Below are positions 1 through 64,000 of a stretch of 64,000 bases of DNA, one piece after another (position 1 is the first letter of the stretch; each line of letters opens with the position of its first letter). Origin of the DNA: Polaromonas sp. GTDB lineage: Bacteria; Pseudomonadota; Gammaproteobacteria; Burkholderiales; Burkholderiaceae_C. Location: assembly GCF_010365105.1 (NCBI RefSeq), contig NZ_JAAFGZ010000004.1, positions 62,001-126,000 of the forward strand, in the 5' to 3' direction. The notes under the pieces were generated by a model, which made no database searches, had not been told where the DNA came from, and saw nothing but the letters and a program-made list of their open reading frames with translations. Both the position numbers and the translations under genes were made by a program.

Positions 1-452
1 TGCCATTCTTCGGCCGAGAAGCCCGCCAGCAATGCGTTTTGCACGCCGCAGAGAACCGCAGGAATCTCCTGGGCTGCCGCGCGTCCTGCGTCGGTCAGCT
101 CCAGGTTGACCACGCGCCGGTCATCCGACGAACGGCTGCGGCTGCACAACTGCTTGGCCTCCAGCCGGTCCAGCAGCCGCGTCATCGAGCCGGCGTCAAG
201 CTCGCACTGGCGCGCCAGCTCGGCGGCCGTCGAGGCGCAACCCATGTAGAGCTTGAACATGGGCACCCACTGCGCATTGGTCAGGCCCGAGGGTTCGAGT
301 TCGCGCTCGACGCCTTGTGCGACCAGGGAAATGATGCGCCGCATCATGTAGCCGATGCTGTCGTCGGGCGTGTAGCTTTCTGCCTGGTAGAAATCGGCCG
401 GAGGGCTTGCAGGTGCGTCAGGGCAAGGGGCGGAATTGTGCGTTGAATCCAT
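1..452 (-). CDS. MarR-family transcriptional regulator (3' end cut by window edge)
   Basis: The frame is open from an ATG at 452 to base 1, giving 150 codons with the C-terminus missing. The middle and later part has the MarR winged-helix pattern: a recognition-helix region containing GSMTRLLDRLE, followed by a wing with the basic SDDRRVVNLELTDAGR motif typical of the family. MarR proteins are dimeric DNA-binding repressors, often relieved by small aromatic or toxic ligands. It is transcribed divergently from an ABC exporter. A palindrome in the spacer of its own promoter suggests self-repression and control of the exporter. No Shine-Dalgarno sequence precedes the ATG, which lies within about 8 bases of the predicted -10 box, so the mRNA may be leaderless. 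The ligand cannot be told from sequence. Confidence 0.88.
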   Translation of the reverse strand, partial: MDSTHNSAPCPDAPASPPADFYQAESYTPDDSIGYMMRRIISLVAQGVERELEPSGLTNAQWVPMFKLYMGCASTAAELARQCELDAGSMTRLLDRLEAKQLCSRSRSSDDRRVVNLELTDAGRAAAQEIPAVLCGVQNALLAGFSAEEW

Positions 453-459
453 GGACCCA

Positions 460-488
460 ATAATACTTGCTTGAGCAATTATTGTCAA
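460..488 (-). promoter_or_regulatory. Sigma-70 promoter of the marR-type gene
   Basis: On the minus strand TTGACA (488-483) and TATTAT (465-460) are separated by exactly 17 bases, close to the ideal sigma-70 promoter. Transcription should start around 453, next to the ATG at 452. Confidence 0.75.
467..478. promoter_or_regulatory. Candidate MarR operator palindrome
   Basis: TTGCTTGAGCAA is an inverted repeat (TTGCT/AGCAA around a 2-base centre) lying wholly inside the 17-base spacer of the minus-strand promoter and upstream of the plus-strand promoter. This is where a MarR repressor would block its own gene. Binding by this protein is inferred from position and symmetry. Confidence 0.55.
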
Positions 489-496
489 GCCTGTGT

Positions 497-525
497 TTGC
501 AATGCCAAGCTTTAAAAGTTAAAAT
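497..525 (+). promoter_or_regulatory. Candidate promoter of the ABC exporter gene
   Basis: TTGCAA (497-502) and TAAAAT (520-525) are 17 bases apart. The predicted start of transcription falls at or next to the ATG at 533, which has no ribosome binding site in front of it, so this transcript may also be leaderless. Confidence 0.45.
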
Positions 526-532
526 AGCCTGC

Positions 533-2353
533 ATGGCTACTTCCACCGCGACTTCCCTTCCCTCACGCACCTCCATGCTTCCCAATTCGCCGCCCGCCAA
601 GGGATCGCCCCGGTCGCTGTCGGGGCTGGTCCCGTTTCTGCGGCCTTATTCAGGCCGCATCGGGCTGGCGGTGCTTTTCCTGGTCATGGCCGCCGTGGCA
701 ACTTTGGTGTTTCCGCTGGCGTTGCGCGGGCTGATTGACGGCGGCATGGGCGCGGCCGACAAGGGCACACAGCTGATGGGGCTGCGCACCCATTTTTTCG
801 AGCTGTTTGGCGTGGCGGCCGCGCTGGGGCTTTTCTCTGCCGGGCGCTTCTACACTGTCAGCTGGCTGGGCGAGCGCGTCACCGCCGACATCCGCAATGC
901 GGTGTATTCGCATGTGCTCAGGCAAAGCCCGGAGTTTTTTGAAACCACGCAGACCGGTGAGGTGCTGTCGCGCCTGACCGGAGACACCACGCTGGTGCAG
1001 ACGGTGGTGGGTTCGTCGCTCAGCATGGGCCTGCGCAATGCCGTCATGGGCGTGGGCGCGCTGGGCATGCTGGTGTTCACCAACCCCTACCTGATGGTGC
1101 AGGTGCTCGGTGCGCTGCTGCTGATCGTCGCGCCGTCGGTGTGGTTCGGCCGGCGTGTGCGCAAGCTCTCGCGCGCCAGCCAGGACCGCGTGGCCGACTC
1201 CAGCGCGATTGCCGCCGAAGTGCTCAATGCCATTCCGGTGGTGCAAAGCTACACCGCCGAAGACCGGGAAGCGGCGCGTTTCGACCGGTCCACGGCCGAT
1301 GCCTTCGCCATTGCCGTTCGCCGCACCAAGGCACGCTCGGTGCTGGTGGCCTTCATCATCATCGCCACCTCGGCGGCATTGCTCTGGGGCCTGTACCAGG
1401 GCACGCAGGCGGTGATGCGCGGCGACATTTCCGCCGGCCACCTGGGTCAGACCGTGGTCTATGTGATCATCCTGGCCAGCGCGGCGGCGGTGCTGGGCGA
1501 GGTCTATGGCGACCTGTTGCGCGCGGCAGGCGCCACCGAGCGGCTGATGGAACTGCTGGACAGCCAGTCGCCTGTCACTTCACCATCAAATCCGCTTGCT
1601 GCGCAGATCACACGGGCAGGGAGTGCTATCAAATTTGAAAATGTCACGTTTCACTACCCGTCCCGGCCGACACAGCCGGCGCTGGTTGATTTCAGCCTGA
1701 GCGTGGAGCCGGGTGAAACCATCGCCATCGTCGGTCCCAGCGGCGCGGGCAAGAGCACGGTGTTCCAGCTGCTGCTGCGCTTTTACGACCCGGCTTCGGG
1801 CAGAATTGAACTCGACAGCGTTCGTACCGCCGACATGTCACTGGAAGATCTGCGCGGACGCATCGGATTGGTACCCCAGGATGCGGTGATTTTCTCGACC
1901 ACTGCCCTGGAAAACATCCGCTATGGCAAGCCCGACGCGACCGACGAGGACGTCAAGGCGGCGGCCCGGGCCGCGTTTGCCCATGAATTCATCAGCGCGC
2001 TGCCCGAAGGCTTCGACACCTTCCTGGGCGAACGCGGCGTGCGCCTGTCCGGCGGCCAGCGCCAGCGCATCGCGATTGCGCGGGCGATGCTGAAAAATTC
2101 ACCGCTGCTGCTGCTCGACGAAGCCACCAGCGCGCTGGACGCCGAGAGCGAGCGCATGGTGCAGGCGGCGCTCGAAACTGCCATGAAGGACCGCACCACG
2201 CTGGTGATTGCGCACCGGCTGGCGACGGTCAAAAAAGCCGACCGGATTGTCGTGATCGACCATGGCCGCATCGTGGAGCAGGGAAGCCATGAGCAGTTGA
2301 TGGCTGCCAACCAGGTCTATGCACGGCTGGCTGCGCTGCAGTTCGTAGCATGA
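533..2353 (+). CDS. ABC exporter half-transporter, MsbA-like (TMD-NBD fusion)
   Basis: The 606-residue protein has an N-terminal six-helix exporter domain (about residues 35-320) and a C-terminal ATPase domain. The ATPase has Walker A (GPSGAGKS), the signature LSGGQ and Walker B (LLLLDEAT) followed by the H-loop histidine in VIAHRL. This is the layout of homodimeric lipid or drug exporters of the inner membrane. I chose ATG 533 because the 22 residues upstream in the same frame run through the promoter and operator region. The linker between the domains (around 1590-1635) contains a low-similarity stretch resembling the short GCTATCAAA repeat seen elsewhere in the window. The divergent marR gene suggests induction by a toxic compound. 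The substrate could be lipid A core, drugs or another lipid. Confidence 0.9.
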   Translation: MATSTATSLPSRTSMLPNSPPAKGSPRSLSGLVPFLRPYSGRIGLAVLFLVMAAVATLVFPLALRGLIDGGMGAADKGTQLMGLRTHFFELFGVAAALGLFSAGRFYTVSWLGERVTADIRNAVYSHVLRQSPEFFETTQTGEVLSRLTGDTTLVQTVVGSSLSMGLRNAVMGVGALGMLVFTNPYLMVQVLGALLLIVAPSVWFGRRVRKLSRASQDRVADSSAIAAEVLNAIPVVQSYTAEDREAARFDRSTADAFAIAVRRTKARSVLVAFIIIATSAALLWGLYQGTQAVMRGDISAGHLGQTVVYVIILASAAAVLGEVYGDLLRAAGATERLMELLDSQSPVTSPSNPLAAQITRAGSAIKFENVTFHYPSRPTQPALVDFSLSVEPGETIAIVGPSGAGKSTVFQLLLRFYDPASGRIELDSVRTADMSLEDLRGRIGLVPQDAVIFSTTALENIRYGKPDATDEDVKAAARAAFAHEFISALPEGFDTFLGERGVRLSGGQRQRIAIARAMLKNSPLLLLDEATSALDAESERMVQAALETAMKDRTTLVIAHRLATVKKADRIVVIDHGRIVEQGSHEQLMAANQVYARLAALQFVA

Positions 2354-2500
2354 AAACACGCATGGGGTAAGGCCGATGTGCGCGGTATCGGCGCCTTTCA
2401 TGGGACAGAGGAAGGCGCGCTGCCTGGCCTACATTGGGGTGCGTGCATGCGCTTCGCGTCATGCAACGCGTTCACACCATCACCGGGTAGCAAGCAATCC

Positions 2501-3454
2501 ATGAAGCCAGCGTTTCACGATATCGACGAACGAACCAACCTGACATCGAGTAACAAGTTCGAGCTGCTGCTGTTTCGCCTTGGCGAGGCGGCCAACTCCG
2601 GGCAACGTGAGTTGTTCGGCATCAATGTGTTCAAGGTGCGTGAAATCCTGGTCATGCCGCCCGTTACCAGCATGGCAAATGCCTCCCCCCACGTCATGGG
2701 CGTGGCGAATATCCGGGGGCAGATCATCCCGGTCATCAACCTGCCGGCGGTGGTTGGCTGCACGCCAACGAATGGCCTGGCCATCTTGCTGGTGACCGAA
2801 TTTGCCCGCAGCACGCAGGCCTTTGCGGTCGAGGAAGTCAGCGAGATCGTCCGGCTGGAGTGGCAGCAGGTGCTGTCGGCCGAGGGCCAGGGCGGCGGCC
2901 TGGTGACCAGCATCGCCCGACTCGATGGCGATATCGAAAACACGCGGCTGGCACAAGTGCTCGATGTCGAGCAGATCTTGCAGGATGTGATGCCGCCTGA
3001 AAAGCAGGCAATCGGTACGGCACCGGGCGTAAAGGTGAACCTTCCTGCAGGCACGATTGTCCTGGCGGCGGATGATTCCGCCCTGGCCCGGTCGATGATT
3101 GAGCAAGGCTTGTCATCCATGGGCGTTCCCTTCGTCATGACCAAAACCGGCAAGGAAGCCTGGGACCGGTTGCAGTCCATCCACACGCAGGCGCAGGCCG
3201 AAGGCAAGACAGCGCATGACAAGGTCGCCCTGGTTCTCACCGACCTGGAAATGCCTGAAATGGACGGTTTTACCCTGACACGAAACATCAAGAGCGATGC
3301 CCGTTTCAAGTCGATTCCCGTCGTCATCCATTCATCGCTGACCGGCGCGGCCAATGAAGGTCACGTCAAGACCGTTGGCGCGGATGCGTATATTGCCAAG
3401 TTCGCCGCTGATGAACTTGCCGCCACCCTGCGTGAGGTCTTGTCGAGCCGTTAG
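2501..3454 (+). CDS. cheV: Chemotaxis coupling protein CheV (CheW domain plus receiver domain)
   Basis: The 317-residue protein starts with a CheW-like domain (about residues 15-165) that in the family links receptors to the kinase CheA. A phosphoacceptor receiver domain follows (about residues 185-315). The receiver acid pocket is seen in LAADDSALARS and the phosphorylated aspartate in LTDLEMPEMDGF; the late lysine is near AYIAKF. CheV tunes chemotaxis signalling at the cytoplasmic face of receptor arrays. No other chemotaxis gene lies in the window, so this is an orphan copy. ATG 2501 is chosen because the homologous part begins just after it; the 41 residues upstream in frame look non-coding. 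The ribosome binding site is weak. Confidence 0.92.
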   Translation: MKPAFHDIDERTNLTSSNKFELLLFRLGEAANSGQRELFGINVFKVREILVMPPVTSMANASPHVMGVANIRGQIIPVINLPAVVGCTPTNGLAILLVTEFARSTQAFAVEEVSEIVRLEWQQVLSAEGQGGGLVTSIARLDGDIENTRLAQVLDVEQILQDVMPPEKQAIGTAPGVKVNLPAGTIVLAADDSALARSMIEQGLSSMGVPFVMTKTGKEAWDRLQSIHTQAQAEGKTAHDKVALVLTDLEMPEMDGFTLTRNIKSDARFKSIPVVIHSSLTGAANEGHVKTVGADAYIAKFAADELAATLREVLSSR

Positions 3455-3610
3455 GTGCCGAGCGCCGGCACAGTCAAACATTTCAACGCGATTGGAAACC
3501 CCTTTTTAGAACTATGCGTTTTATGCATAACTGCAGATAAACTCGGCCTTGGACAGCTGGGGTTGCGCGTAATAAGCTGCGCTACCTTCATTTGTTTCAC
3601 AAGGATCTTC

Positions 3611-4927
3611 ATGTCATCAACTTCCGCACTGGGCGAAAGCGCGATCGCACCGGCCTCTACCGTTCCGTCCTACCTTCAAGCCGACAACCTCGGGCCGTGG
3701 GGCAACTACCTGCAACAGGTAGACCGGGTCATTCCGCACCTGGGCAACCTGGCGCGCTGGGCCGAGACGCTCAAGCGGCCCAAGCGCATCCTGATTGTCG
3801 ATGTGCCGATTCACATGGACGACGGCACGGTGGCGCACTTTGAAGGCTACCGTGTGCAGCACAACGTCTCCCGCGGTCCGGGCAAGGGCGGCGTTCGCTT
3901 TCACCAGGATGTGACTCTGTCGGAAGTGATGGCGCTGTCCGCCTGGATGTCGGTGAAGAATGCAGCGGTCAACGTGCCCTACGGCGGCGCCAAGGGCGGC
4001 ATCCGGGTCGATCCGAAAAAGCTCTCGCGCGGTGAACTCGAACGCATGACGCGCCGCTACACCAGCGAGATCGGCATCATCATTGGCCCCAACAAGGACA
4101 TTCCGGCGCCTGATGTCAATACGAACGAACAGATCATGGCCTGGATGATGGACACCTATTCCATGAACACCGGCTCCACCGCAACTGGCGTGGTCACGGG
4201 CAAGCCGGTCGATCTGGGCGGTTCGCTGGGACGGCGTGAAGCGACCGGGCGCGGCGTGTTCACGGTGGGCACGGAAGCGGCACGGCACATCGGGATGGAC
4301 ATTGCCACGGCCCGCGTTGCGGTTCAGGGTTTTGGCAACGTGGGTGGCGTGGCCGGCAAGCTGTTTGCCGATGCGGGCGCCCGGATCATCGCCGTGCAGG
4401 ACCATGGCGGAACGATTTTCCGGGAAGCCGGGCTGGACGTTCCAGCCCTGCTCGAGCATGTCGCCAGCACTGGCAGCGTGGCCGGTTTCGCCCAGGCCGA
4501 CGTAATTGCAAACGAATTGTTCTGGGAAGTGGACTGCGACATCCTGATCCCGGCAGCGCTGGAGCAGCAGATCACCGCCGCCAATGCCGGCCGCATCAAG
4601 GCGCGAATGGTCATCGAAGGCGCCAACGGGCCGACCACGCCGGCCGCCGACGACATTCTGCAGGAGCGCAATGTGCTGGTGGTGCCCGACGTGATCGCCA
4701 ATGCCGGCGGCGTGACGGTCAGCTACTTTGAATGGGTACAGGATTTTTCCAGTTTTTTCTGGGACGAGGACGAGATCAACGCACGTCTGGTGAAAATAAT
4801 GAAAACCGCTTTTGCGGCGGTTTGGCAAGTTGCACAGGAAAAAAAGGTCAGCCTGCGCACCGCCACCTTCATCGTGGCCTGCCAGCGCATCCTGCATACG
4901 CGCGAACTGCGCGGCCTGTACCCCTGA
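3611..4927 (+). CDS. gdhA: Glu/Leu/Phe/Val-type glutamate dehydrogenase
   Basis: The 438-residue protein has the ELFV dehydrogenase N-terminal substrate domain with the lysine-bearing motif [13 protein letters not shown] and the preceding [10 protein letters not shown]. The C-terminal Rossmann domain carries the nucleotide motif VQGFGNVGG. The enzyme interconverts 2-oxoglutarate plus ammonium and glutamate, so it can assimilate the ammonium made by NasA and NirBD or catabolise glutamate. Cofactor preference cannot be judged confidently. ATG 3611 is preceded by AAGGA at a good distance, while the 52 upstream residues in frame are unlike the family. A strong terminator follows at once, so the gene is probably monocistronic. 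Confidence 0.94.
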
Positions 4928-4941
4928 TCAGGGCCGGGGTC

Positions 4942-4982
4942 CAGGCAGCAGGCGGGTGTGAACTGCCGGCTGCCTGTCTTTT
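4942..4982 (+). terminator. Intrinsic terminator after gdhA
   Basis: CAGGCAGC (4942-4949) pairs perfectly with GCTGCCTG (4969-4976), with extra GC pairs inside, and is followed by TCTTTTG. The stem lies between the convergent ends of gdhA and the DUF1178 gene; the T-rich side favours the plus strand. Confidence 0.65.
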
Positions 4983-4988
4983 GATGCC

Positions 4989-5516
4989 CTACTGCAGGGT
5001 TTCCTTGGCAGCTGCGAGCATGGGAAGCGGAAGGATTTCAATTCCCTCTTCCAGAAGCTCCAGCGCCTCGCGCGCACAGGCCTGGCCGCGAATGCTGCGC
5101 GCTTCGACCTCCCCATAGTGCATGCGGCGTGCTTCCTCGGCAAAGCGTACGCCCATGTCTTCGGTCACGGCCACCACCTGGCGCAGGGCGTTTAAAAAGG
5201 CGGCCTGTGCCGCAAGGCCGGCTTCAGGCAGAAGCGTGCCATCCTGCCGGTCGAAGCGCGCCATTTCGCCTTTTGATGGAAGATTTCCGATTGATGGGCA
5301 AGTCGTCACAGGGTCCGCGCGGCCTGAAACCGTTTCAGGGGCGTTGTGCCCCCCAAAATTGAGCCGCGGCGCACTTGGCATTTTCTGAATGCCAGTGTCG
5401 GCGCACAGGGGACAGGCCATCAGGCCACGCTGTTGTTGATCCAGGAAATCCTCTTCGGACCCGAACCAGCCCTCGAACGAATGCAGGCGCGAACAACGGA
5501 GATTCAGGACTTTCAT
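4989..5516 (-). CDS. DUF1178 family protein
   Basis: The 175-residue protein matches what I remember of DUF1178. It begins MKVLNLRCSRLHSFEGWF, followed by a paired-cysteine element CPLCADTGIQK that looks like half of a zinc ribbon. The C-terminal half, about residues 105-165, is helical and contains an F(A)EEARRMHYGE-like segment conserved in the family. Its function is not established. It is the last gene of the minus-strand run behind the nuo operon, 21 bases after the Nudix gene, and is probably cotranscribed with it. Confidence 0.85.
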   Translation of the reverse strand: MKVLNLRCSRLHSFEGWFGSEEDFLDQQQRGLMACPLCADTGIQKMPSAPRLNFGGHNAPETVSGRADPVTTCPSIGNLPSKGEMARFDRQDGTLLPEAGLAAQAAFLNALRQVVAVTEDMGVRFAEEARRMHYGEVEARSIRGQACAREALELLEEGIEILPLPMLAAAKETLQ

Positions 5517-5537
5517 GGGCGCAGTATGGCAAGACTG

Positions 5538-6152
5538 TTACGGCTGTGCCAACTGCCATTCCAATGTCCATGCGCCCGACAGCATGTTGCTCAACCACAG
5601 CATCCCCGTGAGCGTCTTTGCATCGGTCACCTGACCGCTGCCGCACCAGTTCATCAATTCCTCAGGCGTGGCACTGAACACCTCAAGGAATTCGCCGCAG
5701 TCGAGTTGTTGATCGCCCGGCGTCAAACCGCGTGCAAACCAGATATCGATGAATTCGGTGGAGTAGGCGATGGCCGGGTGCAGGACGCCGGCCCTGGCCC
5801 ATTCGCGCGCGGTATAACCCGTTTCTTCCTGCAGTTCTCGCCTGGCGCAGTCCAGCGATAATTCGCCGGCATCGAGTTTTCCCGCAGGAAACTCAATCAT
5901 CACGGAGTGGAGCGGATAGCGGTACTGACGTTCCATCACCACCCGGCCGTCATCCAGCAGCGCCACGATCATCACGGCGCCAGGATGCACCACGTATTCG
6001 CGCGTGGTGTGCCGGCCATCAGGAAGACTGACCGTGTCGCGATGGATTTTCAGAAAATTTCCGGCAAGAATTTCGTCGGAACTGAGTTTTATTTCAGTCA
6101 GGTTCGAATCGTCGGCTGCACCCCTGCTTTCGGCTTTGGATTCAGCCGTCAT
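5538..6152 (-). CDS. Nudix hydrolase, ADP-ribose pyrophosphatase type
   Basis: The 204-residue protein contains a complete Nudix box, G-x5-E-x7-RELQEETGY, at about residues 117-139, where the glutamates bind Mg2+. The upstream VVHPGAVMIVALLDDGRVVMERQYRYP region is characteristic of ADP-ribose pyrophosphatases, which split ADP-ribose into AMP and ribose 5-phosphate. Its ATG overlaps the stop of the DUF2818 gene by four bases (ATGA), so translation is probably coupled. Placement behind the NADH dehydrogenase operon is a recurrent betaproteobacterial arrangement. A role in clearing NAD breakdown products is possible but inferred. Confidence 0.88.
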   Translation of the reverse strand: MTAESKAESRGAADDSNLTEIKLSSDEILAGNFLKIHRDTVSLPDGRHTTREYVVHPGAVMIVALLDDGRVVMERQYRYPLHSVMIEFPAGKLDAGELSLDCARRELQEETGYTAREWARAGVLHPAIAYSTEFIDIWFARGLTPGDQQLDCGEFLEVFSATPEELMNWCGSGQVTDAKTLTGMLWLSNMLSGAWTLEWQLAQP

Positions 6153-6451
6153 GATCGGTGTTTGAACAGGTATCGATAGGTAAAGCCGGGAAATGCAAAC
6201 GTCAGGAAAAGGGTTCCCGTGATGGCATAAAACTCCCAGCCCTGCGGTGCAATCTGGCCATTTCGCTGCTCAAGATACAAGCCCACTCCACCCACCACCA
6301 GGTACCAAACCAGCAATTCTGCCAGCCGGACGGCCAGGTTCTTGGACGAACGGAGGGCATACACGGCAAACAGCCGGTTGCTGACAAACGGCATGTTGGC
6401 CATCAACAAGGCCAGCATCACCACCAGCCATACCGATGCAGTCTGGTTCAA
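6149..6451 (-). CDS. DUF2818 family small membrane protein, TTG start
   Basis: I place the start at TTG 6451, giving 100 residues beginning (M)NQTASVWLVV. GGAG lies 7 bases upstream, the start sits just after the nuoN stop codon, and I recall family members beginning MNQTAS. A longer frame to 6499 would overlap nuoN heavily and looks unlike the family. There are about three hydrophobic helices (residues 5-25, 38-60, 68-90), and the C-terminus ends in FTYRYLFKHRS. It lies between nuoN and the Nudix gene, as in related bacteria. The function is unknown; a part in assembling or stabilising complex I is a guess from position only. Confidence 0.8.
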   Translation of the reverse strand: MNQTASVWLVVMLALLMANMPFVSNRLFAVYALRSSKNLAVRLAELLVWYLVVGGVGLYLEQRNGQIAPQGWEFYAITGTLFLTFAFPGFTYRYLFKHRS

Positions 6452-6453
6452 AC

Positions 6454-7956
6454 TCAGACTCCGAGAGAGTTCACGATGCTTTTGATTGACTGGGCGCACA
6501 GCGTCATCAGTCCACCAGGTGCAATACCCAGCGCCAGCAGCAAGGCACCGTTAATGGCCAGCACAATCCGCGCATCGGCGGGCGCATGAATCGGCTGCGC
6601 ATTGTGGATATGGGGTACGTCGAAATACATGACCTTGATCACACGGAGGTAATAGAAAGCACCGATCAATGACATCATCACGGCAAAGACAGCGAGTACC
6701 AAGTAACTCGTCTGGCCTGACGAGATCAAGGCCTGCAACACACCCAGCTTGGCGTAAAAACCCACCAGCGGCGGCAGTCCGGCCAGAGAAAACATGCTCA
6801 TCGCCATGACACCCGCGTACAGGGGGCTGCGCTGGTTCAAGCCGGAAAGATCGGTGATTTCTTCAGACTCATGGCCGGAGCGGGCCAGCAGCAAAATGAT
6901 GCCGAAGGCGGCGAGCGTGGTCAGCACATAGGTCAAGGCATAGAACATGGCGGCACCATAAGCCGATTCCGTGTTGAGCTGGTTGCCATTGACCACCCCC
7001 GCCAGCAGACCCAGCAGCAGAAAGCCCATCTGGGAAATGGTCGAAAACGCCAGCATGCGCTTGAGGTTAGTCTGGGCAACGGCGGCCAGATTGCCGATCA
7101 GCAGGGAACCGATGGCCATCAATGCCAGCATCTGCTGCCAGTCAATTGCCAGCGGCAGCAGGCCTTCGACCAGCAGGCGAATCGTCATGGCAAATGCAGC
7201 AAGTTGCGGCGCACCGCCAATGATCAACGTGACGGCAGTGGGCGCGCCGTGGTAAACGTCAGGTAGCCACATATGGAATGGCACGGCGCCAAGCTTGAAG
7301 GCCAAGCCGGCCACAATAAAAACCAGACCGAACACCAACACCTGATGCTTGACCTGCCGGCTGGCAATGGCGTTAAAGACCTCATTGATGTTCAGCGAGC
7401 CGGTAGCGCCGTAAAGCATGGAGAGGCCGTAAAGCAGGAAACCCGAAGCCAGTGCGCTGAGCACGAAATATTTCATCGCTGCTTCGGTTGCCTGCGCGTC
7501 GTCACGGCGCAAGGCGACCAGTGCATAGCTTGACAATGCCATCAATTCAAGGCCCATGTAGAGCACCAGGAAGTTGTGGCCTGAAATCATCACGAACATG
7601 CCCAGCAAGGCAAACAGGCTGAGTGTGAAGAATTCACCGCCGCGCAGCATATCGCGGTCTGCCGCGTAAGGCCGGCCATAGACGATTGTGACCATCAGGG
7701 CAATGCTAGAGAAGCATTTCATCCAGCTGCCCATGGGGTCCACTACCACCATGTTGCCAAAACCATAAAAGATCTGCCCGCCAAGTGCTGTATTGGCTTC
7801 CATGATGGCCACAACGCCAAGCGTCAGCAGCGTCAATGCATAGGTAAGCGAACGGCGTGGCGTCTTGACGCCCAGGTCCACCAATGCGATGACGCAGGAC
7901 ATGACCAATAGAACAATTTCGGGATATACCGCGATCCAACTGAGTTTGTCAATCAT
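6454..7956 (-). CDS. nuoN: NADH-quinone oxidoreductase subunit N
   Basis: The 500-residue polytopic inner-membrane protein has about 14 helices and belongs to the Mrp-antiporter-like subunits of complex I. The conserved core includes the lysine helix in [20 protein letters not shown] and the [16 protein letters not shown] segment on the second half-channel. The subunit pumps protons in the membrane arm, next to NuoA/J/K and NuoM. It is the last nuo gene and its stop codon is 2 bases from the TTG start of the DUF2818 gene. Length and motifs are normal. Confidence 0.97.
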
Positions 7957-7975
7957 CTGAATTCTTTGAGTTTTC

Positions 7976-9451
7976 TTAGTTCAGTTTCGAAAGCGCGACG
8001 TGCCTGAGCAGATCAGTCACCGACGTATTCATCACATCGGTAAAAGGCTTGGGATAAATGCCCATGTAGAGCACTGCGACCGCCAGCATTGCCAGCATCA
8101 AAAACTCGCGGCTATTGATATCGAGCAATTTCTTGACGTTTTCGTTGGTCACAGGGCCAAGATACACACGCTTGTACATCCACAGCGTATAAGCCGCACC
8201 CGATATCAATGCAGATGCAGCGGCCAAGCCAATCCAGAAATTGGCTTTGACTGCCCCCAGGATCACCATCCACTCACCCACGAAGCCAGCAGTGGCTGGC
8301 AAGCCGCAATTGGCCATCGCGAACAGCAGCGCGAAGGCTGCAAACTTGGGCATGGTGTTGACCACACCACCGTAACTCGCAATTTCGCGCGAATGCACGC
8401 GGTCATACAGCACGCCAATACAAAGGAACATGGCGGCTGAAACAAAACCGTGCGCAATCATCTGGACAATGCCGCCCGAGACGCTCAGGTCGTTGAAGAG
8501 GAAAAACCCGAGTGTCACAAAACCCATATGCGCTACCGATGAATAAGCCACCAGCTTCTTCATGTCGCGCTGGACCAGCGCCACCAAGCCCACATAAATC
8601 ACGGCAATCAGTGAAAAGGCAATCATCAGCCATGCCCACTCGCGCGAAGCATCGGGCACGATCGGCATCGAAAACCGCAAGAATCCATAGGCGCCCAGCT
8701 TGAGCATGATCGCCGCCAGCACGGCAGAGCCGCCGGTAGGCGCTTCAACGTGGACATCAGGCAGCCACGTATGCACCGGAAACATCGGGACCTTGACAGC
8801 AAAGGCTGCAAAGAACGAAAAGAAAAGCAGGGTTTGCGCCGTACCCGACAGAGGCAGTTTGTGCCAAGCCAGGATATCAAAGCTGCCGCCCGACTTGTTG
8901 TACAAGAAAATCAGCGCCACCAGCATCAACAGTGAGCCGAGCAGTGTGTACAGAAAAAACTTGAAAGCTGCGTAAATTTTGTTCGGTCCACCCCAGATGC
9001 CAATGATCAGGTACATCGGAATCAGTGTGGCTTCGAAGAAGACGTAAAAAAGCATGCCGTCCAGTGCGGCGAACACGCCGATCATCAGGCCGCTCAAAAT
9101 CAGAAATGACGCCATGTACTGGTTGACACGGGTCGTGATGGATTCCCAACTGGCGATGATGACCACCACGTTGATAAATGCCGTCAGCAGCACGAACCAC
9201 AACGAAATGCCGTCCACGCCCAGGTGATAGTTCATGTTGAAGCGTGGAATCCAGCTGCTTTTCTCAACGAACTGCATGGCCGAGGTGCCTAGCTGGAAGC
9301 CGTCATACAGCGGCAGGGTGACCAGAAAACTGATGATGGCGCCGATCAGTGCAATCCAGCGAACGGTACGCGCCTGACTTTCCCGACCCAGGGCCAATAA
9401 ACCGGCGCCAAAAAAAATCGGCACCCAGATGGCAAGGCTCAACAATCCCAT
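7976..9451 (-). CDS. nuoM: NADH-quinone oxidoreductase subunit M
   Basis: The 491-residue membrane subunit has about 14 helices and is an antiporter-like proton channel between NuoL and NuoN. Conserved elements are visible: the glutamate helix in [38 protein letters not shown] carrying the channel lysine, and [17 protein letters not shown]. It lies 19 bases after nuoN is due to start (nuoM precedes nuoN in transcription) and 30 bases after nuoL. Length and start agree with the family. Confidence 0.97.
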
Positions 9452-9481
9452 TTTTCTCTTCCTTCTTCTTCTAGATTGTTT

Positions 9482-11506
9482 TTATCGGTTGAGCCAGACG
9501 AAATACGTCATCAACACAAAGATGCCAAGAATCATGCCAAAAGCATAGTGATAGATATAGCCCGACTGAAGGCGCCTGACCATGCTTGAAACCCAGCCAA
9601 CAAATTTCCAGGAACCATTCACCAGCGCGCCGTCAATCAGCATCTGGTCGCCGACCTTCCAGAACACAGTACCGAGGCCGCGCATACCGCGGGCAATGAC
9701 GTTTTCATTGAACCAGTCCAGGTAGTACTTGTTTTCAAGCAGCGTGTAGATCGGGCTCAGATTGCGCTTGATTGCAGTCGGCAAGGCGGGATTGACCATG
9801 TACATGTAGTAGGCCAGCACCACGCCTGACAGGGCAAGCCAGAAAGGCGGAGATGAAAAGCCATGAATGGCCATCTGCACGGGGCCATGAAACAGGCCAG
9901 CCAGTTCTTCCATGCCAGGATGACGTTCCAGGTTGACAAAAATCGCACCCTTGAAAAAGTCACCGAACAGCATCGGCTCGATGGTCATGAAACCGATGAC
10001 AACCGACGGAATAGCCAGCAGAACCAGCGGTAGCGTCACGACCCACGGCGATTCGTGCGGCTCATGGTGTTCATGATGGTGCCCGTGATCGTCATGTGCA
10101 TCATGATGAGCGTCAGGGTTCTGGTCATAGCGTTCCTTGCCGTGGAAGACAAGAAAGTAAAGACGAAATGAGTAGAAGGCTGTGACAAAAACGCCGGCCA
10201 GCACCGCGAAATAAGCAAAACCACTGCCCCAGAGATGGCTTTCGGCCACCACTTCAATGATGCTGTCCTTGGAATAAAAACCGGCAAAGAACGGTGTCCC
10301 GATGAGGGCCAGCGAACCTAGCAGGAAGGTGATCCAGGTGATGGGCATGTACTTGCGCACGCCCCCCATCCAGCGAATGTCCTGGTTGTGATGCATGCCG
10401 ATGATGACAGAACCTGCGGCCAGAAACAGCAGAGCCTTGAAAAACGCATGTGTCATCAGGTGGAACACCGCCACCGAATAGGCAGATGCGCCCAGCGCTA
10501 CGGTCATGTAACCCAGTTGCGACAACGTGGAATACGCAATGACCCGCTTGATGTCGTTCTGGATGATGCCCAGAAAGCCCATAAACAGCGCGGTGATGGC
10601 ACCAATCACCATGATGAAACTCAGCGCGGTATCACTTAGTTCAAACAACGGCGACATCCGCGCCACCATGAAAATACCGGCCGTTACCATGGTCGCGGCA
10701 TGAATCAGTGCCGAGATGGGCGTTGGGCCTTCCATTGAATCTGGAAGCCAGACATGCAGCGGAAACTGCGCTGACTTGCCCATGGCTCCAATGAACAGGC
10801 AGATGCAGATCACGGTGATCAGCATCCAGCCAGTACCCGGAAACGTCAGCTTGGAAAGCGCATCAGCCTTTGCAAAGGCTTCGCCATAGTTCAGCGTGCC
10901 CGCATAGGCAGCAATCAGGGCAATCCCCAGAATAAAGCCGAAGTCACCGACCCGGTTCACCAGAAAGGCCTTCATGTTGGCAAAAATAGCGCTGGGTTTG
11001 TTGAACCAGAAACCGATCAGCAGATACGAAACCAGACCAACCGCTTCCCAGCCAAAGAACAGCTGGAGCATGTTGTTGCTCATCACCAGCATCAGCATGG
11101 AAAAGGTAAACAGGGAAATATAGGCAAAGAAACGGTTATAGCCTGCATCTTCTTCCATGTAGCCGATGGTGTAAATATGCACCATGAGTGAGACAAAAGT
11201 CACCACGCACATCATCATGGCTGTCAGACCATCCACCAGAAAGCCAACTTCCATTTTCAGGTTGCCCACTGTCATCCAGGTGTAAAGCGTTTCGTTGAAT
11301 CGCGCACCATCAACGACCACACTTTGCAGTGTCATGGCAGAGATGATGAAGGCTATGAACACACCCAGAATGGTCAGGGTGTGCGCGAGACGGCGCCCTA
11401 TCCAGTTACCACCAAACGTGGTTCCCAGAATACCGGCCAGCAGTGCGCCAGCCAGAGGTGCCAGCGGAACAGCCAGCAACGTCGAGGCAGAAAGGGTTTG
11501 GCTCAT
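9482..11506 (-). CDS. nuoL: NADH-quinone oxidoreductase subunit L
   Basis: The 674-residue distal antiporter-like subunit of the complex I membrane arm has about 15-16 helices plus the long lateral helix near the C-terminus. Conserved motifs include LFFGWEAVGLVSYLLIGFW, GKSAQFPLHVWLPDSMEGPTP and NDIKRVIAYSTLSQLGYM. I chose ATG 11506 (MSQTLSAS); the 36 residues upstream in frame overlap nuoK. A histidine- and aspartate-rich segment lies at roughly residues 460-482, in a loop between helices after KERYDQNPDA; such loops vary among relatives. nuoK ends 7 bases upstream. Confidence 0.97.
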   Translation of the reverse strand: MSQTLSASTLLAVPLAPLAGALLAGILGTTFGGNWIGRRLAHTLTILGVFIAFIISAMTLQSVVVDGARFNETLYTWMTVGNLKMEVGFLVDGLTAMMMCVVTFVSLMVHIYTIGYMEEDAGYNRFFAYISLFTFSMLMLVMSNNMLQLFFGWEAVGLVSYLLIGFWFNKPSAIFANMKAFLVNRVGDFGFILGIALIAAYAGTLNYGEAFAKADALSKLTFPGTGWMLITVICICLFIGAMGKSAQFPLHVWLPDSMEGPTPISALIHAATMVTAGIFMVARMSPLFELSDTALSFIMVIGAITALFMGFLGIIQNDIKRVIAYSTLSQLGYMTVALGASAYSVAVFHLMTHAFFKALLFLAAGSVIIGMHHNQDIRWMGGVRKYMPITWITFLLGSLALIGTPFFAGFYSKDSIIEVVAESHLWGSGFAYFAVLAGVFVTAFYSFRLYFLVFHGKERYDQNPDAHHDAHDDHGHHHEHHEPHESPWVVTLPLVLLAIPSVVIGFMTIEPMLFGDFFKGAIFVNLERHPGMEELAGLFHGPVQMAIHGFSSPPFWLALSGVVLAYYMYMVNPALPTAIKRNLSPIYTLLENKYYLDWFNENVIARGMRGLGTVFWKVGDQMLIDGALVNGSWKFVGWVSSMVRRLQSGYIYHYAFGMILGIFVLMTYFVWLNR

Positions 11507-11513
11507 CTTGTTG

Positions 11514-11822
11514 TTAACCCTGAAGCGTGTTGAGTTCGTCGACGTTGATGCTGGACTTGTTACGGAACAGAAGCACCAAAATAGCCAGACCGATGGCAGA
11601 CTCGGCTGCCGCAACGGTCAGTATGAAAAATACAAATACCTGGCCCGCCATGTCGTTCAGGTAATACGAGAAGGCCACGAAATTCATGTTGACGGCCAGC
11701 AGCATGAGCTCAATGGCCATAAGCAAAACAATCAGGTTTTTGCGGTTCAGGAAAATGCCAATGACCGACAGGGCAAACAGCATGGCACCCAGCGAAAGAA
11801 AATGTCCAAGCGTAAGCATCAT
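11514..11822 (-). CDS. nuoK: NADH-quinone oxidoreductase subunit K
   Basis: The 102-residue protein has three membrane helices, the normal size for NuoK. It contains two buried acidic residues needed for proton transfer, in [13 protein letters not shown] and in [14 protein letters not shown]. Its ATG overlaps the nuoJ stop (TAATG) and has GAGGAAA just upstream inside nuoJ. A second ATG directly follows, so the start could be 11819. Confidence 0.96.
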
Positions 11823-12475
11823 TATTTTTTTTCCTCAACGGATGCGGCAGACGCGATGTCAGGCATTGCAACAACTGACTTCATCTTGACCAGCCTGACA
11901 CGGTCTTGTGCTTTGACACGGACTTGATCGGATGGATTGGTCCGTTTGGAATCCTTGCGCTCGCGTAAGGTCAGGGCAATGGCGGCAATAATGGCCACCA
12001 GCAAAATCACGGCAGCAATTTCCAGTGGGTAGATGTATTGCGAGTAAAGGACCTTGCCAAGTTCCTTTGTATTGGACAGCTGTGCCGCAATGTCGCCGGA
12101 CACAGGCGCCGAAGCTCCTTTTGGCGGCTCACTGAAACCACCCATCAGCACATACGACATTTCCAGAGCAATGACCGCACCCACCGTGCCAGCCAAAGGA
12201 AAGTGCCTCCAGAAACCCTTTCGCATGCTGTCCAGGTTAATGTCCAGCATCATCACCACGAAAAGGAAAAGCACCATCACCGCGCCCACGTAGACCAGTA
12301 CCAGGGTGATCGCCAAAAACTCGGCTTTAAGCAAAATCCAGATAGCTGCTGCCTGAAAAAATGCAAGCACCAGAAAAAGTGCAGCGTGCACCGGGTTGCG
12401 GGCTGTAATGACGCGAAATGCTGCAAAAAGCAGTATTGCGGCAAACACATAAAAAAGACCTGTTTTAGCGTCCAT
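11822..12475 (-). CDS. nuoJ: NADH-quinone oxidoreductase subunit J
   Basis: The 217-residue protein has five predicted membrane helices in its first 170 residues, with the conserved third helix [19 protein letters not shown], the flexible helix coupling quinone reduction to pumping. The charged, polar C-terminal tail of about 45 residues, ending EEKK, is soluble. It overlaps nuoK by one base. Confidence 0.95.
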
Positions 12476-12526
12476 CTTGAAGGGGATTCTTTCTTCTTAC
12501 AAAAGCGGGCATTGGAGCGAAGGATC

Positions 12527-13024
12527 TCAGCGGTATCTGGCATCTGCTGCACGGTTGGCAGCAATTTCGCTTTCGTAACGATCCCCCACGGCAAGCAGCA
12601 TCTCCTTGGTGAAATACAGGTCGCCCCGCTTTTCGCCGTGGTATTCCAGGATATGCGTTTCAACGATTGAATCGACCGGACAGCTTTCTTCGCAGAAGCC
12701 GCAAAAAATGCATTTCGTCAGGTCGATGTCGTAGCGTGAAGTGCGGCGGCTGCCGTCTTCCCGAACATCTGACTCGATGGTGATCGCGAGCGCCGGACAT
12801 ACTGCCTCGCAAAGCTTGCAGGCAATACAGCGTTCTTCTCCATTTTCATACCGACGTAATGCGTGCAAACCACGAAATCGCGGACTCAATGGGGTTTTTT
12901 CTTCAGGAAACTGAATCGTGATCTTGCGACTGAACATGTATTTTCCGGTCAGGGCCATACCCTTGAGCAATTCGGTCAACATGAAGCTTGAGACAAAATC
13001 CTTTACGGATGCGACAGCAGACAT
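12527..13024 (-). CDS. nuoI: NADH-quinone oxidoreductase subunit I (two 4Fe-4S clusters)
   Basis: The 165-residue peripheral subunit carries two ferredoxin motifs, [12 protein letters not shown] and [12 protein letters not shown], holding clusters N6a and N6b that pass electrons to NuoB. The N-terminal amphipathic part ([17 protein letters not shown]) anchors it to the membrane arm. I chose ATG 13024; the 50 residues upstream in frame are the antisense-like junction with nuoH and do not resemble the family. There is an 11-base gap to nuoH. Confidence 0.96.
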
Positions 13025-13035
13025 GACTTTTTCGC

Positions 13036-14115
13036 CTATTTCCAGATGTTGTAAGAAGTCTGCATCCAGGCCCCGACGACCACCAGCCAGACCAGGGTCA
13101 CAGGTATGAAGATTTTCCAGCCCAGACGCATGATCTGGTCGTAGCGGAAACGTGGAAAGGTGGAACGAACCCACAGAAAAATGGTGACGACCACAAAGGT
13201 CTTCAGTCCCAGCCAGATCCAGCCTGGAATCCAGTTGAAGAATGCATGGTCAATCGGCGACAGCCAGCCGCCGAGGAACAGCAGCACGCAAAGAACGGAG
13301 ACCAGAATCATGTTGGCGTATTCAGCCAGGAAGAACATGGCAAACGACATACCGGAATATTCCACCATGTGTCCCGCCACGATCTCGGATTCGCCTTCCA
13401 CCACATCGAACGGGTGACGATTGGTTTCTGCCAGACTGGAAATGAAATACACGACGAAGATAGGCAGCAAAGGCAACCAGTTCCATGACAGGAAAGTCAG
13501 ACCCCTGCTGGCGGCCATGCCGGAGCCTTGGCTCATGACAATATCGGTCATGTTCAAGCTGCCGGAAACCATCAGCACCACCACAAGGCAAAAGCCCATT
13601 GCGATTTCATAGCTCACCATTTGGGCCGATGCGCGCATTGCACCCAAAAATGCATACTTGGAATTTGAGGCCCAGCCAGCAATGATGACGCCGTAAACTT
13701 CCAGAGAAGTGATGGCCATGATAAACAGCAAGCCGGCATTCACATTAGCCAATGCCACATCAGGGCCAAACGGAATCACCGCCCAGGCTGCAAGTGCAGG
13801 CATGATGGTCATGATCGGACCCAACACGAACAAGCCCTTGCTGGCTGCTGTAGGAATGATGATTTCCTTGGTCAACAGCTTGAGTGCATCGGCAATCGGC
13901 TGCAACAGGCCGAATGGTCCGATGCGATTAGGACCAAGGCGAACCTGTGTAAAACCAATGGCTTTTCTTTCCCATAAAGTGAGATAAGCCACGCATCCCA
14001 TCAGCGGTGCCAGCACTGCCACAATCTTGATAAGCACCCAGAGTACCGGCCAGACAGTGGCCGGCCATATCCCGCCCATCAAGCCTTGCCCCGTCGCATA
14101 CATTCCATCAATCAT
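13036..14115 (-). CDS. nuoH: NADH-quinone oxidoreductase subunit H
   Basis: The 359-residue membrane subunit has about eight or nine helices and forms the heel of complex I and much of the quinone chamber. Conserved signatures are [21 protein letters not shown] and the acidic loop [20 protein letters not shown]. Its ATG overlaps the nuoG stop by four bases, indicating coupled translation. Confidence 0.97.
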
Positions 14116-16256
14116 GCGCCCGCCCCTTCAAAACTTGCAGCCTTGCGCGCATCGGCTGTCAGCTGCAGCGAAGTGGCACGTCTGACCAACCCGTCGAGTT
14201 GGTAAATGCTTGCCACCACTGGTGCATGACCGCTAACGGCAGAGACATCCACCTCGTGCTGGATTGCATTGCCCAGTCGATCTGAAGAGATGTGGCTGGC
14301 ATCAGCGTCACGAATGCTCTTGAGAACATCACTTGAAGATTCAAAATTGAAGCCAGGCAAACCCAGCAGATTGGCCAACACGCGCAGGACTTTCCATGCA
14401 GGACGCGTTTCACCTCTGGGTTTCACCACAGCATGAAAACTTTGGATTCGACCTTCGGCATTGATGAAGGTGCCTGGTGTTTCCGTAAAAGGCGCAATCG
14501 GCAACAGCACATCGCTGAAACCCATATTGGCCTTGAAGGGACTCAGCGTGACTACCATCTGGGCAGAATTCAATGAAGCTCTGGATTGGATGCCGACTGC
14601 TGAATCAAATTCGGGTTCGTTATTCAACAGAATCACTGCCTTGAGCTTGCCATCAAGCATCTGGCCTGCATTCAACCCCCCGTTGCCTGGGAGTGCGTTG
14701 ACGAATTGTGCGCCAACGGTGTTGGCAGCTTCAGTCAGGTAACCCACGCTGGCAGCGCATTGATCTCCGATCCAGTTGGCCAGTACCAGCAGACTGGAAG
14801 CATTGGCATGATGTGCAGCGGCATTGCCCAGCAGGATCGCTTTTCGCTCACCACTCATCAAAGACAATGCTATTGCTTTTGCCGCCTCAGTGACTTCGCC
14901 AGATACGGGCGCAGCAACACCCTTTTCAACAGCGATTGCTGCGGCGACATTGGCCAGCGACTGCGCCCAGTTTTCAGACGATGTCAGGAGAGCGTTAGAG
15001 ACAGGTATCGCCCATGCATCCGTTAAAGGCAGTTCATTCAGCGAATTAATCGTATTGAGCACACAGCCATTGCGGACCGATTGCCTGATACGCAGTGCAA
15101 ACAAGGGATGATCCTTGCGCAGGTTCGAGCCAATTACCAGGACTCGCTGCAATTCCGACAGTGACGCAATGGAAGTGCCAAGCCATCGAACCGAAGATGA
15201 TGAGGTGAAATCGGCATTGCGCAAGCGATAGTCAATATTTTCGCTGCCAAGGCCACGCATCAGGGAGGACGCCAAATGGAGTTCTTCCAGTGTGCTGTGA
15301 GGGCTTGCCAGCGTGCCAATGCTGTCCGCACCGTACTCTGACTTGATCTGTTTCAGTCCATTGGCGACATATTCAAGTGCGGTTTGCCAGTCAACCGTTT
15401 TCCATTCACCACCCTGCTTGAGCATGGGGCTGAGCAGACGGTCATCAGTGTTCAGGGCTTCGTAGGAAAAGCGGTCACGGTCTGCGATCCAGCACTCGTT
15501 GACGGCTTCGTTTTCAAGCGGCAATACGCGCATTACCTTGTCGTGCTTGACCTGGACGATCAGGTTGGCACCGGTCGAGTCGTGGGGACTGACCGATTTG
15601 CGGCGTGACAGTTCCCAGGTGCGGGCACTGTACCGAAACGGCTTGCTGGTCAGCGCGCCCACCGGACAAAGATCGATCATGTTGCCCGACAGTTCGGAGT
15701 CCACTGACATACCGACAAAAGTTTCAATTTCGGCATGTTCGCCGCGGTGCGACATGCCCAGTTCCATCACGCCGGCGACTTCCTGCCCAAAACGTACGCA
15801 ACGCGTGCAATGAATGCAGCGGCTCATTTCCTGCATTGAAATCAGGGGCCCCACATCCTTGTGGAAGACCATGCGCTTTTCTTCCTGGTAACGCGACTCT
15901 CCTGCACCGTAACCTACGGCAAGATCCTGCAACTGGCACTCGCCACCCTGGTCGCAGATAGGGCAATCCAGGGGGTGGTTAATCAGCAGAAACTCCATCA
16001 CACCCTTCTGGGCTTTGATGGCTTTGTCGTTCTTGGTGTGTACGACCATCCCCTGCGTGACAGGGGTGGCGCATGCCGGCATCGGTTTGGGCGCCTTTTC
16101 CACATCGACCAAGCACATGCGGCAATTGGCGGCAATGCTCAGTTTCTTGTGATAACAGAAATGCGGAATATAGGTGCCCGCTTTTTCAGCCGCGTGCATC
16201 ACCGTGCTGCCTTCGAGCACCTCCACTTTTTGTCCGTCCAGTTCTATTTCAACCAT
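14112..16256 (-). CDS. nuoG: NADH-quinone oxidoreductase subunit G
   Basis: The 714-residue peripheral subunit has an N-terminal 2Fe-2S ferredoxin domain with cysteines in [19 protein letters not shown]. The His-Cys 4Fe-4S site is in [17 protein letters not shown], a further 4Fe-4S motif is [11 protein letters not shown], and the C-terminal region (about residues 220-690) resembles molybdopterin oxidoreductases but binds no cofactor here. The later part is less conserved, as in other species. The start is 20 bases after nuoF. Confidence 0.96.
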
Positions 16257-16276
16257 ATTCTTTTTCTTTCAACGAT

Positions 16277-17698
16277 TCAGGCCTGTGCCGCAGTGCGACT
16301 GGTCGCCTGAACGGTGCTTGGATTCATAGCATCAGGTGATTCATTTTTTGAAATCATCGCTTCAAACTCATGGCGGTAGTGCTTGATCATGGCGCGGACC
16401 GGCATGGCAGCAGCATCGCCCAAGGCGCAAATGGTTCGTCCCTGGATGTTGTCCGCTACCGAATTGAGCAGGTCCAGATCGCTGGGACGACCCAGTCCGT
16501 TGTGAATACGGTCCACCACGCGCCACAGCCACCCCGTGCCTTCGCGGCATGGGGTGCATTGACCACAGGATTCATGCATGTAAAAGTACGAGAGGCGCTT
16601 CAGGGACTCGACCATGCAGCGGGAGTCGTCCATGACGATGACAGCACCCGAGCCAAGCATCGAGCCGGCCTTGGCAATCGAATCGTAGTCCATCGTGCAC
16701 TCCATCATGATGGCAGCCGGCAGCACCGGCGACGACGATCCGCCAGGAATCACAGCCTTCAGCGTGCGGCCCTTGCGAACCCCACCGGCCAGTTCCAGCA
16801 GCTTGGAGAACGGCGTGCCCATCGGCACTTCGTAGTTGCCCGGCAATTCGACATCACCCGAAACCGAATAAATCTTGGTGCCGCCATTGTTCGGCTTGCC
16901 GCATTCGAGGTAGGCAGCACCCCCGTTGCGGATGATCCACGGCACGGCGGCAAAAGTTTCGGTATTGTTGATCGTGGTGGGCTTGCCATACAGGCCGAAG
17001 CTGGCTGGAAACGGTGGCTTGAAGCGCGGTTGGCCCTTCTTGCCTTCGAGCGATTCCAGCAGGGCAGTTTCCTCGCCGCAAATATAGGCACCGAAACCAT
17101 GCGAGGCGTGGAGTTGGAAGTTGAAGCTACTGCCTAAGATGCCGTCACCCAGCAGGCCCGCTGTGCGCGCCTCGTCCAGCGCTGCTTCAAAGCGCTGGTA
17201 AGTGGCAAAAATCTCGCCGTGGATGTAGTTATAGCCAACACTGATGCCCATGGCATAAGCGGCAATCGCCATGCCCTCGATCACGCTGTGCGGGTTGTAC
17301 TGCATGATGTCGCGGTCTTTGCAGGTGCCTGGCTCGCCTTCATCCGAATTGCAGACCAGATACTTCTGACCCGGGAACTGGCGCGGCATGAAGCTCCACT
17401 TCAGCCCGGTCGGGAAGCCCGCACCGCCTCTGCCACGAAGACCACCGGCCTTGACTTCGGCAATGACCTGGTCAGGTGTCATTCCAGCACCGCCGTCCTG
17501 ACCAAGAATCTTGCGCAGTGCCTGGTAGCCACCACGCGCTTCATAGTCGCCGAGGCGCCAGTTGCTGCCGTCAAGATCTGCAAGGATTTGCGGATTGATG
17601 TGCCGGCCATGAAAGCAGGTCTGCACACCAGTAGCTGCAAATTGCGACAGTACGGACTGGGAAGCTCCGGTGTCGCCGGAATGGGATCGGACTGTCAT
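16277..17698 (-). CDS. nuoF: NADH-quinone oxidoreductase subunit F (NADH- and FMN-binding)
   Basis: The 473-residue subunit oxidises NADH. The FMN/NADH site is seen in [17 protein letters not shown] and the downstream [14 protein letters not shown]. The N3 4Fe-4S cluster motif is [12 protein letters not shown], with a fourth cysteine in [14 protein letters not shown] 17698 follows the nuoE stop by 4 bases. About 25 residues of the N-terminus ([16 protein letters not shown] and following) precede the usual core, a modest extension seen in some relatives. Confidence 0.96.
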
Positions 17699-17702
17699 TG
17701 AC

Positions 17703-18200
17703 TCAAGCCTCCGCCGATTTGAGACCATCAACAAGCTGGTCAAGTTTTTCGTTGCTCATGAAGCTGCACATATGGATGTCATTCACCAGCATTACCGGAG
17801 AATCGGCACATGCACCCAGGCATTCGGACTGCTGTAGTGTGAACAGGCCGTCGGCCGTGGTTTCACCCATCGCAATGCCGAGCTTTTGCTCCAGATGGTG
17901 CAGCGCTTTGGCGCCATCGCGCAACTGGCAAGGCAGGTTAGTGCAGACATTAAACTTGTACTTGCCCACGCGCTGCTGGTTGTACATGTTGTAGAAAGTT
18001 GTGACTTCATGGACTGCAATTGGCGCCATGCCCAAATACTCAGCCACCAGCTTTTCACTTTGAGCGCTGACAAAACCCTGTTCCTGCTGCACGATCTGCA
18101 AGCAGGCCATCACGGCCGACTGCTTCTGGTTCGTAGGGTATTTGGCGACTTCTCTGTCAAAAAGCGTTTTGGTTTGTTCAGAAATCATGGAAGAAGTCAT
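17703..18200 (-). CDS. nuoE: NADH-quinone oxidoreductase subunit E (2Fe-2S)
   Basis: The 165-residue thioredoxin-fold subunit binds cluster N1a through four cysteines seen in VCTNLPCQL and [10 protein letters not shown]. It pairs with NuoF at the tip of the peripheral arm. The start may be ATG 18200 (MTSSMISEQ) or ATG 18188 (MISEQ); neither has a clear ribosome binding site, and I list the longer form, which begins 4 bases after nuoD ends. Confidence 0.95.
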
Positions 18201-18204
18201 GCGG

Positions 18205-19458
18205 TTAGCGGTCAATTTCACCGAAAACAATGTCCATCGTGCCAATCACGGCAACGGCATCGGCAATCATGTGGCCGCGCGCCATTTCGTCCATGGCTGC
18301 GAGATGGGAAAAGCCAGGCGGGCGAATCTTCAGGCGGTACGGCTTGTTCGCGCCGTCGCTGACGATGTAGATGCCGAACTCGCCCTTGGGGTGCTCGACG
18401 GCGGCATAGGCTTCGCCTTCAGGCACGTGGAAACCTTCAGTGAAAAGCTTGAAATGATGAATCAACTCTTCCATGTTTGACTTCATGGATTCACGGTTAG
18501 GAGGCGCCACCTTGTGGTTGCTGGTGATCACCGGGCCGGGGTTGACGCGCAACCAGTCAACGCACTGCTTGATGATACGGTTGGACTGGCGCATTTCCGC
18601 CACGCGGACCAGGTAACGGTCATAGCAGTCACCGGTTTTACCGACCGGAATGTCAAAATCCATGTGCTCATAGACTTCATAGGGCTGCTGTTTGCGAAGA
18701 TCCCAGGCAAAACCCGAACCCCTGAGCATGGGACCGGTGAAACCCAGATTCAATGCACGTTCTGGCGATACCACGCCAACACCGACGGTACGCTGCTTCC
18801 AGATGCGGTTGTCGGTCAGCAGGGTTTCGTACTCATCGACCAGTTTGGGAAACTTGGCCACGAAGTCATCGATGAAGTCAAGCAACGATCCCTGGCGGTT
18901 TTCATTCAGGGCATCGATTGCCTTGGCATTACGTATCTTGTTGACCTTGTACTGCGACATGCTTTCCGGCAAATCGCGGTAAACGCCGCCCGGACGGAAA
19001 TAAGCCGCATGCATGCGGGCACCAGACACCGCCTCGTACATGTCGAAAAGCACTTCGCGCTCGCGAAAGCAATAGATCAGCATGTTCATTGCACCGCAGT
19101 CCAGTCCGTGCGCGCCAAGCCACATCAGGTGATTGAGCAAGCGGGTGATTTCAGAGAACATTACGCGGATGTACTGCGCTCGAACCGGAACATCAACGCC
19201 GATCAGTTTTTCGATGGCCAGACAGTAAGCATGCTCATTGGACATCATCGACACATAGTCGAGCCGGTCCATATAAGGTAAAGACTGGATATAGGTCTTG
19301 CTTTCGGCCAGTTTCTCGGTCGCCCGGTGCAGCAGCCCGATATGCGGGTCAGCCCGCTGTATCACTTCTCCGTCAAGTTCGAGGACCAGGCGCAAAACGC
19401 CATGAGCGGCCGGGTGCTGCGGTCCAAAATTGAGCGTGTAGTTTTTAATTTCAGCCAT
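18205..19458 (-). CDS. nuoD: NADH-quinone oxidoreductase subunit D
   Basis: The 417-residue subunit is homologous to the large subunit of NiFe hydrogenases. It forms the quinone pocket with NuoB; the quinone-touching loop is in [16 protein letters not shown] near the N-terminus. The separate NuoC and NuoD proteins, rather than a NuoCD fusion, match betaproteobacteria and unlike E. coli. It is 23 bases after nuoC. Confidence 0.97.
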
Positions 19459-19481
19459 GTCGTATCTCTTGCGGAAACCGC

Positions 19482-20096
19482 CTATTGAAGACCACCGTAG
19501 TTTTCCTCGCGAATCACGCGGGGAATCATCTCGCGGGGTTCGATGGTGACAGGCTGATAAATCACGCGTTTTTGCTCGGCGTCGTAACGCATTTCCACAT
19601 GCCCTGTGGTCGGAAAATCCTTGCGAAACGGATGACCAATGAAACCGTAATCGGTCAGGATGCGGCGCAGGTCGTTGTGGCCCTCGAAAACAATGCCGTA
19701 AAGGTCAAAAGCTTCACGCTCGAACCAGTTCGCCGAGCTCCAGATGCCATTGACCGAATCAACCACGGGAAAATCATCGTCTGGGCAAAATACCTTGAGC
19801 CTTACCCGCTGGTTGAGGCTGACCGAAAGCAAATGTATAGAGACGCAATAGCGCAGTCCGTCATATTGACCGTTTTTGTATTCGGAATAATCAAGACCAC
19901 AAAGGTCCATGAGTTGCTCGAATTTGCAGCCAGGCGAATCGCGAAGCAATGTTGCTGCTGCCAGATAATCGACAGCCGCAACAATTACCGTAATTTCACC
20001 GAGAGCAATCTTGACAGTTTTTGCCTTGCTGCCCAGCACCGATGCAATGGTTTCACCCAGCCGGGAGATTGAAACAGGAGGTGAAGACAATGGCAT
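19482..20096 (-). CDS. nuoC: NADH-quinone oxidoreductase subunit C
   Basis: The 204-residue peripheral-arm subunit contains the conserved [23 protein letters not shown] element and the following [13 protein letters not shown] chose ATG 20096, which overlaps the nuoB stop (TGATG). The 29 residues upstream in frame lie inside nuoB and are unlike the family. Confidence 0.96.
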
Positions 20097-20575
20097 CAAG
20101 CCCTCGCGATCGTGTTGGTGCGTCGAATTTTCTGCTGCAACTGAATGATGCCGTAGAGCAATGCCTCGGCGGTTGGCGGGCAACCCGGCACGTATACATC
20201 CACCGGCACGATGCGGTCACAGCCGCGGACGACCGAATAGCTGTAGTGATAGTAACCACCGCCATTAGCGCACGACCCCATGGAAATCACCCAGCGAGGC
20301 TCGGCCATTTGATCGTAAACCTTGCGCAAGGCGGGCCCCATCTTGTTGCACAAGGTGCCTGCGACGATCATCAGATCGGACTGACGCGGGCTGGGCCGAA
20401 ACAACATGCCAAAACGGTCAATGTCGTAGCGTGCAGCACCCGCATGCATCATTTCTACAGCGCAGCAGGCAAGGCCAAAAGTCATGGGCCACAGCGAACC
20501 GGTCTTGGCCCAGTTGACCACCGAGTCATAGCTCGTGGTCACAAAGCCTTCTTTGAAAACACCTTCAAGTGACAT
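20096..20575 (-). CDS. nuoB: NADH-quinone oxidoreductase subunit B (cluster N2)
   Basis: The 159-residue subunit carries the terminal 4Fe-4S cluster N2 that reduces quinone. The adjacent cysteines are in [14 protein letters not shown], and the others are in [11 protein letters not shown] and [12 protein letters not shown]. It overlaps nuoC by one base at its end. A 40-base gap separates it from nuoA. Confidence 0.97.
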
Positions 20576-20615
20576 AACCGTACCCTTTTTGAAAAGCCCC
20601 TTTTAAGGCTTTTTC

Positions 20616-20975
20616 TTATTCCCAGTCCAGCGCACCCTTTTTCCACTCGTAGATAAAGCCCACAACCAGAATACCCAGAAAAACCATGACCGACCAAAAA
20701 CCAAGCGGACCAATTTCCTTGAGCGAAACCGCCCATGGAAACAAAAAGGCAATTTCAAGGTCAAAAAGAATGAACAGAATGGCAACCAGGTAGTAGCGAA
20801 CATCAAATTTCATGCGGGCATCTTCGAAGGCCTCAAATCCGCATTCATAAGGAGAATTTTTTTCGCTGTCAGGCCGAACAGGCCCCAGCAAACGACCCAT
20901 GACCATCGGCAATATACCGACACCTACGCCCACCAGAATAAACAACAGAACAGGAAGGTATTGGTCAAGGTTCAT
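20616..20975 (-). CDS. nuoA: NADH-quinone oxidoreductase subunit A (first nuo gene)
   Basis: The 119-residue protein has three membrane helices, with the conserved loop [20 protein letters not shown] between the first two. It borders the quinone entry site. I chose ATG 20975 (MNLDQYLPV); no strong ribosome binding site is visible. The nuo operon therefore begins about 126 bases after the tRNA-Leu gene. Confidence 0.96.
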
Positions 20976-21101
20976 CGTGGGTTTCAACTTGTGAAAAGCC
21001 ACTCGTACAGCAAGCCGCACAGAGTACCTGCACAGCTTGCACGAGTTTACCGTTTGAGCCGAAAGCAGCCACTGGTGAGCTGCTGCCGATGCTAGTCAAT
21101 C

Positions 21102-21186
21102 TGGTGCGGACGGCGAGACTCGAACTCGCACAGCTTTCGCCACTACCCCCTCAAGATAGCGTGTCTACCAATTTCACCACGTCCGC
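21102..21186 (-). tRNA. tRNA-Leu, anticodon GAG
   Basis: The 85-base minus-strand gene folds as a class II tRNA. The acceptor strand GCGGACG pairs with CGTCCGC, the D-loop has the AATTGGTAGAC form, the anticodon stem CTATC/GGTAG encloses the loop TTGAGGG (anticodon GAG), there is a variable arm, and the T arm has GTTCGAGTC. The CCA end is encoded. It lies between secG and nuoA in the same orientation with no visible terminator on either side, so it may be processed from a longer transcript. Confidence 0.96.
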
Positions 21187-21304
21187 GATACTTACTTTTG
21201 TCTGGATGCTTGAGGAAACTTTGCAGTTTTTTTGCTTCCCAGACTGTCTAAGAGTTTACCCTGAAATCGCACGGCTTTTAAGTTGAAGTCCTGGCTTTGT
21301 GGTC

Positions 21305-21718
21305 TTATTTCGTGGGGATTTGAGCTGCACCCGAAGCGGGCACCACTGGTGCAGCGGGAATCACCACATTGGCAGAAGCCGGTGCGGCAGTGCCAGGAAT
21401 CTGGGCAGCGCCCGAAGCCGGAAGGGCGGGCGCCGTGATGGCTGCACCTTCCAGAACGCTTGAGCCGGTGCGGGGTTGCTGCGCATTCCCAAAATAGGCC
21501 AGCATCAGGGTGCAGGTAAAAAACAGCGCCGCCAGGATGCCGGTCGTGCGCGACAGGAAATTGGCGCTTCCACTGGCGCCGAACAGGCTACCGGAGCCGC
21601 CGCTGCCAAACGCTGCACCCATGTCGGCACCCTTGCCATGCTGAACCAGGATCAGGCCCACCATACCCAGCGCCGAAAGCATCTGCACGGCCAGCACAGC
21701 CGTCAATAAAATATTCAT
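21305..21718 (-). CDS. secG: Protein translocase subunit SecG
   Basis: The 137-residue SecG has two membrane helices (about residues 1-24 and 53-74) joined by a glycine-rich cytoplasmic loop with HGKGADMGAAFGSGGSGSLFG. The C-terminal tail of about 60 residues is rich in Ala, Pro and Val with two similar PASGAAQIP repeats; such tails are common and variable in betaproteobacteria. SecG assists SecYE in export. The start has a good GGAGT upstream. It follows tpiA by 33 bases. Confidence 0.93.
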   Translation of the reverse strand: MNILLTAVLAVQMLSALGMVGLILVQHGKGADMGAAFGSGGSGSLFGASGSANFLSRTTGILAALFFTCTLMLAYFGNAQQPRTGSSVLEGAAITAPALPASGAAQIPGTAAPASANVVIPAAPVVPASGAAQIPTK

Positions 21719-21751
21719 GATTACTCCTAATTTAGTAGCGAACTTTGCCGG

Positions 21752-22510
21752 TCAGACGGGCGCAGAAGCAATAATTTTCAAAAAATCCGGGGCATTGAGC
21801 GAAGCACCGCCGATCAGGCCGCCATCGATGTCCGGCTGGGCCAGCAAAGTCGCAGCATTGGCAGCGTTCATGCTGCCGCCATACAGTATCTTGATACGTG
21901 CCGACTGATCGGTTGCAGCTTTCAGCTGGGCCCTGAGCACCGCGTGTACGGCCTGGGCTTCTTCCGGTGAAGCCGTCTTGCCAGTGCCAATGGCCCAGAC
22001 AGGCTCATAAGCCACCACCACTTCGCTGATGCAGTGCCCGTTGGCATGGATCACCGCCGCCAGTTGGCGCTTGACGACTTCTTCGGTCCGACCGGCTTCA
22101 CGCTCGGCCAGCGTTTCACCGACGCAAACGATGGGCGTCACACCAACTGCCAGCGCGGCCCTGGCCTTTTCAGCCACGAGCGCATCGGTTTCGGTATGAT
22201 ACTGGCGCCGCTCTGAATGGCCTACGATGGCATAGCGGCATCCCAGTTCCTTTAGCATGGCCGCACTGACCTCGCCGGTGTATGCGCCCGAACCTTGGGC
22301 AGACACATCCTGCGCGCCTACATCCAAAGCCGACAGGGCCGGATATTTCGATTTCAGGGATTGAACCTGCATCAAATAGGGGCTGGGGACGCACACGGCC
22401 ACTTCGCAGGCCTGGCCTTGGGCTAGCCCTGCGGCAAGGGCCGCCAGCAGTTCTTCATTGGCAGCCAGGCTGCCGTTCATTTTCCAGTTTCCTGCAATCA
22501 GCTTTTTCAT
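21752..22510 (-). CDS. tpiA: Triosephosphate isomerase
   Basis: The 252-residue TIM-barrel enzyme interconverts dihydroxyacetone phosphate and glyceraldehyde 3-phosphate in glycolysis. It shows the N-terminal GNWKMNG lysine, the catalytic histidine in GHSERRQY, the catalytic glutamate in VVAYEPVWAIGTGKTA and the phosphate loop GGSMNAANA. It is 26 bases behind the quinone oxidoreductase gene in the same direction. Confidence 0.97.
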   Translation of the reverse strand: MKKLIAGNWKMNGSLAANEELLAALAAGLAQGQACEVAVCVPSPYLMQVQSLKSKYPALSALDVGAQDVSAQGSGAYTGEVSAAMLKELGCRYAIVGHSERRQYHTETDALVAEKARAALAVGVTPIVCVGETLAEREAGRTEEVVKRQLAAVIHANGHCISEVVVAYEPVWAIGTGKTASPEEAQAVHAVLRAQLKAATDQSARIKILYGGSMNAANAATLLAQPDIDGGLIGGASLNAPDFLKIIASAPV

Positions 22511-22536
22511 AGGGTTCTTTGAATATTGCCTGCGGC

Positions 22537-23523
22537 TTACCAGGTCAGGACGATCTTGCCGATGTGCCCATTCGATTCCATCAGGGTATGCGCCCGGGAA
22601 GCGTCGGCTGCGGCAAAGATGCTATAGATCACGGGCTTGATCGTCCCGCTGGCGATCAACGGCCAGACTTTTTCCTTCAGCGCTGCAGCAATGGCCGTCT
22701 TGAATTCCAGCGAACGCGGTCGCAGGGTCGATCCGGTGAGGGTCAGCCGCCTGCGCAGCACCAGACCCGCATTGAACTCGGCCTTGACCCCGCCCTGCAC
22801 GGCAATGATGACGAGCCGGCCGTCTTCAGCCAGGCACTCGACTTCACGCGCGACATAGCTGCCGCCGACCATATCAAGGATCACACTGACGCCCTGCCCC
22901 TTGGTCAGCGTCTTGACCTGCTCGACAAAGTCACTGGTTTTGTAGTTGATCGCATGGTCGGCACCGAGTGCCACGCAGGCTGCGCACTTTTCGTCAGTGC
23001 CCGCTGTCACCAGCACCGTGGCGCCCATGGCTTTGGCGATCTGGACAGCTGTCACGCCGATGCCGCTGGAGCCGCCCTGCACCAGCAGGGTTTCGCCTTT
23101 TTGCAGACGCGCGCGTTCGAAGACATTGCTCCACACGGTGAAGAATGTCTCAGGCAGCGAAGCCGCCTCGATGTCGCTCAGCCCCTCGGGCACCGGCAGG
23201 CATTGCCCGACAGGCGCCACGCACAATTCGGCATAGCCGCCGCCCGCCACCAACGCACACACACGATCGCCGATTTTCAGATGCGCCGCCGACATGGCCG
23301 CCGCATCGCCGCCGACGATCTCTCCGGCGACTTCGAGCCCGGGAATGTCGGACGCGCCCGGCGGCACGGGATAGTTCCCTGTACGTTGCAGCACGTCCGG
23401 GCGGTTGATGCCACTGGCTCGCACGCGGATCAGGACTTCGCCGGCAGCCGGCACAGGGTCTGGACGCGTGCCGGCTTGCAGCACATCGGGTGCGCCAAAT
23501 GAAGTGATTTCAATGACTCTCAT
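22537..23523 (-). CDS. NAD(P)H quinone oxidoreductase, PIG3/zeta-crystallin type MDR
   Basis: The 328-residue medium-chain dehydrogenase/reductase has a GroES-like N-terminal half (RVRASGINRPDVLQRTGNYP) and a Rossmann domain with LVQGGSSGIGVTAVQIAKAMG. It lacks the structural-zinc cysteine cluster of alcohol dehydrogenases, as expected for quinone reductases. PIG3-type enzymes reduce quinones with NADPH. Lying between pnp and tpiA, it is probably cotranscribed. The physiological substrate is not known. Confidence 0.9.
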   Translation of the reverse strand: MRVIEITSFGAPDVLQAGTRPDPVPAAGEVLIRVRASGINRPDVLQRTGNYPVPPGASDIPGLEVAGEIVGGDAAAMSAAHLKIGDRVCALVAGGGYAELCVAPVGQCLPVPEGLSDIEAASLPETFFTVWSNVFERARLQKGETLLVQGGSSGIGVTAVQIAKAMGATVLVTAGTDEKCAACVALGADHAINYKTSDFVEQVKTLTKGQGVSVILDMVGGSYVAREVECLAEDGRLVIIAVQGGVKAEFNAGLVLRRRLTLTGSTLRPRSLEFKTAIAAALKEKVWPLIASGTIKPVIYSIFAAADASRAHTLMESNGHIGKIVLTW

Positions 23524-23601
23524 GGTATTTCTCGGTCATTTGTGCTGCCAGCGCTTACTGCGTAGGCGCTAGAAGCTACAAAATCTATAGCAAATAAAGG
23601 A

Positions 23602-25710
23602 TCAACCCTGCTGGGCAGGACGGTCCAGCAACGCCTTCATCGACAGCTTGACGCGGCCTTTTTCGTCGGTTTCCAGAACCTTGACCTTGATGATCTGGCC
23701 TTCTTTCAGGTAGTCGGTGACCTTCTCGACGCGCTCGTGGGCAATCTGGCTGATGTGCAACAGGCCGTCCTTGCCGGGCATCAGGTTGACCAATGCACCG
23801 AAATCCAGAATCTTGGTGATGGCGCCTTCATAGACCTTGCCGATTTCGACTTCGGCGGTGATCTCGGCGATGCGGCGCTTGGCTTCATCGGCCTTGGCGC
23901 TGTCGTTCGAGGCGATGGTGATGGTGCCGTCTTCCTCGATGTTGATCTGCGTGCCGGTTTCCTCGGTCAGCGCACGGATCACGGCGCCGCCCTTGCCGAT
24001 CACGTCACGGATCTTTTCGGGATTGATTTTCATCACGTACAGGCGCGGCGCGAAGTCGGACACTTCGGCATTCGCCTGGCCCATGGCTTCCTGCATCTTG
24101 CCCAGAATGTGCATGCGGGCTTCCTTGGCCTGGGCCAAAGCGACCTGCATGATTTCCTTGGTGATGCCCTGGATCTTGATGTCCATCTGCAGCGCGGTGA
24201 TGCCGAACGTGGTGCCGGCCACCTTGAAGTCCATGTCGCCCAGGTGATCTTCGTCACCCAGGATGTCGGTCAGCACGGCAAAGCGGTTGTCTTCCTTGAT
24301 CAGGCCCATGGCGATACCGGCCACGTGGGCCTTCATGGGAACGCCGGCATCCATCAGCGACAGGCAGCCGCCGCAGACCGACGCCATCGACGACGAGCCG
24401 TTGGACTCGGTGATCTCGCTTACAACGCGCATGGTGTACGGAAATTCTTCCTTGCTCGGCAGCACGGCGATCAGTGCACGCTTGGCCAGACGGCCGTGGC
24501 CGATTTCGCGGCGTTTCGGGCTGCCCACACGGCCGGTTTCGCCGGTGGCGAATGGAGGCATGTTGTAGTGCAGCATGAAGCGGTCTTCGTAGTCACCGGA
24601 CAGCGCATCAATGCGCTGCGCATCACGCTCGGTGCCCAGCGTGGTCACGACCAGCGCCTGGGTTTCGCCGCGCGTGAACAAAGCGGAACCGTGAGTGCGC
24701 GGCAGCACGCTGTTGCGGATTTCAATCGGGCGCACGGTGCGCGTGTCGCGCCCGTCAATGCGCGGGTCGCCGGCCAGGATCTGGCTGCGGACGATCCTGG
24801 CTTCGATGTCGAACAGCATGCCTTCAACGGCTACGCCGTCGAATTCGACGCCTTCGGCCTTCAGGCCCATCTTGGTCCAGGTGGTCACTTCACGCGTGGC
24901 GTGGGTGCGAGCCTGCTTGTTGCGGATCTGGTAGGCAGCGCGCAGCTTTTCCTCGGCCAGTGCGCCGACCTTGGCAATCAGCACGTCATCCTTGGCGGGC
25001 GCCTGCCAGTCCCAGACCGGCTTGCCGGCGTCGCGCACCAGTTCGTGGATCGCGTTGATGGCGATGTTGCCCTGCTCGTGGCCGAACACGATGGCGGCCA
25101 GCATGATTTCTTCGGACAATTGCTTGGCCTCGGACTCGACCATCAGCACGGCGGCCTCGGTACCGGCCACGACCAAGTCCATCGTCGAATCCTTCAGCTG
25201 GGTCTTGCCGGGGTTCAGCACGAATTCGCTGCCGATGTAGGCGACGCGGGCGGCGCCGATCGGGCCGTTGAACGGAATGCCGGAAATCGCCAGCGCGGCG
25301 CTTGAAGCGATCAGCGCGGGAATGTCACCTTCAACTTCGGGGTTGAGCGACAGCACATGGATCACGACCTGCACTTCGTTGAAGAAGCCTTCAGGGAACA
25401 ATGGGCGAATCGGGCGGTCGATCAGGCGCGAGGTCAGCGTTTCGAATTCGCTCGGGCGGCCTTCGCGCTTGAAAAAGCTGCCCGGAATGCGGCCGGCGGC
25501 ATAGGTCTTTTCCAAGTAGTCAACGGTCAACGGGAAAAAATCCTGGCCGGGCTTGGCATCCTTCTTGGCGACCACGGTGGCCAGAACGACGGTGCCGTCC
25601 ATGTCCAGCAGCACGGCGCCGCCGGACTGGCGCGCCATTTCGCCGGTTTCCATCGTGACCTTGTGCTGGCCCCATTGGAATGATTTGGTGACTTTATTGA
25701 ACATGCTCAT
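23602..25710 (-). CDS. pnp: Polyribonucleotide nucleotidyltransferase (PNPase)
   Basis: The 702-residue enzyme is a 3'-5' phosphorolytic exoribonuclease and part of the RNA degradosome in many bacteria. The two RNase PH domains occupy about residues 10-230 and 310-550, with the catalytic core motif in [14 protein letters not shown] domain follows with [15 protein letters not shown], then an S1 domain ([20 protein letters not shown]). The leader contains a long hairpin of the kind used for PNPase self-regulation. It follows rpsO, the usual arrangement. Confidence 0.97.
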
Positions 25711-25784
25711 GTTTTTTCTCGGTTTTTTGAAGGCACATCAGGCAGTGCCAAAAGCCCGGAGTCATGGCTGGCTGAACACGATGC

Positions 25785-25840
25785 CATTCCATAAAACGCC
25801 TGAAAGCCGCAACTTTTCAGGGCCGGAGTTTTATGGAATG
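25785..25840 (-). promoter_or_regulatory. Long stem-loop in pnp leader (probable RNase III/PNPase autoregulation site)
   Basis: CATTCCATAAAAC (25785-25797) pairs perfectly over 13 bases with GTTTTATGGAATG (25828-25840), and CCTGAAA (25799-25805) pairs with TTTCAGG (25815-25821) inside. It sits between rpsO and pnp, about 75 bases before the pnp start. In E. coli a leader hairpin here is cut by RNase III and then attacked by PNPase; the same role is inferred. Confidence 0.65.
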
Positions 25841-25933
25841 ACACAGCGCGTGCTCACTGGACCTTGCTCCGAAGTCATCAGGTACGCCAGGGAGGCGCGC
25901 CTGAAGTTGAATACGTTTTTTGCAGTTTTTAAG

Positions 25934-25968
25934 TGCAAAACGCCTGAGCTAGTGAACTAACTCAGGCG
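25934..25968 (-). terminator. Intrinsic terminator after rpsO
   Basis: On the minus strand CGCCTGAGTTAG and CTAGCTCAGGCG (25941-25968) form a stem closed by a 4-base loop, followed by TTTTGC. It lies 20 bases after the rpsO stop and probably ends part of the rpsO transcript before pnp. Confidence 0.7.
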
Positions 25969-25988
25969 CTTTTCGATGGGTTTACCGA

Positions 25989-26255
25989 TTATTTACGCAG
26001 GCCAAGCTTGGCGATCAGCGCAACATAGCGGGCTGCATCTTTGGACTTCAGGTAGTCCAGCAGCTTGCGGCGACGGCTCACCATGCGCAGCAGGCCGCGG
26101 CGACCGTGGTGGTCCTTGGCGTGGGTCTTGAAGTGAGGCATCAATTCGTTGATGCGGCCGGTCAGCAGGCCGACCTGAACTTCAGGACTGCCGGTGTCCG
26201 TGGCGGAACGGGCGTTGTCCTTGACAATTTCGGCCTTGATTGATTTTGCGATCAT
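25989..26255 (-). CDS. rpsO: 30S ribosomal protein S15
   Basis: The 88-residue protein has the S15 signature: [30 protein letters not shown] with the following [20 protein letters not shown]. It binds 16S rRNA in the platform of the small subunit. It is upstream of pnp as in most proteobacteria. The 140 bases upstream (26256-26395) presumably hold its promoter and leader; I see no definite motif there. Confidence 0.98.
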
Positions 26256-26395
26256 GGGTTTTCCTCTTGCAACAGAGTTGCGACTGGCGAGCGAAGCAGT
26301 TTTCCCACAATTGGGAGGTGACCGATTTCGTCGTGATTTCCGGCCTCAGGCAGCAGGCTTGTTCAAGCTTGCCGTCCATGGCGCGGAACTGCGGA

Positions 26396-27583
26396 TTATA
26401 GCGTAAGCCAGCGCTGCAACCGCTCAACGCCCTGCTCCAGCCGGGACAGGTCGCGGCTGGCAAAACACCAGCGCAACCAGCCCTGCGCCTCGGGTGCGGG
26501 GTTGACCATGAAGGCATTGCCCGGCGCCAAGCCCAGTCCGGCCTCGACCACCAGGCGCTTGGCGGTTTCCAGCGAGTCGCCGAATCGGTCCTGGTCGGAC
26601 AGCCTGAAAAAAGCGTACATGCCGCCCCTGGCCGGCGCCACTTCCACGCCGGGCAGCGCCTGCAGCAGCGGCACCAAAGTGTCGCGGCAGGTCTTGAGGT
26701 GCGCCACCAGTTGCGGCGTGACGTCGTTTGTTCCCTGCAGCGCGACCAGTCCGGCGCGCTGGATGAACACCGGCGCGCAGGAGGTGTTGAACTCGACCAG
26801 CTTGCCCATGTGAGGCGTCATTGACACGGGCATCACCAGCCAGCCCAGGCGCCAGCCGGTCATCAGGAAGCTCTTGGAAAAGCTGTGCGCCACCACCAGC
26901 CGGTCTTCGGGCGCGGCAATGTCCAGGAAACTGGGCGCGCAGCCATTGGGCGTGGGCTCGAAGTACAGGCGCTCATAGACCTCGTCGGCCAGGATCCAGG
27001 TGCCGGTCTGGCGGCAATGCGCCAGGATCATTTCCTGCTCGGCGCGGCTCAGGGTCCAGCCGGTCGGGTTGTTCGGTGCATTGACGATCAGCAGTTTGGT
27101 GGCCGGCGTGATGGCTGCGAGCAGTTCCGCCATGTCGAGCTGCCATTCGCCCGCCACCGGCTTGAGGCTGACGCAGTGCAACCGGGCACCCATGATCAGC
27201 GGCTGTGCGGTCAGGTTGGGCCAGACCGGCGTCACCGCCACCACTTCGTCGCCGGCATCGACCAGCGCCTGCACGGCGAGCATCAGCGCATTGACGCCGC
27301 CCGAGGTCACGGCGATGCGGCCGGCGCCAATCGGCGCGGCGCCCGGGCAACGCAGGCCGGTGGAATATGCGGCAATGGCGTCGCGCAATTCCGGCAATCC
27401 GAGGTTGTGCGCATAAAACGTTTCGCCCAACTGCAGCGAGGCAATGGCGGCGTCGCGGATAAAGGCCGGCGTGGCCTCGTCGCTCTCGCCAAACCAGAAC
27501 TTCAACACATCGCTGCGGCCCATGCCCGCATTGGCAACCTGGCGGATCATGGATTCTTCAAGATTCAGAACTGCTTTTCTCAT
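26396..27583 (-). CDS. PLP-dependent class I/II aminotransferase
   Basis: The 395-residue fold-type I aminotransferase has the PLP-lysine motif SFSKSFLMTGWRLGW, the NAPNNPTG motif with the asparagine that binds PLP, ADEVYERLYF with the aspartate and tyrosine, and the substrate-carboxylate arginine near GWLRWCFA. Family members transaminate aspartate, aromatic or branched amino acids; nothing here decides which. The gene is followed by an orphan branched-chain-type periplasmic binding protein in the opposite order (the binding protein lies upstream on the same strand, 41 bases away), so the two may form an operon. Confidence 0.9.
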   Translation of the reverse strand: MRKAVLNLEESMIRQVANAGMGRSDVLKFWFGESDEATPAFIRDAAIASLQLGETFYAHNLGLPELRDAIAAYSTGLRCPGAAPIGAGRIAVTSGGVNALMLAVQALVDAGDEVVAVTPVWPNLTAQPLIMGARLHCVSLKPVAGEWQLDMAELLAAITPATKLLIVNAPNNPTGWTLSRAEQEMILAHCRQTGTWILADEVYERLYFEPTPNGCAPSFLDIAAPEDRLVVAHSFSKSFLMTGWRLGWLVMPVSMTPHMGKLVEFNTSCAPVFIQRAGLVALQGTNDVTPQLVAHLKTCRDTLVPLLQALPGVEVAPARGGMYAFFRLSDQDRFGDSLETAKRLVVEAGLGLAPGNAFMVNPAPEAQGWLRWCFASRDLSRLEQGVERLQRWLTL

Positions 27584-27624
27584 GCGCGCCTTTTAAAGGT
27601 TTTCAAATGATCTGGTGAGGAAAT

Positions 27625-28890
27625 TCAGGGGCGAATCATCTGGCAACTGGTCGGCTGCTCGGCGCGTTGCGCCGAAATCGCCTTGATGACGCGAAAGCCG
27701 TAGCCTGATCCTTCGACATCGAACTTCGCGCCCGGCGCGCCTTGCTTGTCCATGATCGCCACCGCCAGCGGCTGCTGGAACTGGTGATCGGCAGCGCGCA
27801 TCGACCCCTTGAAGCCGGAGAAATTCACCGTTGCCTTTTCCATCTGTGCAGCCACCGCAGCCGCTTCGCTGCTGCCGGCTTTCTCCAGGCTTTGGGCCAG
27901 CGTTTCCACCATCAGCTGCATGCGCATGTGGACATAGTCGTCCTGCGGACGTGGAAAGCGCTGGCGAAACGACTGGTAGAAATTCTCCGATGCCGCGCCC
28001 GGGGTGTTGGGAAACCAGTCGGCCACGGCGATCACCTTGCCAACGCCGGCATCGCCCAGCGCAGCAGGAACGCCCAGCGCATTGCCGTAGAAAGTGTAGA
28101 ACTTGCCTTCGTAACCCACTTCCTTCGCTGCCTTGATGAGCAGCGTCAGGTCGTTGCCCCAGTTGCCGGTGAGCACCGCTTGCGCGCCGCTGGACTTGAT
28201 CTTGACCGCATAGGGAATGAAATCCTTGACGCGGCCAATCGGATGCAGCTCGTCGCCGACGATCTGGACATCGGGCCGCTGCGCGGCAATCTGCTTGCGC
28301 CCCTCGCGCAGCACGGCCTGGCCGAAACTGTAGTCCTGGCCTATCAGGTACACCTTCTTGACGGCCTTGTCGTCCTTGAACACGTCCATCAGCGCGGCCA
28401 TGCGCATGTCGGCATGGGCGTCGAAACGGAAATGCCAGTAGCTGCATTTCTCGTTCGTCAAAATGGGATCGACCGCCGAATAGTTCAGGAACAGCACCCG
28501 CTTGCCGGGCTCGCGTTCGTTGTGCTTGTTGATGGCGTCGATCAGCGCCGCCGCTACCGACGATGAATTGCCCTGCGCAATCACGGTCACGCCGTCGTCA
28601 ATCGCCGAACGCAGGGCAGCCAGCGCTTCCTCGTTCTGGCCTTTGTTGTCATAGCGCTCAATGACCAGAGGGTGCGGGCCGTCAGCCAGCTTGACGCCGC
28701 CGCGCGCATTGACGCGTTCGGTGGCCCAGACCAGGTTGCGGAACACGGCCTCTCCGGTATTGGCAAAGGCGCCGGACAGGCTTTCGATCAGCGCGATGCG
28801 CACCGGCGGCTGGGAAACGGGCTGCGCCTGGGCCAGCAATGAAAGGCCCAGACACAAGGCGGCGGCGTTAAGTTTGAAAAAAATTCGCAT
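27625..28890 (-). CDS. Periplasmic ligand-binding protein, branched-chain amino acid ABC type (orphan)
   Basis: The 421-residue protein has a signal peptide (MRIFFKLNAAALCLGLSLLAQAQ, cleaved after about residue 23), followed by a type I periplasmic-binding fold: PVRIALIESLSGAFANTGEA, then NSSSVAAALIDAIN and KVYLIGQDYSFGQAVL. It resembles LivK/urea/amide-binding proteins. I chose ATG 28890 so that the signal peptide begins the protein; the frame extends 40 residues upstream without one. No permease or ATPase of this family is nearby. The ligand is unknown. Confidence 0.87.
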   Translation of the reverse strand: MRIFFKLNAAALCLGLSLLAQAQPVSQPPVRIALIESLSGAFANTGEAVFRNLVWATERVNARGGVKLADGPHPLVIERYDNKGQNEEALAALRSAIDDGVTVIAQGNSSSVAAALIDAINKHNEREPGKRVLFLNYSAVDPILTNEKCSYWHFRFDAHADMRMAALMDVFKDDKAVKKVYLIGQDYSFGQAVLREGRKQIAAQRPDVQIVGDELHPIGRVKDFIPYAVKIKSSGAQAVLTGNWGNDLTLLIKAAKEVGYEGKFYTFYGNALGVPAALGDAGVGKVIAVADWFPNTPGAASENFYQSFRQRFPRPQDDYVHMRMQLMVETLAQSLEKAGSSEAAAVAAQMEKATVNFSGFKGSMRAADHQFQQPLAVAIMDKQGAPGAKFDVEGSGYGFRVIKAISAQRAEQPTSCQMIRP

Positions 28891-28972
28891 AAAAAAGAGA
28901 AAATCCTGTGTTGTTAGCTTCTGAATCCGGCGCCAGCCGGACGCGGTCAAGCCCGGCGAAATGATCAGGCGT

Positions 28973-30046
28973 TCAGCCTGCCAGAACGGGGGCGGGCTGG
29001 ATATCGGCAAGATTCCAGCGCGGCTTCACGTCAAAGGTGTAGCTGCCCTGCAGCCTTTGCAAATCGCCCAGTCCGGCCTGCAATCGCATGCCGGCAGCCA
29101 TGGCGATCATCGCGCCGTTGTCAGTGCAGAACTCCAGCTCGGGGTAATGCACGCGAATGCCGCGCTGCCGGCAGGCGGCATTCAACTGGCTGCGCAGCAA
29201 GGCGTTAGCGCCGACGCCGCCGGCCACCACCAGCCGTTTGAGGGCAGTTTGCGACAGGGCGGCCAACGTTTTTTTCACCAGCACATCCACAATCGCCGCC
29301 TGGGTGGATGCTGCCAGGTCGGCCTTGCGGCTTTCCAGCTCGGGGCCGAGCTTTTTGGCCTGCGTCAGTACGGCGGTCTTGAGGCCGGAGAATGAAAAGT
29401 CCAGGTTGCCGCTGTGCAGCAGCGGGCGCGGCAATTGGAAGGCCGCGCCATCGCCGCCCAACGCCAGCCGGGCCAGATGCGAACCCCCGGGATACGGCAG
29501 GCCCATCAGCTTGGCCGACTTGTCGAAGGCCTCGCCGGCCGCGTCGTCGATGGTTTCGCCCAGTAATTCATAGCGACCGACCCGGTCCACGCGCATCAGC
29601 TGGGTGTGGCCGCCCGACACCAGCAGCGCGACAAAAGGAAACTCGGGCGGGTCGGCGCTCAGGAAAGGCGACAGCAGGTGCCCTTCCAGGTGGTGCACGC
29701 CCATCGCCGGCTTGCCCAGCGCGGCGGCCAGCGAGCAGGCCACGCCGGCACCGACCAGCAGCGCGCCGGCCAGTCCGGGACCGCGCGTGTAGGCCACCAC
29801 ATCGACATCGGCCAGCGTACGCTGCGCGACCTTCATCGCCTCCTGCGTCAGCGGCAGCACGCGCCGGATGTGGTCGCGGCTGGCCAGTTCGGGCACCACG
29901 CCGCCAAAGGGCTGGTGCATGACGATCTGGCTGTGCAAAGCGTGTGACAGCAAGCGCGGCACGCCGCTGCCGCTGGCATCGACCAGCGCCACACCGGTTT
30001 CATCGCAACTCGACTCGATTCCAAGAACCAGCATTTTTTCAAACAT
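28973..30046 (-). CDS. tsaD: tRNA N6-adenosine threonylcarbamoyltransferase TsaD
   Basis: The 357-residue ASKHA-fold protein transfers the threonylcarbamoyl group from TC-AMP to A37 of ANN-decoding tRNAs, working with TsaB and TsaE. It has the N-terminal [15 protein letters not shown], the metal-binding HxxxH in [10 protein letters not shown] (residues 119 and 123), and VSGGHTQLM. The start may be ATG 30046 (MFEKMLVLG) or ATG 30034 (MLVLG), which is the common N-terminus. It lies 50 bases after the short-chain dehydrogenase gene of the TPP-regulated operon and could be read through from it. Confidence 0.96.
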
Positions 30047-30096
30047 GGCGGCTAGTTTAGGTCAAGCGCTTGACGCTGAAGACGTGATTGTCCAGC

Positions 30097-30894
30097 CTAC
30101 TTCATCACCAGTCCGCCATCGACAAACAGCACTTGCCCCGTCATGAAGCGGCTCCAGTCCGAGGCCAGGAACAGCACAGGCCCGGCCACGTCTTCGGGCG
30201 TGGCCACCCGCCGCAGCGGGGTTTGCCCGACGATCATCGCCCTCACCTCTTCAGGCGTGCCCTGGCTGGCCGACGTGGGGTAGACCAGTCCGGGCGCGAC
30301 GCAGTTGACGCGAATACCCAGCGGCCCCAGCTCGACGGCCAGGTTGCGGCTGAAGCCGACCAGCGCGGACTTGGCCGTGGTGTAGTCGTGGTAGGGAATG
30401 GAAGGCCGCTCGACCAGATCGCTCACCATGTTGACGATGCTGCCCCGGGCGCGCTGCCTGAAATGCGGCAGCACGGCCTGGCAGACGTTGTAGGCGGCGT
30501 GAACCGCGCCGTCCAGCTGCGCCTCGTAGTCGCTCCAGGCCAGTTCCCAGAACATCTTTCGCTGGTCCGGGTCGAAGGTGAAGGCCTTGAAGGCGTTGTT
30601 GACCACCACGTCAATGCGGCCGACCTCGTTCAATGCCTGCGCCACCATGGCCTGAACTGCTGCTTCGGAGCAGACATCGGCCTGAATCGCCAGGCCGTCG
30701 CCGCCCACCTCCTGGCAGCGTGCCACCACTGCGTTGGCAGCGGCCTCGTTGCTCAGATAGTTGACGACCACCAGCGCGCCCTCGCGGGCAAAGGCCAGCG
30801 CAATCGCCGCACCTATGCCCCGGCTGCCGCCGGTGACCAAGACCACCTGGCCCTGGAATTTCAGGGCAACTGCACCGTGGGCTGCGGTGCTCAT
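30097..30894 (-). CDS. Short-chain dehydrogenase/reductase, last gene of TPP-riboswitch operon
   Basis: The 265-residue Rossmann protein has the cofactor motif VTGGSRGIGAAIA, NNA at about residue 100 and the catalytic pair in YTTAK within DYTTAKSALVGFSRNL; it looks like a 3-oxoacyl-ACP-reductase-type SDR. Asn after the first strand end (VVVNYLSN) and a basic Arg in SRGIG suggest NADPH, though this is weak. Its ATG overlaps the thiY stop by four bases. In this operon a natural job would be reducing the aldehyde released by the LuxC-like protein to an alcohol. That is inference from context. The usual role in fatty acid synthesis cannot be excluded. Confidence 0.88.
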   Translation of the reverse strand: MSTAAHGAVALKFQGQVVLVTGGSRGIGAAIALAFAREGALVVVNYLSNEAAANAVVARCQEVGGDGLAIQADVCSEAAVQAMVAQALNEVGRIDVVVNNAFKAFTFDPDQRKMFWELAWSDYEAQLDGAVHAAYNVCQAVLPHFRQRARGSIVNMVSDLVERPSIPYHDYTTAKSALVGFSRNLAVELGPLGIRVNCVAPGLVYPTSASQGTPEEVRAMIVGQTPLRRVATPEDVAGPVLFLASDWSRFMTGQVLFVDGGLVMK

Positions 30895-31925
30895 GGCGCG
30901 GGCAGCAAGTCCTGGCTCACCACTTCCGAGACCTTGATGGGACGCTGCACCAGCCCCAGCGCAAGGTAGGTGTCAGCAGCTTTTTGCAGCACCGCCAGAT
31001 CAAAAGCGCCCAGCCCGTTTTTGCGTGTCGTGGCCGACACACTGGCCAGGTTGCGCAGGCCGATGACTTCACGGTTGATGGCAGCGTCCTTGCCGTCAAT
31101 CGCATACTTCACCGCCAGCGCCGCCGCCTCGTCGGGTTGCCGGATCATCCAGGCGGCACTGTCGCGGTAGGCTGCCAAAAACTGGCGCAGCAGCGGCTTT
31201 TTTTGCTGATAGGTTTCCTCGCGCACTACAAACATGTCGCTGGAGACGTTCAGGTAGTCCTTTACTTCCATGACGTTGACATCGGCCAGGCCTTTTTGCC
31301 GGCCGACCAGCAAGCCGGTGTCGGTGGCGGCGGTGGCGTCCACCTGGCCCTGCATCAGCGGCGCGAAATTGAGCAGGCCCGTCACCACGATGGTCACGTC
31401 CGACTCGCGCAGGCCAGCCTGATGCAGCAGCACCAGCAGGTTTTGTCGCGTGCCGCTGGACAGGCTGTAGACGCCAATCTTCTTGCCTTTCAGGTCCGCC
31501 GGCTTGTTGATATTGCTGCCCTTGAGCGACACCACGTTGAAGACATTTTGTGGATAGATGTCATAGATGGCGCGCAGCTTTTCACCCTTTTCGAGTGCCG
31601 AGAAAAAGGAACCCGGGTCGGTGAAGGCGATGTCGGCCTGCCCGGTCAGCAGGTTGCGCAGCGCGTCGCCGCCACCCGCGCCCGGCACGTAGCGCAACTC
31701 AATGCCTTTGGCCTTGAAAAAACCCTTGTCTTCATCGACCAGCAAGTTGGTCACTTCGGTGATCGGTTTGCTCCAGCCGGCGACAACGAATTTTTCCAGG
31801 CTGGCGGGCGGCGCGGCGAATGCGGTGCCCGCGAGGCCAGGTCCCAGCAGTGCGCAAGCCGTGGCGGCCGCAGCCAACCGCGTCAATGAACGACGGGCAA
31901 GCGAAGGATGCAAGATTTTTTTCAT
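30891..31925 (-). CDS. thiY: NMT1/THI5-like ABC substrate-binding protein (ThiY type)
   Basis: The 344-residue exported protein begins with a positively charged, twin-arginine-containing signal (RRSLTRLAAAA), cleaved probably near AFA-AP at residue 38. It continues as an NMT1-type type II binding protein: FVVAGWSKPITEVTNLLVDEDKGFF, GQADIAFTDPGSFFSALEKG and KKIGVYSLSSGTRQN. This superfamily also covers sulfonate, nitrate and thiamin-precursor binding. The TPP riboswitch makes a thiamin precursor (such as formylaminopyrimidine, HMP or a relative) likely. It overlaps both neighbours by four bases, showing tight coupling. Confidence 0.8.
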   Translation of the reverse strand: MKKILHPSLARRSLTRLAAAATACALLGPGLAGTAFAAPPASLEKFVVAGWSKPITEVTNLLVDEDKGFFKAKGIELRYVPGAGGGDALRNLLTGQADIAFTDPGSFFSALEKGEKLRAIYDIYPQNVFNVVSLKGSNINKPADLKGKKIGVYSLSSGTRQNLLVLLHQAGLRESDVTIVVTGLLNFAPLMQGQVDATAATDTGLLVGRQKGLADVNVMEVKDYLNVSSDMFVVREETYQQKKPLLRQFLAAYRDSAAWMIRQPDEAAALAVKYAIDGKDAAINREVIGLRNLASVSATTRKNGLGAFDLAVLQKAADTYLALGLVQRPIKVSEVVSQDLLPAP

Positions 31926-32701
31926 GATGGAGTTTGTTTGGGAAGCAGGGTGATACGCGACGCCAGCAGGCGTTTTTCAAGCACGAGGGACAACTGGTAC
32001 AGCAGCAGGCCCAGCAAGGTGATGAGCACTAGCACGGCAAACATCAGCGGCGTGTCCATCATGCCCTGCGAGGCAATGATGAGCGCGCCCAGGCCGGAAC
32101 TGCCGCCAATAAATTCTCCGACGACAGCGCCTACGAGCGCCAGCACCACGGCGACGCGAAAGCCGCCCAGGATGCCGGGCAGCGCCGAGGGCAGCTTGAG
32201 CCGCAGCAGCGTCTGCCAGCGTGTGGCGCCCAGCATGCGAAACAGCTCCAGCCGCGATTGATCGACCTGGCCCAGGCCGGTCATGGTGTTTTCCATCAGC
32301 GGAAAAAAGCAGACCAGCGCGGTGATCACCACCGTCGAGGTCATGCCAAAGCCGAACCAGACGATGAACAACGGCGCCAGCGCCAGCTTGGGAACAACCT
32401 GGCTGGTGATGACATAAGGCATCAACAATCGCCGCAGACTGGGCGATTCGCCCAGCGCCACGCCGCCGACCAGACCCAGCACGCAACCGGCGGCCAGCCC
32501 CAGGACCAGTTCCAGCACCGTCTGACCGATATGCGGCCACAAGTAGCCCGACAGCAGGCCTTTGTACAGCGCGTCAAACACCAGCGACGGCGGCGGCAGC
32601 ACCAGCGCCGACAGCTTGAGCTGGCGCGCCAGCAACTCCCAACCCAGCAACCCGGCGGCAAACAGCAGCCAGGCAAAAAAATGGGCCCAGCGAGCACTCA
32701 T
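31922..32701 (-). CDS. thiX: ABC permease (ThiX type)
   Basis: The 259-residue membrane protein has about six helices, and the EAA loop for the ATPase is near FRMLGATRWQTLLRLKLPSALPGILGG. It belongs to the SsuC/TauC/NrtB-like permease family. I chose ATG 32701, which overlaps the thiZ stop; the 16 residues upstream in frame overlap the ATPase gene. With ThiY and ThiZ it forms a complete importer. Confidence 0.86.
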   Translation of the reverse strand: MSARWAHFFAWLLFAAGLLGWELLARQLKLSALVLPPPSLVFDALYKGLLSGYLWPHIGQTVLELVLGLAAGCVLGLVGGVALGESPSLRRLLMPYVITSQVVPKLALAPLFIVWFGFGMTSTVVITALVCFFPLMENTMTGLGQVDQSRLELFRMLGATRWQTLLRLKLPSALPGILGGFRVAVVLALVGAVVGEFIGGSSGLGALIIASQGMMDTPLMFAVLVLITLLGLLLYQLSLVLEKRLLASRITLLPKQTPS

Positions 32702-33453
32702 GACGCACCCTCGCCACCGGCATCCATGCCCGACCTGAGCTGCGCACACAGCGCATTGAAGGCCGGGCTGTAGCGCACGTCGCGCCCGCGCGGCCGGGGC
32801 AGCGCCACCGGCAGGTCCTGGCAGATGCGCCCGCCTGCCATCACCGCCACCCGGTCGGCCAGATACACCGCTTCACTGATGTCATGCGTGACGAAAAACA
32901 CCGTGGTCTGGCGCAGGCGGCATAGCGCCAGCAAATCGTCCTGCAGGTCTTCGCGGGTGATGGCGTCAAGCGCGGCAAACGGCTCGTCGAGCAGCAGCAT
33001 GGCGGGCTCGCCGACCAGCGCGCGGGCAATCGCCACCCGGCTTTGCTGGCCGCCTGACAGATGGCGCGGATAATGGTGTTGAAGGGCCAGCAAGCCCATC
33101 AGCGACAACAGTTCGCGCGCCCTGGCCACGTCCTGCGGCGTGGGCGGATGGCGCAGCGACAGCGGCAGCAGCACGTTGTCGAGCACGGTGCGCCACTCCA
33201 GCAGCGTCGGCGACTGAAAGACAAAGCCCAGTTCGGGGCCGGGCCGGGTGTGCGGCACACCCTGCAGGCGGATCATCCCGGCACTCGGCTGCAGCAGGCC
33301 GGCAGCCAGCTTGAGCAGCGTGGTCTTGCCGCAGCCGCTGCGCCCGACCAGGCAATGGAACTCGCCCTGCGCGATGCGCCAGTCCACCCGGTCAACCACG
33401 GCCGGCCAGCCCGGATAGGTGTAGCTGACCTGCGCCATGTCCAGAAAACTCAT
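32698..33453 (-). CDS. thiZ: ABC importer ATPase (ThiZ type)
   Basis: The 251-residue ATPase has Walker A GRSGCGKTT, the Q-loop FVFQSPTLLEWRTV, signature HLSGGQQSR, Walker B LLLDEPFAALD and the switch histidine in FVTHDISEAV. It is of the SsuB/TauB/NrtD type. It starts 30 bases after the luxC-like gene, the only real gap in the operon, and overlaps thiX by four bases. Confidence 0.87.
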   Translation of the reverse strand: MSFLDMAQVSYTYPGWPAVVDRVDWRIAQGEFHCLVGRSGCGKTTLLKLAAGLLQPSAGMIRLQGVPHTRPGPELGFVFQSPTLLEWRTVLDNVLLPLSLRHPPTPQDVARARELLSLMGLLALQHHYPRHLSGGQQSRVAIARALVGEPAMLLLDEPFAALDAITREDLQDDLLALCRLRQTTVFFVTHDISEAVYLADRVAVMAGGRICQDLPVALPRPRGRDVRYSPAFNALCAQLRSGMDAGGEGAS

Positions 33454-33483
33454 GGCTGGCGCCCGTTTTTACAGTCCAGGGCG

Positions 33484-34944
33484 TTAATCGACATAGGGCG
33501 CAAAGCTTTCCGCGGCGAGTTCGGCCGATTGTTCAATCTCGACCATCTGGACCAGGTCCAGCAGATTGAAGCGTCCGTCGTGGTGCCAGCCGGCCTCGGG
33601 CGAGGTCATGCTGCCCAGCGCGCAGATGCGGGTCACGCCGGCCTGCCCCAGTTGCCCGGCCAATTCAAACAGCTCGGCGGGCGCGGCCGCCAGCCCCACG
33701 GTTTGCAGATAAACGCGGCTGCGGGCAATCTCGGGAAGCACCTGTGCCAGCGCGTCCACCGCCACCACCAGCACAGTGCGGTTCAGCGCGCTGGGCTCCA
33801 ACCCTTGCAATTGATCGGCATAGGCCACACGCCACGGCGCATCCAGCTCGCCGATCAGGCTGGCGCCGGGCTGCGTCATCAACCTGAGTTCTTGCGCCTG
33901 GTTCCATCGCGCCACCTCGCTGGCCTCGTTCAGCGGCAGCGTGCGGCGCGGAAACCTAGGCTCCAGACTCGCAATCGCCTGCGCCAGGTACTGGGCGAAG
34001 GCCTGCGGCGACACCTTGCCGCCGCGCTCGACATAAAACAGCTGCGGCGAATAACAACCTTGCTGGTCGTAGCGCACCACGTCGATGGCCGCCTGCTGCG
34101 CCGTGACCAAGGCCTTGCGCGCATCCAGCGCGGCACGTGCCACCATGCCGAAACTGAGCTTGTGGCCATACCCCAGAAAGCGCGTGGTGATGGGGACCTG
34201 CGCGCGCAATGCCTGCAGCGCGCCATTGCCGCCATAAGCCAGCACCACGTCAGCCTGCGCAAACAGCGCCTGCTCCAGCGGCGCGTCGCCGCCCTTCCAC
34301 CAGCCCACCGCGAGGCAGTCGGCCAGCGCCGGGTCCAGTTCCACCAGCAGGTGGGCGAACCAGCCGGCCAACAACGGCTCGGCGCTGGGCAGTTTGCCAA
34401 TGCTGCCTGACTTGACCAGCAGGCTGGAAATCAGACTCCACAGCGGCAAACCCGGCACATTGCCGGCCCAGACATGAACCAGCAACTCCGGCCCCACGGC
34501 CTTGGCAAAACCGCCCTTGGGGCGCGGCTGGAATTCATCGAGCAGCTTCGGATTGGCAAAGTCCTCGGCCACAAAGCGCTGCAGCTGCGGCTGGCGAAAA
34601 GTCTTGAGGTAACTGGTCAGCCCCAGCCGCACCGTCTCGGCGTCGTAGCCGGTGACCAGCGGCAGCAGTCGGTCGGCCTGCTGGCGATACGGGTCGCTGC
34701 GGTCCAGCAGGCGGGCGATGGCGCGATCGACCAGCGTGATGATCTGCGACACGCTGCGCGTCTTGAGGTAGGCCCGGCTGCCCTGCTTGACGCGCTCGGC
34801 CAGTGCTGACCATTGCGCCTGGCTCAGGACCGGCACGGCGACTTCGAGCCGCTCGCCGCCAGTGCCGAAATGCAACGTCTGCCATGCCAGCTCGTCTGCC
34901 TTGAAGCCCGGCAGGTAACCGGCCACGGCGTGTAATGTTGTCAT
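33484..34944 (-). CDS. LuxC-like acyl-thioester reductase
   Basis: The 486-residue protein belongs to the LuxC (acyl-CoA reductase) family, an aldehyde-dehydrogenase-like fold. The catalytic cysteine is in YDQQGCYSPQLFYVE at residue 297, matching the acylated cysteine of LuxC (about residue 286). The VHVWAGNVPGLPLWS segment is typical of the family. LuxC takes the acyl group from LuxE and releases an aldehyde using NADPH. It lies directly behind the LuxE-like gene (4-base overlap), as in lux operons, but there is no luciferase. Under a TPP riboswitch, the acyl group is more likely a thiamin-related carboxylate than a fatty acid; this is inference. Confidence 0.87.
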   Translation of the reverse strand: MTTLHAVAGYLPGFKADELAWQTLHFGTGGERLEVAVPVLSQAQWSALAERVKQGSRAYLKTRSVSQIITLVDRAIARLLDRSDPYRQQADRLLPLVTGYDAETVRLGLTSYLKTFRQPQLQRFVAEDFANPKLLDEFQPRPKGGFAKAVGPELLVHVWAGNVPGLPLWSLISSLLVKSGSIGKLPSAEPLLAGWFAHLLVELDPALADCLAVGWWKGGDAPLEQALFAQADVVLAYGGNGALQALRAQVPITTRFLGYGHKLSFGMVARAALDARKALVTAQQAAIDVVRYDQQGCYSPQLFYVERGGKVSPQAFAQYLAQAIASLEPRFPRRTLPLNEASEVARWNQAQELRLMTQPGASLIGELDAPWRVAYADQLQGLEPSALNRTVLVVAVDALAQVLPEIARSRVYLQTVGLAAAPAELFELAGQLGQAGVTRICALGSMTSPEAGWHHDGRFNLLDLVQMVEIEQSAELAAESFAPYVD

Positions 34945-36059
34945 GCGCGCGCGGCCTGCAAAAATTCTTCCACCGCCAGCGAGCAGCCTTTGGCCTGCGT
35001 GCCTTCGGCGCGGCCGAGCAGCAAAAATCCGTCCGTGACCGCCACGCCGACGTCTTCGGTGAGGATGGTCGTCACCGAGTTGAAATTGGCCAGGTCGCAG
35101 TGCGCCAGCACGCCCTGCTCGCCATGCGCCACCTCCGCGCCGCTCAAGGGGTTGACCAGCCGCGAGCGTATCCAGTGCGGGCCCGACTTGACCGCCGGCA
35201 GCACTGCATTGCCGTGGTCATAAAACTGCGTGCTGAGTTCGGTCATCCCGTACATGTTGATGCAATGCTCCGGCGGCACGCCCAGCAGAGCGGTCAATTG
35301 CGCATAAAATTGCGCCATGGGAATCTCGCGCGACAAGCCTTTGAAGCCACCGGTGTCCAGTACCTGGCTGCCCGCTGGCAGTGCAAAGTTTCGCCCCCGT
35401 GCTTCCAGCGCATCCATCAGGTGCACCAAACTGTAGGACGCGCCCAGCAGCGCATAAGGCTGACCCGTGGCCTCGGCCTGTGTCAGCGCTGCGCACACGC
35501 CCGCCGTATCAAGTCCGGCGGCGTCGATAAAGTAGCGGCTGCCGTCGGCGCCAAAGGTCTGTAACGCCAACGCCAGGTAATGCGCCAGCGAGGAGTTGGC
35601 CATCACTTCTTCAGTCGGAAACAGGATACCCATGGTGATGCGGCTCTGGCCGCGCATGAAACGCCGGGCGAAGTTGGCGCGCATCGAGGCGTCGTACACC
35701 GCCAGCGTTGGATGGTGGTGCTTGCCCTTGACGTCGCCCTGCGTGGTGCCGCTGGTCATGAACACGCGATCCGTGTTTGAAGGAGGCTGGCAGGTCAGGA
35801 TCAAGGCCTTGAAGGCACTGATGGGAACGGCCGGAATGTCCTGCCAGGTCTTGACCGTGCGCGGCGTCTTGCCGCGCTGCCGGCAAAAGCGCTGGAACGG
35901 TGTGTTGTGGGCAAACTGGTAGGCAAACAGCGCCAAAGCCTGGGCGTTGAAGGCCTCGTCAGTGACGCCATCTTGCGCCATGAAGGCCAGCACGCCGTCA
36001 ACGATGCGGTCGGCAAGGGCTTGCGAGCGGGCAGGTATTGCGGTGTCAAGGGCATCCAT
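34941..36059 (-). CDS. LuxE-like acyl-protein synthetase, first gene of TPP-riboswitch operon
   Basis: The 372-residue protein resembles LuxE: an adenylate-forming enzyme that activates a carboxylic acid with ATP and passes it to its own cysteine and then to LuxC. The nucleotide motif is FMTSGTTQGDVKGKH, and an acid-activation region ending in NMYGMTELSTQFYD is visible. The acyl-accepting cysteine lies near the C-terminus in AKGCSLAVEEF (about residue 359), as in Vibrio LuxE (Cys364). I chose ATG 36059 because AAGGA (36073-36069) is 9 bases away; ATG 36068 is too close to it. It is the first gene after the riboswitch. Confidence 0.87.
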   Translation of the reverse strand: MDALDTAIPARSQALADRIVDGVLAFMAQDGVTDEAFNAQALALFAYQFAHNTPFQRFCRQRGKTPRTVKTWQDIPAVPISAFKALILTCQPPSNTDRVFMTSGTTQGDVKGKHHHPTLAVYDASMRANFARRFMRGQSRITMGILFPTEEVMANSSLAHYLALALQTFGADGSRYFIDAAGLDTAGVCAALTQAEATGQPYALLGASYSLVHLMDALEARGRNFALPAGSQVLDTGGFKGLSREIPMAQFYAQLTALLGVPPEHCINMYGMTELSTQFYDHGNAVLPAVKSGPHWIRSRLVNPLSGAEVAHGEQGVLAHCDLANFNSVTTILTEDVGVAVTDGFLLLGRAEGTQAKGCSLAVEEFLQAARA

Positions 36060-36068
36060 GGTCGTCAT

Positions 36069-36105
36069 TCCTTCAAGAGGCTGCGGTGGCAGGGTGCTCC
36101 TGAAG
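36069..36105 (-). promoter_or_regulatory. Hairpin masking the luxE-like ribosome binding site (riboswitch expression platform)
   Basis: On the minus strand CTTCAGGAG (36105-36097) pairs over nine positions, one G-T, with CTCTTGAAG (36079-36071). The 3' arm of the stem overlaps the start of the AAGGA ribosome binding site (36073-36069). This suggests translational control by the upstream aptamer. The pairing is visible; the switch is inferred. Confidence 0.5.
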
Positions 36106-36139
36106 TCGTGATGGCCAGGGCGTGAACCCTGTCCTGACA

Positions 36140-36235
36140 GCTCTTCTTACGTCGGCATGACCCGATTCAAGTTCGCGGGTTTGGTGAAACCATCTCAGCC
36201 GCCCTGCCATCACTGGCCGGACTGCACCCCGAAGC
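36140..36235 (-). promoter_or_regulatory. TPP riboswitch (THI element) aptamer
   Basis: Read on the minus strand, the 96-base element has the THI-box landmarks in order: CGGGGTGC, then GGCTGAGA (36200-36193), an ACCCGCGAACTTGA block, and CGGGTCATGCCGACGTAAG (36163-36145). P1 is short: GCTT with GAGC, including one G-T pair. The aptamer binds thiamin pyrophosphate and normally turns downstream genes off when thiamin is plentiful. It lies about 80 bases upstream of the luxE-like start. Confidence 0.93.
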
Positions 36236-36440
36236 GGAAACGATTCTAAACGCAAGGGCCCGTCGCTTCGTGTGACGCGAGGCTGGCCGTCAACCGCTGC
36301 CGATGCGCATCGACTGCGCAGTGGCGTAGATGCTGTGGTCAATGCAAAACAGCATGTCCAAATGCTTCGCCACCGCGCACGAAAGGCTGTTGCTTTCCCG
36401 GCCAAACCAGCCACCGGCATGCATTTTGCTAGTAAAAACC
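36236..36440. other. Divergent intergenic region between TPP operon and nasT
   Basis: About 200 bases between the riboswitch aptamer and nasT. The promoters of the TPP operon (minus) and nasT (plus) should lie here. I could not pick convincing -35/-10 pairs. No other gene is visible. Confidence 0.5.
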
Positions 36441-37073
36441 ATGACATTGCCCCATTCCCTGCGCCTGGTGGTCATTGCACCGGACCTGATGATTGACGAT
36501 GCCCACGACGAGGCGGCCGTGGCGCTGGCCGAGCGCTCGCGGCAGCTGCGCATAGGCCTGCTGGAAGGCGGCTTCAACCTGATTGCCACGCTGCCAGCCG
36601 ACACCTTTCTGCGCGAACGGCTGGCGCAGTTGCAGCCCGACATGATCATCGTCGATGCCGAAAGCGATGCCCGCGACTCGCTCGAACACGTCGTCATGGC
36701 CACGCGCGACGAGCGCCGGCCCATCGTGCTGTTCACCAATGACGACGACACCCGGCATGTCAAGGATGCAGTAGCCGCAGGTGTTTGCGCCTATATCGTC
36801 GCCGGGCTGGAGCCCGCACGCATCCGGCCCATCCTCGATGTGGCGATGGCGCGCTTTGAGCACGAACAGGGGCTGCGCCGCGAACTGGCCGATGCACGCA
36901 CCGAACTGAAGGACCGCAAGGTCATCGACCGCGCCAAGGGCATGCTGATGCAGCGTCAGGGCCTGTCGGAGCAGGCGGCGTATGAAAAGCTGCGCAAGGC
37001 GGCCATGGACAAGGGCCTGCGTCTGGGCGACGTGGCGCAGCGCATGCTCGATGTGGCTGACCTGCTCGGCTAG
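36441..37073 (+). CDS. nasT: NasT-type antitermination regulator (receiver-like plus ANTAR domain)
   Basis: The 210-residue protein has an N-terminal receiver-like domain (about residues 6-125) and a C-terminal ANTAR RNA-binding domain (about 135-205) with DRKVIDRAKGMLMQRQGLSEQAAYEKLRKAAMD. ANTAR proteins bind pairs of hexaloop hairpins and prevent termination. Two nearby leaders contain such hairpins, so it probably controls nrtABC and nirB-cobA expression. Family members are usually held by the nitrate sensor NasS; no nasS is adjacent. ATG 36441 follows a GTAAAAACC stretch without a strong ribosome binding site; the 37 upstream residues in frame are not conserved. Confidence 0.88.
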   Translation: MTLPHSLRLVVIAPDLMIDDAHDEAAVALAERSRQLRIGLLEGGFNLIATLPADTFLRERLAQLQPDMIIVDAESDARDSLEHVVMATRDERRPIVLFTNDDDTRHVKDAVAAGVCAYIVAGLEPARIRPILDVAMARFEHEQGLRRELADARTELKDRKVIDRAKGMLMQRQGLSEQAAYEKLRKAAMDKGLRLGDVAQRMLDVADLLG

Positions 37074-37097
37074 GCCGTCAACGCCGAAATGGTGCGG

Positions 37098-37114
37098 TGC
37101 ACAACAGCAGTGCA
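37098..37114. promoter_or_regulatory. Candidate NtrC enhancer upstream of nrtABC
   Basis: TGCAC-N7-GTGCA is a 17-base inverted repeat with the half-sites and spacing of the NtrC consensus (TGCACC-N5-GGTGCA), differing at the inner C and G. It lies about 145 bases upstream of the sigma-54 promoter, a usual enhancer distance. Confidence 0.55.
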
Positions 37115-37155
37115 CTTCCTGAAAAGTGGGCTTTCAACCCGACGACAGCCAAAAT

Positions 37156-37218
37156 GCTATTGATTCAGTAGCTACTCATACAAGCAGGGCAAGCGGAAGA
37201 GCCCTATGAGCTTGAAAT
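37156..37218 (+). repeat. Interspersed repeat copy, nas region (copy 1 of 3)
   Basis: About 63 bases beginning GCTATTGATTCAGTAGC with CATACAAGCAGGGCAAGCGG in the middle. It aligns with 38788-38852 and 41594-41658. It lies between the NtrC site and the sigma-54 promoter. Confidence 0.6.
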
Positions 37219-37248
37219 TTTCAATCCTGGCCTGGCAACCGGCTTCAA

Positions 37249-37265
37249 TTGGCACAGCTTTTGCA
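37249..37265 (+). promoter_or_regulatory. Sigma-54 promoter of nrtABC
   Basis: TTGGCACAGCTTTTGCA contains the sigma-54 core TGGCAC-N5-TTGCA with the GG (-24) and GC (-12) dinucleotides at the right distance. The start of transcription should lie about 12 bases downstream, leaving a leader of roughly 140 bases before nrtA. Confidence 0.85.
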
Positions 37266-37279
37266 ATGAATTGAACAAT

Positions 37280-37330
37280 GGGCTTTGCGCTTCAACGGCG
37301 AGGTGGAAAGTCCAAAGAACAAAGGCGTTC
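37280..37330 (+). promoter_or_regulatory. Two-hairpin ANTAR target in nrtABC leader
   Basis: Hairpin P1 (37280-37313) has a stem GGGCTTT/AAAGTCC, a G-G mismatch, then CGCTTC/GAGGTG and the hexaloop AACGGC. Hairpin P2 (37317-37330) is GAAC-AAAGGC-GTTC. Both loops have A at position 1 and G at position 4, the signature bound by ANTAR proteins. P2 shares bases with the 5' arm of the terminator that follows, so it can act as antiterminator. Confidence 0.8.
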
Positions 37331-37382
37331 GAACCCTGCTGTCACACCTCGATGTGACGGCCCGGATCGAACGCCTTTTTTT
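37324..37382 (+). terminator. Leader terminator before nrtA (attenuator)
   Basis: GGCGTTCGA (37324-37332) pairs with TCGAACGCC (37367-37375), flanked by AAA and followed by a run of T's. An inner hairpin GTCACA/TGTGAC lies in its loop. It overlaps the P2 ANTAR hairpin, so NasT binding should favour read-through into nrtA at 37415. Confidence 0.85.
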
Positions 37383-37414
37383 ATTTTGTTGTTTTATTTC
37401 CAGGAGTTGCTGAC

Positions 37415-38671
37415 ATGACGGACCTGCTCAAACCTTCCCTGACCCGCCGCAGCGTGCTGCAAGCCGCCGCCGTGGGTGCCGTGGGCATCAGCCCGGCATT
37501 GCGCGCCGCCGTCTATGCGCAGGGCTCGGACGCGCCGGAAAAAAAGGAAGTCAGGATCGGCTTCATTCCACTGACTGACTGCGCGTCGGTGGTGATGGCG
37601 TCGGTGCTGGGCATCGACAAGAAATACGGCGTGACCATCATTCCGTCCAAGGAATCGAGCTGGGCCGGCGTGCGCGACAAGCTGGTCAACGGCGAACTCG
37701 ACTTTGCCCATGTGCTGTATGGCCTGATCTACGGCGTGCATCTTGGCACTGCCGGCCCGAAGAAGGACATGGCCGTGCTGATGACGATCAACAACAACGG
37801 CCAGGCGATCACGCTGAGCAAGAAACTCGCCGACAAGGGTGCCGTCGATGGCGCCGGACTGGCCAGGCTGATGGCGTCTGAAAAGCGCGAATACACCTTC
37901 GCCCAGACCTTCCCCACCGGCACGCATGCGATGTGGCTGTACTACTGGCTGGCGGCCAACGGCATCAACCCGATGACGGACGCCAAGGTCATCACCGTGC
38001 CGCCGCCGCAGATGGTCGCCAACATGCGCATTGGCAACATGGACGGCTTTTGCGTCGGCGAGCCGTGGAACCAGCGCGCCATCATGGACGGTATTGGCGT
38101 CACCGCCGTCACCACGCAGGACATCTGGAAAGACCATCCGGAAAAGGTCTTGGGCACGACCGCCGAGTTCACCCAGAAATACCCCAACACGTCCCGCGCC
38201 GTGACCGCCGCCATCCTGGAAGCGGGCAAGTGGATCGACGCCAGCCTGGCGAATAAAAGCAAAATGGCCGAAACCATCGCCGGCAAGGCCTATGTCAACA
38301 CCAGCGTGGACGCCATCAACCAGCGCATTCTGGGCCGCTACCAGAACGGCATGAGTGGCTCATTTGCCAAGACCTGGGACGACCCGAACCACATGAAGTT
38401 CTTCAACGACGGCGCGGTGAACTTTCCGTACCTGTCGGACGGCATGTGGTTTTTGACGCAGCACAAGCGCTGGGGCCTGATGAAAGAGCACCCGGACTAC
38501 CTGGCCGTGGCCAGGCAGATCAACAGGATCGACATCTACAAGCAGGCCGCCAGCGCCGCCAAGGTGAGCGTTCCAAAGGACATGATGCGCACCAGCAAGC
38601 TGATCGACGGCACGGTCTGGGACGGCAAGGACCCGAAAAAGTATGCCGACAGCTTCAAGGTTCACGCCTGA
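37415..38671 (+). CDS. nrtA: Nitrate ABC transporter substrate-binding protein (NrtA/CmpA type)
   Basis: The 418-residue protein has a Tat-type signal (LTRRSVLQAAAVGAVG) and a NrtA/CmpA-type binding domain beginning VRIGFIPLTDCASVVMA. Other family segments are TFPTGTHAMWLYYWLAANGI, GNMDGFCVGEPWNQ and MWFLTQHKRWG. It binds nitrate (or nitrite) in the periplasm for NrtBC. Good ribosome binding site CAGGAG. It is the first gene after the sigma-54 promoter and attenuator. Export argues against it being the cytoplasmic NasS sensor. Confidence 0.92.
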   Translation: MTDLLKPSLTRRSVLQAAAVGAVGISPALRAAVYAQGSDAPEKKEVRIGFIPLTDCASVVMASVLGIDKKYGVTIIPSKESSWAGVRDKLVNGELDFAHVLYGLIYGVHLGTAGPKKDMAVLMTINNNGQAITLSKKLADKGAVDGAGLARLMASEKREYTFAQTFPTGTHAMWLYYWLAANGINPMTDAKVITVPPPQMVANMRIGNMDGFCVGEPWNQRAIMDGIGVTAVTTQDIWKDHPEKVLGTTAEFTQKYPNTSRAVTAAILEAGKWIDASLANKSKMAETIAGKAYVNTSVDAINQRILGRYQNGMSGSFAKTWDDPNHMKFFNDGAVNFPYLSDGMWFLTQHKRWGLMKEHPDYLAVARQINRIDIYKQAASAAKVSVPKDMMRTSKLIDGTVWDGKDPKKYADSFKVHA

Positions 38672-38718
38672 AGCCGCTCCTGAAATTTCATTGAAATCCT
38701 GTTTTAAGAGGTGACGCC

Positions 38719-39675
38719 ATGGTCAGTGCCGTATTTCACAGCCCGCTCGAAAGCGCCCCGCCGCTCACTTCCGGCGCGGAGCGGAGCGCTACGCATTCAA
38801 TAGCTGCCAATGCACACGGGGCAAGCGCAAAGACCGTAAAAGGCATTGAAACGACCGCTGCGAACGTTGCTTCGGCGACCGGACCGCAGCGGGACTTCCC
38901 GGTACTGTGGCTGCGCGTATTGCCGCCGCTGCTCGGGCTGGCGCTGCTGGCGCTGATCTGGGAGGTGGTGTCGATTGGCACCAAGGGCAGCATCCCGTCG
39001 CCCAGGGAAACCTTCCTGCAGGCGGTTGTGCTGTTCAGCGATCCGTTCTACCGCAACGGCCCGAATGACCAGGGCGTGGGCTGGAACGTGCTGTCGTCGC
39101 TCAAGCGCGTGGCGCTCGGCTTTGGCCTGGCCGCCATCGTCGGCATTCCGGTCGGGTTCCTGATTGGCCGCTTCACGTTTCTGAGCCGCATGTTCAACCC
39201 GCTCATCAGCCTGATGCGGCCGGTGTCGCCGCTGGCCTGGCTGCCGATTGGCCTGCTGGTGTTCAAGGGTGCCGACCCGGCTGCCATCTGGACGATTTTC
39301 ATCTGCTCGATCTGGCCCATGATCATCAACACCGCTGTCGGCGTGCAGCGCGTGCCGCAGGACTACATGAACGTGGCGCGTGTGCTCAACCTGTCGGAAT
39401 GGAAGATCGTCACCAAGATTTTGTTCCCCTCGGTGCTGCCCTACATGCTGACCGGCGTGCGGCTGGCCGTGGGTACGGCGTGGCTGGTGATCGTGGCGGC
39501 CGAGATGCTGACCGGCGGCGTGGGCATCGGCTTCTGGGTTTGGGACGAGTGGAACAACCTGAACGTCAAGAACATCATCATCGCGATTTTCGTCATCGGC
39601 ATTGTCGGCCTGATGCTGGAATACGCGCTGATCAAGCTGGCCACGGCCTTCACCTTTGAAGAAGTCAAATCCTGA
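38719..39675 (+). CDS. nrtB: Nitrate ABC transporter permease, with repeat-derived N-terminal extension
   Basis: The 318-residue membrane permease of the NrtB/SsuC type has about six helices, starting near residue 65 (LPPLLGLALLALIWEVV). The EAA loop is in VARVLNLSEWKIVTKILFPSVLPYMLTG. The first 60 or so residues are hydrophilic, Ala- and Ser-rich, and coded partly by a copy of an interspersed repeat (38788-38852), so the extension is probably not functional. The ribosome binding site AGAGGTG precedes ATG 38719. It lies 47 bases after nrtA. Confidence 0.92.
   Translation: MVSAVFHSPLESAPPLTSGAERSATHSIAANAHGASAKTVKGIETTAANVASATGPQRDFPVLWLRVLPPLLGLALLALIWEVVSIGTKGSIPSPRETFLQAVVLFSDPFYRNGPNDQGVGWNVLSSLKRVALGFGLAAIVGIPVGFLIGRFTFLSRMFNPLISLMRPVSPLAWLPIGLLVFKGADPAAIWTIFICSIWPMIINTAVGVQRVPQDYMNVARVLNLSEWKIVTKILFPSVLPYMLTGVRLAVGTAWLVIVAAEMLTGGVGIGFWVWDEWNNLNVKNIIIAIFVIGIVGLMLEYALIKLATAFTFEEVKS
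38788..38852 (+). repeat. Interspersed repeat copy inside nrtB (copy 2 of 3)
   Basis: About 65 bases beginning GCTACGCATTCAATAGC, with GGGCAAGCGCAAAGACC further on. It shares length and landmarks with 37156-37218 and is read in frame within nrtB. Confidence 0.55.
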
Positions 39676-39678
39676 GAC

Positions 39679-39732
39679 CTTGCGGGACAGACCAAGAATT
39701 TACACGCAGTGAAATTTTGCTCTGTCCCCAAC
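39679..39732 (+). repeat. Direct repeat unit 1, nrtB-nrtC gap
   Basis: CTTGCGGGACAGACCAAG starts the unit, and TCTGTCCCCAAC ends it, so GGGACAGA and TCTGTCCC form inverted ends. The unit is repeated at 39742-39793. Confidence 0.8.
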
Positions 39733-39741
39733 CATTTAGAA

Positions 39742-39793
39742 CTTGCGGGACAGACCAAGAGTTGCACGCAGTGAACTTTGCTCTGTCCTCAAC
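39742..39793 (+). repeat. Direct repeat unit 2, nrtB-nrtC gap
   Basis: The second copy matches 39679-39732 over about 52 bases with few differences. The inverted ends suggest a REP-like or miniature element rather than a promoter. Confidence 0.8.
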
Positions 39794-39814
39794 TGATGAA
39801 AAGAACCCTGAATC

Positions 39815-40630
39815 ATGAACACCTCAGCAAACCCCAAATACATCGACATCCAGGGCGTCGAGCAGACCTTCAAGACCCGGAAAGGCCCGTTCTGCGCGCT
39901 GCAGAACGTCAACCTGAAAGTGGCCAAGGGCGAGTTCGTCGCACTCATCGGCCATTCGGGCTGCGGCAAGTCCACCCTGCTCAACCTGATCGCCGGGCTG
40001 ACGATGCCCAGCCAGGGCGTGCTGCTGTGCGCCAACCGCGAAATCGCCGGCCCCGGCCCGGAACGTGCCGTGGTGTTCCAGAACCACTCGCTGCTGCCGT
40101 GGCTGACCTGCTTTGAAAACGTCTACCTGGCGGTCGAACGGGTGTTTTCGGCGACTGAAAGCAAGGCGCAGCTCAAAAGCCGCACCGATGCGGTGCTGGC
40201 GATGGTCGGCTTGACGGCGGCTAGCCAAAAGCGTCCCGGCGAAATATCGGGCGGCATGAAGCAGCGCGTTGGCATTGCACGCGCGCTGTCGATGGAGCCC
40301 AAGGTGCTGCTGCTCGACGAGCCCTTCGGCGCGCTCGATGCGCTGACCCGCGCCAAGCTGCAGGACGAGCTGCTGCAGATCGTTGCCAACACGCAAAGCA
40401 CGGTGGTCATGGTGACGCACGATGTCGATGAAGCCGTGCTGCTGAGCGACAAGATCGTGATGATGACCAACGGCCCTTCGGCCACGATTGGCGAGGTGCT
40501 CAGCGTTGACCTGCCGCGCCCGCGCAACCGGGTCGAACTGGCCGAAAGCACGCAGTACCAGCACTACCGCAAGGCGGTGATTGATTTCTTGTACACGCGC
40601 CAGGCGCATGTGGAAAAAATCACGGCCTGA
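39815..40630 (+). CDS. nrtC: Nitrate ABC transporter ATP-binding protein
   Basis: The 271-residue ATPase has Walker A GHSGCGKSTLL, signature ISGGMKQR, Walker B LLLDEPFGALDA and the switch histidine in VMVTHDVDEAV. It is of the NrtD/SsuB size and lacks the C-terminal binding-protein domain of cyanobacterial NrtC, so naming as nrtC or nrtD is by convention. It completes the nitrate importer NrtABC. It is separated from nrtB by two direct repeats; no terminator is visible after it. Confidence 0.92.
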   Translation: MNTSANPKYIDIQGVEQTFKTRKGPFCALQNVNLKVAKGEFVALIGHSGCGKSTLLNLIAGLTMPSQGVLLCANREIAGPGPERAVVFQNHSLLPWLTCFENVYLAVERVFSATESKAQLKSRTDAVLAMVGLTAASQKRPGEISGGMKQRVGIARALSMEPKVLLLDEPFGALDALTRAKLQDELLQIVANTQSTVVMVTHDVDEAVLLSDKIVMMTNGPSATIGEVLSVDLPRPRNRVELAESTQYQHYRKAVIDFLYTRQAHVEKITA

Positions 40631-40901
40631 ACACTTTGCGAACCGGTGGGCGCGCAGCAGCGTTCATCGTGTCGCCGCAGGCTATGGAAGGGTTTGCGAA
40701 TGTGCGCGCCAAGCGCTGCAAGGCGGAGGAAGCCTTTGAGGCGTGGAGCGCACCGGCCGGTGCGCAGCCACGCCGACCGCCAGCTGATGGACCGATGAGG
40801 CTATCGACCGCATGTTGCATGGAACTGCAAAAGGGCATGCACTGGAACTATTTTGAAACTTGCCTTCAGCCTGTACGCCACAGGTTCGCAACAGGTACTT
40901 T
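40631..40901. other. Intergenic region between convergent nrtC and CBS gene
   Basis: About 270 bases without a convincing gene. A 96-codon plus-strand frame (40636-40926) runs through it but I recognise no domain and no ribosome binding site. No terminator-like T run is visible. Confidence 0.4.
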
Positions 40902-41342
40902 TCAGCGGTGCTGGCCCGTGATGTAGTGCTCCAGCTGTTCGATAACAAATTTTTGTTCCGAAATAATGTTTTTCACCAAGTCGCCAATCGAAATCAGGCC
41001 GATCAGCTTGTCGTCCTGGACGACGGGCAGGTGGCGCAGCCGGTTGTCGGTCATCAGCGCCATGCATTCTTCGCTGGTTTGCGCAGGCTTGACGAACATC
41101 ACGGCCTTGGTCATCACATCGCGCACCTGCGTCAGCGCCGAGGTACGGCCTTTCAGGGCGATCTTGCGCGCATAGTCGCGTTCGGTGACGATGCCGACGA
41201 TCGCCGTGCCCTCGGTGACCATCAGCGCCCCGATTCCCTTGTCGGCCATGCGCTGCAAGGCGTCCAGCACGAAATCATCTGGCCCGATGGTGTGAACGGT
41301 GGCATCGCCCTTGGATTTGAGAATGTCGGCAACAGTGGTCAT
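40902..41342 (-). CDS. Protein with paired CBS domains
   Basis: The 146-residue protein consists of two CBS domains (about residues 10-65 and 78-135): FVLDALQRMADKGIGALMVTEGTAIVGIVTERDYARK, then CMALMTDNRLRHLPVVQDDKLIGLISIGDLVK. CBS pairs bind adenosine nucleotides and sense energy state. Stand-alone forms are common in betaproteobacteria. I chose ATG 41342 with AGGGAG 9 bases upstream; the longer frame crosses the nirB leader region. Its partner is not known. It is convergent with nrtC. Confidence 0.9.
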   Translation of the reverse strand: MTTVADILKSKGDATVHTIGPDDFVLDALQRMADKGIGALMVTEGTAIVGIVTERDYARKIALKGRTSALTQVRDVMTKAVMFVKPAQTSEECMALMTDNRLRHLPVVQDDKLIGLISIGDLVKNIISEQKFVIEQLEHYITGQHR

Positions 41343-41559
41343 GAATGGCTCCCTCTTGAAAAGATTGCAGATGCAGTCGCGAGTTTCGGGCCATTTGCAC
41401 CGGTAATGCAAGAGTCCGTACCCCCAACCCGAGAATAAAACAAGGGACTCTGCACGCCACCAGCGTTTGCCTGCAGCACAAAGCAGCGCTGCAAACCATT
41501 GAGCAAGCCTGTTGTCCCTCCTGGCGGCACCCGTGCAATGCACGTTTTGAAGGCGCTCA

Positions 41560-41576
41560 TGCACCATGCCGGTTTT
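41560..41576. promoter_or_regulatory. Possible NtrC site upstream of nirB
   Basis: TGCACCATGCCGGTTTT has a perfect left NtrC half (TGCACC) and GGT of the right half at the correct 5-base spacing. It is weaker than the site at 37098. It lies about 115 bases upstream of the sigma-54 promoter. Confidence 0.35.
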
Positions 41577-41593
41577 TAGGCAGCACCCTGGTT

Positions 41594-41658
41594 GCTATTT
41601 TTTAAATAGCAATAACCTCATACAAGATATGCGGAAAAAGCCATATTTTCTTTGAATT
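41594..41658 (+). repeat. Interspersed repeat copy (copy 3 of 3)
   Basis: About 65 bases beginning GCTATTTTTTAAATAGC with CTCATACAAG and GCGGAAAAAGCC further on. It aligns with 37156-37218 and again lies just upstream of a sigma-54 promoter. Confidence 0.55.
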
Positions 41659-41676
41659 CAAGCAATCTCAAGTACA

Positions 41677-41692
41677 TGGCACAAGCTTTGCA
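41677..41692 (+). promoter_or_regulatory. Sigma-54 promoter of nirB operon
   Basis: TGGCACAAGCTTTGCA matches TGGCAC-N5-TTGCA exactly. Transcription should start near 41703, placing the ANTAR hairpin at the very 5' end of the RNA. Confidence 0.83.
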
Positions 41693-41698
41693 TAGTCA

Positions 41699-41769
41699 AC
41701 GTGCGGTCAACGCTGGCCGCACGTAGGCCCGGTGCAATGGCGGATTGGGCAGACAGGACGATGGCGTCC
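41699..41769 (+). promoter_or_regulatory. ANTAR hairpin pair in nirB leader
   Basis: P1 (41699-41724) is ACGTGCGGTC/GGCCGCACGT with one T-G pair and hexaloop AACGCT, which has A1 and G4. A second hairpin (41756-41769), GGAC-GATGGC-GTCC, shares bases with the terminator's 5' arm; its loop has G4 but G rather than A at position 1. The 31-base linker is longer than in the nrtABC leader (3 bases). Confidence 0.68.
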
Positions 41770-41819
41770 CCACGGAGAAGCCGGCTCAGGCCCTGGCAAC
41801 CCGTGCGGACGCCTTTTTT
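41763..41819 (+). terminator. Leader terminator before nirB (attenuator)
   Basis: GGCGTCC plus CACGG (41763-41775, one mismatch between) pairs with CCGTG plus GGACGCC (41801-41813), followed by TTTTTTG. It ends 37 bases before nirB and overlaps the second ANTAR hairpin. Confidence 0.83.
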
Positions 41820-41856
41820 GTTTTTACGAACTGCCGAATCGGGTAAAGGAGTCACG

Positions 41857-44304
41857 ATGAAAAAATCCAGACTGGTCATGATTGGCAACGGCATGGCCGG
41901 CGTGCGTGCGCTTGAAGAACTGCTGAAGATTGCGCCTGATCTGTACGACATCACGGTGTTCGGCGCGGAGCCCCACCCGAACTACAACCGCATCCTGCTC
42001 TCGCCGGTGCTGGCCGGCGAGCAGACGTTAGATGAAATCGTGCTGAACGACTGGTCCTGGTACCTGGACAACCACATCAGGCTGCACGCCGGCTGGACGG
42101 TGACTGAGGTGGACCGGGTGCGCCGCGTGGTGCATGCCATCAATGCCGCCGGCGAAACCCTCAGCGCCGACTACGACCGGCTGATCATGGCCACCGGCTC
42201 CAACCCCTTCATCCTGCCAATTCCGGGCAAGGACCTGAAAGGCGTGCTGGCCTACCGCGACATCGCCGACACGCAGGCCATGATCGACGCCGCCGTGTTG
42301 TACAAGCATGCGGTCGTCATCGGCGGCGGCCTGCTGGGCCTGGAAGCGGCCAACGGCCTGATGAAGCGCGGCATGGAAGTGACCGTGGTGCATGTCGGCG
42401 ACTGGCTGATGGAACGCCAGCTCGACGACGTGGCCGGCAAGCTGCTGCAAAAGTCGCTGGCCGAGCGCGGCATGAAATTTCTGATCGGCGCCCAGACGCA
42501 GGAACTTGTCGGCGGCGACGATGGCCGCGTCAAGGCCGTCAAGTTCAAGGATGGCAGCGAAGTGCCGGCCGACCTGGTCTGCATGGCCGTGGGCATCCGC
42601 CCGAACACGGCGCTGGCCGAAACAATGCGCCTGCATGTCAACCGCGGCATCGTCGTCAACGACACCATGCAGACCACCACCGACGCGCGCATCTATGCCG
42701 TTGGCGAATGCGCCGCACACCGTGGCATCGCCTATGGCCTGGTGGCGCCGCTTTTCGAGCAGGGCAAGGTGCTGGCCAACCACCTGGCGATGTTCGGCAT
42801 TGGCCGCTACACCGGCTCGCTCACCTCGACCAAGCTGAAAGTCACCGGCATCGACCTGTTCAGCGCCGGCAACTTCATGGGCGGCGACGGTGCCGAGGAA
42901 ATCATCATGTCCGACCCGTTTGGCGGGGTGTACAAGAAGCTGGTCATCAAGGACGACAAGCTGATCGGCGCATGCCTGTATGGCGACACGGTCGATGGCA
43001 GCTACTACTTCAAGCTGCTGCGCGACGGCCGCAGCATCGAAGGCATCCGCGACCGGCTGATGTTTGGCGAGTCGAACATCGGCGACACCGGCCACGAAGG
43101 CCACAGCAAAGCCGCCGCCATGCTGGACAGCGACGAAGTTTGCGGCTGCAACGGCGTGAACAAAGGCGCGATCTGCAAGGCGATCAAGGAAAAAGGCCTG
43201 TTCACACTCGACGAGGTGCGCAAGCACACCAAGGCCAGCGCCAGCTGCGGCTCATGCACCGGCCTGGTCGAGCAGATTTTGATGTTCACCGCCGGTGGCG
43301 ACTATTCGGCCACGCCCCGGCTCAAGGCGATGTGCGGCTGCACCGATCTGGGGCATCAGGCGGTACGCGACGCCATCCGCAAGAACAAGCTCCTGGCGAT
43401 TGCAGACGTTTACGCATTTCTGGAATGGCGTACGCCCAACGGCTGCGCGAGCTGCCGCCCGGCGGTCAACTACTACGTCACCAGCACCTGGCCCAAAGAA
43501 GCCAAAGACGATCCGCAAAGCCGCTTCATCAACGAGCGCAGCCACGCCAACATCCAGAAAGACGGCACCTACAGCGTCATCCCGCGCATGTGGGGCGGCG
43601 AAACCAGTTCCAGCGAGTTGCGCCGCATTGCCGACGTGGTCGACAAGTACAAGATTCCGACCGTCAAGGTCACCGGCGGCCAGCGCATCGACCTGCTGGG
43701 CGTGAAAAAGGAAGACCTGGTGAATGTCTGGAAGGACATCGGCATGCCGTCGGGCCATGCCTACGCCAAGGCGCTGCGCACGGTGAAGACCTGCGTCGGC
43801 AGCGAATGGTGCCGCATGGGCACGCAGGATTCGACCGAGATGGGCAAGATGCTGGAGCGCGCCATGTGGCGCATGTACGCGCCGCACAAGGTGAAGTTTG
43901 CGGTCAGCGGCTGCCCGCGCAACTGCGCCGAATCGGGCATCAAGGACGTCGGCATCATCGGCGTCGATTCGGGCTGGGAAATGTATGTCGCCGGCAACGG
44001 CGGCATCAAGACCGAGGTGGCGCACTTCTTCACCAAGCTGAAAACTGCCGCCGAAGTGCTCGAATACACCGGCGCGTTTTGCGAGCTGTACCGCCAGGAA
44101 GGCTGGTACCTGGAGCGCACGGTGCATTACGTCAACCGCGTCGGCCTGGACCATGTGAAGAAAAAAATCCTCGATGACCATGCAGGCCGCAAGGCGCTCT
44201 GGGAACAACTCCAGTTTGCACTCGACGGTGAGCCCGATCCATGGTTTGACTTCAAGGAAGCATCGGTGGACACGCGCCAGTTCATTCCGATTACGGTGAT
44301 TTGA
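41857..44304 (+). CDS. nirB: Assimilatory nitrite reductase, large subunit
   Basis: The 815-residue cytoplasmic enzyme reduces nitrite to ammonium with NAD(P)H. It has an N-terminal FAD/NAD oxidoreductase part (MIGNGMAGVRALEELL; VVIGGGLLGLEAANGL), a BFD-like 2Fe-2S region (CGCNG, then CGSCTGLVEQIL, and a second set CGCTD, CASC), and a C-terminal siroheme/4Fe-4S domain. The siroheme cysteines are C646, C652, C686 and C690 in CVGSEWCRMG and GCPRNCAES. ATG 41857 has AAAGGA upstream; the upstream frame crosses the leader and is not coding. Siroheme is supplied through cobA in the same cluster. Confidence 0.95.
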   Translation: MKKSRLVMIGNGMAGVRALEELLKIAPDLYDITVFGAEPHPNYNRILLSPVLAGEQTLDEIVLNDWSWYLDNHIRLHAGWTVTEVDRVRRVVHAINAAGETLSADYDRLIMATGSNPFILPIPGKDLKGVLAYRDIADTQAMIDAAVLYKHAVVIGGGLLGLEAANGLMKRGMEVTVVHVGDWLMERQLDDVAGKLLQKSLAERGMKFLIGAQTQELVGGDDGRVKAVKFKDGSEVPADLVCMAVGIRPNTALAETMRLHVNRGIVVNDTMQTTTDARIYAVGECAAHRGIAYGLVAPLFEQGKVLANHLAMFGIGRYTGSLTSTKLKVTGIDLFSAGNFMGGDGAEEIIMSDPFGGVYKKLVIKDDKLIGACLYGDTVDGSYYFKLLRDGRSIEGIRDRLMFGESNIGDTGHEGHSKAAAMLDSDEVCGCNGVNKGAICKAIKEKGLFTLDEVRKHTKASASCGSCTGLVEQILMFTAGGDYSATPRLKAMCGCTDLGHQAVRDAIRKNKLLAIADVYAFLEWRTPNGCASCRPAVNYYVTSTWPKEAKDDPQSRFINERSHANIQKDGTYSVIPRMWGGETSSSELRRIADVVDKYKIPTVKVTGGQRIDLLGVKKEDLVNVWKDIGMPSGHAYAKALRTVKTCVGSEWCRMGTQDSTEMGKMLERAMWRMYAPHKVKFAVSGCPRNCAESGIKDVGIIGVDSGWEMYVAGNGGIKTEVAHFFTKLKTAAEVLEYTGAFCELYRQEGWYLERTVHYVNRVGLDHVKKKILDDHAGRKALWEQLQFALDGEPDPWFDFKEASVDTRQFIPITVI

Positions 44305-44305
44305 A

Positions 44306-44405
44306 TTCGTAGGTCGGCTTAGCGAAGCGTAAGCCGACATCCCCGCAACCCGCCGCCGTATTCGCCGATGTCGGGTTACGCCTGCGGCTAACCCGACCTA
44401 CGAAA
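44306..44405. repeat. Palindromic repeat element between nirB and nirD
   Basis: A 100-base element with perfect 12-base inverted ends, TTCGTAGGTCGG and CCGACCTACGAA. Each half also contains its own small palindrome (GTCGGCTTAGCG...AAGCCGAC; GTCGGGTTACGC...AACCCGAC). This form is widespread in proteobacterial intergenic regions as a REP/MITE-like unit. Confidence 0.8.
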
Positions 44406-44469
44406 ATATTGATGAAATAGGCCTCCAGCGCATGACCCACCTGCACTACAAGCTACAAAAGGAATAGCA

Positions 44470-44892
44470 ATGACTGAATGGAAAACGATTTGCCGCGTAG
44501 AAGACATCCCCGTGCTCGGCTCGCGCCGGGTGTCACGCCCGCAGGGCATGGATGTGGCCGTATTTCGCAACAGCGAGGACAAGGTGTTCGCACTGCTCGA
44601 CCGCTGCCCGCACAAGGGCGGCCCGCTGAGCCAGGGCATTGTCTTTGGCACCAGCGTGGCCTGCCCGCTGCACAACTGGAAGATTGGCCTGTGCGACGGC
44701 CAGGCCTCAGCCCCCGACGAAGGCTGCACGCCCCAATTTGCCTGCAAGGTCGATGCCGGCGAGGTGTTCCTCGACGCAGCCGAACTGGCCACGCTGGCGA
44801 TCGACCTGCTGGCGCCCCGGGCCGGGCCGGGTGCCTCGACCGGCGCGGTGGGCGACCAGGCGGTTGCCGTGCAGGCCCCGCACAGCGACTAG
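44470..44892 (+). CDS. nirD: Assimilatory nitrite reductase, small subunit (Rieske type)
   Basis: The 140-residue protein has a Rieske-type 2Fe-2S fold with both ligand pairs present: C46-P-H48 in CPHKGG and C65-P-L-H68 in CPLHNW. Many NirD proteins have lost these ligands, so their presence is noteworthy. The last 30 or so residues are Ala/Gly-rich and not conserved. It starts 165 bases after nirB, with the palindromic element in between, so coupling to nirB is looser than usual. Confidence 0.9.
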   Translation: MTEWKTICRVEDIPVLGSRRVSRPQGMDVAVFRNSEDKVFALLDRCPHKGGPLSQGIVFGTSVACPLHNWKIGLCDGQASAPDEGCTPQFACKVDAGEVFLDAAELATLAIDLLAPRAGPGASTGAVGDQAVAVQAPHSD

Positions 44893-44930
44893 ACCCGACC
44901 TTTTTTGACCGAAGCCTGCGAGGAGCCACC

Positions 44931-47879
44931 ATGACTGAAACGCGATCAACCTGTCCCTATTGCGGCGTCGGCTGTGGCGTGATCATCGCGTCGCAGGGCC
45001 AGGACATCACCGGCGTGCGCGGCGACCCGGACCATCCGGCCAATTTCGGACGGCTGTGCACCAAGGGCTCGACCCTGCACCTGACGGCATCAAGCGCCGT
45101 CACGCGGCAAACGCGCCTGCTGTATCCGATGCGACGCGAGCACCGGGGCGAAGCGCCGAAACGCGTCGCGTGGGACAGCGCGCTGGACTTTGCCAGCCAG
45201 CGCTTTGCGCAGATCATGACGGCGCACGGCCCCGACGCCGTCGGCTTCTACGTCTCGGGCCAGTTGCTGACCGAAGACTATTACGCCTTCAACAAGCTGG
45301 CCAAGGGCCTGATCGGCACCAACAACATTGACTCGAACTCGCGCCTGTGCATGAGCAGCGCGGTGGCCGGCTACAAGCAGACGCTGGGCGCCGACGCACC
45401 GCCCGCCTGCTACGACGACGTCAACCATGTGCAGTGCCTGTTCATCGTCGGCAGCAACACCGCTTATGCACATCCGATTTTGTTCCGCCGCATTGAAGAC
45501 GCAAAGGCAGCCAATCCGGCGCTGAAAATCATTTATGTGGACCCGCGCCGCACCGACACCGCCGAAATCTCCGACCTCTACCTGCCGCTGCAGCCCGGCA
45601 CCGACGTGATGCTGTTCAACGGCATGCTGCACATCATGCTGTGGGAAGGCTGGACCGATGCCGCCTATATTGCCGCCCATACCAGCGGCTTTGATGCCCT
45701 CAAGGCCACGGTGCGCGACTGCACGCCCGAGCTGGTGGCGCAGACCTGCGGCATCACGAAGGAAGACCTGTTTGAAGCCGCCCGGCTGTTTGCCACATCG
45801 GGCGCCACGCTCAGCCTGTATTGCCAGGGCCTAAACCAGTCGAGCAGCGGCACGGCCAAGAATGCCGCGCTTATCAACCTGCACCTGGCGACCGCGCAGA
45901 TCGGCAAGCCCGGCGCCGGGCCGTTTTCGCTCACTGGCCAGCCCAATGCGATGGGCGGGCGCGAAGTTGGCGGCATGGCCAATCTGCTGAGCGGGCACCG
46001 CGACCTGTCGAACGCCCAACATCGCGCCGAAGTCGCCGCGCTGTGGGGCGCGCATTCCGTGCCGGAAAAGCCGGGCAAGACCGCCGTCGAGATGTTCCAG
46101 GCCGCCGCCGATGGCGAGATCAAGGCGCTGTGGATCGCCTGCACCAACCCGGCGCAATCCATGCCCGACCAGGCCACCGTGCGCCGCGCCCTGGCGCGCG
46201 CCGAACTGGTCATCGTGCAGGAAGCGTTTGCCACCACGGCGACCTGCGAGTTTGCCGACCTGCTGCTGCCGGCCACCACCTGGGGCGAAAAGACCGGCAC
46301 CGTGACCAACAGCGAACGCCGCATCAGCCGGGTCCGGCCGGCGGTGGCGGCGCCCGGCGAAACGCGGCATGACTGGTCGATTGCGGTGGATTTTGCGCAG
46401 CGGCTCGAAAAGCTGCTGGGTGCGCAGAACCCTCACCCCAACCCTCTCCCAGAGGGAGAGGGAGCAAGAATGAAAACAGCAACTCAGTTCACGATTGAAT
46501 TACCTGCCCCTTTTGGGAGAAGGAGCAATACAGCAGAAGCAGCCACTAAACCCACACTTTTCAACTATCCGACGGCCGAATCCCTCTGGAACGAGCACCG
46601 CGAATCGACACGCGGACGCGACCTGGACATTACCGGCATGAGCTATGCACTGCTGGAACACGCGCCCCTGCAATGGCCAATGCGCGAAGGCGAAACGGCT
46701 GGGAAAATCCGCCTCTACGAAGACGGCATCTTCCCCACGCCCGACGGCCGGGCCAATTTCGTCAGCACCGTGTACCGGCCCGTCGCCGAATCACGCGAAT
46801 CGCGCTACCCGTTCTCATTGACCACCGGCAGGCTGCGCGACCAGTGGCACGGCATGAGCCGCACCGGCACGCTGGGACGGCTGTTCGGCCATGTGGCCGA
46901 GCCTTCAGTACAGATGAATGCGCAGGACATGGCGCGCCGGCTGCTGAAAGATGGCGATCTGGTGCATGTGACGTCCAAACGCGGCTCCATCGTGGTGAAG
47001 GTAGAGGCTTCGCCGGAAGTCGCGGTCAGCCAGGCCTTCATGGCGATGCACTGGGGCAGCGAATACCTGGGCGGCCTGTCGAGCACCGGCCAGCCGCTGG
47101 CGGGCGTCAATGCCCTGACCACTTCCGCCTGTTGCCCCAGCTCCCAACAACCCGAGCTCAAGCATGCGGCCGTCAAGATACTGAAGGCCGAACTGCCCTG
47201 GTCGCTGCTGGCCATGGCCTGGTTCGACGAAGGCGATGCGCTGGCCGTGCATGAACAGCTCAAACCCATGCTGGCTGCTTTTCCGTTTGCCAGCTGCGTG
47301 CCGTTTTCCAACAACAATCCGCTGGCCGGCCCCCAGCCCGAGCGCAGCGGCCTGCTGTTCCGCGCTGCAGCCCACGAGGCGCCCGGCGACGAAACCCTGG
47401 CATTGCTGGAGCGGATTTTCGGCCTCGACGGGTCCTACATCCTGCGCTATGCCGACCGCCGCAAAGGCCAGCGCCGTACCATCCGGCTGGCGCGCACCCA
47501 TCAGGAGGCCGAACTGACGGGCTTCGTGCTGGCCGGGGACACCAGCGCGCAACACTGGATCACCACGCTGCTCAGGGACGAACTGCCGGCGCAGGCCTAT
47601 GGCCGGCTACTGTTGCTGCCGGGCGCCAAGGCGCCAGTGGCCGTGCAGTCGCGCGGCAAACCAGTGTGCAGCTGCTTCAATGTCAGCGACATCGCCATCG
47701 ACGAGCACCTGAAACGCCAGGACGAAAGTGCAGACGCGGCTTCAGCCACCTACGACGTGCGGCTGGCTGGCCTGCAGGCCAGCCTGAAGTGCGGCACCAA
47801 CTGCGGCTCCTGCATCCCCGAACTCAAGCGCCGGGTGCGTTCTGCCTGCAGCCTGATCCCTGTCAAGCAACCGGTCTGA
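44931..47879 (+). CDS. nasA: Assimilatory nitrate reductase catalytic subunit, with in-frame repeat insertion
   Basis: The 982-residue molybdenum enzyme has an N-terminal 4Fe-4S site (C8, C11, C15, C43), the molybdenum-ligand cysteine C140 in SNSRLCMSS, the molybdopterin oxidoreductase core, the dinucleotide-binding domain (about residues 600-730) and a C-terminal BFD-like 2Fe-2S domain (CSCFNVSD; CGTNCGSCIPEL). Residues about 501-540 are an insertion coded by a palindromic interspersed repeat and its flanks (46430-46545). ATG 44931 has AGGAG upstream; an overlapping frame starts at 44478 inside nirD but that part is not NasA-like. An NADH-linked partner reductase (NasC) was not seen. Confidence 0.95.
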   Translation: MTETRSTCPYCGVGCGVIIASQGQDITGVRGDPDHPANFGRLCTKGSTLHLTASSAVTRQTRLLYPMRREHRGEAPKRVAWDSALDFASQRFAQIMTAHGPDAVGFYVSGQLLTEDYYAFNKLAKGLIGTNNIDSNSRLCMSSAVAGYKQTLGADAPPACYDDVNHVQCLFIVGSNTAYAHPILFRRIEDAKAANPALKIIYVDPRRTDTAEISDLYLPLQPGTDVMLFNGMLHIMLWEGWTDAAYIAAHTSGFDALKATVRDCTPELVAQTCGITKEDLFEAARLFATSGATLSLYCQGLNQSSSGTAKNAALINLHLATAQIGKPGAGPFSLTGQPNAMGGREVGGMANLLSGHRDLSNAQHRAEVAALWGAHSVPEKPGKTAVEMFQAAADGEIKALWIACTNPAQSMPDQATVRRALARAELVIVQEAFATTATCEFADLLLPATTWGEKTGTVTNSERRISRVRPAVAAPGETRHDWSIAVDFAQRLEKLLGAQNPHPNPLPEGEGARMKTATQFTIELPAPFGRRSNTAEAATKPTLFNYPTAESLWNEHRESTRGRDLDITGMSYALLEHAPLQWPMREGETAGKIRLYEDGIFPTPDGRANFVSTVYRPVAESRESRYPFSLTTGRLRDQWHGMSRTGTLGRLFGHVAEPSVQMNAQDMARRLLKDGDLVHVTSKRGSIVVKVEASPEVAVSQAFMAMHWGSEYLGGLSSTGQPLAGVNALTTSACCPSSQQPELKHAAVKILKAELPWSLLAMAWFDEGDALAVHEQLKPMLAAFPFASCVPFSNNNPLAGPQPERSGLLFRAAAHEAPGDETLALLERIFGLDGSYILRYADRRKGQRRTIRLARTHQEAELTGFVLAGDTSAQHWITTLLRDELPAQAYGRLLLLPGAKAPVAVQSRGKPVCSCFNVSDIAIDEHLKRQDESADAASATYDVRLAGLQASLKCGTNCGSCIPELKRRVRSACSLIPVKQPV
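46430..46545 (+). repeat. Palindromic repeat inserted in frame within nasA
   Basis: CCCTCTCCC-AGA-GGGAGAGGG (46442-46462) is a perfect 9-base hairpin preceded by CCTCACCCCAA, which reads PHPNPLPEGEG in the protein. A related C-rich/G-rich pair follows near 46506-46522 (CCCCTTTTGGGAGAAGG). Such units are widespread intergenic repeats; here the reading frame stays open. Confidence 0.78.
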
Positions 47880-47931
47880 GAAACCCGTTTCCGGCTTAAA
47901 AATGTTGTCCTAATTCACCGACAATCGCGCC

Positions 47932-48837
47932 ATGGGAATCAGCCACTACCTCAAGGAAATCGGGCGCGGAAAAGACGGTGCGCGCCCGCTGACGCAAGCG
48001 CAGGCGGCCGACCTGCTGGGCCAGGTGCTCGACGGCACGGTCAGCGATCTGGAAATCGGCGGCTTTTGCATCGCCATGCGCGTCAAGGGCGAAACGCCCG
48101 AGGAAATGGCCGGCTTTCTGGACGCCCTCTACCCGCGCCTGAACCTTCTGCCAACCAGCGACACGGCCACCGTGGTGCTGCCCAGCTACAACGGCGCACG
48201 CAAGCTGCCGGTGCTCACGCCGCTGCTGGCGCTGCTGCTGGCGCGCGAAGGCCTGAGCGTGCTGGTCCACGGCACGCCTACCGAATCCAAGCGCGTTTTT
48301 TCATCAGATGTGCTTGCAGCGCTGGGTGTGCCTGCGCTGACAGCTATCAAAAAAGTAGCATCTGGCGAGGTCGCGTTTGCCCCCACCGAACTGATCAGCC
48401 CGGCCCTCAAGCGCCTGCTCGACGTGCGGCGCATGCTGGGCCTGCGCAACCCGGCGCACAGCCTGGTCAAGCTGATCAACCCGGCGCTGGGCAAGTCGCT
48501 CGTCGTCAGCAGCTACACGCATCCCGAATACGCGGTGTCCATGGCCGCCACCTTCGAGCGCGTCAAGGCCAACGCCCTGCTGCTGCGCGGCACTGAAGGC
48601 GAAGGCGTGGCCGACCCGCGCCGCTCGCCACAAATGCAGGGCTTCATCCGCGGGCAGCGCGTGCTGATGGACGAAGGCGTCAAGGGAACCCTGCCCTCGG
48701 TACCCGACCTGCCCAAGGAGATTGATGCTGCCAGCACGGCCACTTATATCCAGTCGGTGCTGTCAGGCGACAGCCCTCTGCCGCCCTCCATATCCCAGCA
48801 GGTGGCACACATCGTGCAATTAGCAAGGCAACTATGA
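47932..48837 (+). CDS. ybiB: YbiB family protein (TrpD-like fold)
   Basis: The 301-residue protein resembles YbiB, which has an anthranilate phosphoribosyltransferase (TrpD-like) fold: an N-terminal helical part (YLKEIGRGKDGARPLTQAQAADLLGQVL) and a glycine-poor phosphoribosyl-like domain. The substrate motifs of true TrpD (GTGGD) are absent. YbiB of E. coli is reported to bind nucleic acids. It lies between nasA and cobA and its stop overlaps the cobA start by four bases. A short repeat-like stretch (48343-48359) is read in frame. A direct role in nitrate use is not established. Confidence 0.85.
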   Translation: MGISHYLKEIGRGKDGARPLTQAQAADLLGQVLDGTVSDLEIGGFCIAMRVKGETPEEMAGFLDALYPRLNLLPTSDTATVVLPSYNGARKLPVLTPLLALLLAREGLSVLVHGTPTESKRVFSSDVLAALGVPALTAIKKVASGEVAFAPTELISPALKRLLDVRRMLGLRNPAHSLVKLINPALGKSLVVSSYTHPEYAVSMAATFERVKANALLLRGTEGEGVADPRRSPQMQGFIRGQRVLMDEGVKGTLPSVPDLPKEIDAASTATYIQSVLSGDSPLPPSISQQVAHIVQLARQL

Positions 48838-49625
48838 ACTACGACCCCCTTCCTCCCGGCGGCCACGGCAAATGCTTTCTCGTGGGCGCAGGTCCGGGCG
48901 ACCCGGAACTGCTCACGCTCAAGGCGCTGAAGGCAATCCAGCGCGCCACCGTGCTGTTTGTCGATGACCTGGTGAGCGAGGAGATCACAGCCTTTGCGCG
49001 GCCAGACGCGCGCATCGTGCATGTCGGCAAGCGTGGCGGCTGTAAGTCCACGCCGCAGGCCTTCATCGAAAAGCTCATGCTGACGGCAGCCCAGGAAGGC
49101 GAGACCGTCGTGCGGCTCAAGGGCGGCGACCCCTTCATTTTTGGCCGTGGCGGCGAGGAAGTCGAGCACCTGTTGGCTGCCGGCATCGAGGTCGAAGTCA
49201 TCAACGGCATCACCTCCGGGCTGGCCGCCGTCACGTCGCTCGGCGTGCCGCTGACGCACCGCCAGCATGCGCACGGCGTGGTCTTCGTCACCGGCCATGC
49301 CAAGCCCGGCGACAGCGGCACCGACTGGCGCGCGCTGGCCGCCACCGCCCACAGCGCCCGGCTGACACTGGTGATCTACATGGGCGTGAGCGGCGCCGAG
49401 CACATCCAGAATGAACTGCTGAGCGGCCTGCCTGCCGACACGCCGGTGGCTGTGATCCAGAATGCCTCGCTGCCGACCCAGCGCCACATCACCACCACGC
49501 TGGCCCGGCTGTCTGCCGACGTCAAGCTGTCCGGCATCGCCAGCCCGTCGGTCATCGTCGTGGGCGGTGTCATCAGCGCCCTGGCGCAGGCCGCCGAACA
49601 CCCGCAAGTGCGCCGCAGCGCCTAA
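48834..49625 (+). CDS. cobA: Uroporphyrinogen-III C-methyltransferase
   Basis: The 263-residue SAM-dependent methyltransferase adds two methyl groups to uroporphyrinogen III, giving precorrin-2 for siroheme. The motifs are VGAGPGDPELLTLKALKAI, RLKGGDPFIFGRGGEE and TSGLAAVTSLGVPLTHR. It is the stand-alone SUMT form without the CysG dehydrogenase/chelatase domain, so a separate enzyme must finish siroheme. Its ATG overlaps ybiB (ATGA). Placement next to the siroheme enzyme NirB is functionally logical. Confidence 0.94.
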   Translation: MNYDPLPPGGHGKCFLVGAGPGDPELLTLKALKAIQRATVLFVDDLVSEEITAFARPDARIVHVGKRGGCKSTPQAFIEKLMLTAAQEGETVVRLKGGDPFIFGRGGEEVEHLLAAGIEVEVINGITSGLAAVTSLGVPLTHRQHAHGVVFVTGHAKPGDSGTDWRALAATAHSARLTLVIYMGVSGAEHIQNELLSGLPADTPVAVIQNASLPTQRHITTTLARLSADVKLSGIASPSVIVVGGVISALAQAAEHPQVRRSA

Positions 49626-49757
49626 AGCACCGGGTTGGGCTTGCCCACCCTGGCGCGGCTACACTCCCGTGTTTCATGAAACGCAGCCACGGTGCGCGCC
49701 AGATCGCTATGCTTTACATAGCTGACTGCGCCCATCCTGCCTGCGCAAGAGGCTGAT

Positions 49758-50999
49758 TTGACTCATAAATTCGACGTGGTGGTGATTGGCGCCGGCGCGG
49801 CCGGCCTATTTTGCGCCGGCCAGGCGGGCCAGCAGGGCCTGAAGGTCTTGCTGGTGGACCACAGCGACAAGGTCGCCGAAAAAATCCGCATCTCGGGCGG
49901 CGGCCGCTGCAACTTCACCAACCGCGACGCCACGCCGGCCCAGTTCCTGAGCGAGAATCCGCACTTTTGCCGCTCCGCCCTGTCGCGCTACACGCCGCAG
50001 GACTTCATCGAACTGCTGCAGCGCCACCAAATTCCGTTTCACGAAAAGCACAAGGGCCAGCTGTTTTGCGACCGCTCGGCCGAGGACATCATCAACCTGC
50101 TGCTGGCCGAATGCGACGCCGGCCAGGTCACGCGCTGGCAGTCTTGCGGCATCAAAAGCGTGGTTTGCGCAGAACAGGCGGGCGCTAGCAGCTATCAAAT
50201 CCAGAGCGACCGGGGACTGATCGAAGCGCCGCAGGTGGTGATTGCCACCGGTGGCCTGTCGATTCCGAAAATCGGCGCGACCGATTTCGGCTACCGCATC
50301 GCCCAACAGTTCGGCCTGCGCCTGATTGAACCCCGGGCCGCGCTGGTGCCGCTGACCTTCGACGGCGACGCCTGGGCGCCGTATGCCCAACTGGCCGGCC
50401 TGGCGCTGCCGGTGCTGATCGAAACCGGCCCACCGGACGCCAGCCCCAGGCAGCGCAAAAAAGCCGTGGTGTTTGCCGAAGACTTGCTGTTCACCCACCG
50501 GGGCCTGAGCGGCCCGGCGGTGCTGCAAATCTCCAGCTTCTGGCGCGAAGGTCAGCCGGTGCGCATCAACCTGGCGCCGGGCGTGGACTTGCCCGCCCTG
50601 CTGCTTCGCGCCAAGGCGAGCTCGAAAAAGCTGATCGCCAACGAACTCGCCAGCCTGGTGCCCGGCCGCCTGGCCGACGCCTGGGTCAGCGAAGATCCGG
50701 CCCTGCAGCGCCCGATCGTTGATGCCACCGACAAGGCGCTGCAAACCCTGGCGCAGCGCCTGGCCGACTGGCAGCTCACGCCCAACGGCTCGGAAGGCTA
50801 TAAAAAAGCCGAAGTCACGATCGGCGGCGTCGATACCCGCGATTTATCCTCGCAAACCATGGAATCGAAGCAGCCCGGCCTGTATTTCATCGGCGAAGTG
50901 GTCGATGTGACCGGCTGGCTGGGCGGCTACAACTTCCAGTGGGCCTGGGCCAGCGGCTTTGCCTGCGCGCAGGCGCTGGCGGCGAAGGTGGCCAAATGA
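49758..50999 (+). CDS. HI0933/YhiN-family flavoprotein, TTG start
   Basis: The 413-residue protein has an FAD Rossmann motif at its N-terminus (VVVIGAGAAGLFCAGQAGQ), the family signature ISGGGRCNFTNRD and a C-terminal VTIGGVDTRDLSSQTMESK region ending GEVVDVTGWLGGYNFQWAWASG. The start is TTG 49758, with AAGAGG upstream. YhiN-like proteins are predicted FAD-dependent oxidoreductases of unknown substrate. It stands alone, separated by 132 bases from cobA, where no motif is evident. Confidence 0.88.
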   Translation: MTHKFDVVVIGAGAAGLFCAGQAGQQGLKVLLVDHSDKVAEKIRISGGGRCNFTNRDATPAQFLSENPHFCRSALSRYTPQDFIELLQRHQIPFHEKHKGQLFCDRSAEDIINLLLAECDAGQVTRWQSCGIKSVVCAEQAGASSYQIQSDRGLIEAPQVVIATGGLSIPKIGATDFGYRIAQQFGLRLIEPRAALVPLTFDGDAWAPYAQLAGLALPVLIETGPPDASPRQRKKAVVFAEDLLFTHRGLSGPAVLQISSFWREGQPVRINLAPGVDLPALLLRAKASSKKLIANELASLVPGRLADAWVSEDPALQRPIVDATDKALQTLAQRLADWQLTPNGSEGYKKAEVTIGGVDTRDLSSQTMESKQPGLYFIGEVVDVTGWLGGYNFQWAWASGFACAQALAAKVAK

Positions 51000-51262
51000 C
51001 AGGCGATCAGCCGCAAAAACTTTCAGCCCTCTTGCCAGCAAGGGCCCCTTGAGGAGCGGAACGGGCATAACTCCCCCAGCCAGCAGGGGCCGCGGAACCG
51101 GCTTCGCCGGGCCGCAGGCGCAGCGGCACCCTCGGGGGGCAGCGAACCACACGAAGTGGGTAGCGTGGGGGCTGCTATAATCGCAGGCTTTGCTAGCAAA
51201 CCCGCACCTGGCCTGATCCTGATCAGATCAATGTAAAGTGCATCTTTTGAATCGATTCATCA
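51000..51262. other. Intergenic region upstream of rpsU
   Basis: About 260 bases holding repeat copy A and a TATAAT box at 51176-51181, which is a plausible -10 for rpsU, with no good -35. Nothing else is seen. Confidence 0.4.
51080..51172 (+). repeat. Interspersed repeat, copy A (upstream of rpsU)
   Basis: A 93-base unit starting CCAGCAGGGGCCGCGGAACC and containing CACACGAAGTGGG and GCGTGGGGGCT. It has internal hairpins (CCGGC/GCCGG). It matches copy B at 52168-52262 in the same orientation. Confidence 0.85.
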
Positions 51263-51475
51263 ATGACCACCATTCGCGTAAAAGACAACGAACCCTTTGA
51301 CGTCGCGCTGCGCCGCTTCAAGCGCACCATCGAAAAACTCGGCCTGCTGACCGACTTGCGCGCTCGCGAGTTCTACGAAAAGCCAACCGCCGAGCGCAAG
51401 CGCAAGAAGGCAGCTGCCGTCAAGCGTAACTACAAGCGCATTCGCGCCATGCAGTTGCCCAAGAAGCTGTACTAA
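51263..51475 (+). CDS. rpsU: 30S ribosomal protein S21
   Basis: The 70-residue basic protein is full-length S21: [21 protein letters not shown], then [12 protein letters not shown] in the C-terminal half. It binds near the 3' end of 16S rRNA and helps translation initiation. It is followed by a strong terminator and then by yqeY, a frequent neighbour. Confidence 0.97.
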
Positions 51476-51500
51476 TCAGTACTTGCCTCACGGCAGCTCA

Positions 51501-51537
51501 AGCCCGCAAGAGGACGCTCTGCGGGCTTTTTTGTTTT
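51501..51537 (+). terminator. Intrinsic terminator after rpsU
   Basis: AGCCCGCA (51501-51508) pairs with TGCGGGCT (51520-51527) around an 11-base loop, followed by TTTTTTGTTTTT. Confidence 0.88.
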
Positions 51538-51577
51538 TCAAACCCCTATTCTTACCCGACCCTTCAGGAGCCCCGAC

Positions 51578-52039
51578 ATGACCCTCAAAGAACAGATCAC
51601 CGAAGACATGAAGACCGCCATGCGCGCAAAGGACAGCGAGCGCCTGGGCACGATCAGGCTGCTGCTGTCGGCGATCAAGCAAAAGGAAGTGGACGAACGC
51701 GTGGTGGTCGATGACGTCATGGCCGTCGCCATCGTGGACAAGCTGATCAAGCAGCGCAAGGATTCCATCGAGGCTTTTGAAAAAGCTGCGCGCCAGGATC
51801 TGGCCGACAAGGAAAAAGCCGAGTTGCTGGTGCTGCAAGCCTACCTGCCGGCACGCCTGAGCGCCGAAGAAGTCGCAACTGAAGTCAAGAGCATCGTCGC
51901 CACGCTTGCCGCCGAACTGGGCCGCGCCGTCGGCCCCGGCGACATGGGCAAAGTCATGGGCGCAGTGAAAACCCAGCTGGCAGGCAAGGCCGACATGGGC
52001 CAGGTGTCAGCGGCGGTGAAGGCTGCGCTGGCTGGCTGA
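51578..52039 (+). CDS. yqeY: YqeY/GatB-like tRNA amidotransferase domain protein
   Basis: The 153-residue protein has the Yqey domain (LKEQITEDMKTAMRAKDSERLGTIRLLLSAIKQKEVDE) found at the C-terminus of GatB and GlnRS and also as a stand-alone protein. The usual helices are present and the length is normal (about 148 residues). A good AGGAG precedes the ATG. Its exact role is uncertain. Confidence 0.93.
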   Translation: MTLKEQITEDMKTAMRAKDSERLGTIRLLLSAIKQKEVDERVVVDDVMAVAIVDKLIKQRKDSIEAFEKAARQDLADKEKAELLVLQAYLPARLSAEEVATEVKSIVATLAAELGRAVGPGDMGKVMGAVKTQLAGKADMGQVSAAVKAALAG

Positions 52040-52167
52040 CCAAACCTGGGTTCATCGCCAAACTAGTTGAGGTCACAGGACCAGCTTCACCGAACTCAAG
52101 GACAGCAAGTCTTTTCGGGGAAGTGGATAAACAGAAGACATGGAAAGCGTAGCGGCGCACTTTTCCA

Positions 52168-52262
52168 CCAGCAGGGGCCGCAGGACCGGCTAAGCCGGAC
52201 TGCAGGCGCAGCGGCCCCCTCGGGGGGCAGGAAGCCACACGAAGTGGGCGACCGTGGGGGCT
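52168..52262 (+). repeat. Interspersed repeat, copy B (between yqeY and pmbA)
   Basis: A 95-base unit matching copy A (51080-51172) with scattered differences, ending directly at the pmbA stop codon. Confidence 0.85.
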
Positions 52263-53672
52263 CTAGCTCCCGGCCACCTTCATCCGGTTGACCAGGATCG
52301 AACCGACGCTCTTGGCGCCGTAGTTGTAGACATCGGCGCCCACGGCCTGGATACCCATCAGCATGTCTTTCAGGTTGCCGGCAATCGTGATTTCCTCGAC
52401 CGGAAAGGCAATCTCGCCGTTCTCGACCCAAAAACCCGAAGCGCCGCGCGAATAGTCGCCGGTCACGTAGTTGACGCCCTGCCCCATCAGTTCGGTCACG
52501 AACAAGCCGGTGCCGAGCTTGCGCAGCATGGCGTCGAGGTCGTCACCCGCCTTGGTCTTGCGGCTGGTCAGCAGCAGGTTGTGCGAGCCGCCGGCATTGC
52601 CGGTGGTGCGCATGCCAAGCTTGCGGGCCGAGTAGGTGCTGAGGAAATAGCCCTCGACCCGTCCGCCGTCCACCACCTGCCGCGCGCTGGTCCTGACGCC
52701 TTCGTCATCAAACGGCGCGCTGCCCTTGCCCTTTGGCAGATGCGGGTCTTCGTGGATGTCGATGTGCTTGGGAAAAGCCATCTTGCCCAGGCTGTTCGCC
52801 AGGAAGGTGCTTTTGCGGTACAGCGCGCCGCCGCTGATGGCCTGCACAAATCCGCCCAGCAGGCCGGCCGCCAGCGGCGACTCGAAGAGCACCGGGCATT
52901 CGGTGGTCGGTATTTTCCGGCCTTTCAGGCGGGCCAGCGCGCGTTCGGCGGCATAGCGGCCGACCGCTTCGGGGCGGGCGAGTTCGCTCGCATCGCGCAT
53001 CGAGCTGTACCAGGCGTCGCGCTGCATCTGCTTGCCCTTGCCGGCAATCGGCGCCACCGAAATGCTGTGGCGCGAACTTGCATAGCCGCCGCGAAAGCCC
53101 TTGGAATGGGCGCTGAAGAAATGGCTTTGCTGCGCCGACACGCCCGCGCCTTCGCTGTTGGTGATCAGGCGCGAGGTGGCGAAAGCGGCAGCTTCGCATT
53201 GCAAGGACAGATGGGCGGCTTCCTCGGACGTGATGACCCACGGGTGGAACAGGTCGAGCGCCGGATGTTCGCGGGCGATGTCCTGCTCGTCGGGCAGGCC
53301 CGAAGTCTCGTCTTCCGCCGTGAAACGGGCGATATCGTAGGCGGCTTTCACGGTCTGCTGGATCGCGGCCTTCGAAAAATCGCTGGTGGAGGCATTGCCA
53401 CGCTTCTTGCCGACATAGACGGTGATGCCGAGCGACTTGTCGCGGTTGCGTTCGACCGATTCCAGTTCGCCCTTGCGCACGCTGACCGACAGGCCGCAGC
53501 CTTCAGACGCTTCGGCGGCCGCATCGGTGGCACCAAGTTTTTTGGCATGGCCCAACGCGGTATCGACCAGGTCTTCAAAAAAGTCCCGGTGGTAGCTGAA
53601 ACCGGCCTCGGGTTGGCGGGTTTTGGTGCGGGAAACGCTGCGAGGTGAACGGGAAGGAATTTTTTGGGTCAT
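52263..53672 (-). CDS. pmbA: Metalloprotease PmbA/TldE
   Basis: The 469-residue protein is the TldE (PmbA) partner of the TldD/TldE protease, which degrades unfolded peptides and matures microcin B17-like products or CcdA in E. coli. It has the family N-terminal segment (RDFFEDLVDTALGHAKKLGATDAAAEASEGCGLSVSVRKGELE) and C-terminal ARKLGMRTTGNAGGSHNLLL and GQGVNYVTGDYSRGASGFWVENG. TldD is not in the window. It is divergent from darP, whose start is only 21 bases away. Confidence 0.95.
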   Translation of the reverse strand: MTQKIPSRSPRSVSRTKTRQPEAGFSYHRDFFEDLVDTALGHAKKLGATDAAAEASEGCGLSVSVRKGELESVERNRDKSLGITVYVGKKRGNASTSDFSKAAIQQTVKAAYDIARFTAEDETSGLPDEQDIAREHPALDLFHPWVITSEEAAHLSLQCEAAAFATSRLITNSEGAGVSAQQSHFFSAHSKGFRGGYASSRHSISVAPIAGKGKQMQRDAWYSSMRDASELARPEAVGRYAAERALARLKGRKIPTTECPVLFESPLAAGLLGGFVQAISGGALYRKSTFLANSLGKMAFPKHIDIHEDPHLPKGKGSAPFDDEGVRTSARQVVDGGRVEGYFLSTYSARKLGMRTTGNAGGSHNLLLTSRKTKAGDDLDAMLRKLGTGLFVTELMGQGVNYVTGDYSRGASGFWVENGEIAFPVEEITIAGNLKDMLMGIQAVGADVYNYGAKSVGSILVNRMKVAGS

Positions 53673-53693
53673 GTATCTATGATACTAAGCGCT

Positions 53694-54287
53694 ATGAACA
53701 ACAAGACTCCCAAGGCCATCAAAGGCTACTGGTCCAACGGCCGTTTCGTGAAACCCGAAGAAATTGCACTCGAAGAAGTCGGCCCTCCAAGCAAGACCCA
53801 GCTCAAGGCCGAAGCCGACGAAAAGCAGGCACTCGGTGAGGCATTGCTGACCCTGCGCACCGACCTGATGGTGCGGCTCGACCTGCCCGACAAGCTGCTC
53901 GACGCGTTGAAGGAAGCCAAGCGCATCACCAACTTCGAAGGCCGGCGCCGCCAGATGCAGTTCATCGGCAAGCTGATGCGCACGCTCGACATGACGCCCA
54001 TTCGCGCGGCGATTGACGAGCAGGCCAACGGCTCGGCCGACCTGACGCTGGCATTGCACCTGGCCGAACAGTGGCGCGACAAGCTGATGGCCTCGGACGA
54101 TGCGCTCAGCGAGTGGCTGACCGACTACCCGGCGACCGACTCGCAGCAGTTGCGCGCGCTGATCCGCCAGGCCAGGAAAGACATGGCCAAGCCCGAAACG
54201 CCGGGTGAGGCGCCGCGCCACGCCAAGTCCTACCGCGAGATTTTCCAGCTGGTCAAGCTGGCCATGGCCGAGGATGCCAAGCCATGA
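53694..54287 (+). CDS. darP: DarP (YjgA, DUF615) ribosome-associated protein
   Basis: The 197-residue protein has the DUF615 core: IKRIT-like LKEAKRITNFEGRRRQMQFIGKLMR, followed by helical segments to AEQWRDKLM and LRALIRQARKD. It is reported to associate with late 50S ribosome intermediates. I chose ATG 53694 rather than 53664, which would overlap the pmbA start region. Its end overlaps mog by four bases. Confidence 0.93.
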   Translation: MNNKTPKAIKGYWSNGRFVKPEEIALEEVGPPSKTQLKAEADEKQALGEALLTLRTDLMVRLDLPDKLLDALKEAKRITNFEGRRRQMQFIGKLMRTLDMTPIRAAIDEQANGSADLTLALHLAEQWRDKLMASDDALSEWLTDYPATDSQQLRALIRQARKDMAKPETPGEAPRHAKSYREIFQLVKLAMAEDAKP

Positions 54288-54874
54288 GCACGCATTTTGA
54301 TGCGGTCAAGATCGGCATCGTGTCGGTCAGCGACCGGGCCTCCAGCGGCGTCTATGTGGACAAGGGCCTGCCCGCCCTGAAAGATTGGCTGACGCGCGCG
54401 CTGCGCAACCCGATCACCTTTGAAGAGCGCCTGATTCCCGATGAACAGGCCGGCATCAGCAGCGCGCTGATTGAGCTGGTCGATGCCGGCTGCTGCCTGG
54501 TGCTGACCACCGGCGGCACCGGCCCGGCACTGCGCGACGTGACGCCCGAAGCCACGCTGGCCGTGGCGCACAAGGAAATGCCCGGCTTTGGCGAGCAGAT
54601 GCGCCAGATCAGCCTGAAGTTCGTGTCGACGGCCATTTTGTCTCGCCAGGTGGCGGTCATTCGGGACAACAGCCTGATCCTGAACCTGCCTGGCCAGCCC
54701 AAGGCGATCGCCGAAACGCTCGAAGGCCTGAAGAACGAAACGGGTGAATCGGTCGTGCCGGGTATTTTTGCCGCCATTCCCTATTGCATCGACTTGATCG
54801 GCGGGCCTTACCTGGAAACCGACCCGGCGGTTTGCAAGGCCTTTAGGCCCAAGAACGCCCTTCGCGCGGTATAA
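54284..54874 (+). CDS. mog: Molybdopterin adenylyltransferase
   Basis: The 196-residue MogA-type enzyme adenylates molybdopterin before molybdenum insertion. It has the MoCF-fold motif TTGGTGPALRDVTPEAT and the acidic IPDEQAGISSALIELVD region. This cofactor is needed by NasA. It overlaps darP by four bases. Confidence 0.94.
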   Translation: MSTHFDAVKIGIVSVSDRASSGVYVDKGLPALKDWLTRALRNPITFEERLIPDEQAGISSALIELVDAGCCLVLTTGGTGPALRDVTPEATLAVAHKEMPGFGEQMRQISLKFVSTAILSRQVAVIRDNSLILNLPGQPKAIAETLEGLKNETGESVVPGIFAAIPYCIDLIGGPYLETDPAVCKAFRPKNALRAV

Positions 54875-54970
54875 AAGCCGACAACGCTGCATTCGCAACC
54901 CAGGCATGCAGCGGGAAAGCCGGGCAACACCGCCCTGGCATTTTTGTCTGTTTTTTACCCGAGTGACCCC

Positions 54971-55348
54971 ATGAACGCTTCCTTTCGCACCAGCCTTTCC
55001 ATCGTGGCCCTGGCTGTGGCTTCCCTGACACTGCCTTCGCTGGCCCATGCCAAGCGCATGGGTGGCGGCATGAAAGCGGCACCTCGCGCGGCAGCCCCCG
55101 CGCCCGCCAGAGCCCCTGCGGCAGCAGCACCAGCCCCGGCTGCCACGCCTGCGGCAGCGGCAGCACCTGCAGCCGCCCCTGCAGCAGCGGGGTCCGGCAT
55201 GATGGGCACCATGGGTTCCATGGCTGTGGGCGCGGTGGTGGGGTCGATGGCCGGCAGCGCCATCGCCGGGGCGATGAACCCTGAAGAAAAACAAAAAGCC
55301 GCAGCAGAAAAAGCGGCAGCGGCGGCGTCAGCCCCTGCAGCCAAATAA
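54971..55348 (+). CDS. Small exported Ala/Pro-rich protein
   Basis: The 125-residue protein starts with a signal peptide cleaved after LAHA (about residue 27). A low-complexity Ala/Pro region of about 45 residues follows, then a glycine-rich small-residue stretch (GTMGSMAVGAVVGSMAGSAIAG, residues 80-102) resembling a glycine-zipper membrane helix, and a charged Glu/Lys/Ala tail. This resembles surface or lipoprotein-like glycine-zipper proteins, but no cysteine lipobox is present. Function unknown. ATG 54971 is chosen because it starts the signal peptide. Confidence 0.7.
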   Translation: MNASFRTSLSIVALAVASLTLPSLAHAKRMGGGMKAAPRAAAPAPARAPAAAAPAPAATPAAAAAPAAAPAAAGSGMMGTMGSMAVGAVVGSMAGSAIAGAMNPEEKQKAAAEKAAAAASAPAAK

Positions 55349-55373
55349 ACGTTTTCTGGGCCGGTGCCGCCGG

Positions 55374-56153
55374 CTATTTGCCGACCAGCTGGTTCAGCTT
55401 GTCGGCTTCAAAGTTTTCCTGCAGCGCGGCATCCTTGGGCACGCAATCGCGGTGCGGCGCGGCAGGCAGGGCCGACAGCTTTTCAATCGCCTGCCAAAGC
55501 AGCGCAATCTGGTGCTCCTGGCCAGAGGCGTTGTCGATCAGGCCGCGCAGGGCCTGGCTCAGCGGGTCGTCGCTCTGCGTCACGCCGTAGGCTGAAAAGC
55601 CCATCTGGCTGGCCGCCTCCTCGCGCTTGAGGTCGGCGCCGGGCTGGATGATGCGGGCCGGGTTGCCCACGGCCGTGGCCCCGGCCGGTACGGGCTTGAC
55701 CACCACCGCGTTCGAGCCGATGCGCGCGCCGTCGCCGACAGTGAAGCCGCCCAGTACCTGCGCGCCGGCGCCCACGACCACGTTTTTGCCAAGTGTCGGA
55801 TGGCGCTTGGCGCCCTTGTAGAGCGAGGTGCCGCCCAGCGTGACACCGTGGTAAATCGTGCAACCCGAACCAATTTCAGCGGTTTCGCCAATCACCACGC
55901 CCATGCCGTGGTCGATGAAGACGCAGCCGGCAATCTGCGCGCCGGGATGGATCTCGATGCCCGTCAGCCAGCGCGAAATGTGGGAGGTGAAGCGGCCCAG
56001 CCATTTGAAGCCATGCGTCCAGAACCAGTGCGCGCGCCGGTGCAGCACCAGCGCGTGCAGGCCGGGGTAGCAGGTCAGCACCTCCCAGCGGGTGCGGGCG
56101 GCCGGGTCGCGTTCAAGGATGCACTGGATGTCGGAGAGGAGTCTGGAAAACAT
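55374..56153 (-). CDS. cysE: Serine O-acetyltransferase
   Basis: The 259-residue enzyme makes O-acetylserine for cysteine synthesis. It has left-handed beta-helix hexapeptide repeats ([28 protein letters not shown]) with the catalytic histidines in DHGMG and YHGVTLGGT. The C-terminal 70 residues form an unusual extension, longer than in E. coli CysE, with CVPKDAALQ near the end; CysE proteins often carry a variable tail binding CysK. It overlaps nothing and is 10 bases from trmJ's stop in the same direction. Confidence 0.93.
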
Positions 56154-56163
56154 GCCGGGGAGT

Positions 56164-56991
56164 TTAGGCGCTGGCCGGCGTATCCGCTGGCGCTGGCGCC
56201 TTGTCCTGTGCGGGCCGGGCTTGATCGGCTGCCTGCCGCATCATGGCCTTGGCCACGCCGCGCAGGATGTGGATTTCCTCGGGGCTGAGCTGCGCGCGGT
56301 TGAACAGCTGGTTCAGGCGCGGCATCAGTTTCTTCGGCGATGCCGGGTCGAGAAAGCCGATGTGAACCAGCGCTTCCTCCCAGTGCCTGAGCATGCCGCC
56401 CACGGCGGCGGCATCGGCCAGCCGGACTTCTTCAGGCGATGCCTGGATGCCAAAGCCGCCCAGGGCTTCGCGCCAGTCGTAGGCCACCAGTTGCACCGCC
56501 GCGCCGAGGTTGAGCGAGCCGAATTTTGGATCGGTTGGAATGCTCAGGGCCACATGGCAGCGGTAGACGTCGTCGTTTTGCATGCCGAAACGCTCGGAAC
56601 CGAACAAAAAAGCAACCGAATCGGGCTTTTCCGCAATACTGGCGGGCGCAAGCAGCTCATTTTTGGATAGCGTATCAGCTAGGCCCAGCAGCTCGGCGAA
56701 ATGCGTGCGCGGCGCCCGTGTGGGCGGGCCGAAGTCGCGCGGCGTCATGGCCGTGGCGCACAGATGCGCCATGCCGTCGAGCGCTTCGTCGAGCGTTTCA
56801 ACGATGCGCGCATTGTTGAGCACATCGAGCGCGCCGCTGGCCCGCTGGATGGTTTCTTCGCGCCGCAGCACATTGGCCCAGCGCGGCGCGACCAGCACCA
56901 GGTCGTCGAAGCCCATGGTTTTCATGGCGCGGGCGGTGGCGCCCACATTGCCGGCGTGGCTGGTATTGATCAGGATGAAGCGGGTTTTCAT
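56164..56991 (-). CDS. trmJ: tRNA (cytidine/uridine-2'-O-)-methyltransferase TrmJ
   Basis: The 275-residue SPOUT-family enzyme methylates the 2'-OH of nucleotide 32 in tRNAs. It has the N-terminal [22 protein letters not shown], and the knotted-fold motifs [13 protein letters not shown] and [19 protein letters not shown]. The C-terminal 30 residues are Ala/Pro-rich. I chose ATG 56991; the 105 upstream residues in the same frame overlap the promoter and 5' part of suhB. An imperfect short-repeat stretch lies around 56648-56690 inside the gene. Confidence 0.92.
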
Positions 56992-57139
56992 GGGGATAAA
57001 AATGGCCGGAGGGCCGCCGTAAAAAACCCGGCGGTCGGGATGATTCCGGGCCAGGCGGGCGAAGCCGGTAAAATCCGCTATTGTCGCCTGCCACCGGTTC
57101 CCGGTTTTTGCAGTTCCTGCCCGCTCTTTCTTACCATTT

Positions 57140-58132
57140 ATGTCCAGCAATCTACACCCCATGCTCAACGTGGCCGTCAAGGCTGCGCGCGCCGCCGGCG
57201 CCCTCATCAACCGCGCCGCCCTTGACGTCGAGGCGGTCCGCGTGTCGGTCAAGCAGACCAACGACTTCGTCACCGAAGTCGACAAGGCCGCCGAAGCCGC
57301 GATCATCGAAACCCTGCTGACCGCCTACCCCGGCCATGGCATCCTGGCCGAGGAATCGGGCAGCGAGCATGGCGCGAAAGACTCCGAATTCGTCTGGATC
57401 ATCGATCCGCTGGACGGCACCACCAATTTCATCCACGGCTTTCCGTTCTATTGCGTCAGCATTGCGCTGTCGGTGCGCGGCAAGGTCGAGCAGGCGGTCG
57501 TCTACGACCCGAACCGCAACGATATCTACAGCGCCAGCAAGGGCCGTGGCTCCTACGTGAACGACCGCCGCATCCGCGTTGGCAAGCGCACGCGCCTGCA
57601 GGAATGCCTGATCTCGACCGGCTTTCCCTACCGCCCCGGCGACAAGCTCAAGCCTTACCTGAACATGCTGGGCGAAGTCATGAGCCAGTGCGCCGGCGTG
57701 CGCCGCCCGGGTGCTGCCGCGCTGGACCTGGCGCATGTCGCGGCCGGCTACACCGATGGCTTTTTCGAGACCAGTCTGCAGCCCTGGGACGTGGCGGCAG
57801 GCTCGCTGCTGATCACTGAAGCAGGCGGCCTGATCGGCAACTTCACCGGCGAGGCCGATTTCATCGACCACGGCGAATGCGTCGCCGGCAACCCGCGCAT
57901 CTACGGCCAGCTGGTCGGCACGCTGGGCAAGTACAGCAAGTTTGCCGGTGCCGGCGACAAGGCCAGCGTTCGTCAGGCATTGAGTGGCGCCGGGGACGAG
58001 ACACCGGCCGACGGCAGTGAGGAAGCCGCGCCGGCCGCCAAGCCGACGCTCAAGGCCAAGCGCATCAAGGCTGGCAGCGCAGCCGCGCCCGAGGCTGAAG
58101 CTGCACAGCAGGTGCCCGACGCGCCTTTTTAA
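57140..58132 (+). CDS. suhB: Inositol-1-monophosphatase family protein (SuhB)
   Basis: The 330-residue protein contains the IMPase metal motifs: [16 protein letters not shown] and [15 protein letters not shown]. In E. coli SuhB also acts in rRNA transcription antitermination. The last 60 residues (about 270-330), Ala/Glu/Lys-rich, form an extension beyond E. coli SuhB. Divergent from trmJ with about 150 bases between them; a TAAAAT box at 57069-57074 could be a -10. Confidence 0.94.
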
Positions 58133-58218
58133 GGCAAATAACCGGCTCGGTTCCGGTTGGCGCTGACAGGAACCGCCTGCTCCGGCGTCCGGGTTTCGGT
58201 ACAGTGTGGGCACATACC

Positions 58219-60453
58219 ATGAACCGTACCCCGATGGACCTGTTTCCCCTGACGCCGCTGGCGACCCGCCTGCGCGGCCGGGCGCAAAACGCACTGCGCG
58301 TGGCCTTGAGCCACTATGTCACCAACGGCCTGACGGTCTCCCTTGGCCTGGTGCTGATCATGCTGGCGCTGTTCGAATCGGCCGGACTTGGAGCCGCCGC
58401 CAGCGCCGCCGTCGGCGTGATCATCACCAGCCTGCCCGATGTTCCCTCGCCGCGCCGGCGCAAGATCATGCAGGTGCTGCCCGCACCGGTGCTGGGCACG
58501 CCGCTGTTCATGCTGGTGCAGCTGACGCGCCAGGATGATTTCCTGCTGGGCTGCGTGCTGGTGGGCGGCACCTTTTTGGCCGTGATGCTGATGGCCTGGG
58601 GCAAGCGCGGCGGGCCGATCTGCTTTTCGCTGCTGTTCTCGATGCTGTTTTCCATGGCCGCGCCGCCCATGACTTCGCTGGACGCGGTGCTGGCGCACAC
58701 CGCCTGGTTTGTCGCCGGCTCGGTGCTTTACCTGCTGTGGGCGGTGCTGACCACCCACCTGCTCAACCGCCGTTACCGGCTGCAGCTGCTGGCCGAATGC
58801 CTGCACAGCTTTGCCGGCATCCTGCGCACCCAGGCGCAGCGTTTTGACGACGAGCCCGACCACCAGGCACTGCTCGAAGCCATGCTGGCGCAGCAGGCCA
58901 ACTTTGCCGACCAGTTGCAGGACGCGCGCAACGTGGTGCTGGAGTCGCCCACCACGCGGCCCCGCCAGCAGGTGGCTGCCATGCTGCTGAGCCTGCTGGA
59001 AGCGCGCGACCACCAGCTGGCCTGCGACCTCGACCTGGACGTGCTGCTGGGCCGTCGTGCCATTGCGCTGCACCTGCCCATACTGCAGCAGGCGCTGAAC
59101 GCCACGGCCGATGAACTGCAGACACTTAGCTTGGCGCTGCTGCTGGGCCGGCGTCAGACGTCGATCCAGCCGATTCCCGACCTGCGGCCGAAGCTGGCCG
59201 GCACGCTTCCGCCCCGCCCGACCGCCAACCCGTCGCTGGCGCCCGAACCGGTGCGCACCGATCCGCCCGATACCGCCGCCCTGCTGCGCAACATGGCTGA
59301 CCGCATCGGCCACATCAATGACGAGGCGGTGAAGATCGCGGCGCTGGCGCGCGGCGACCTGGCGCCCGAGCTGAGCCTGGTGCGCAACCAGTGGCAGCTG
59401 TTCGTGAGCACCACGAAATGGAGCGTCAAGCCGCTGCTCGGGCAACTGGGCTGGCGCGCACCGACCCTGCGCTATGCGCTGCGCGCCACGCTGGCCGTGG
59501 CCACCGGCTATGCCGTGGCGCTGCAGCTGCCGTGGGCCACGCACGACTACTGGATCCTGATCACCATCGTGGTCGTGATGCGCGGCAACCTGGCGCAGAC
59601 GGTGCAGCGGCGCAATGCGCGTGTCGCCGGCACCGTGCTCGCCTGCCTGCTGGTGATGGGGCTGCTGACCCTCCATCCGGGTGCCAAGGTTCTGTTCCTG
59701 ATCGTTGCGCTCAGCACCGGCCTGGCGCATGCTTTTGCGCTGCGCCGCTACCTCTACACGACGATAGCCGGCACGGTCAGCGGCCTGCTGCAGGCGCACC
59801 TCATGCTGGTTGGCCTGCAACCCACCTTTGCCATCGGCGAGCGGCTGGCCGACACGCTGCTCGGGGCGCTGCTGGCCTGGCTGTTCAGCTATGTGCTGCC
59901 GTCGTGGGAACGCAGCCAGATTCCCGGCCTGGTCAAGCGCAGCATCCAGGCGCAAAGCCAGCATGCCACGCTGGCGCTGGCGCTGCTGGACACCGCCCAG
60001 ACAGCCGACGTGAACTGGCGGCTGGCGCGCCGTGAAGCCTACGACAGCCTGTCGGCGCTGACGCTGGCCACCCAGCGCAGCCTGGCCGAGCCGCGCCAGG
60101 TGCGCCCGCCGCTGGAGCCGCTCGAAGTGCTGCAGGCGCGCAGCTACCAGTTGCTGGCGCAGCTGACGGCGGTCAAGTCCCTGCTGATGCTCAGGCGCGG
60201 CCAGCTTGACCTGGCGCAGGCCACGCCGGCGCTGGAACAGGCGGCGCGCTGCATCGAAACCGAGCTCTCGGGCCAGGCACCCGCCTCCTCAAGCGTGAAC
60301 CCGCCCGGCTTCAGCCTGTCGGGCCAGCCCTACTTGGAGCGGCCGGATGTGCTGCTGGCGGCCGACCTGACACCCTGGCTGCTGCGCCGCCTGCAGCTGG
60401 CCTGCGCCATTGCCGGCGAACTGCGCCTGGCGGCCAACCGGGTCCACGTCTGA
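58219..60453 (+). CDS. FUSC-family membrane protein (YccS/YhfK-like)
   Basis: The 744-residue protein has two blocks of membrane helices (about residues 35-180 and 420-560) separated by a soluble region with long helices, the YccS/YhfK layout of the fusaric-acid-resistance superfamily. Segments such as FILIVALSTGLAHAFALRRYLYTTIAGTVSGLLQAHLM belong to the second block. Members are putative efflux proteins for aromatic carboxylates. The start may be ATG 58219, ATG 58234 or GTG 58204. Function is uncertain. Confidence 0.85.
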   Translation: MNRTPMDLFPLTPLATRLRGRAQNALRVALSHYVTNGLTVSLGLVLIMLALFESAGLGAAASAAVGVIITSLPDVPSPRRRKIMQVLPAPVLGTPLFMLVQLTRQDDFLLGCVLVGGTFLAVMLMAWGKRGGPICFSLLFSMLFSMAAPPMTSLDAVLAHTAWFVAGSVLYLLWAVLTTHLLNRRYRLQLLAECLHSFAGILRTQAQRFDDEPDHQALLEAMLAQQANFADQLQDARNVVLESPTTRPRQQVAAMLLSLLEARDHQLACDLDLDVLLGRRAIALHLPILQQALNATADELQTLSLALLLGRRQTSIQPIPDLRPKLAGTLPPRPTANPSLAPEPVRTDPPDTAALLRNMADRIGHINDEAVKIAALARGDLAPELSLVRNQWQLFVSTTKWSVKPLLGQLGWRAPTLRYALRATLAVATGYAVALQLPWATHDYWILITIVVVMRGNLAQTVQRRNARVAGTVLACLLVMGLLTLHPGAKVLFLIVALSTGLAHAFALRRYLYTTIAGTVSGLLQAHLMLVGLQPTFAIGERLADTLLGALLAWLFSYVLPSWERSQIPGLVKRSIQAQSQHATLALALLDTAQTADVNWRLARREAYDSLSALTLATQRSLAEPRQVRPPLEPLEVLQARSYQLLAQLTAVKSLLMLRRGQLDLAQATPALEQAARCIETELSGQAPASSSVNPPGFSLSGQPYLERPDVLLAADLTPWLLRRLQLACAIAGELRLAANRVHV

Positions 60454-60658
60454 AAGCTTGCACAGCCGGCCGCATGCGCACCGGTCGGATGTCGTTTTAA
60501 CCGGCTTGCCGGGGGCAGCGACAATCAGGGGTTTGATGCGCATCCGAAAATGCGCATTGTTCAGTCTCCCGGCCTGTTCCGCAAGAACAGCGAAAATCAG
60601 CCATCGCCCAAGAACCCTGAACCCACCTAACGGCTGCCCGAAAAAGCCTGTGAACTGA

Positions 60659-63271
60659 ATGCAAAGAGAAACATCCCAGGCCCTCCAACCACCGGACAAG
60701 GCCGCTCTGCACACCCCGATGATGCAGCAGTACCACGCCATCAAGGCCGGGTACCCCGACACGCTGGTGTTCTACCGCATGGGCGACTTCTACGAGGTCT
60801 TTTATGGCGACGCCGAAAAGGCGGCGCGCCTGCTCGACATCACGCTGACCCGGCGCGGCCAGTCGGCCGGCGAGCCGGTGATGATGGCCGGCGTGCCGTT
60901 TCACTCGCTCGAAAACTACCTGGCCAAGCTGATCAAGCTCGGCGAATCGGTGGCCATCTGCGAGCAAATCGGTGACGTGGCCACCAGCAAAGGTCCGGTT
61001 GAGCGCAAGGTGGTGCGCGTGGTCACGCCGGGCACGCTACTGGACGCAGAACTGCTCGACGACAAGACCGAATTGATCCTGCTTTCCGTGCACCAGGGCG
61101 CGCGCAACACCTGCGGACTGGCCTGGCTCAGCGTGACGCAGGGCGAAATCCACCTGGCGCATTGCGCCAGCAGCGAGCTGGAAACCTGGCTGGCGCGCAT
61201 CGCCCCGAGTGAACTGCTCTACAACGTCGAGGTGACGCCGGCGTTCGAGCAGCGCCTGAAAACCTGGCGCTGCGCCGCCAGCGCCCGGCCGGCGTGGCAG
61301 TTCGACGCGGCATTGGGCGCGCGCCGCCTGCTGGAGCAGCTCAAGGTGGCTTCGCTGGCGGCGTGGCATGCCGAAGCCCTGGGCGAAGCGCATGCCGCCG
61401 CCTCGGCGCTGCTGGGCTATGCCGAGCACACCCAGGGCCGCGCGCTGTCGCATGTGCAGGGCCTGCAGGTGGTGCGTTCCGGCGAACTGATCGACTTACC
61501 ACAAACGACCCGGCGCAACCTCGAACTCACGCAGACGCTGCGCGGCGAAAGTGCGCCGACCTTGTTCTCGCTGCTCGACACCTGCGCCACCGGCATGGGC
61601 AGCCGGGCGCTGAAAAGCTGGCTGCTCAGCCCGCGCCGCGACCGCGCCCAGGCCGCCAGCCGGCTGGAGGCCATCGCTCAGCTGCGCACCAGCGCCCAGC
61701 AAACCCTGCGCGCGCAGCTCAAGGGCAGCAGCGACGTCGAGCGCATCACGGCCCGCATCGCGCTGCGCCAGGTGCGCCCGCGCGAGCTTGTCGCCTTGCA
61801 GCTGACGCTACAAAAAGCAGAGCTGCTGATGCCCGTGGACAGTGCGCAAACGGCACTTTTGACCACTATTTTCGAGGATTTGCAGCCGCCACCCGGCTGC
61901 GCCGAGTTGCTGCGCCATTGCATCCTGGACGAACCGGCGGCGCTGGTCCGCGACGGCGGCGTCATCAACCACGGCTGCGACGCCGAGCTGGACGAATTGC
62001 GCGCCATCCAGACCAACTGCGACGGCTTCCTGCTCGACCTGGAAAGCCGTGAAAAGGCCAGAACCGGCATTGCCAACCTGCGCGTGCAGTTCAACAAGGT
62101 GCACGGCTTCTACATCGAGGTCACGCAGGGCCAGACGGACAAGGTGCCGGCCGACTACCGGCGCCGCCAGACGCTGAAGAACGCCGAGCGCTACATCACG
62201 CCCGAACTCAAGACCTTCGAGGACAAGGCGCTGTCGGCCTCGACCCGGGCGCTGGAGCGCGAAAAGTGGCTGTACGAGCAGCTGCTCGACCAGTTGCAGG
62301 ACTTCGTGCCCGCCCTGAGCCGGCTGGCGCGCGCCATTGCCGCGCTCGATGCGCTGTGCGCGCTGGCCGAACGCTCGCTGACGCTGGGCTGGTGTGCCCC
62401 CGTGTTTGTCAAGGAGCCCTGCATCGACATCGGCCAGGGCCGGCATCCGGTGGTGGAAAGCCGGCTGGCCGAGACGGGCGGCGGCGCCTTCATCGCCAAC
62501 GACTGCAGCCTCACCGGCAAAAGCCGGATGCAGATCATCACCGGCCCCAACATGGGCGGCAAATCGACCTACATGCGCCAGGTCGCGCTGATCGTGCTTC
62601 TGGCCAGCATCGGCTCCTATGTGCCCGCCAGCCGCTGCCGGCTCGGGCCGATCGACGCGATCCACACGCGCATCGGCGCAGCCGACGACGTGGCCAATGC
62701 GCAATCGACCTTCATGCTCGAAATGCTGGAGGCCGCGCAGATTCTGCATGCCGCCACACCGCATTCGCTGGTGCTGATGGACGAGATCGGACGCGGCACC
62801 TCGACCTTCGACGGCCTGGCGCTGGCCGGCGGCATTGCTGCCCACCTGCACAACAAGTCGCAAGCCTTTACGCTGTTTGCCACGCATTATTTCGAGCTGA
62901 CCGGGTTTCCGGCGCAGCACCATGGCGCGGTCAATGTACACGTCAGCGCGGTCGAATCGGGCAACGACATTGTGTTCATGCACCACATCGAACCCGGCCC
63001 GGCCAGCAAGAGCTACGGCATCGCCGTGGCCAAGCTGGCCGGTGTGCCCGCTGCCGTCGTCAACCATGCGCGCCATGCGCTGGCCGCGCTGGAAACCCAG
63101 CAAGCCCAGGCCAGCGCACAGGTCGACCTGTTCGCCCTGCCGCCTGGCCTGCCCGAAGCCGGGCCGTCGTTACTTGACACGGCGCTGGCGACAATAGACC
63201 CTGACATCCTGACCCCCCGGGAAGCGCTCGATGCGCTTTACCGGCTGAAAAAGCTTGCGAAGGTCGCCTGA
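60659..63271 (+). CDS. mutS: DNA mismatch repair protein MutS
   Basis: The 870-residue MutS1 recognises mismatches. The N-terminal mismatch-binding loop holds [11 protein letters not shown], with the phenylalanine and glutamate that contact DNA. The ATPase domain has Walker [10 protein letters not shown], Walker [16 protein letters not shown] and the clamp region. The 205-base upstream region (60454-60658) shows no clear promoter. Length and motifs are normal. Confidence 0.97.
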
Positions 63272-63313
63272 AACTCCAGGCATCCCATGTACTCCAAACC
63301 CAACTTTCACGCC

Positions 63314-64000
63314 ATGACTTACTGTGTCGCCATCAAACTCAATGCCGGACTGGTTTTCCTGTCCGATTCCCGGACCAATGCGGGCCTGGACCACATCAGC
63401 ACCTTTCGCAAGATGATCGTCTATGAAAAGCCCGGCGACCGCTTCATGGTGCTGCTGACCGCCGGCAACCTGTCCATCTCGCAGTCGGTGCGCGAGATAT
63501 TGCAGACCGAGGAAATACGCGACCCCGCAGGCGGCGAGCCGATCACCATCTGGAACGCCAGGAGCATGTTCGACGCCGCCCGCGTGCTCGGCTCGGCCAT
63601 CCGCCGCGTCTATGACCATGACGCCCGGGCGCTGAGGAACGACGATGTCGGCTTCAACGTGTCACTGGTCTTCGGCGGCCAGATCAAGGGCGAAGGAATG
63701 CGCCTGTTCCAGGTGTATTCGCCCGGCAACTTCATCGAGGCCACCGAAGAAACGCCCTATTTCCAGGTTGGCGAATCGAAGTACGGCAAGCCGGTGCTCG
63801 ACCGGGTCATCCGGCCCGAAACCCCGCTGGACGAGGCCGCCAAATGCGCGCTGGTGTCGATGGACTCGACCATGAAGTCCAACCTGTCGGTCGGCCTGCC
63901 GCTGGACCTGGTGGTGTATGAAGCAGACAGCCTGAAAAGCGACAAGATCGTCTGCATCGACCAGGACAACCCCTACTACCAGATGATGCACAACAGCTGG
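63314..64000 (+). CDS. Anbu-type proteasome-like hydrolase (3' end cut by window edge)
   Basis: The frame is open to the window edge (229 codons). The protein begins MTYCVAIKLNAGLVFLSDSRTNAG, so removal of Met would expose Thr as the N-terminal nucleophile, as in proteasome beta subunits. It resembles Anbu (ancestral beta-subunit), a ring or helical self-assembling Ntn hydrolase, later containing SLVFGGQIKGEGMRLFQVYSPGNF. An ATG at 63287 is in frame but would leave no free Thr. It follows mutS by about 40 bases. Confidence 0.88.
   Translation, partial: MTYCVAIKLNAGLVFLSDSRTNAGLDHISTFRKMIVYEKPGDRFMVLLTAGNLSISQSVREILQTEEIRDPAGGEPITIWNARSMFDAARVLGSAIRRVYDHDARALRNDDVGFNVSLVFGGQIKGEGMRLFQVYSPGNFIEATEETPYFQVGESKYGKPVLDRVIRPETPLDEAAKCALVSMDSTMKSNLSVGLPLDLVVYEADSLKSDKIVCIDQDNPYYQMMHNSW

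Follow-up and report, generated by a model that had tools for sequence, protein, structure and literature searches.

Why should homologues of the luminescence proteins LuxE and LuxC stand behind a TPP riboswitch, next to an ABC importer of the thiamin-precursor type, and which acid would they reduce? The question is raised by a gene cluster within a 64,000-nucleotide stretch of Polaromonas sp. (contig NZ_JAAFGZ010000004.1; hereafter the window), for which the preliminary description had proposed three substrates, a carboxylate of the thiamin pyrimidine, thiazole acetate and thiamin acetic acid. Six reading frames were confirmed, all on the minus strand and all with Pfam scores above the family cut-offs: a LuxE-like acyl-adenylating / acyl-protein synthetase (34941..36068; PF04443, 62.9 bits against a cut-off of 24.9), a LuxC-like acyl-thioester reductase (33484..34944; PF05893, 302.6 bits against 21), a ThiZ-like ABC transporter ATPase (32698..33453; PF00005 (ABC_tran), 109.6 bits), a ThiX-like ABC transporter permease (31922..32701; PF00528 (BPD_transp_1), 113.3 bits), a periplasmic binding protein of the ThiY / NMT1-THI5 type (30891..31925; Pfam NMT1, 171.7 bits) and an SDR oxidoreductase, the candidate for an aldehyde-to-alcohol (HMP) step (30097..30894; PF13561 (adh_short_C2), 204.2 bits). 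With the permease read from its ATG at 32701, neighbouring frames overlap by 4 bases (luxE/luxC at 34941-34944, ATPase/permease, permease/binding protein at 31922-31925, binding protein/SDR at 30891-30894) at every junction but luxC/ATPase, where the gap is 30 bases, just as had been described; an alternative GTG start at 32749 would extend the ATPase/permease overlap to 52 bases. Judged from this layout, the riboswitch and the six genes form one tight operon.

The putative TPP aptamer (THI element) of the luxE leader (36127..36241, minus strand) is separated from the luxE start by 58 bases and matches RF00059 over its full length in sequence and structure (model positions 1-105, 51.1 bits, E 3.9e-9). 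It surfaced in a permissive search and is absent from the listing at the cut-off, the Rfam gathering score being 54.3 (a curation cut-off and no property of the RNA itself). A chance or misread riboswitch can be ruled out despite this sub-cut-off score, because an RF00059 match (counting Rfam matches only, pattern hits excluded) lies upstream at 50 of the 50 orthologous loci examined, with scores of 46.7-74.4 bits that reach the cut-off in 28 of them. The element, which had been called clear, is thus best regarded as real but weak by the Rfam cut-off. The pairing of luxE-luxC with a TPP riboswitch had been set beforehand as a check and, instead of clusters mostly without THI elements, the switch was found at every orthologous locus examined, while 0 of 16 more distant LuxE homologues had an RF00059 match at the Rfam cut-off within ~1.5 kb; in the LuxE tree, the sequences with a TPP switch make up one side of a 100/100 branch. 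On rechecking the sequences, the THI core was present in 42/42 coordinate-mapped TPP matches. Our own THI pattern scans gave 34/79 (strict) and 88/91 (loose); the loose pattern made at least one likely false match (L078), and the patterns overlooked a 71.7-bit element in L123. The folding stability of the leader was not above that of shuffled sequences (z 0.23). Four TPP elements, the luxE-leader element among them, occur in the whole genome.

The catalytic residues are intact. In LuxE, the residues S106, G107, T108 and T109 (SGTT106-109), Y273 and E277 (YGMTE), D339 and R353, which belong to the adenylation motifs, are found in 92/92 aligned members, and the C-terminal putative nucleophile Cys362 in 91/92 (the remaining one has a gap). 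The putative nucleophile of LuxC, Cys297 in QQGCYSP, is kept in 87/87 aligned members, and both cysteines to which attention had been drawn are therefore not only present here but conserved. The SDR retains T21, R25, G26, G28, N100, Y171 and K175 in 80/80 members, residue 158 being Ser in 66 of them and Thr in the other 14. Like the LuxCDE fatty acid reductase (LuxC-LuxE complex, PDB 7xc6), the operon encodes a LuxE-type acyl-adenylating enzyme with a Cys acyl carrier and a LuxC-type Cys reductase, and both chains of 7xc6 were matched by sequence (LuxE to chain E, E 6.7e-13, with an alignment that stops at residue 345; LuxC to chain A, E 4.2e-17, with Cys297 aligned with Cys). Unlike that system, it is placed under a TPP switch together with a transporter and an SDR, there is no luxA, luxB or luxD among its six genes by Pfam (which upholds, for these six genes, the earlier statement on luxAB), and its proteins score far under the cut-offs of the luminescence equivalogs (LuxE, NF052244, 49.9 bits with 550 required; LuxC, NF052251, 86.3 bits with 750 required).

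By profile and fold the binding protein is of the ThiY / NMT1-THI5 type: among the best 1000 Foldseek matches against the PDB, aligned by VIA-align, the nearest fold was that of the FAMP-binding ThiY, followed by a thiamin-bound protein. Bacteria are known to recover the thiamin pyrimidine as HMP itself or as amino-pyrimidines, and the ThiXYZ/ThiY importer belongs to the pathway in which FAMP and AmMP are salvaged by way of YlmB and TenA. The operon differs from the latter system in that its chemistry would be carboxylate reduction, not deformylation and deamination, and in that its binding protein is only 18 per cent identical to 3ix1. Of 80 relatives fetched, 64 have the full six-gene set, and they range from Comamonadaceae as far as Bacillus and Desulfosporosinus (carriers include Azospirillum brasilense Sp 7, Lactiplantibacillus plantarum SRCM103295 and Pantoea dispersa MLY101). 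LuxE-LuxC-SDR is the constant core and the transporter varies: a ThiY-type ABC transporter, an NCS2 nucleobase permease in its place (L099, L126, L127, L128), or none (L062, L070 and the Pantoea plasmids L123 and L129). The loci with ThiW (L067, L087, L102, L128) still keep the operon's own ABC or NCS2 transporter; in L128 both the NCS2 and the ThiW gene were confirmed by Pfam.

In the fetched neighbourhood of 21/80 relatives the operon is accompanied by thi genes, and thiD stands directly upstream of luxE in 12/80 loci. Among the 50 operon genomes, ThiG (counted as present above 300 bits) was found in 47 and ThiC in 38; thiC is missing beside a retained thiG in nine (seven isolates and two metagenome bins), the reverse occurs in none, and three have lost both. 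Ramlibacter strains L034, L041, L044 and L066 are among the carriers that lack thiC. In a family set of 398 genomes the operon is present in 9/22 genomes with thiG only, against 32/284 with both genes (Fisher p 8e-4), 0/85 with neither and 0/7 with thiC only; at the level of genera it occurs in 6/15 that include a thiC-lacking, thiG-bearing genome versus 12/80 that include a genome with thiC (p 0.034). No plain link between the operon and loss of thiC was found in this set (thiC is absent in 9/41 operon genomes and 98/357 others), and the thiC signal is informative only after splitting by thiG. The combination expected for pyrimidine salvage, thiC lost and thiG kept, is thus found, yet thiC loss alone is without association and most carriers keep both genes. 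This retention of thiC counts against pyrimidine salvage, as do the modest genus-level statistics and the adjacency of some Firmicutes copies to thiW and thiM. Carriers of LuxE made up only 5/179 genomes of the Firmicutes set, too few for statistics.

These genomic tests (the switch at all loci examined and the co-occurrence with thi genes) lend support to the core idea of a thiamin-controlled salvage by carboxylate reduction, and we consider it likely that the operon recovers thiamin's pyrimidine half, under control of the TPP riboswitch, by reducing a carboxylate to HMP (4-amino-5-hydroxymethyl-2-methylpyrimidine). Of the three substrates proposed at the outset, the pyrimidine acid is favoured by the thiC/thiG split, the adjacency of thiD (and of thiO and thiG in L028 and L032), the exchange of the ABC transporter for an NCS2 permease in some loci, the operon's own transporter beside ThiW and the ThiY-like fold, and the other two are disfavoured: with ThiM, TPK and ThiK absent, neither HET nor thiamin would be a product that these enzymes could use in nearly all operon Proteobacteria, whereas HMP would be usable. 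The identity of the substrate, the direction of the pathway and each of its steps are inferred. TPP riboswitches act as OFF switches, from which it follows that the operon would be expressed when TPP is low. The ThiY-type ABC importer would then take up a carboxylate of the pyrimidine; the probable one is 4-amino-2-methylpyrimidine-5-carboxylate, which has been reported as a catabolite of thiamin. The LuxE-like enzyme would use ATP to convert the acid to the acyl-AMP and then load the acyl group onto Cys362 of the same protein; the LuxC-like enzyme would accept it on Cys297 and reduce it with NADPH to the aldehyde, and the SDR would reduce the aldehyde to HMP. ThiD would convert HMP to HMP-PP, which ThiE would couple to the thiazole.

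The acid might instead be an intermediate of a thiC-independent pyrimidine synthesis inside the cell, not an imported catabolite, with the operon performing the last two reductions to HMP. The transporter-free cores and the nine genomes with thiG but no thiC would fit such a route, as would L028 and L032, where thiO and thiG lie directly downstream of the SDR and the operon is inserted between thiD and thiO/thiG like a stand-in for thiC (the genome of L028 nevertheless has thiC). We regard it as unlikely, given the full ABC importer in most relatives, the NCS2 permease on another branch, and the finding that no additional enzyme recurs across many loci in neighbour clustering based on crude gene calls.

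Reduction of 4-methylthiazole-5-acetate to HET for ThiM is suggested by the loci in which thiM-thiD-thiE adjoins the operon, with thiW (in L067 and L087 both stand upstream of luxE; in L102 thiW is on the upstream side and thiM-thiD-thiE on the downstream side) or as luxE...SDR-thiM-thiD-thiE (L050), and by the presence of ThiM in all 15 Firmicutes operon genomes and in the window's own genome. This too is quite unlikely, because ThiM is found in only 16/50 operon genomes and is missing from 34/35 Proteobacteria, ThiG is present in 47/50 and in 41/41 of the family set, none of the operon genomes examined has thiC without thiG, and a separate transporter is retained beside ThiW. The window's own genome has two thiM-thiE-thiD sets, which share 71-75 per cent identity; Pfam confirmed the ThiG frame of this genome and the ThiM of the second set.

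Thiamin acetic acid, to be reduced to thiamin, is a very improbable substrate, because TPK (thiamin pyrophosphokinase) is absent from 35/35 proteobacterial operon genomes (it is present in 15/15 of the Firmicutes), ThiK was above its cut-off in 0/50, and the widely retained thiG would be needless for salvage of whole thiamin. That the operon acts on a fatty or sulfonate-like acid unrelated to thiamin, with incidental TPP control, is hardly credible in view of the low luminescence equivalog scores, the switch at 50/50 loci, the nearby thi genes and the branch of the LuxE tree that the switch-bearing sequences occupy.

Sun et al. 2013 (PMC3766115) report TPP switches over genes of thiamin synthesis and precursor transport, an arrangement that the operon resembles, and the main text of that paper contains neither 'lux' nor 'reductase'. 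No earlier description of a link between LuxE/LuxC and thiamin was found in the searchable literature (subscription papers and regulon databases lie outside it), in agreement with the earlier remark that no characterised route of this kind was known.

More tentatively, and with a little less than even confidence, we suggest that LuxE-LuxC-SDR may be a portable ThiC bypass with interchangeable transporters, spread across phyla and on plasmids, that turns an oxidised thiamin pyrimidine (or an internal acid) into HMP and on which some bacteria may have come to rely in giving up ThiC. If this is true, carboxylated breakdown products of thiamin would be a real currency of the vitamin in soils, waters, plants and fermented foods. 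A carboxylate-reducing branch of salvage would itself tell what happens to the oxidised pyrimidine that has been described as a catabolite of thiamin. It could account for thiamin synthesis in some, not all, of the genomes that have thiG but lack thiC, would call for new annotations, in two phyla or more, of genes that now bear the names fatty acid ligase and acyl-CoA reductase, and would bring LuxE/LuxC chemistry into the metabolism of a vitamin.

The operon runs on the minus strand from 36068 to 30097 and, by reading frames and Pfam matches, encodes a LuxE-like protein, a LuxC-like protein, an ABC ATPase, a permease, an NMT1/THI5-type binding protein and an SDR, behind a TPP riboswitch (RF00059; 36241-36127, minus strand), in agreement with the preliminary description. 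The tight packing reported there also held: four junctions overlap by 4 bases and the remaining one is a 30-base gap, provided the permease starts at the ATG at 32701. The element, called a clear one, is a full-length match (E 3.9e-9), but its 51.1 bits fall under the Rfam gathering score (54.3), which is why a curated search leaves it out. Many betaproteobacterial leaders carry GUAAGAAGAGC or a near form in place of GUAGGGA as 3' core (36139-36150, minus strand, in the window), which may keep them near or below the Rfam cut-off; the usual core is present in leaders such as those of loci L043 and L090.

Downstream on the same strand, tsaD (28973-30046) starts 50 bases past the SDR gene and may be co-transcribed; it also lies 3' of the operon in L008, L009, L010 and L065. 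Divergent from the operon (36330-38671, plus strand) are a NasT-like ANTAR-domain regulator and an NrtA-like NMT1_2 binding protein, which look like the start of a nitrate uptake cluster; L008-L010 and L055 show this pair next to the operon as well, and some 8 kb away from the Pantoea copy (L123) there is likewise NrtA with a nitrate regulator. The operon's switch is one of four TPP elements in the genome. The others precede thiC in the run thiC-thiO-thiG-thiE (L005), thiM-thiE-thiD (L006, 3450-5807) and a CytX-like permease facing a second thiM-thiE-thiD set (L007, 204-2565), so that two such sets accompany the thiC run (gene names from NCBIfam and Pfam; the second set was named after the first, to which its identity is 71-75 per cent).

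The six genes form a conserved unit. With LuxE as query, a collection of 84,980 species genomes yielded 126 relatives; 80 were kept (LuxE identity among carriers 59-93 per cent, best segment), and 64 of these have the complete set. Among the carriers are Polaromonas, Variovorax, Ramlibacter, Delftia, Comamonas, Bordetella, Thauera, Bacillus, Oceanobacillus, Desulfosporosinus and Desulforamulus. Of the 16 incomplete loci, 11 sit on short contigs that break off within the cluster or close to it. In three bins of Alcaligenaceae (L052, L054, L061) luxC and the permease gene have no matching ATPase gene between them, and the ABC genes are missing from two loci of Alphaproteobacteria (L062, L070). 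Hylemonella (L065) has a gene for a TctC-type (tripartite tricarboxylate) receptor (8506-9603) placed between the binding protein and SDR genes, and a gap of similar size occurs there in L068 (5407-6251).

Fifty of the 80 loci were picked for their spread and quality, and every one has a TPP match by Rfam upstream of luxE, or of a leading thiD or thiW, so the possibility raised earlier that such clusters mostly lack THI elements was not borne out. Scores were 50.9-74.4 bits in 42 loci (sequence checked; nearest match, among the matches listed, 34-925 bases from luxE) and 46.7-50.1 bits in the other eight, and 28 of the 50 reached the gathering score. The association has a limit, which appeared among distant LuxE homologues drawn from a sample of 319 Bacillota genomes with the LuxE of L099 as reference: the switch is present in L099 itself and with LuxE at 44-55 per cent identity to it (L104-L106), and none was detected at the gathering cut-off in flanks of about 1.5 kb for any of 16 homologues at 34-39 per cent (L107-L122), which may still carry a sub-threshold element. 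In a LuxE tree of 48 rows, the 32 labelled switch-bearing (25 by Rfam; L009, L043, L090, L091, L125, L128 and L131 by motif scans) form one side of a 100/100 branch. Among the homologues without a switch, those of L107-L112 lie in open frames 942-1057 codons long and may be fusions of LuxC with LuxE.

Within the operon, it is the transporter that varies. An NCS2 nucleobase-type permease (PF00860) replaces the ABC genes in a Bacillota genome (L099), on plasmids of Lactiplantibacillus plantarum (L126) and Levilactobacillus brevis (L127, sharing the permease accession of L126), all three with a TPP element by Rfam, and on a Niallia taxi megaplasmid (L128, element by motif). Pantoea dispersa (L123) has the LuxE-LuxC-SDR core alone behind a switch of 71.7 bits. 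The six-gene form occurs on plasmids of Azospirillum lipoferum (L124, 59.6 bits), A. brasilense Sp 7 (L131) and Priestia megaterium (L125), the last two with an element by motif only. Downstream of the core in L132 lies a gene (9826-11379) that combines AIRS domains with a thiamine-phosphate synthase domain of the ThiN type. A core copy behind a THI-like motif on Pseudomonas silvicola plasmid p1 (L130, 7926-11192) is probably decayed or badly sequenced, because the matches to its LuxE, LuxC and SDR are each split into several pieces.

Judged from alignments, the three enzymes look intact. The cysteines noted in the preliminary description are present, LuxC Cys297 in 87/87 members and LuxE Cys362 near the C-terminus in 91/92 (the remaining one is a gap); by analogy with LuxE and LuxC we take both to be acyl carriers. 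LuxE S106-T109, Y273, E277, D339 and R353 are kept in 92/92 members, and SDR N100, Y171 and K175 in 80/80, with residue 158 Ser in 66 and Thr in 14. The operon LuxC and LuxE match both chains of the LuxC-LuxE complex 7xc6, although they score far under the luminescence equivalogs.

The core would convert an acid to an aldehyde and then an alcohol, with HMP as end product, so that the starting acid is likely 4-amino-2-methylpyrimidine-5-carboxylate; literature searches by that name brought up a single further paper, which concerns unrelated chemistry. Some neighbouring genes point elsewhere. Besides the TctC-type receptor gene of L065, there are genes that suggest action on the thiazole half: in Bacillaceae, thiM-thiD-thiE and thiW lie upstream of luxE (L067, L087) or thiW before the operon and thiM-thiD-thiE after it (L102), L050 has the order SDR-thiM-thiD-thiE, and ThiW is predicted to transport the thiazole. 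However, thiW stands beside the operon's own ABC genes in L067, L087 and L102, and adjoins the NCS2 permease in L128, both before luxE; with a separate transporter next to it, thiW would serve the other half. The literature searched, which left most subscription papers outside, held nothing linking LuxE/LuxC to TPP riboswitches, thiamin or its biosynthesis, and 'lux' is absent from the main text, as far as consulted, of a broad riboswitch-regulon survey (PMC3766115); the link may have been described elsewhere.

A control set comprised 398 genomes of the window's family (completeness at least 95 per cent), in which operon LuxE was found in 41, ThiC in 291 and ThiG in 306. The operon is confined to thiazole-making genomes in this sample: it is present in 32 and absent from 252 thiC+/thiG+ genomes, with corresponding counts of 9 and 13 for thiC-/thiG+, 0 and 7 for thiC+/thiG-, and 0 and 85 for thiC-/thiG-. 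Within thiG+ genomes, those that have lost thiC are enriched for it (odds ratio 5.5, p 8e-4, the genomes not being independent). Counted by genus, 6 of the 15 that include a thiC-/thiG+ genome carry the operon, versus 12 of the 80 that include a thiC+ one (p 0.034); thiG is present in 17/17 operon genera versus 86/115 overall (p 0.006). Loss of thiC alone is not commoner with the operon in this set (9/41 with, 98/357 without). The earlier proposal of carboxylate reduction is supported, and its three candidates (pyrimidine carboxylate, thiazole acetate and thiamin acetic acid) are narrowed to the first, as a thiamin-controlled salvage with putative reactions. The control set also qualifies the relation to thiC: most operon carriers retain it, and the operon would therefore usually be a second source.
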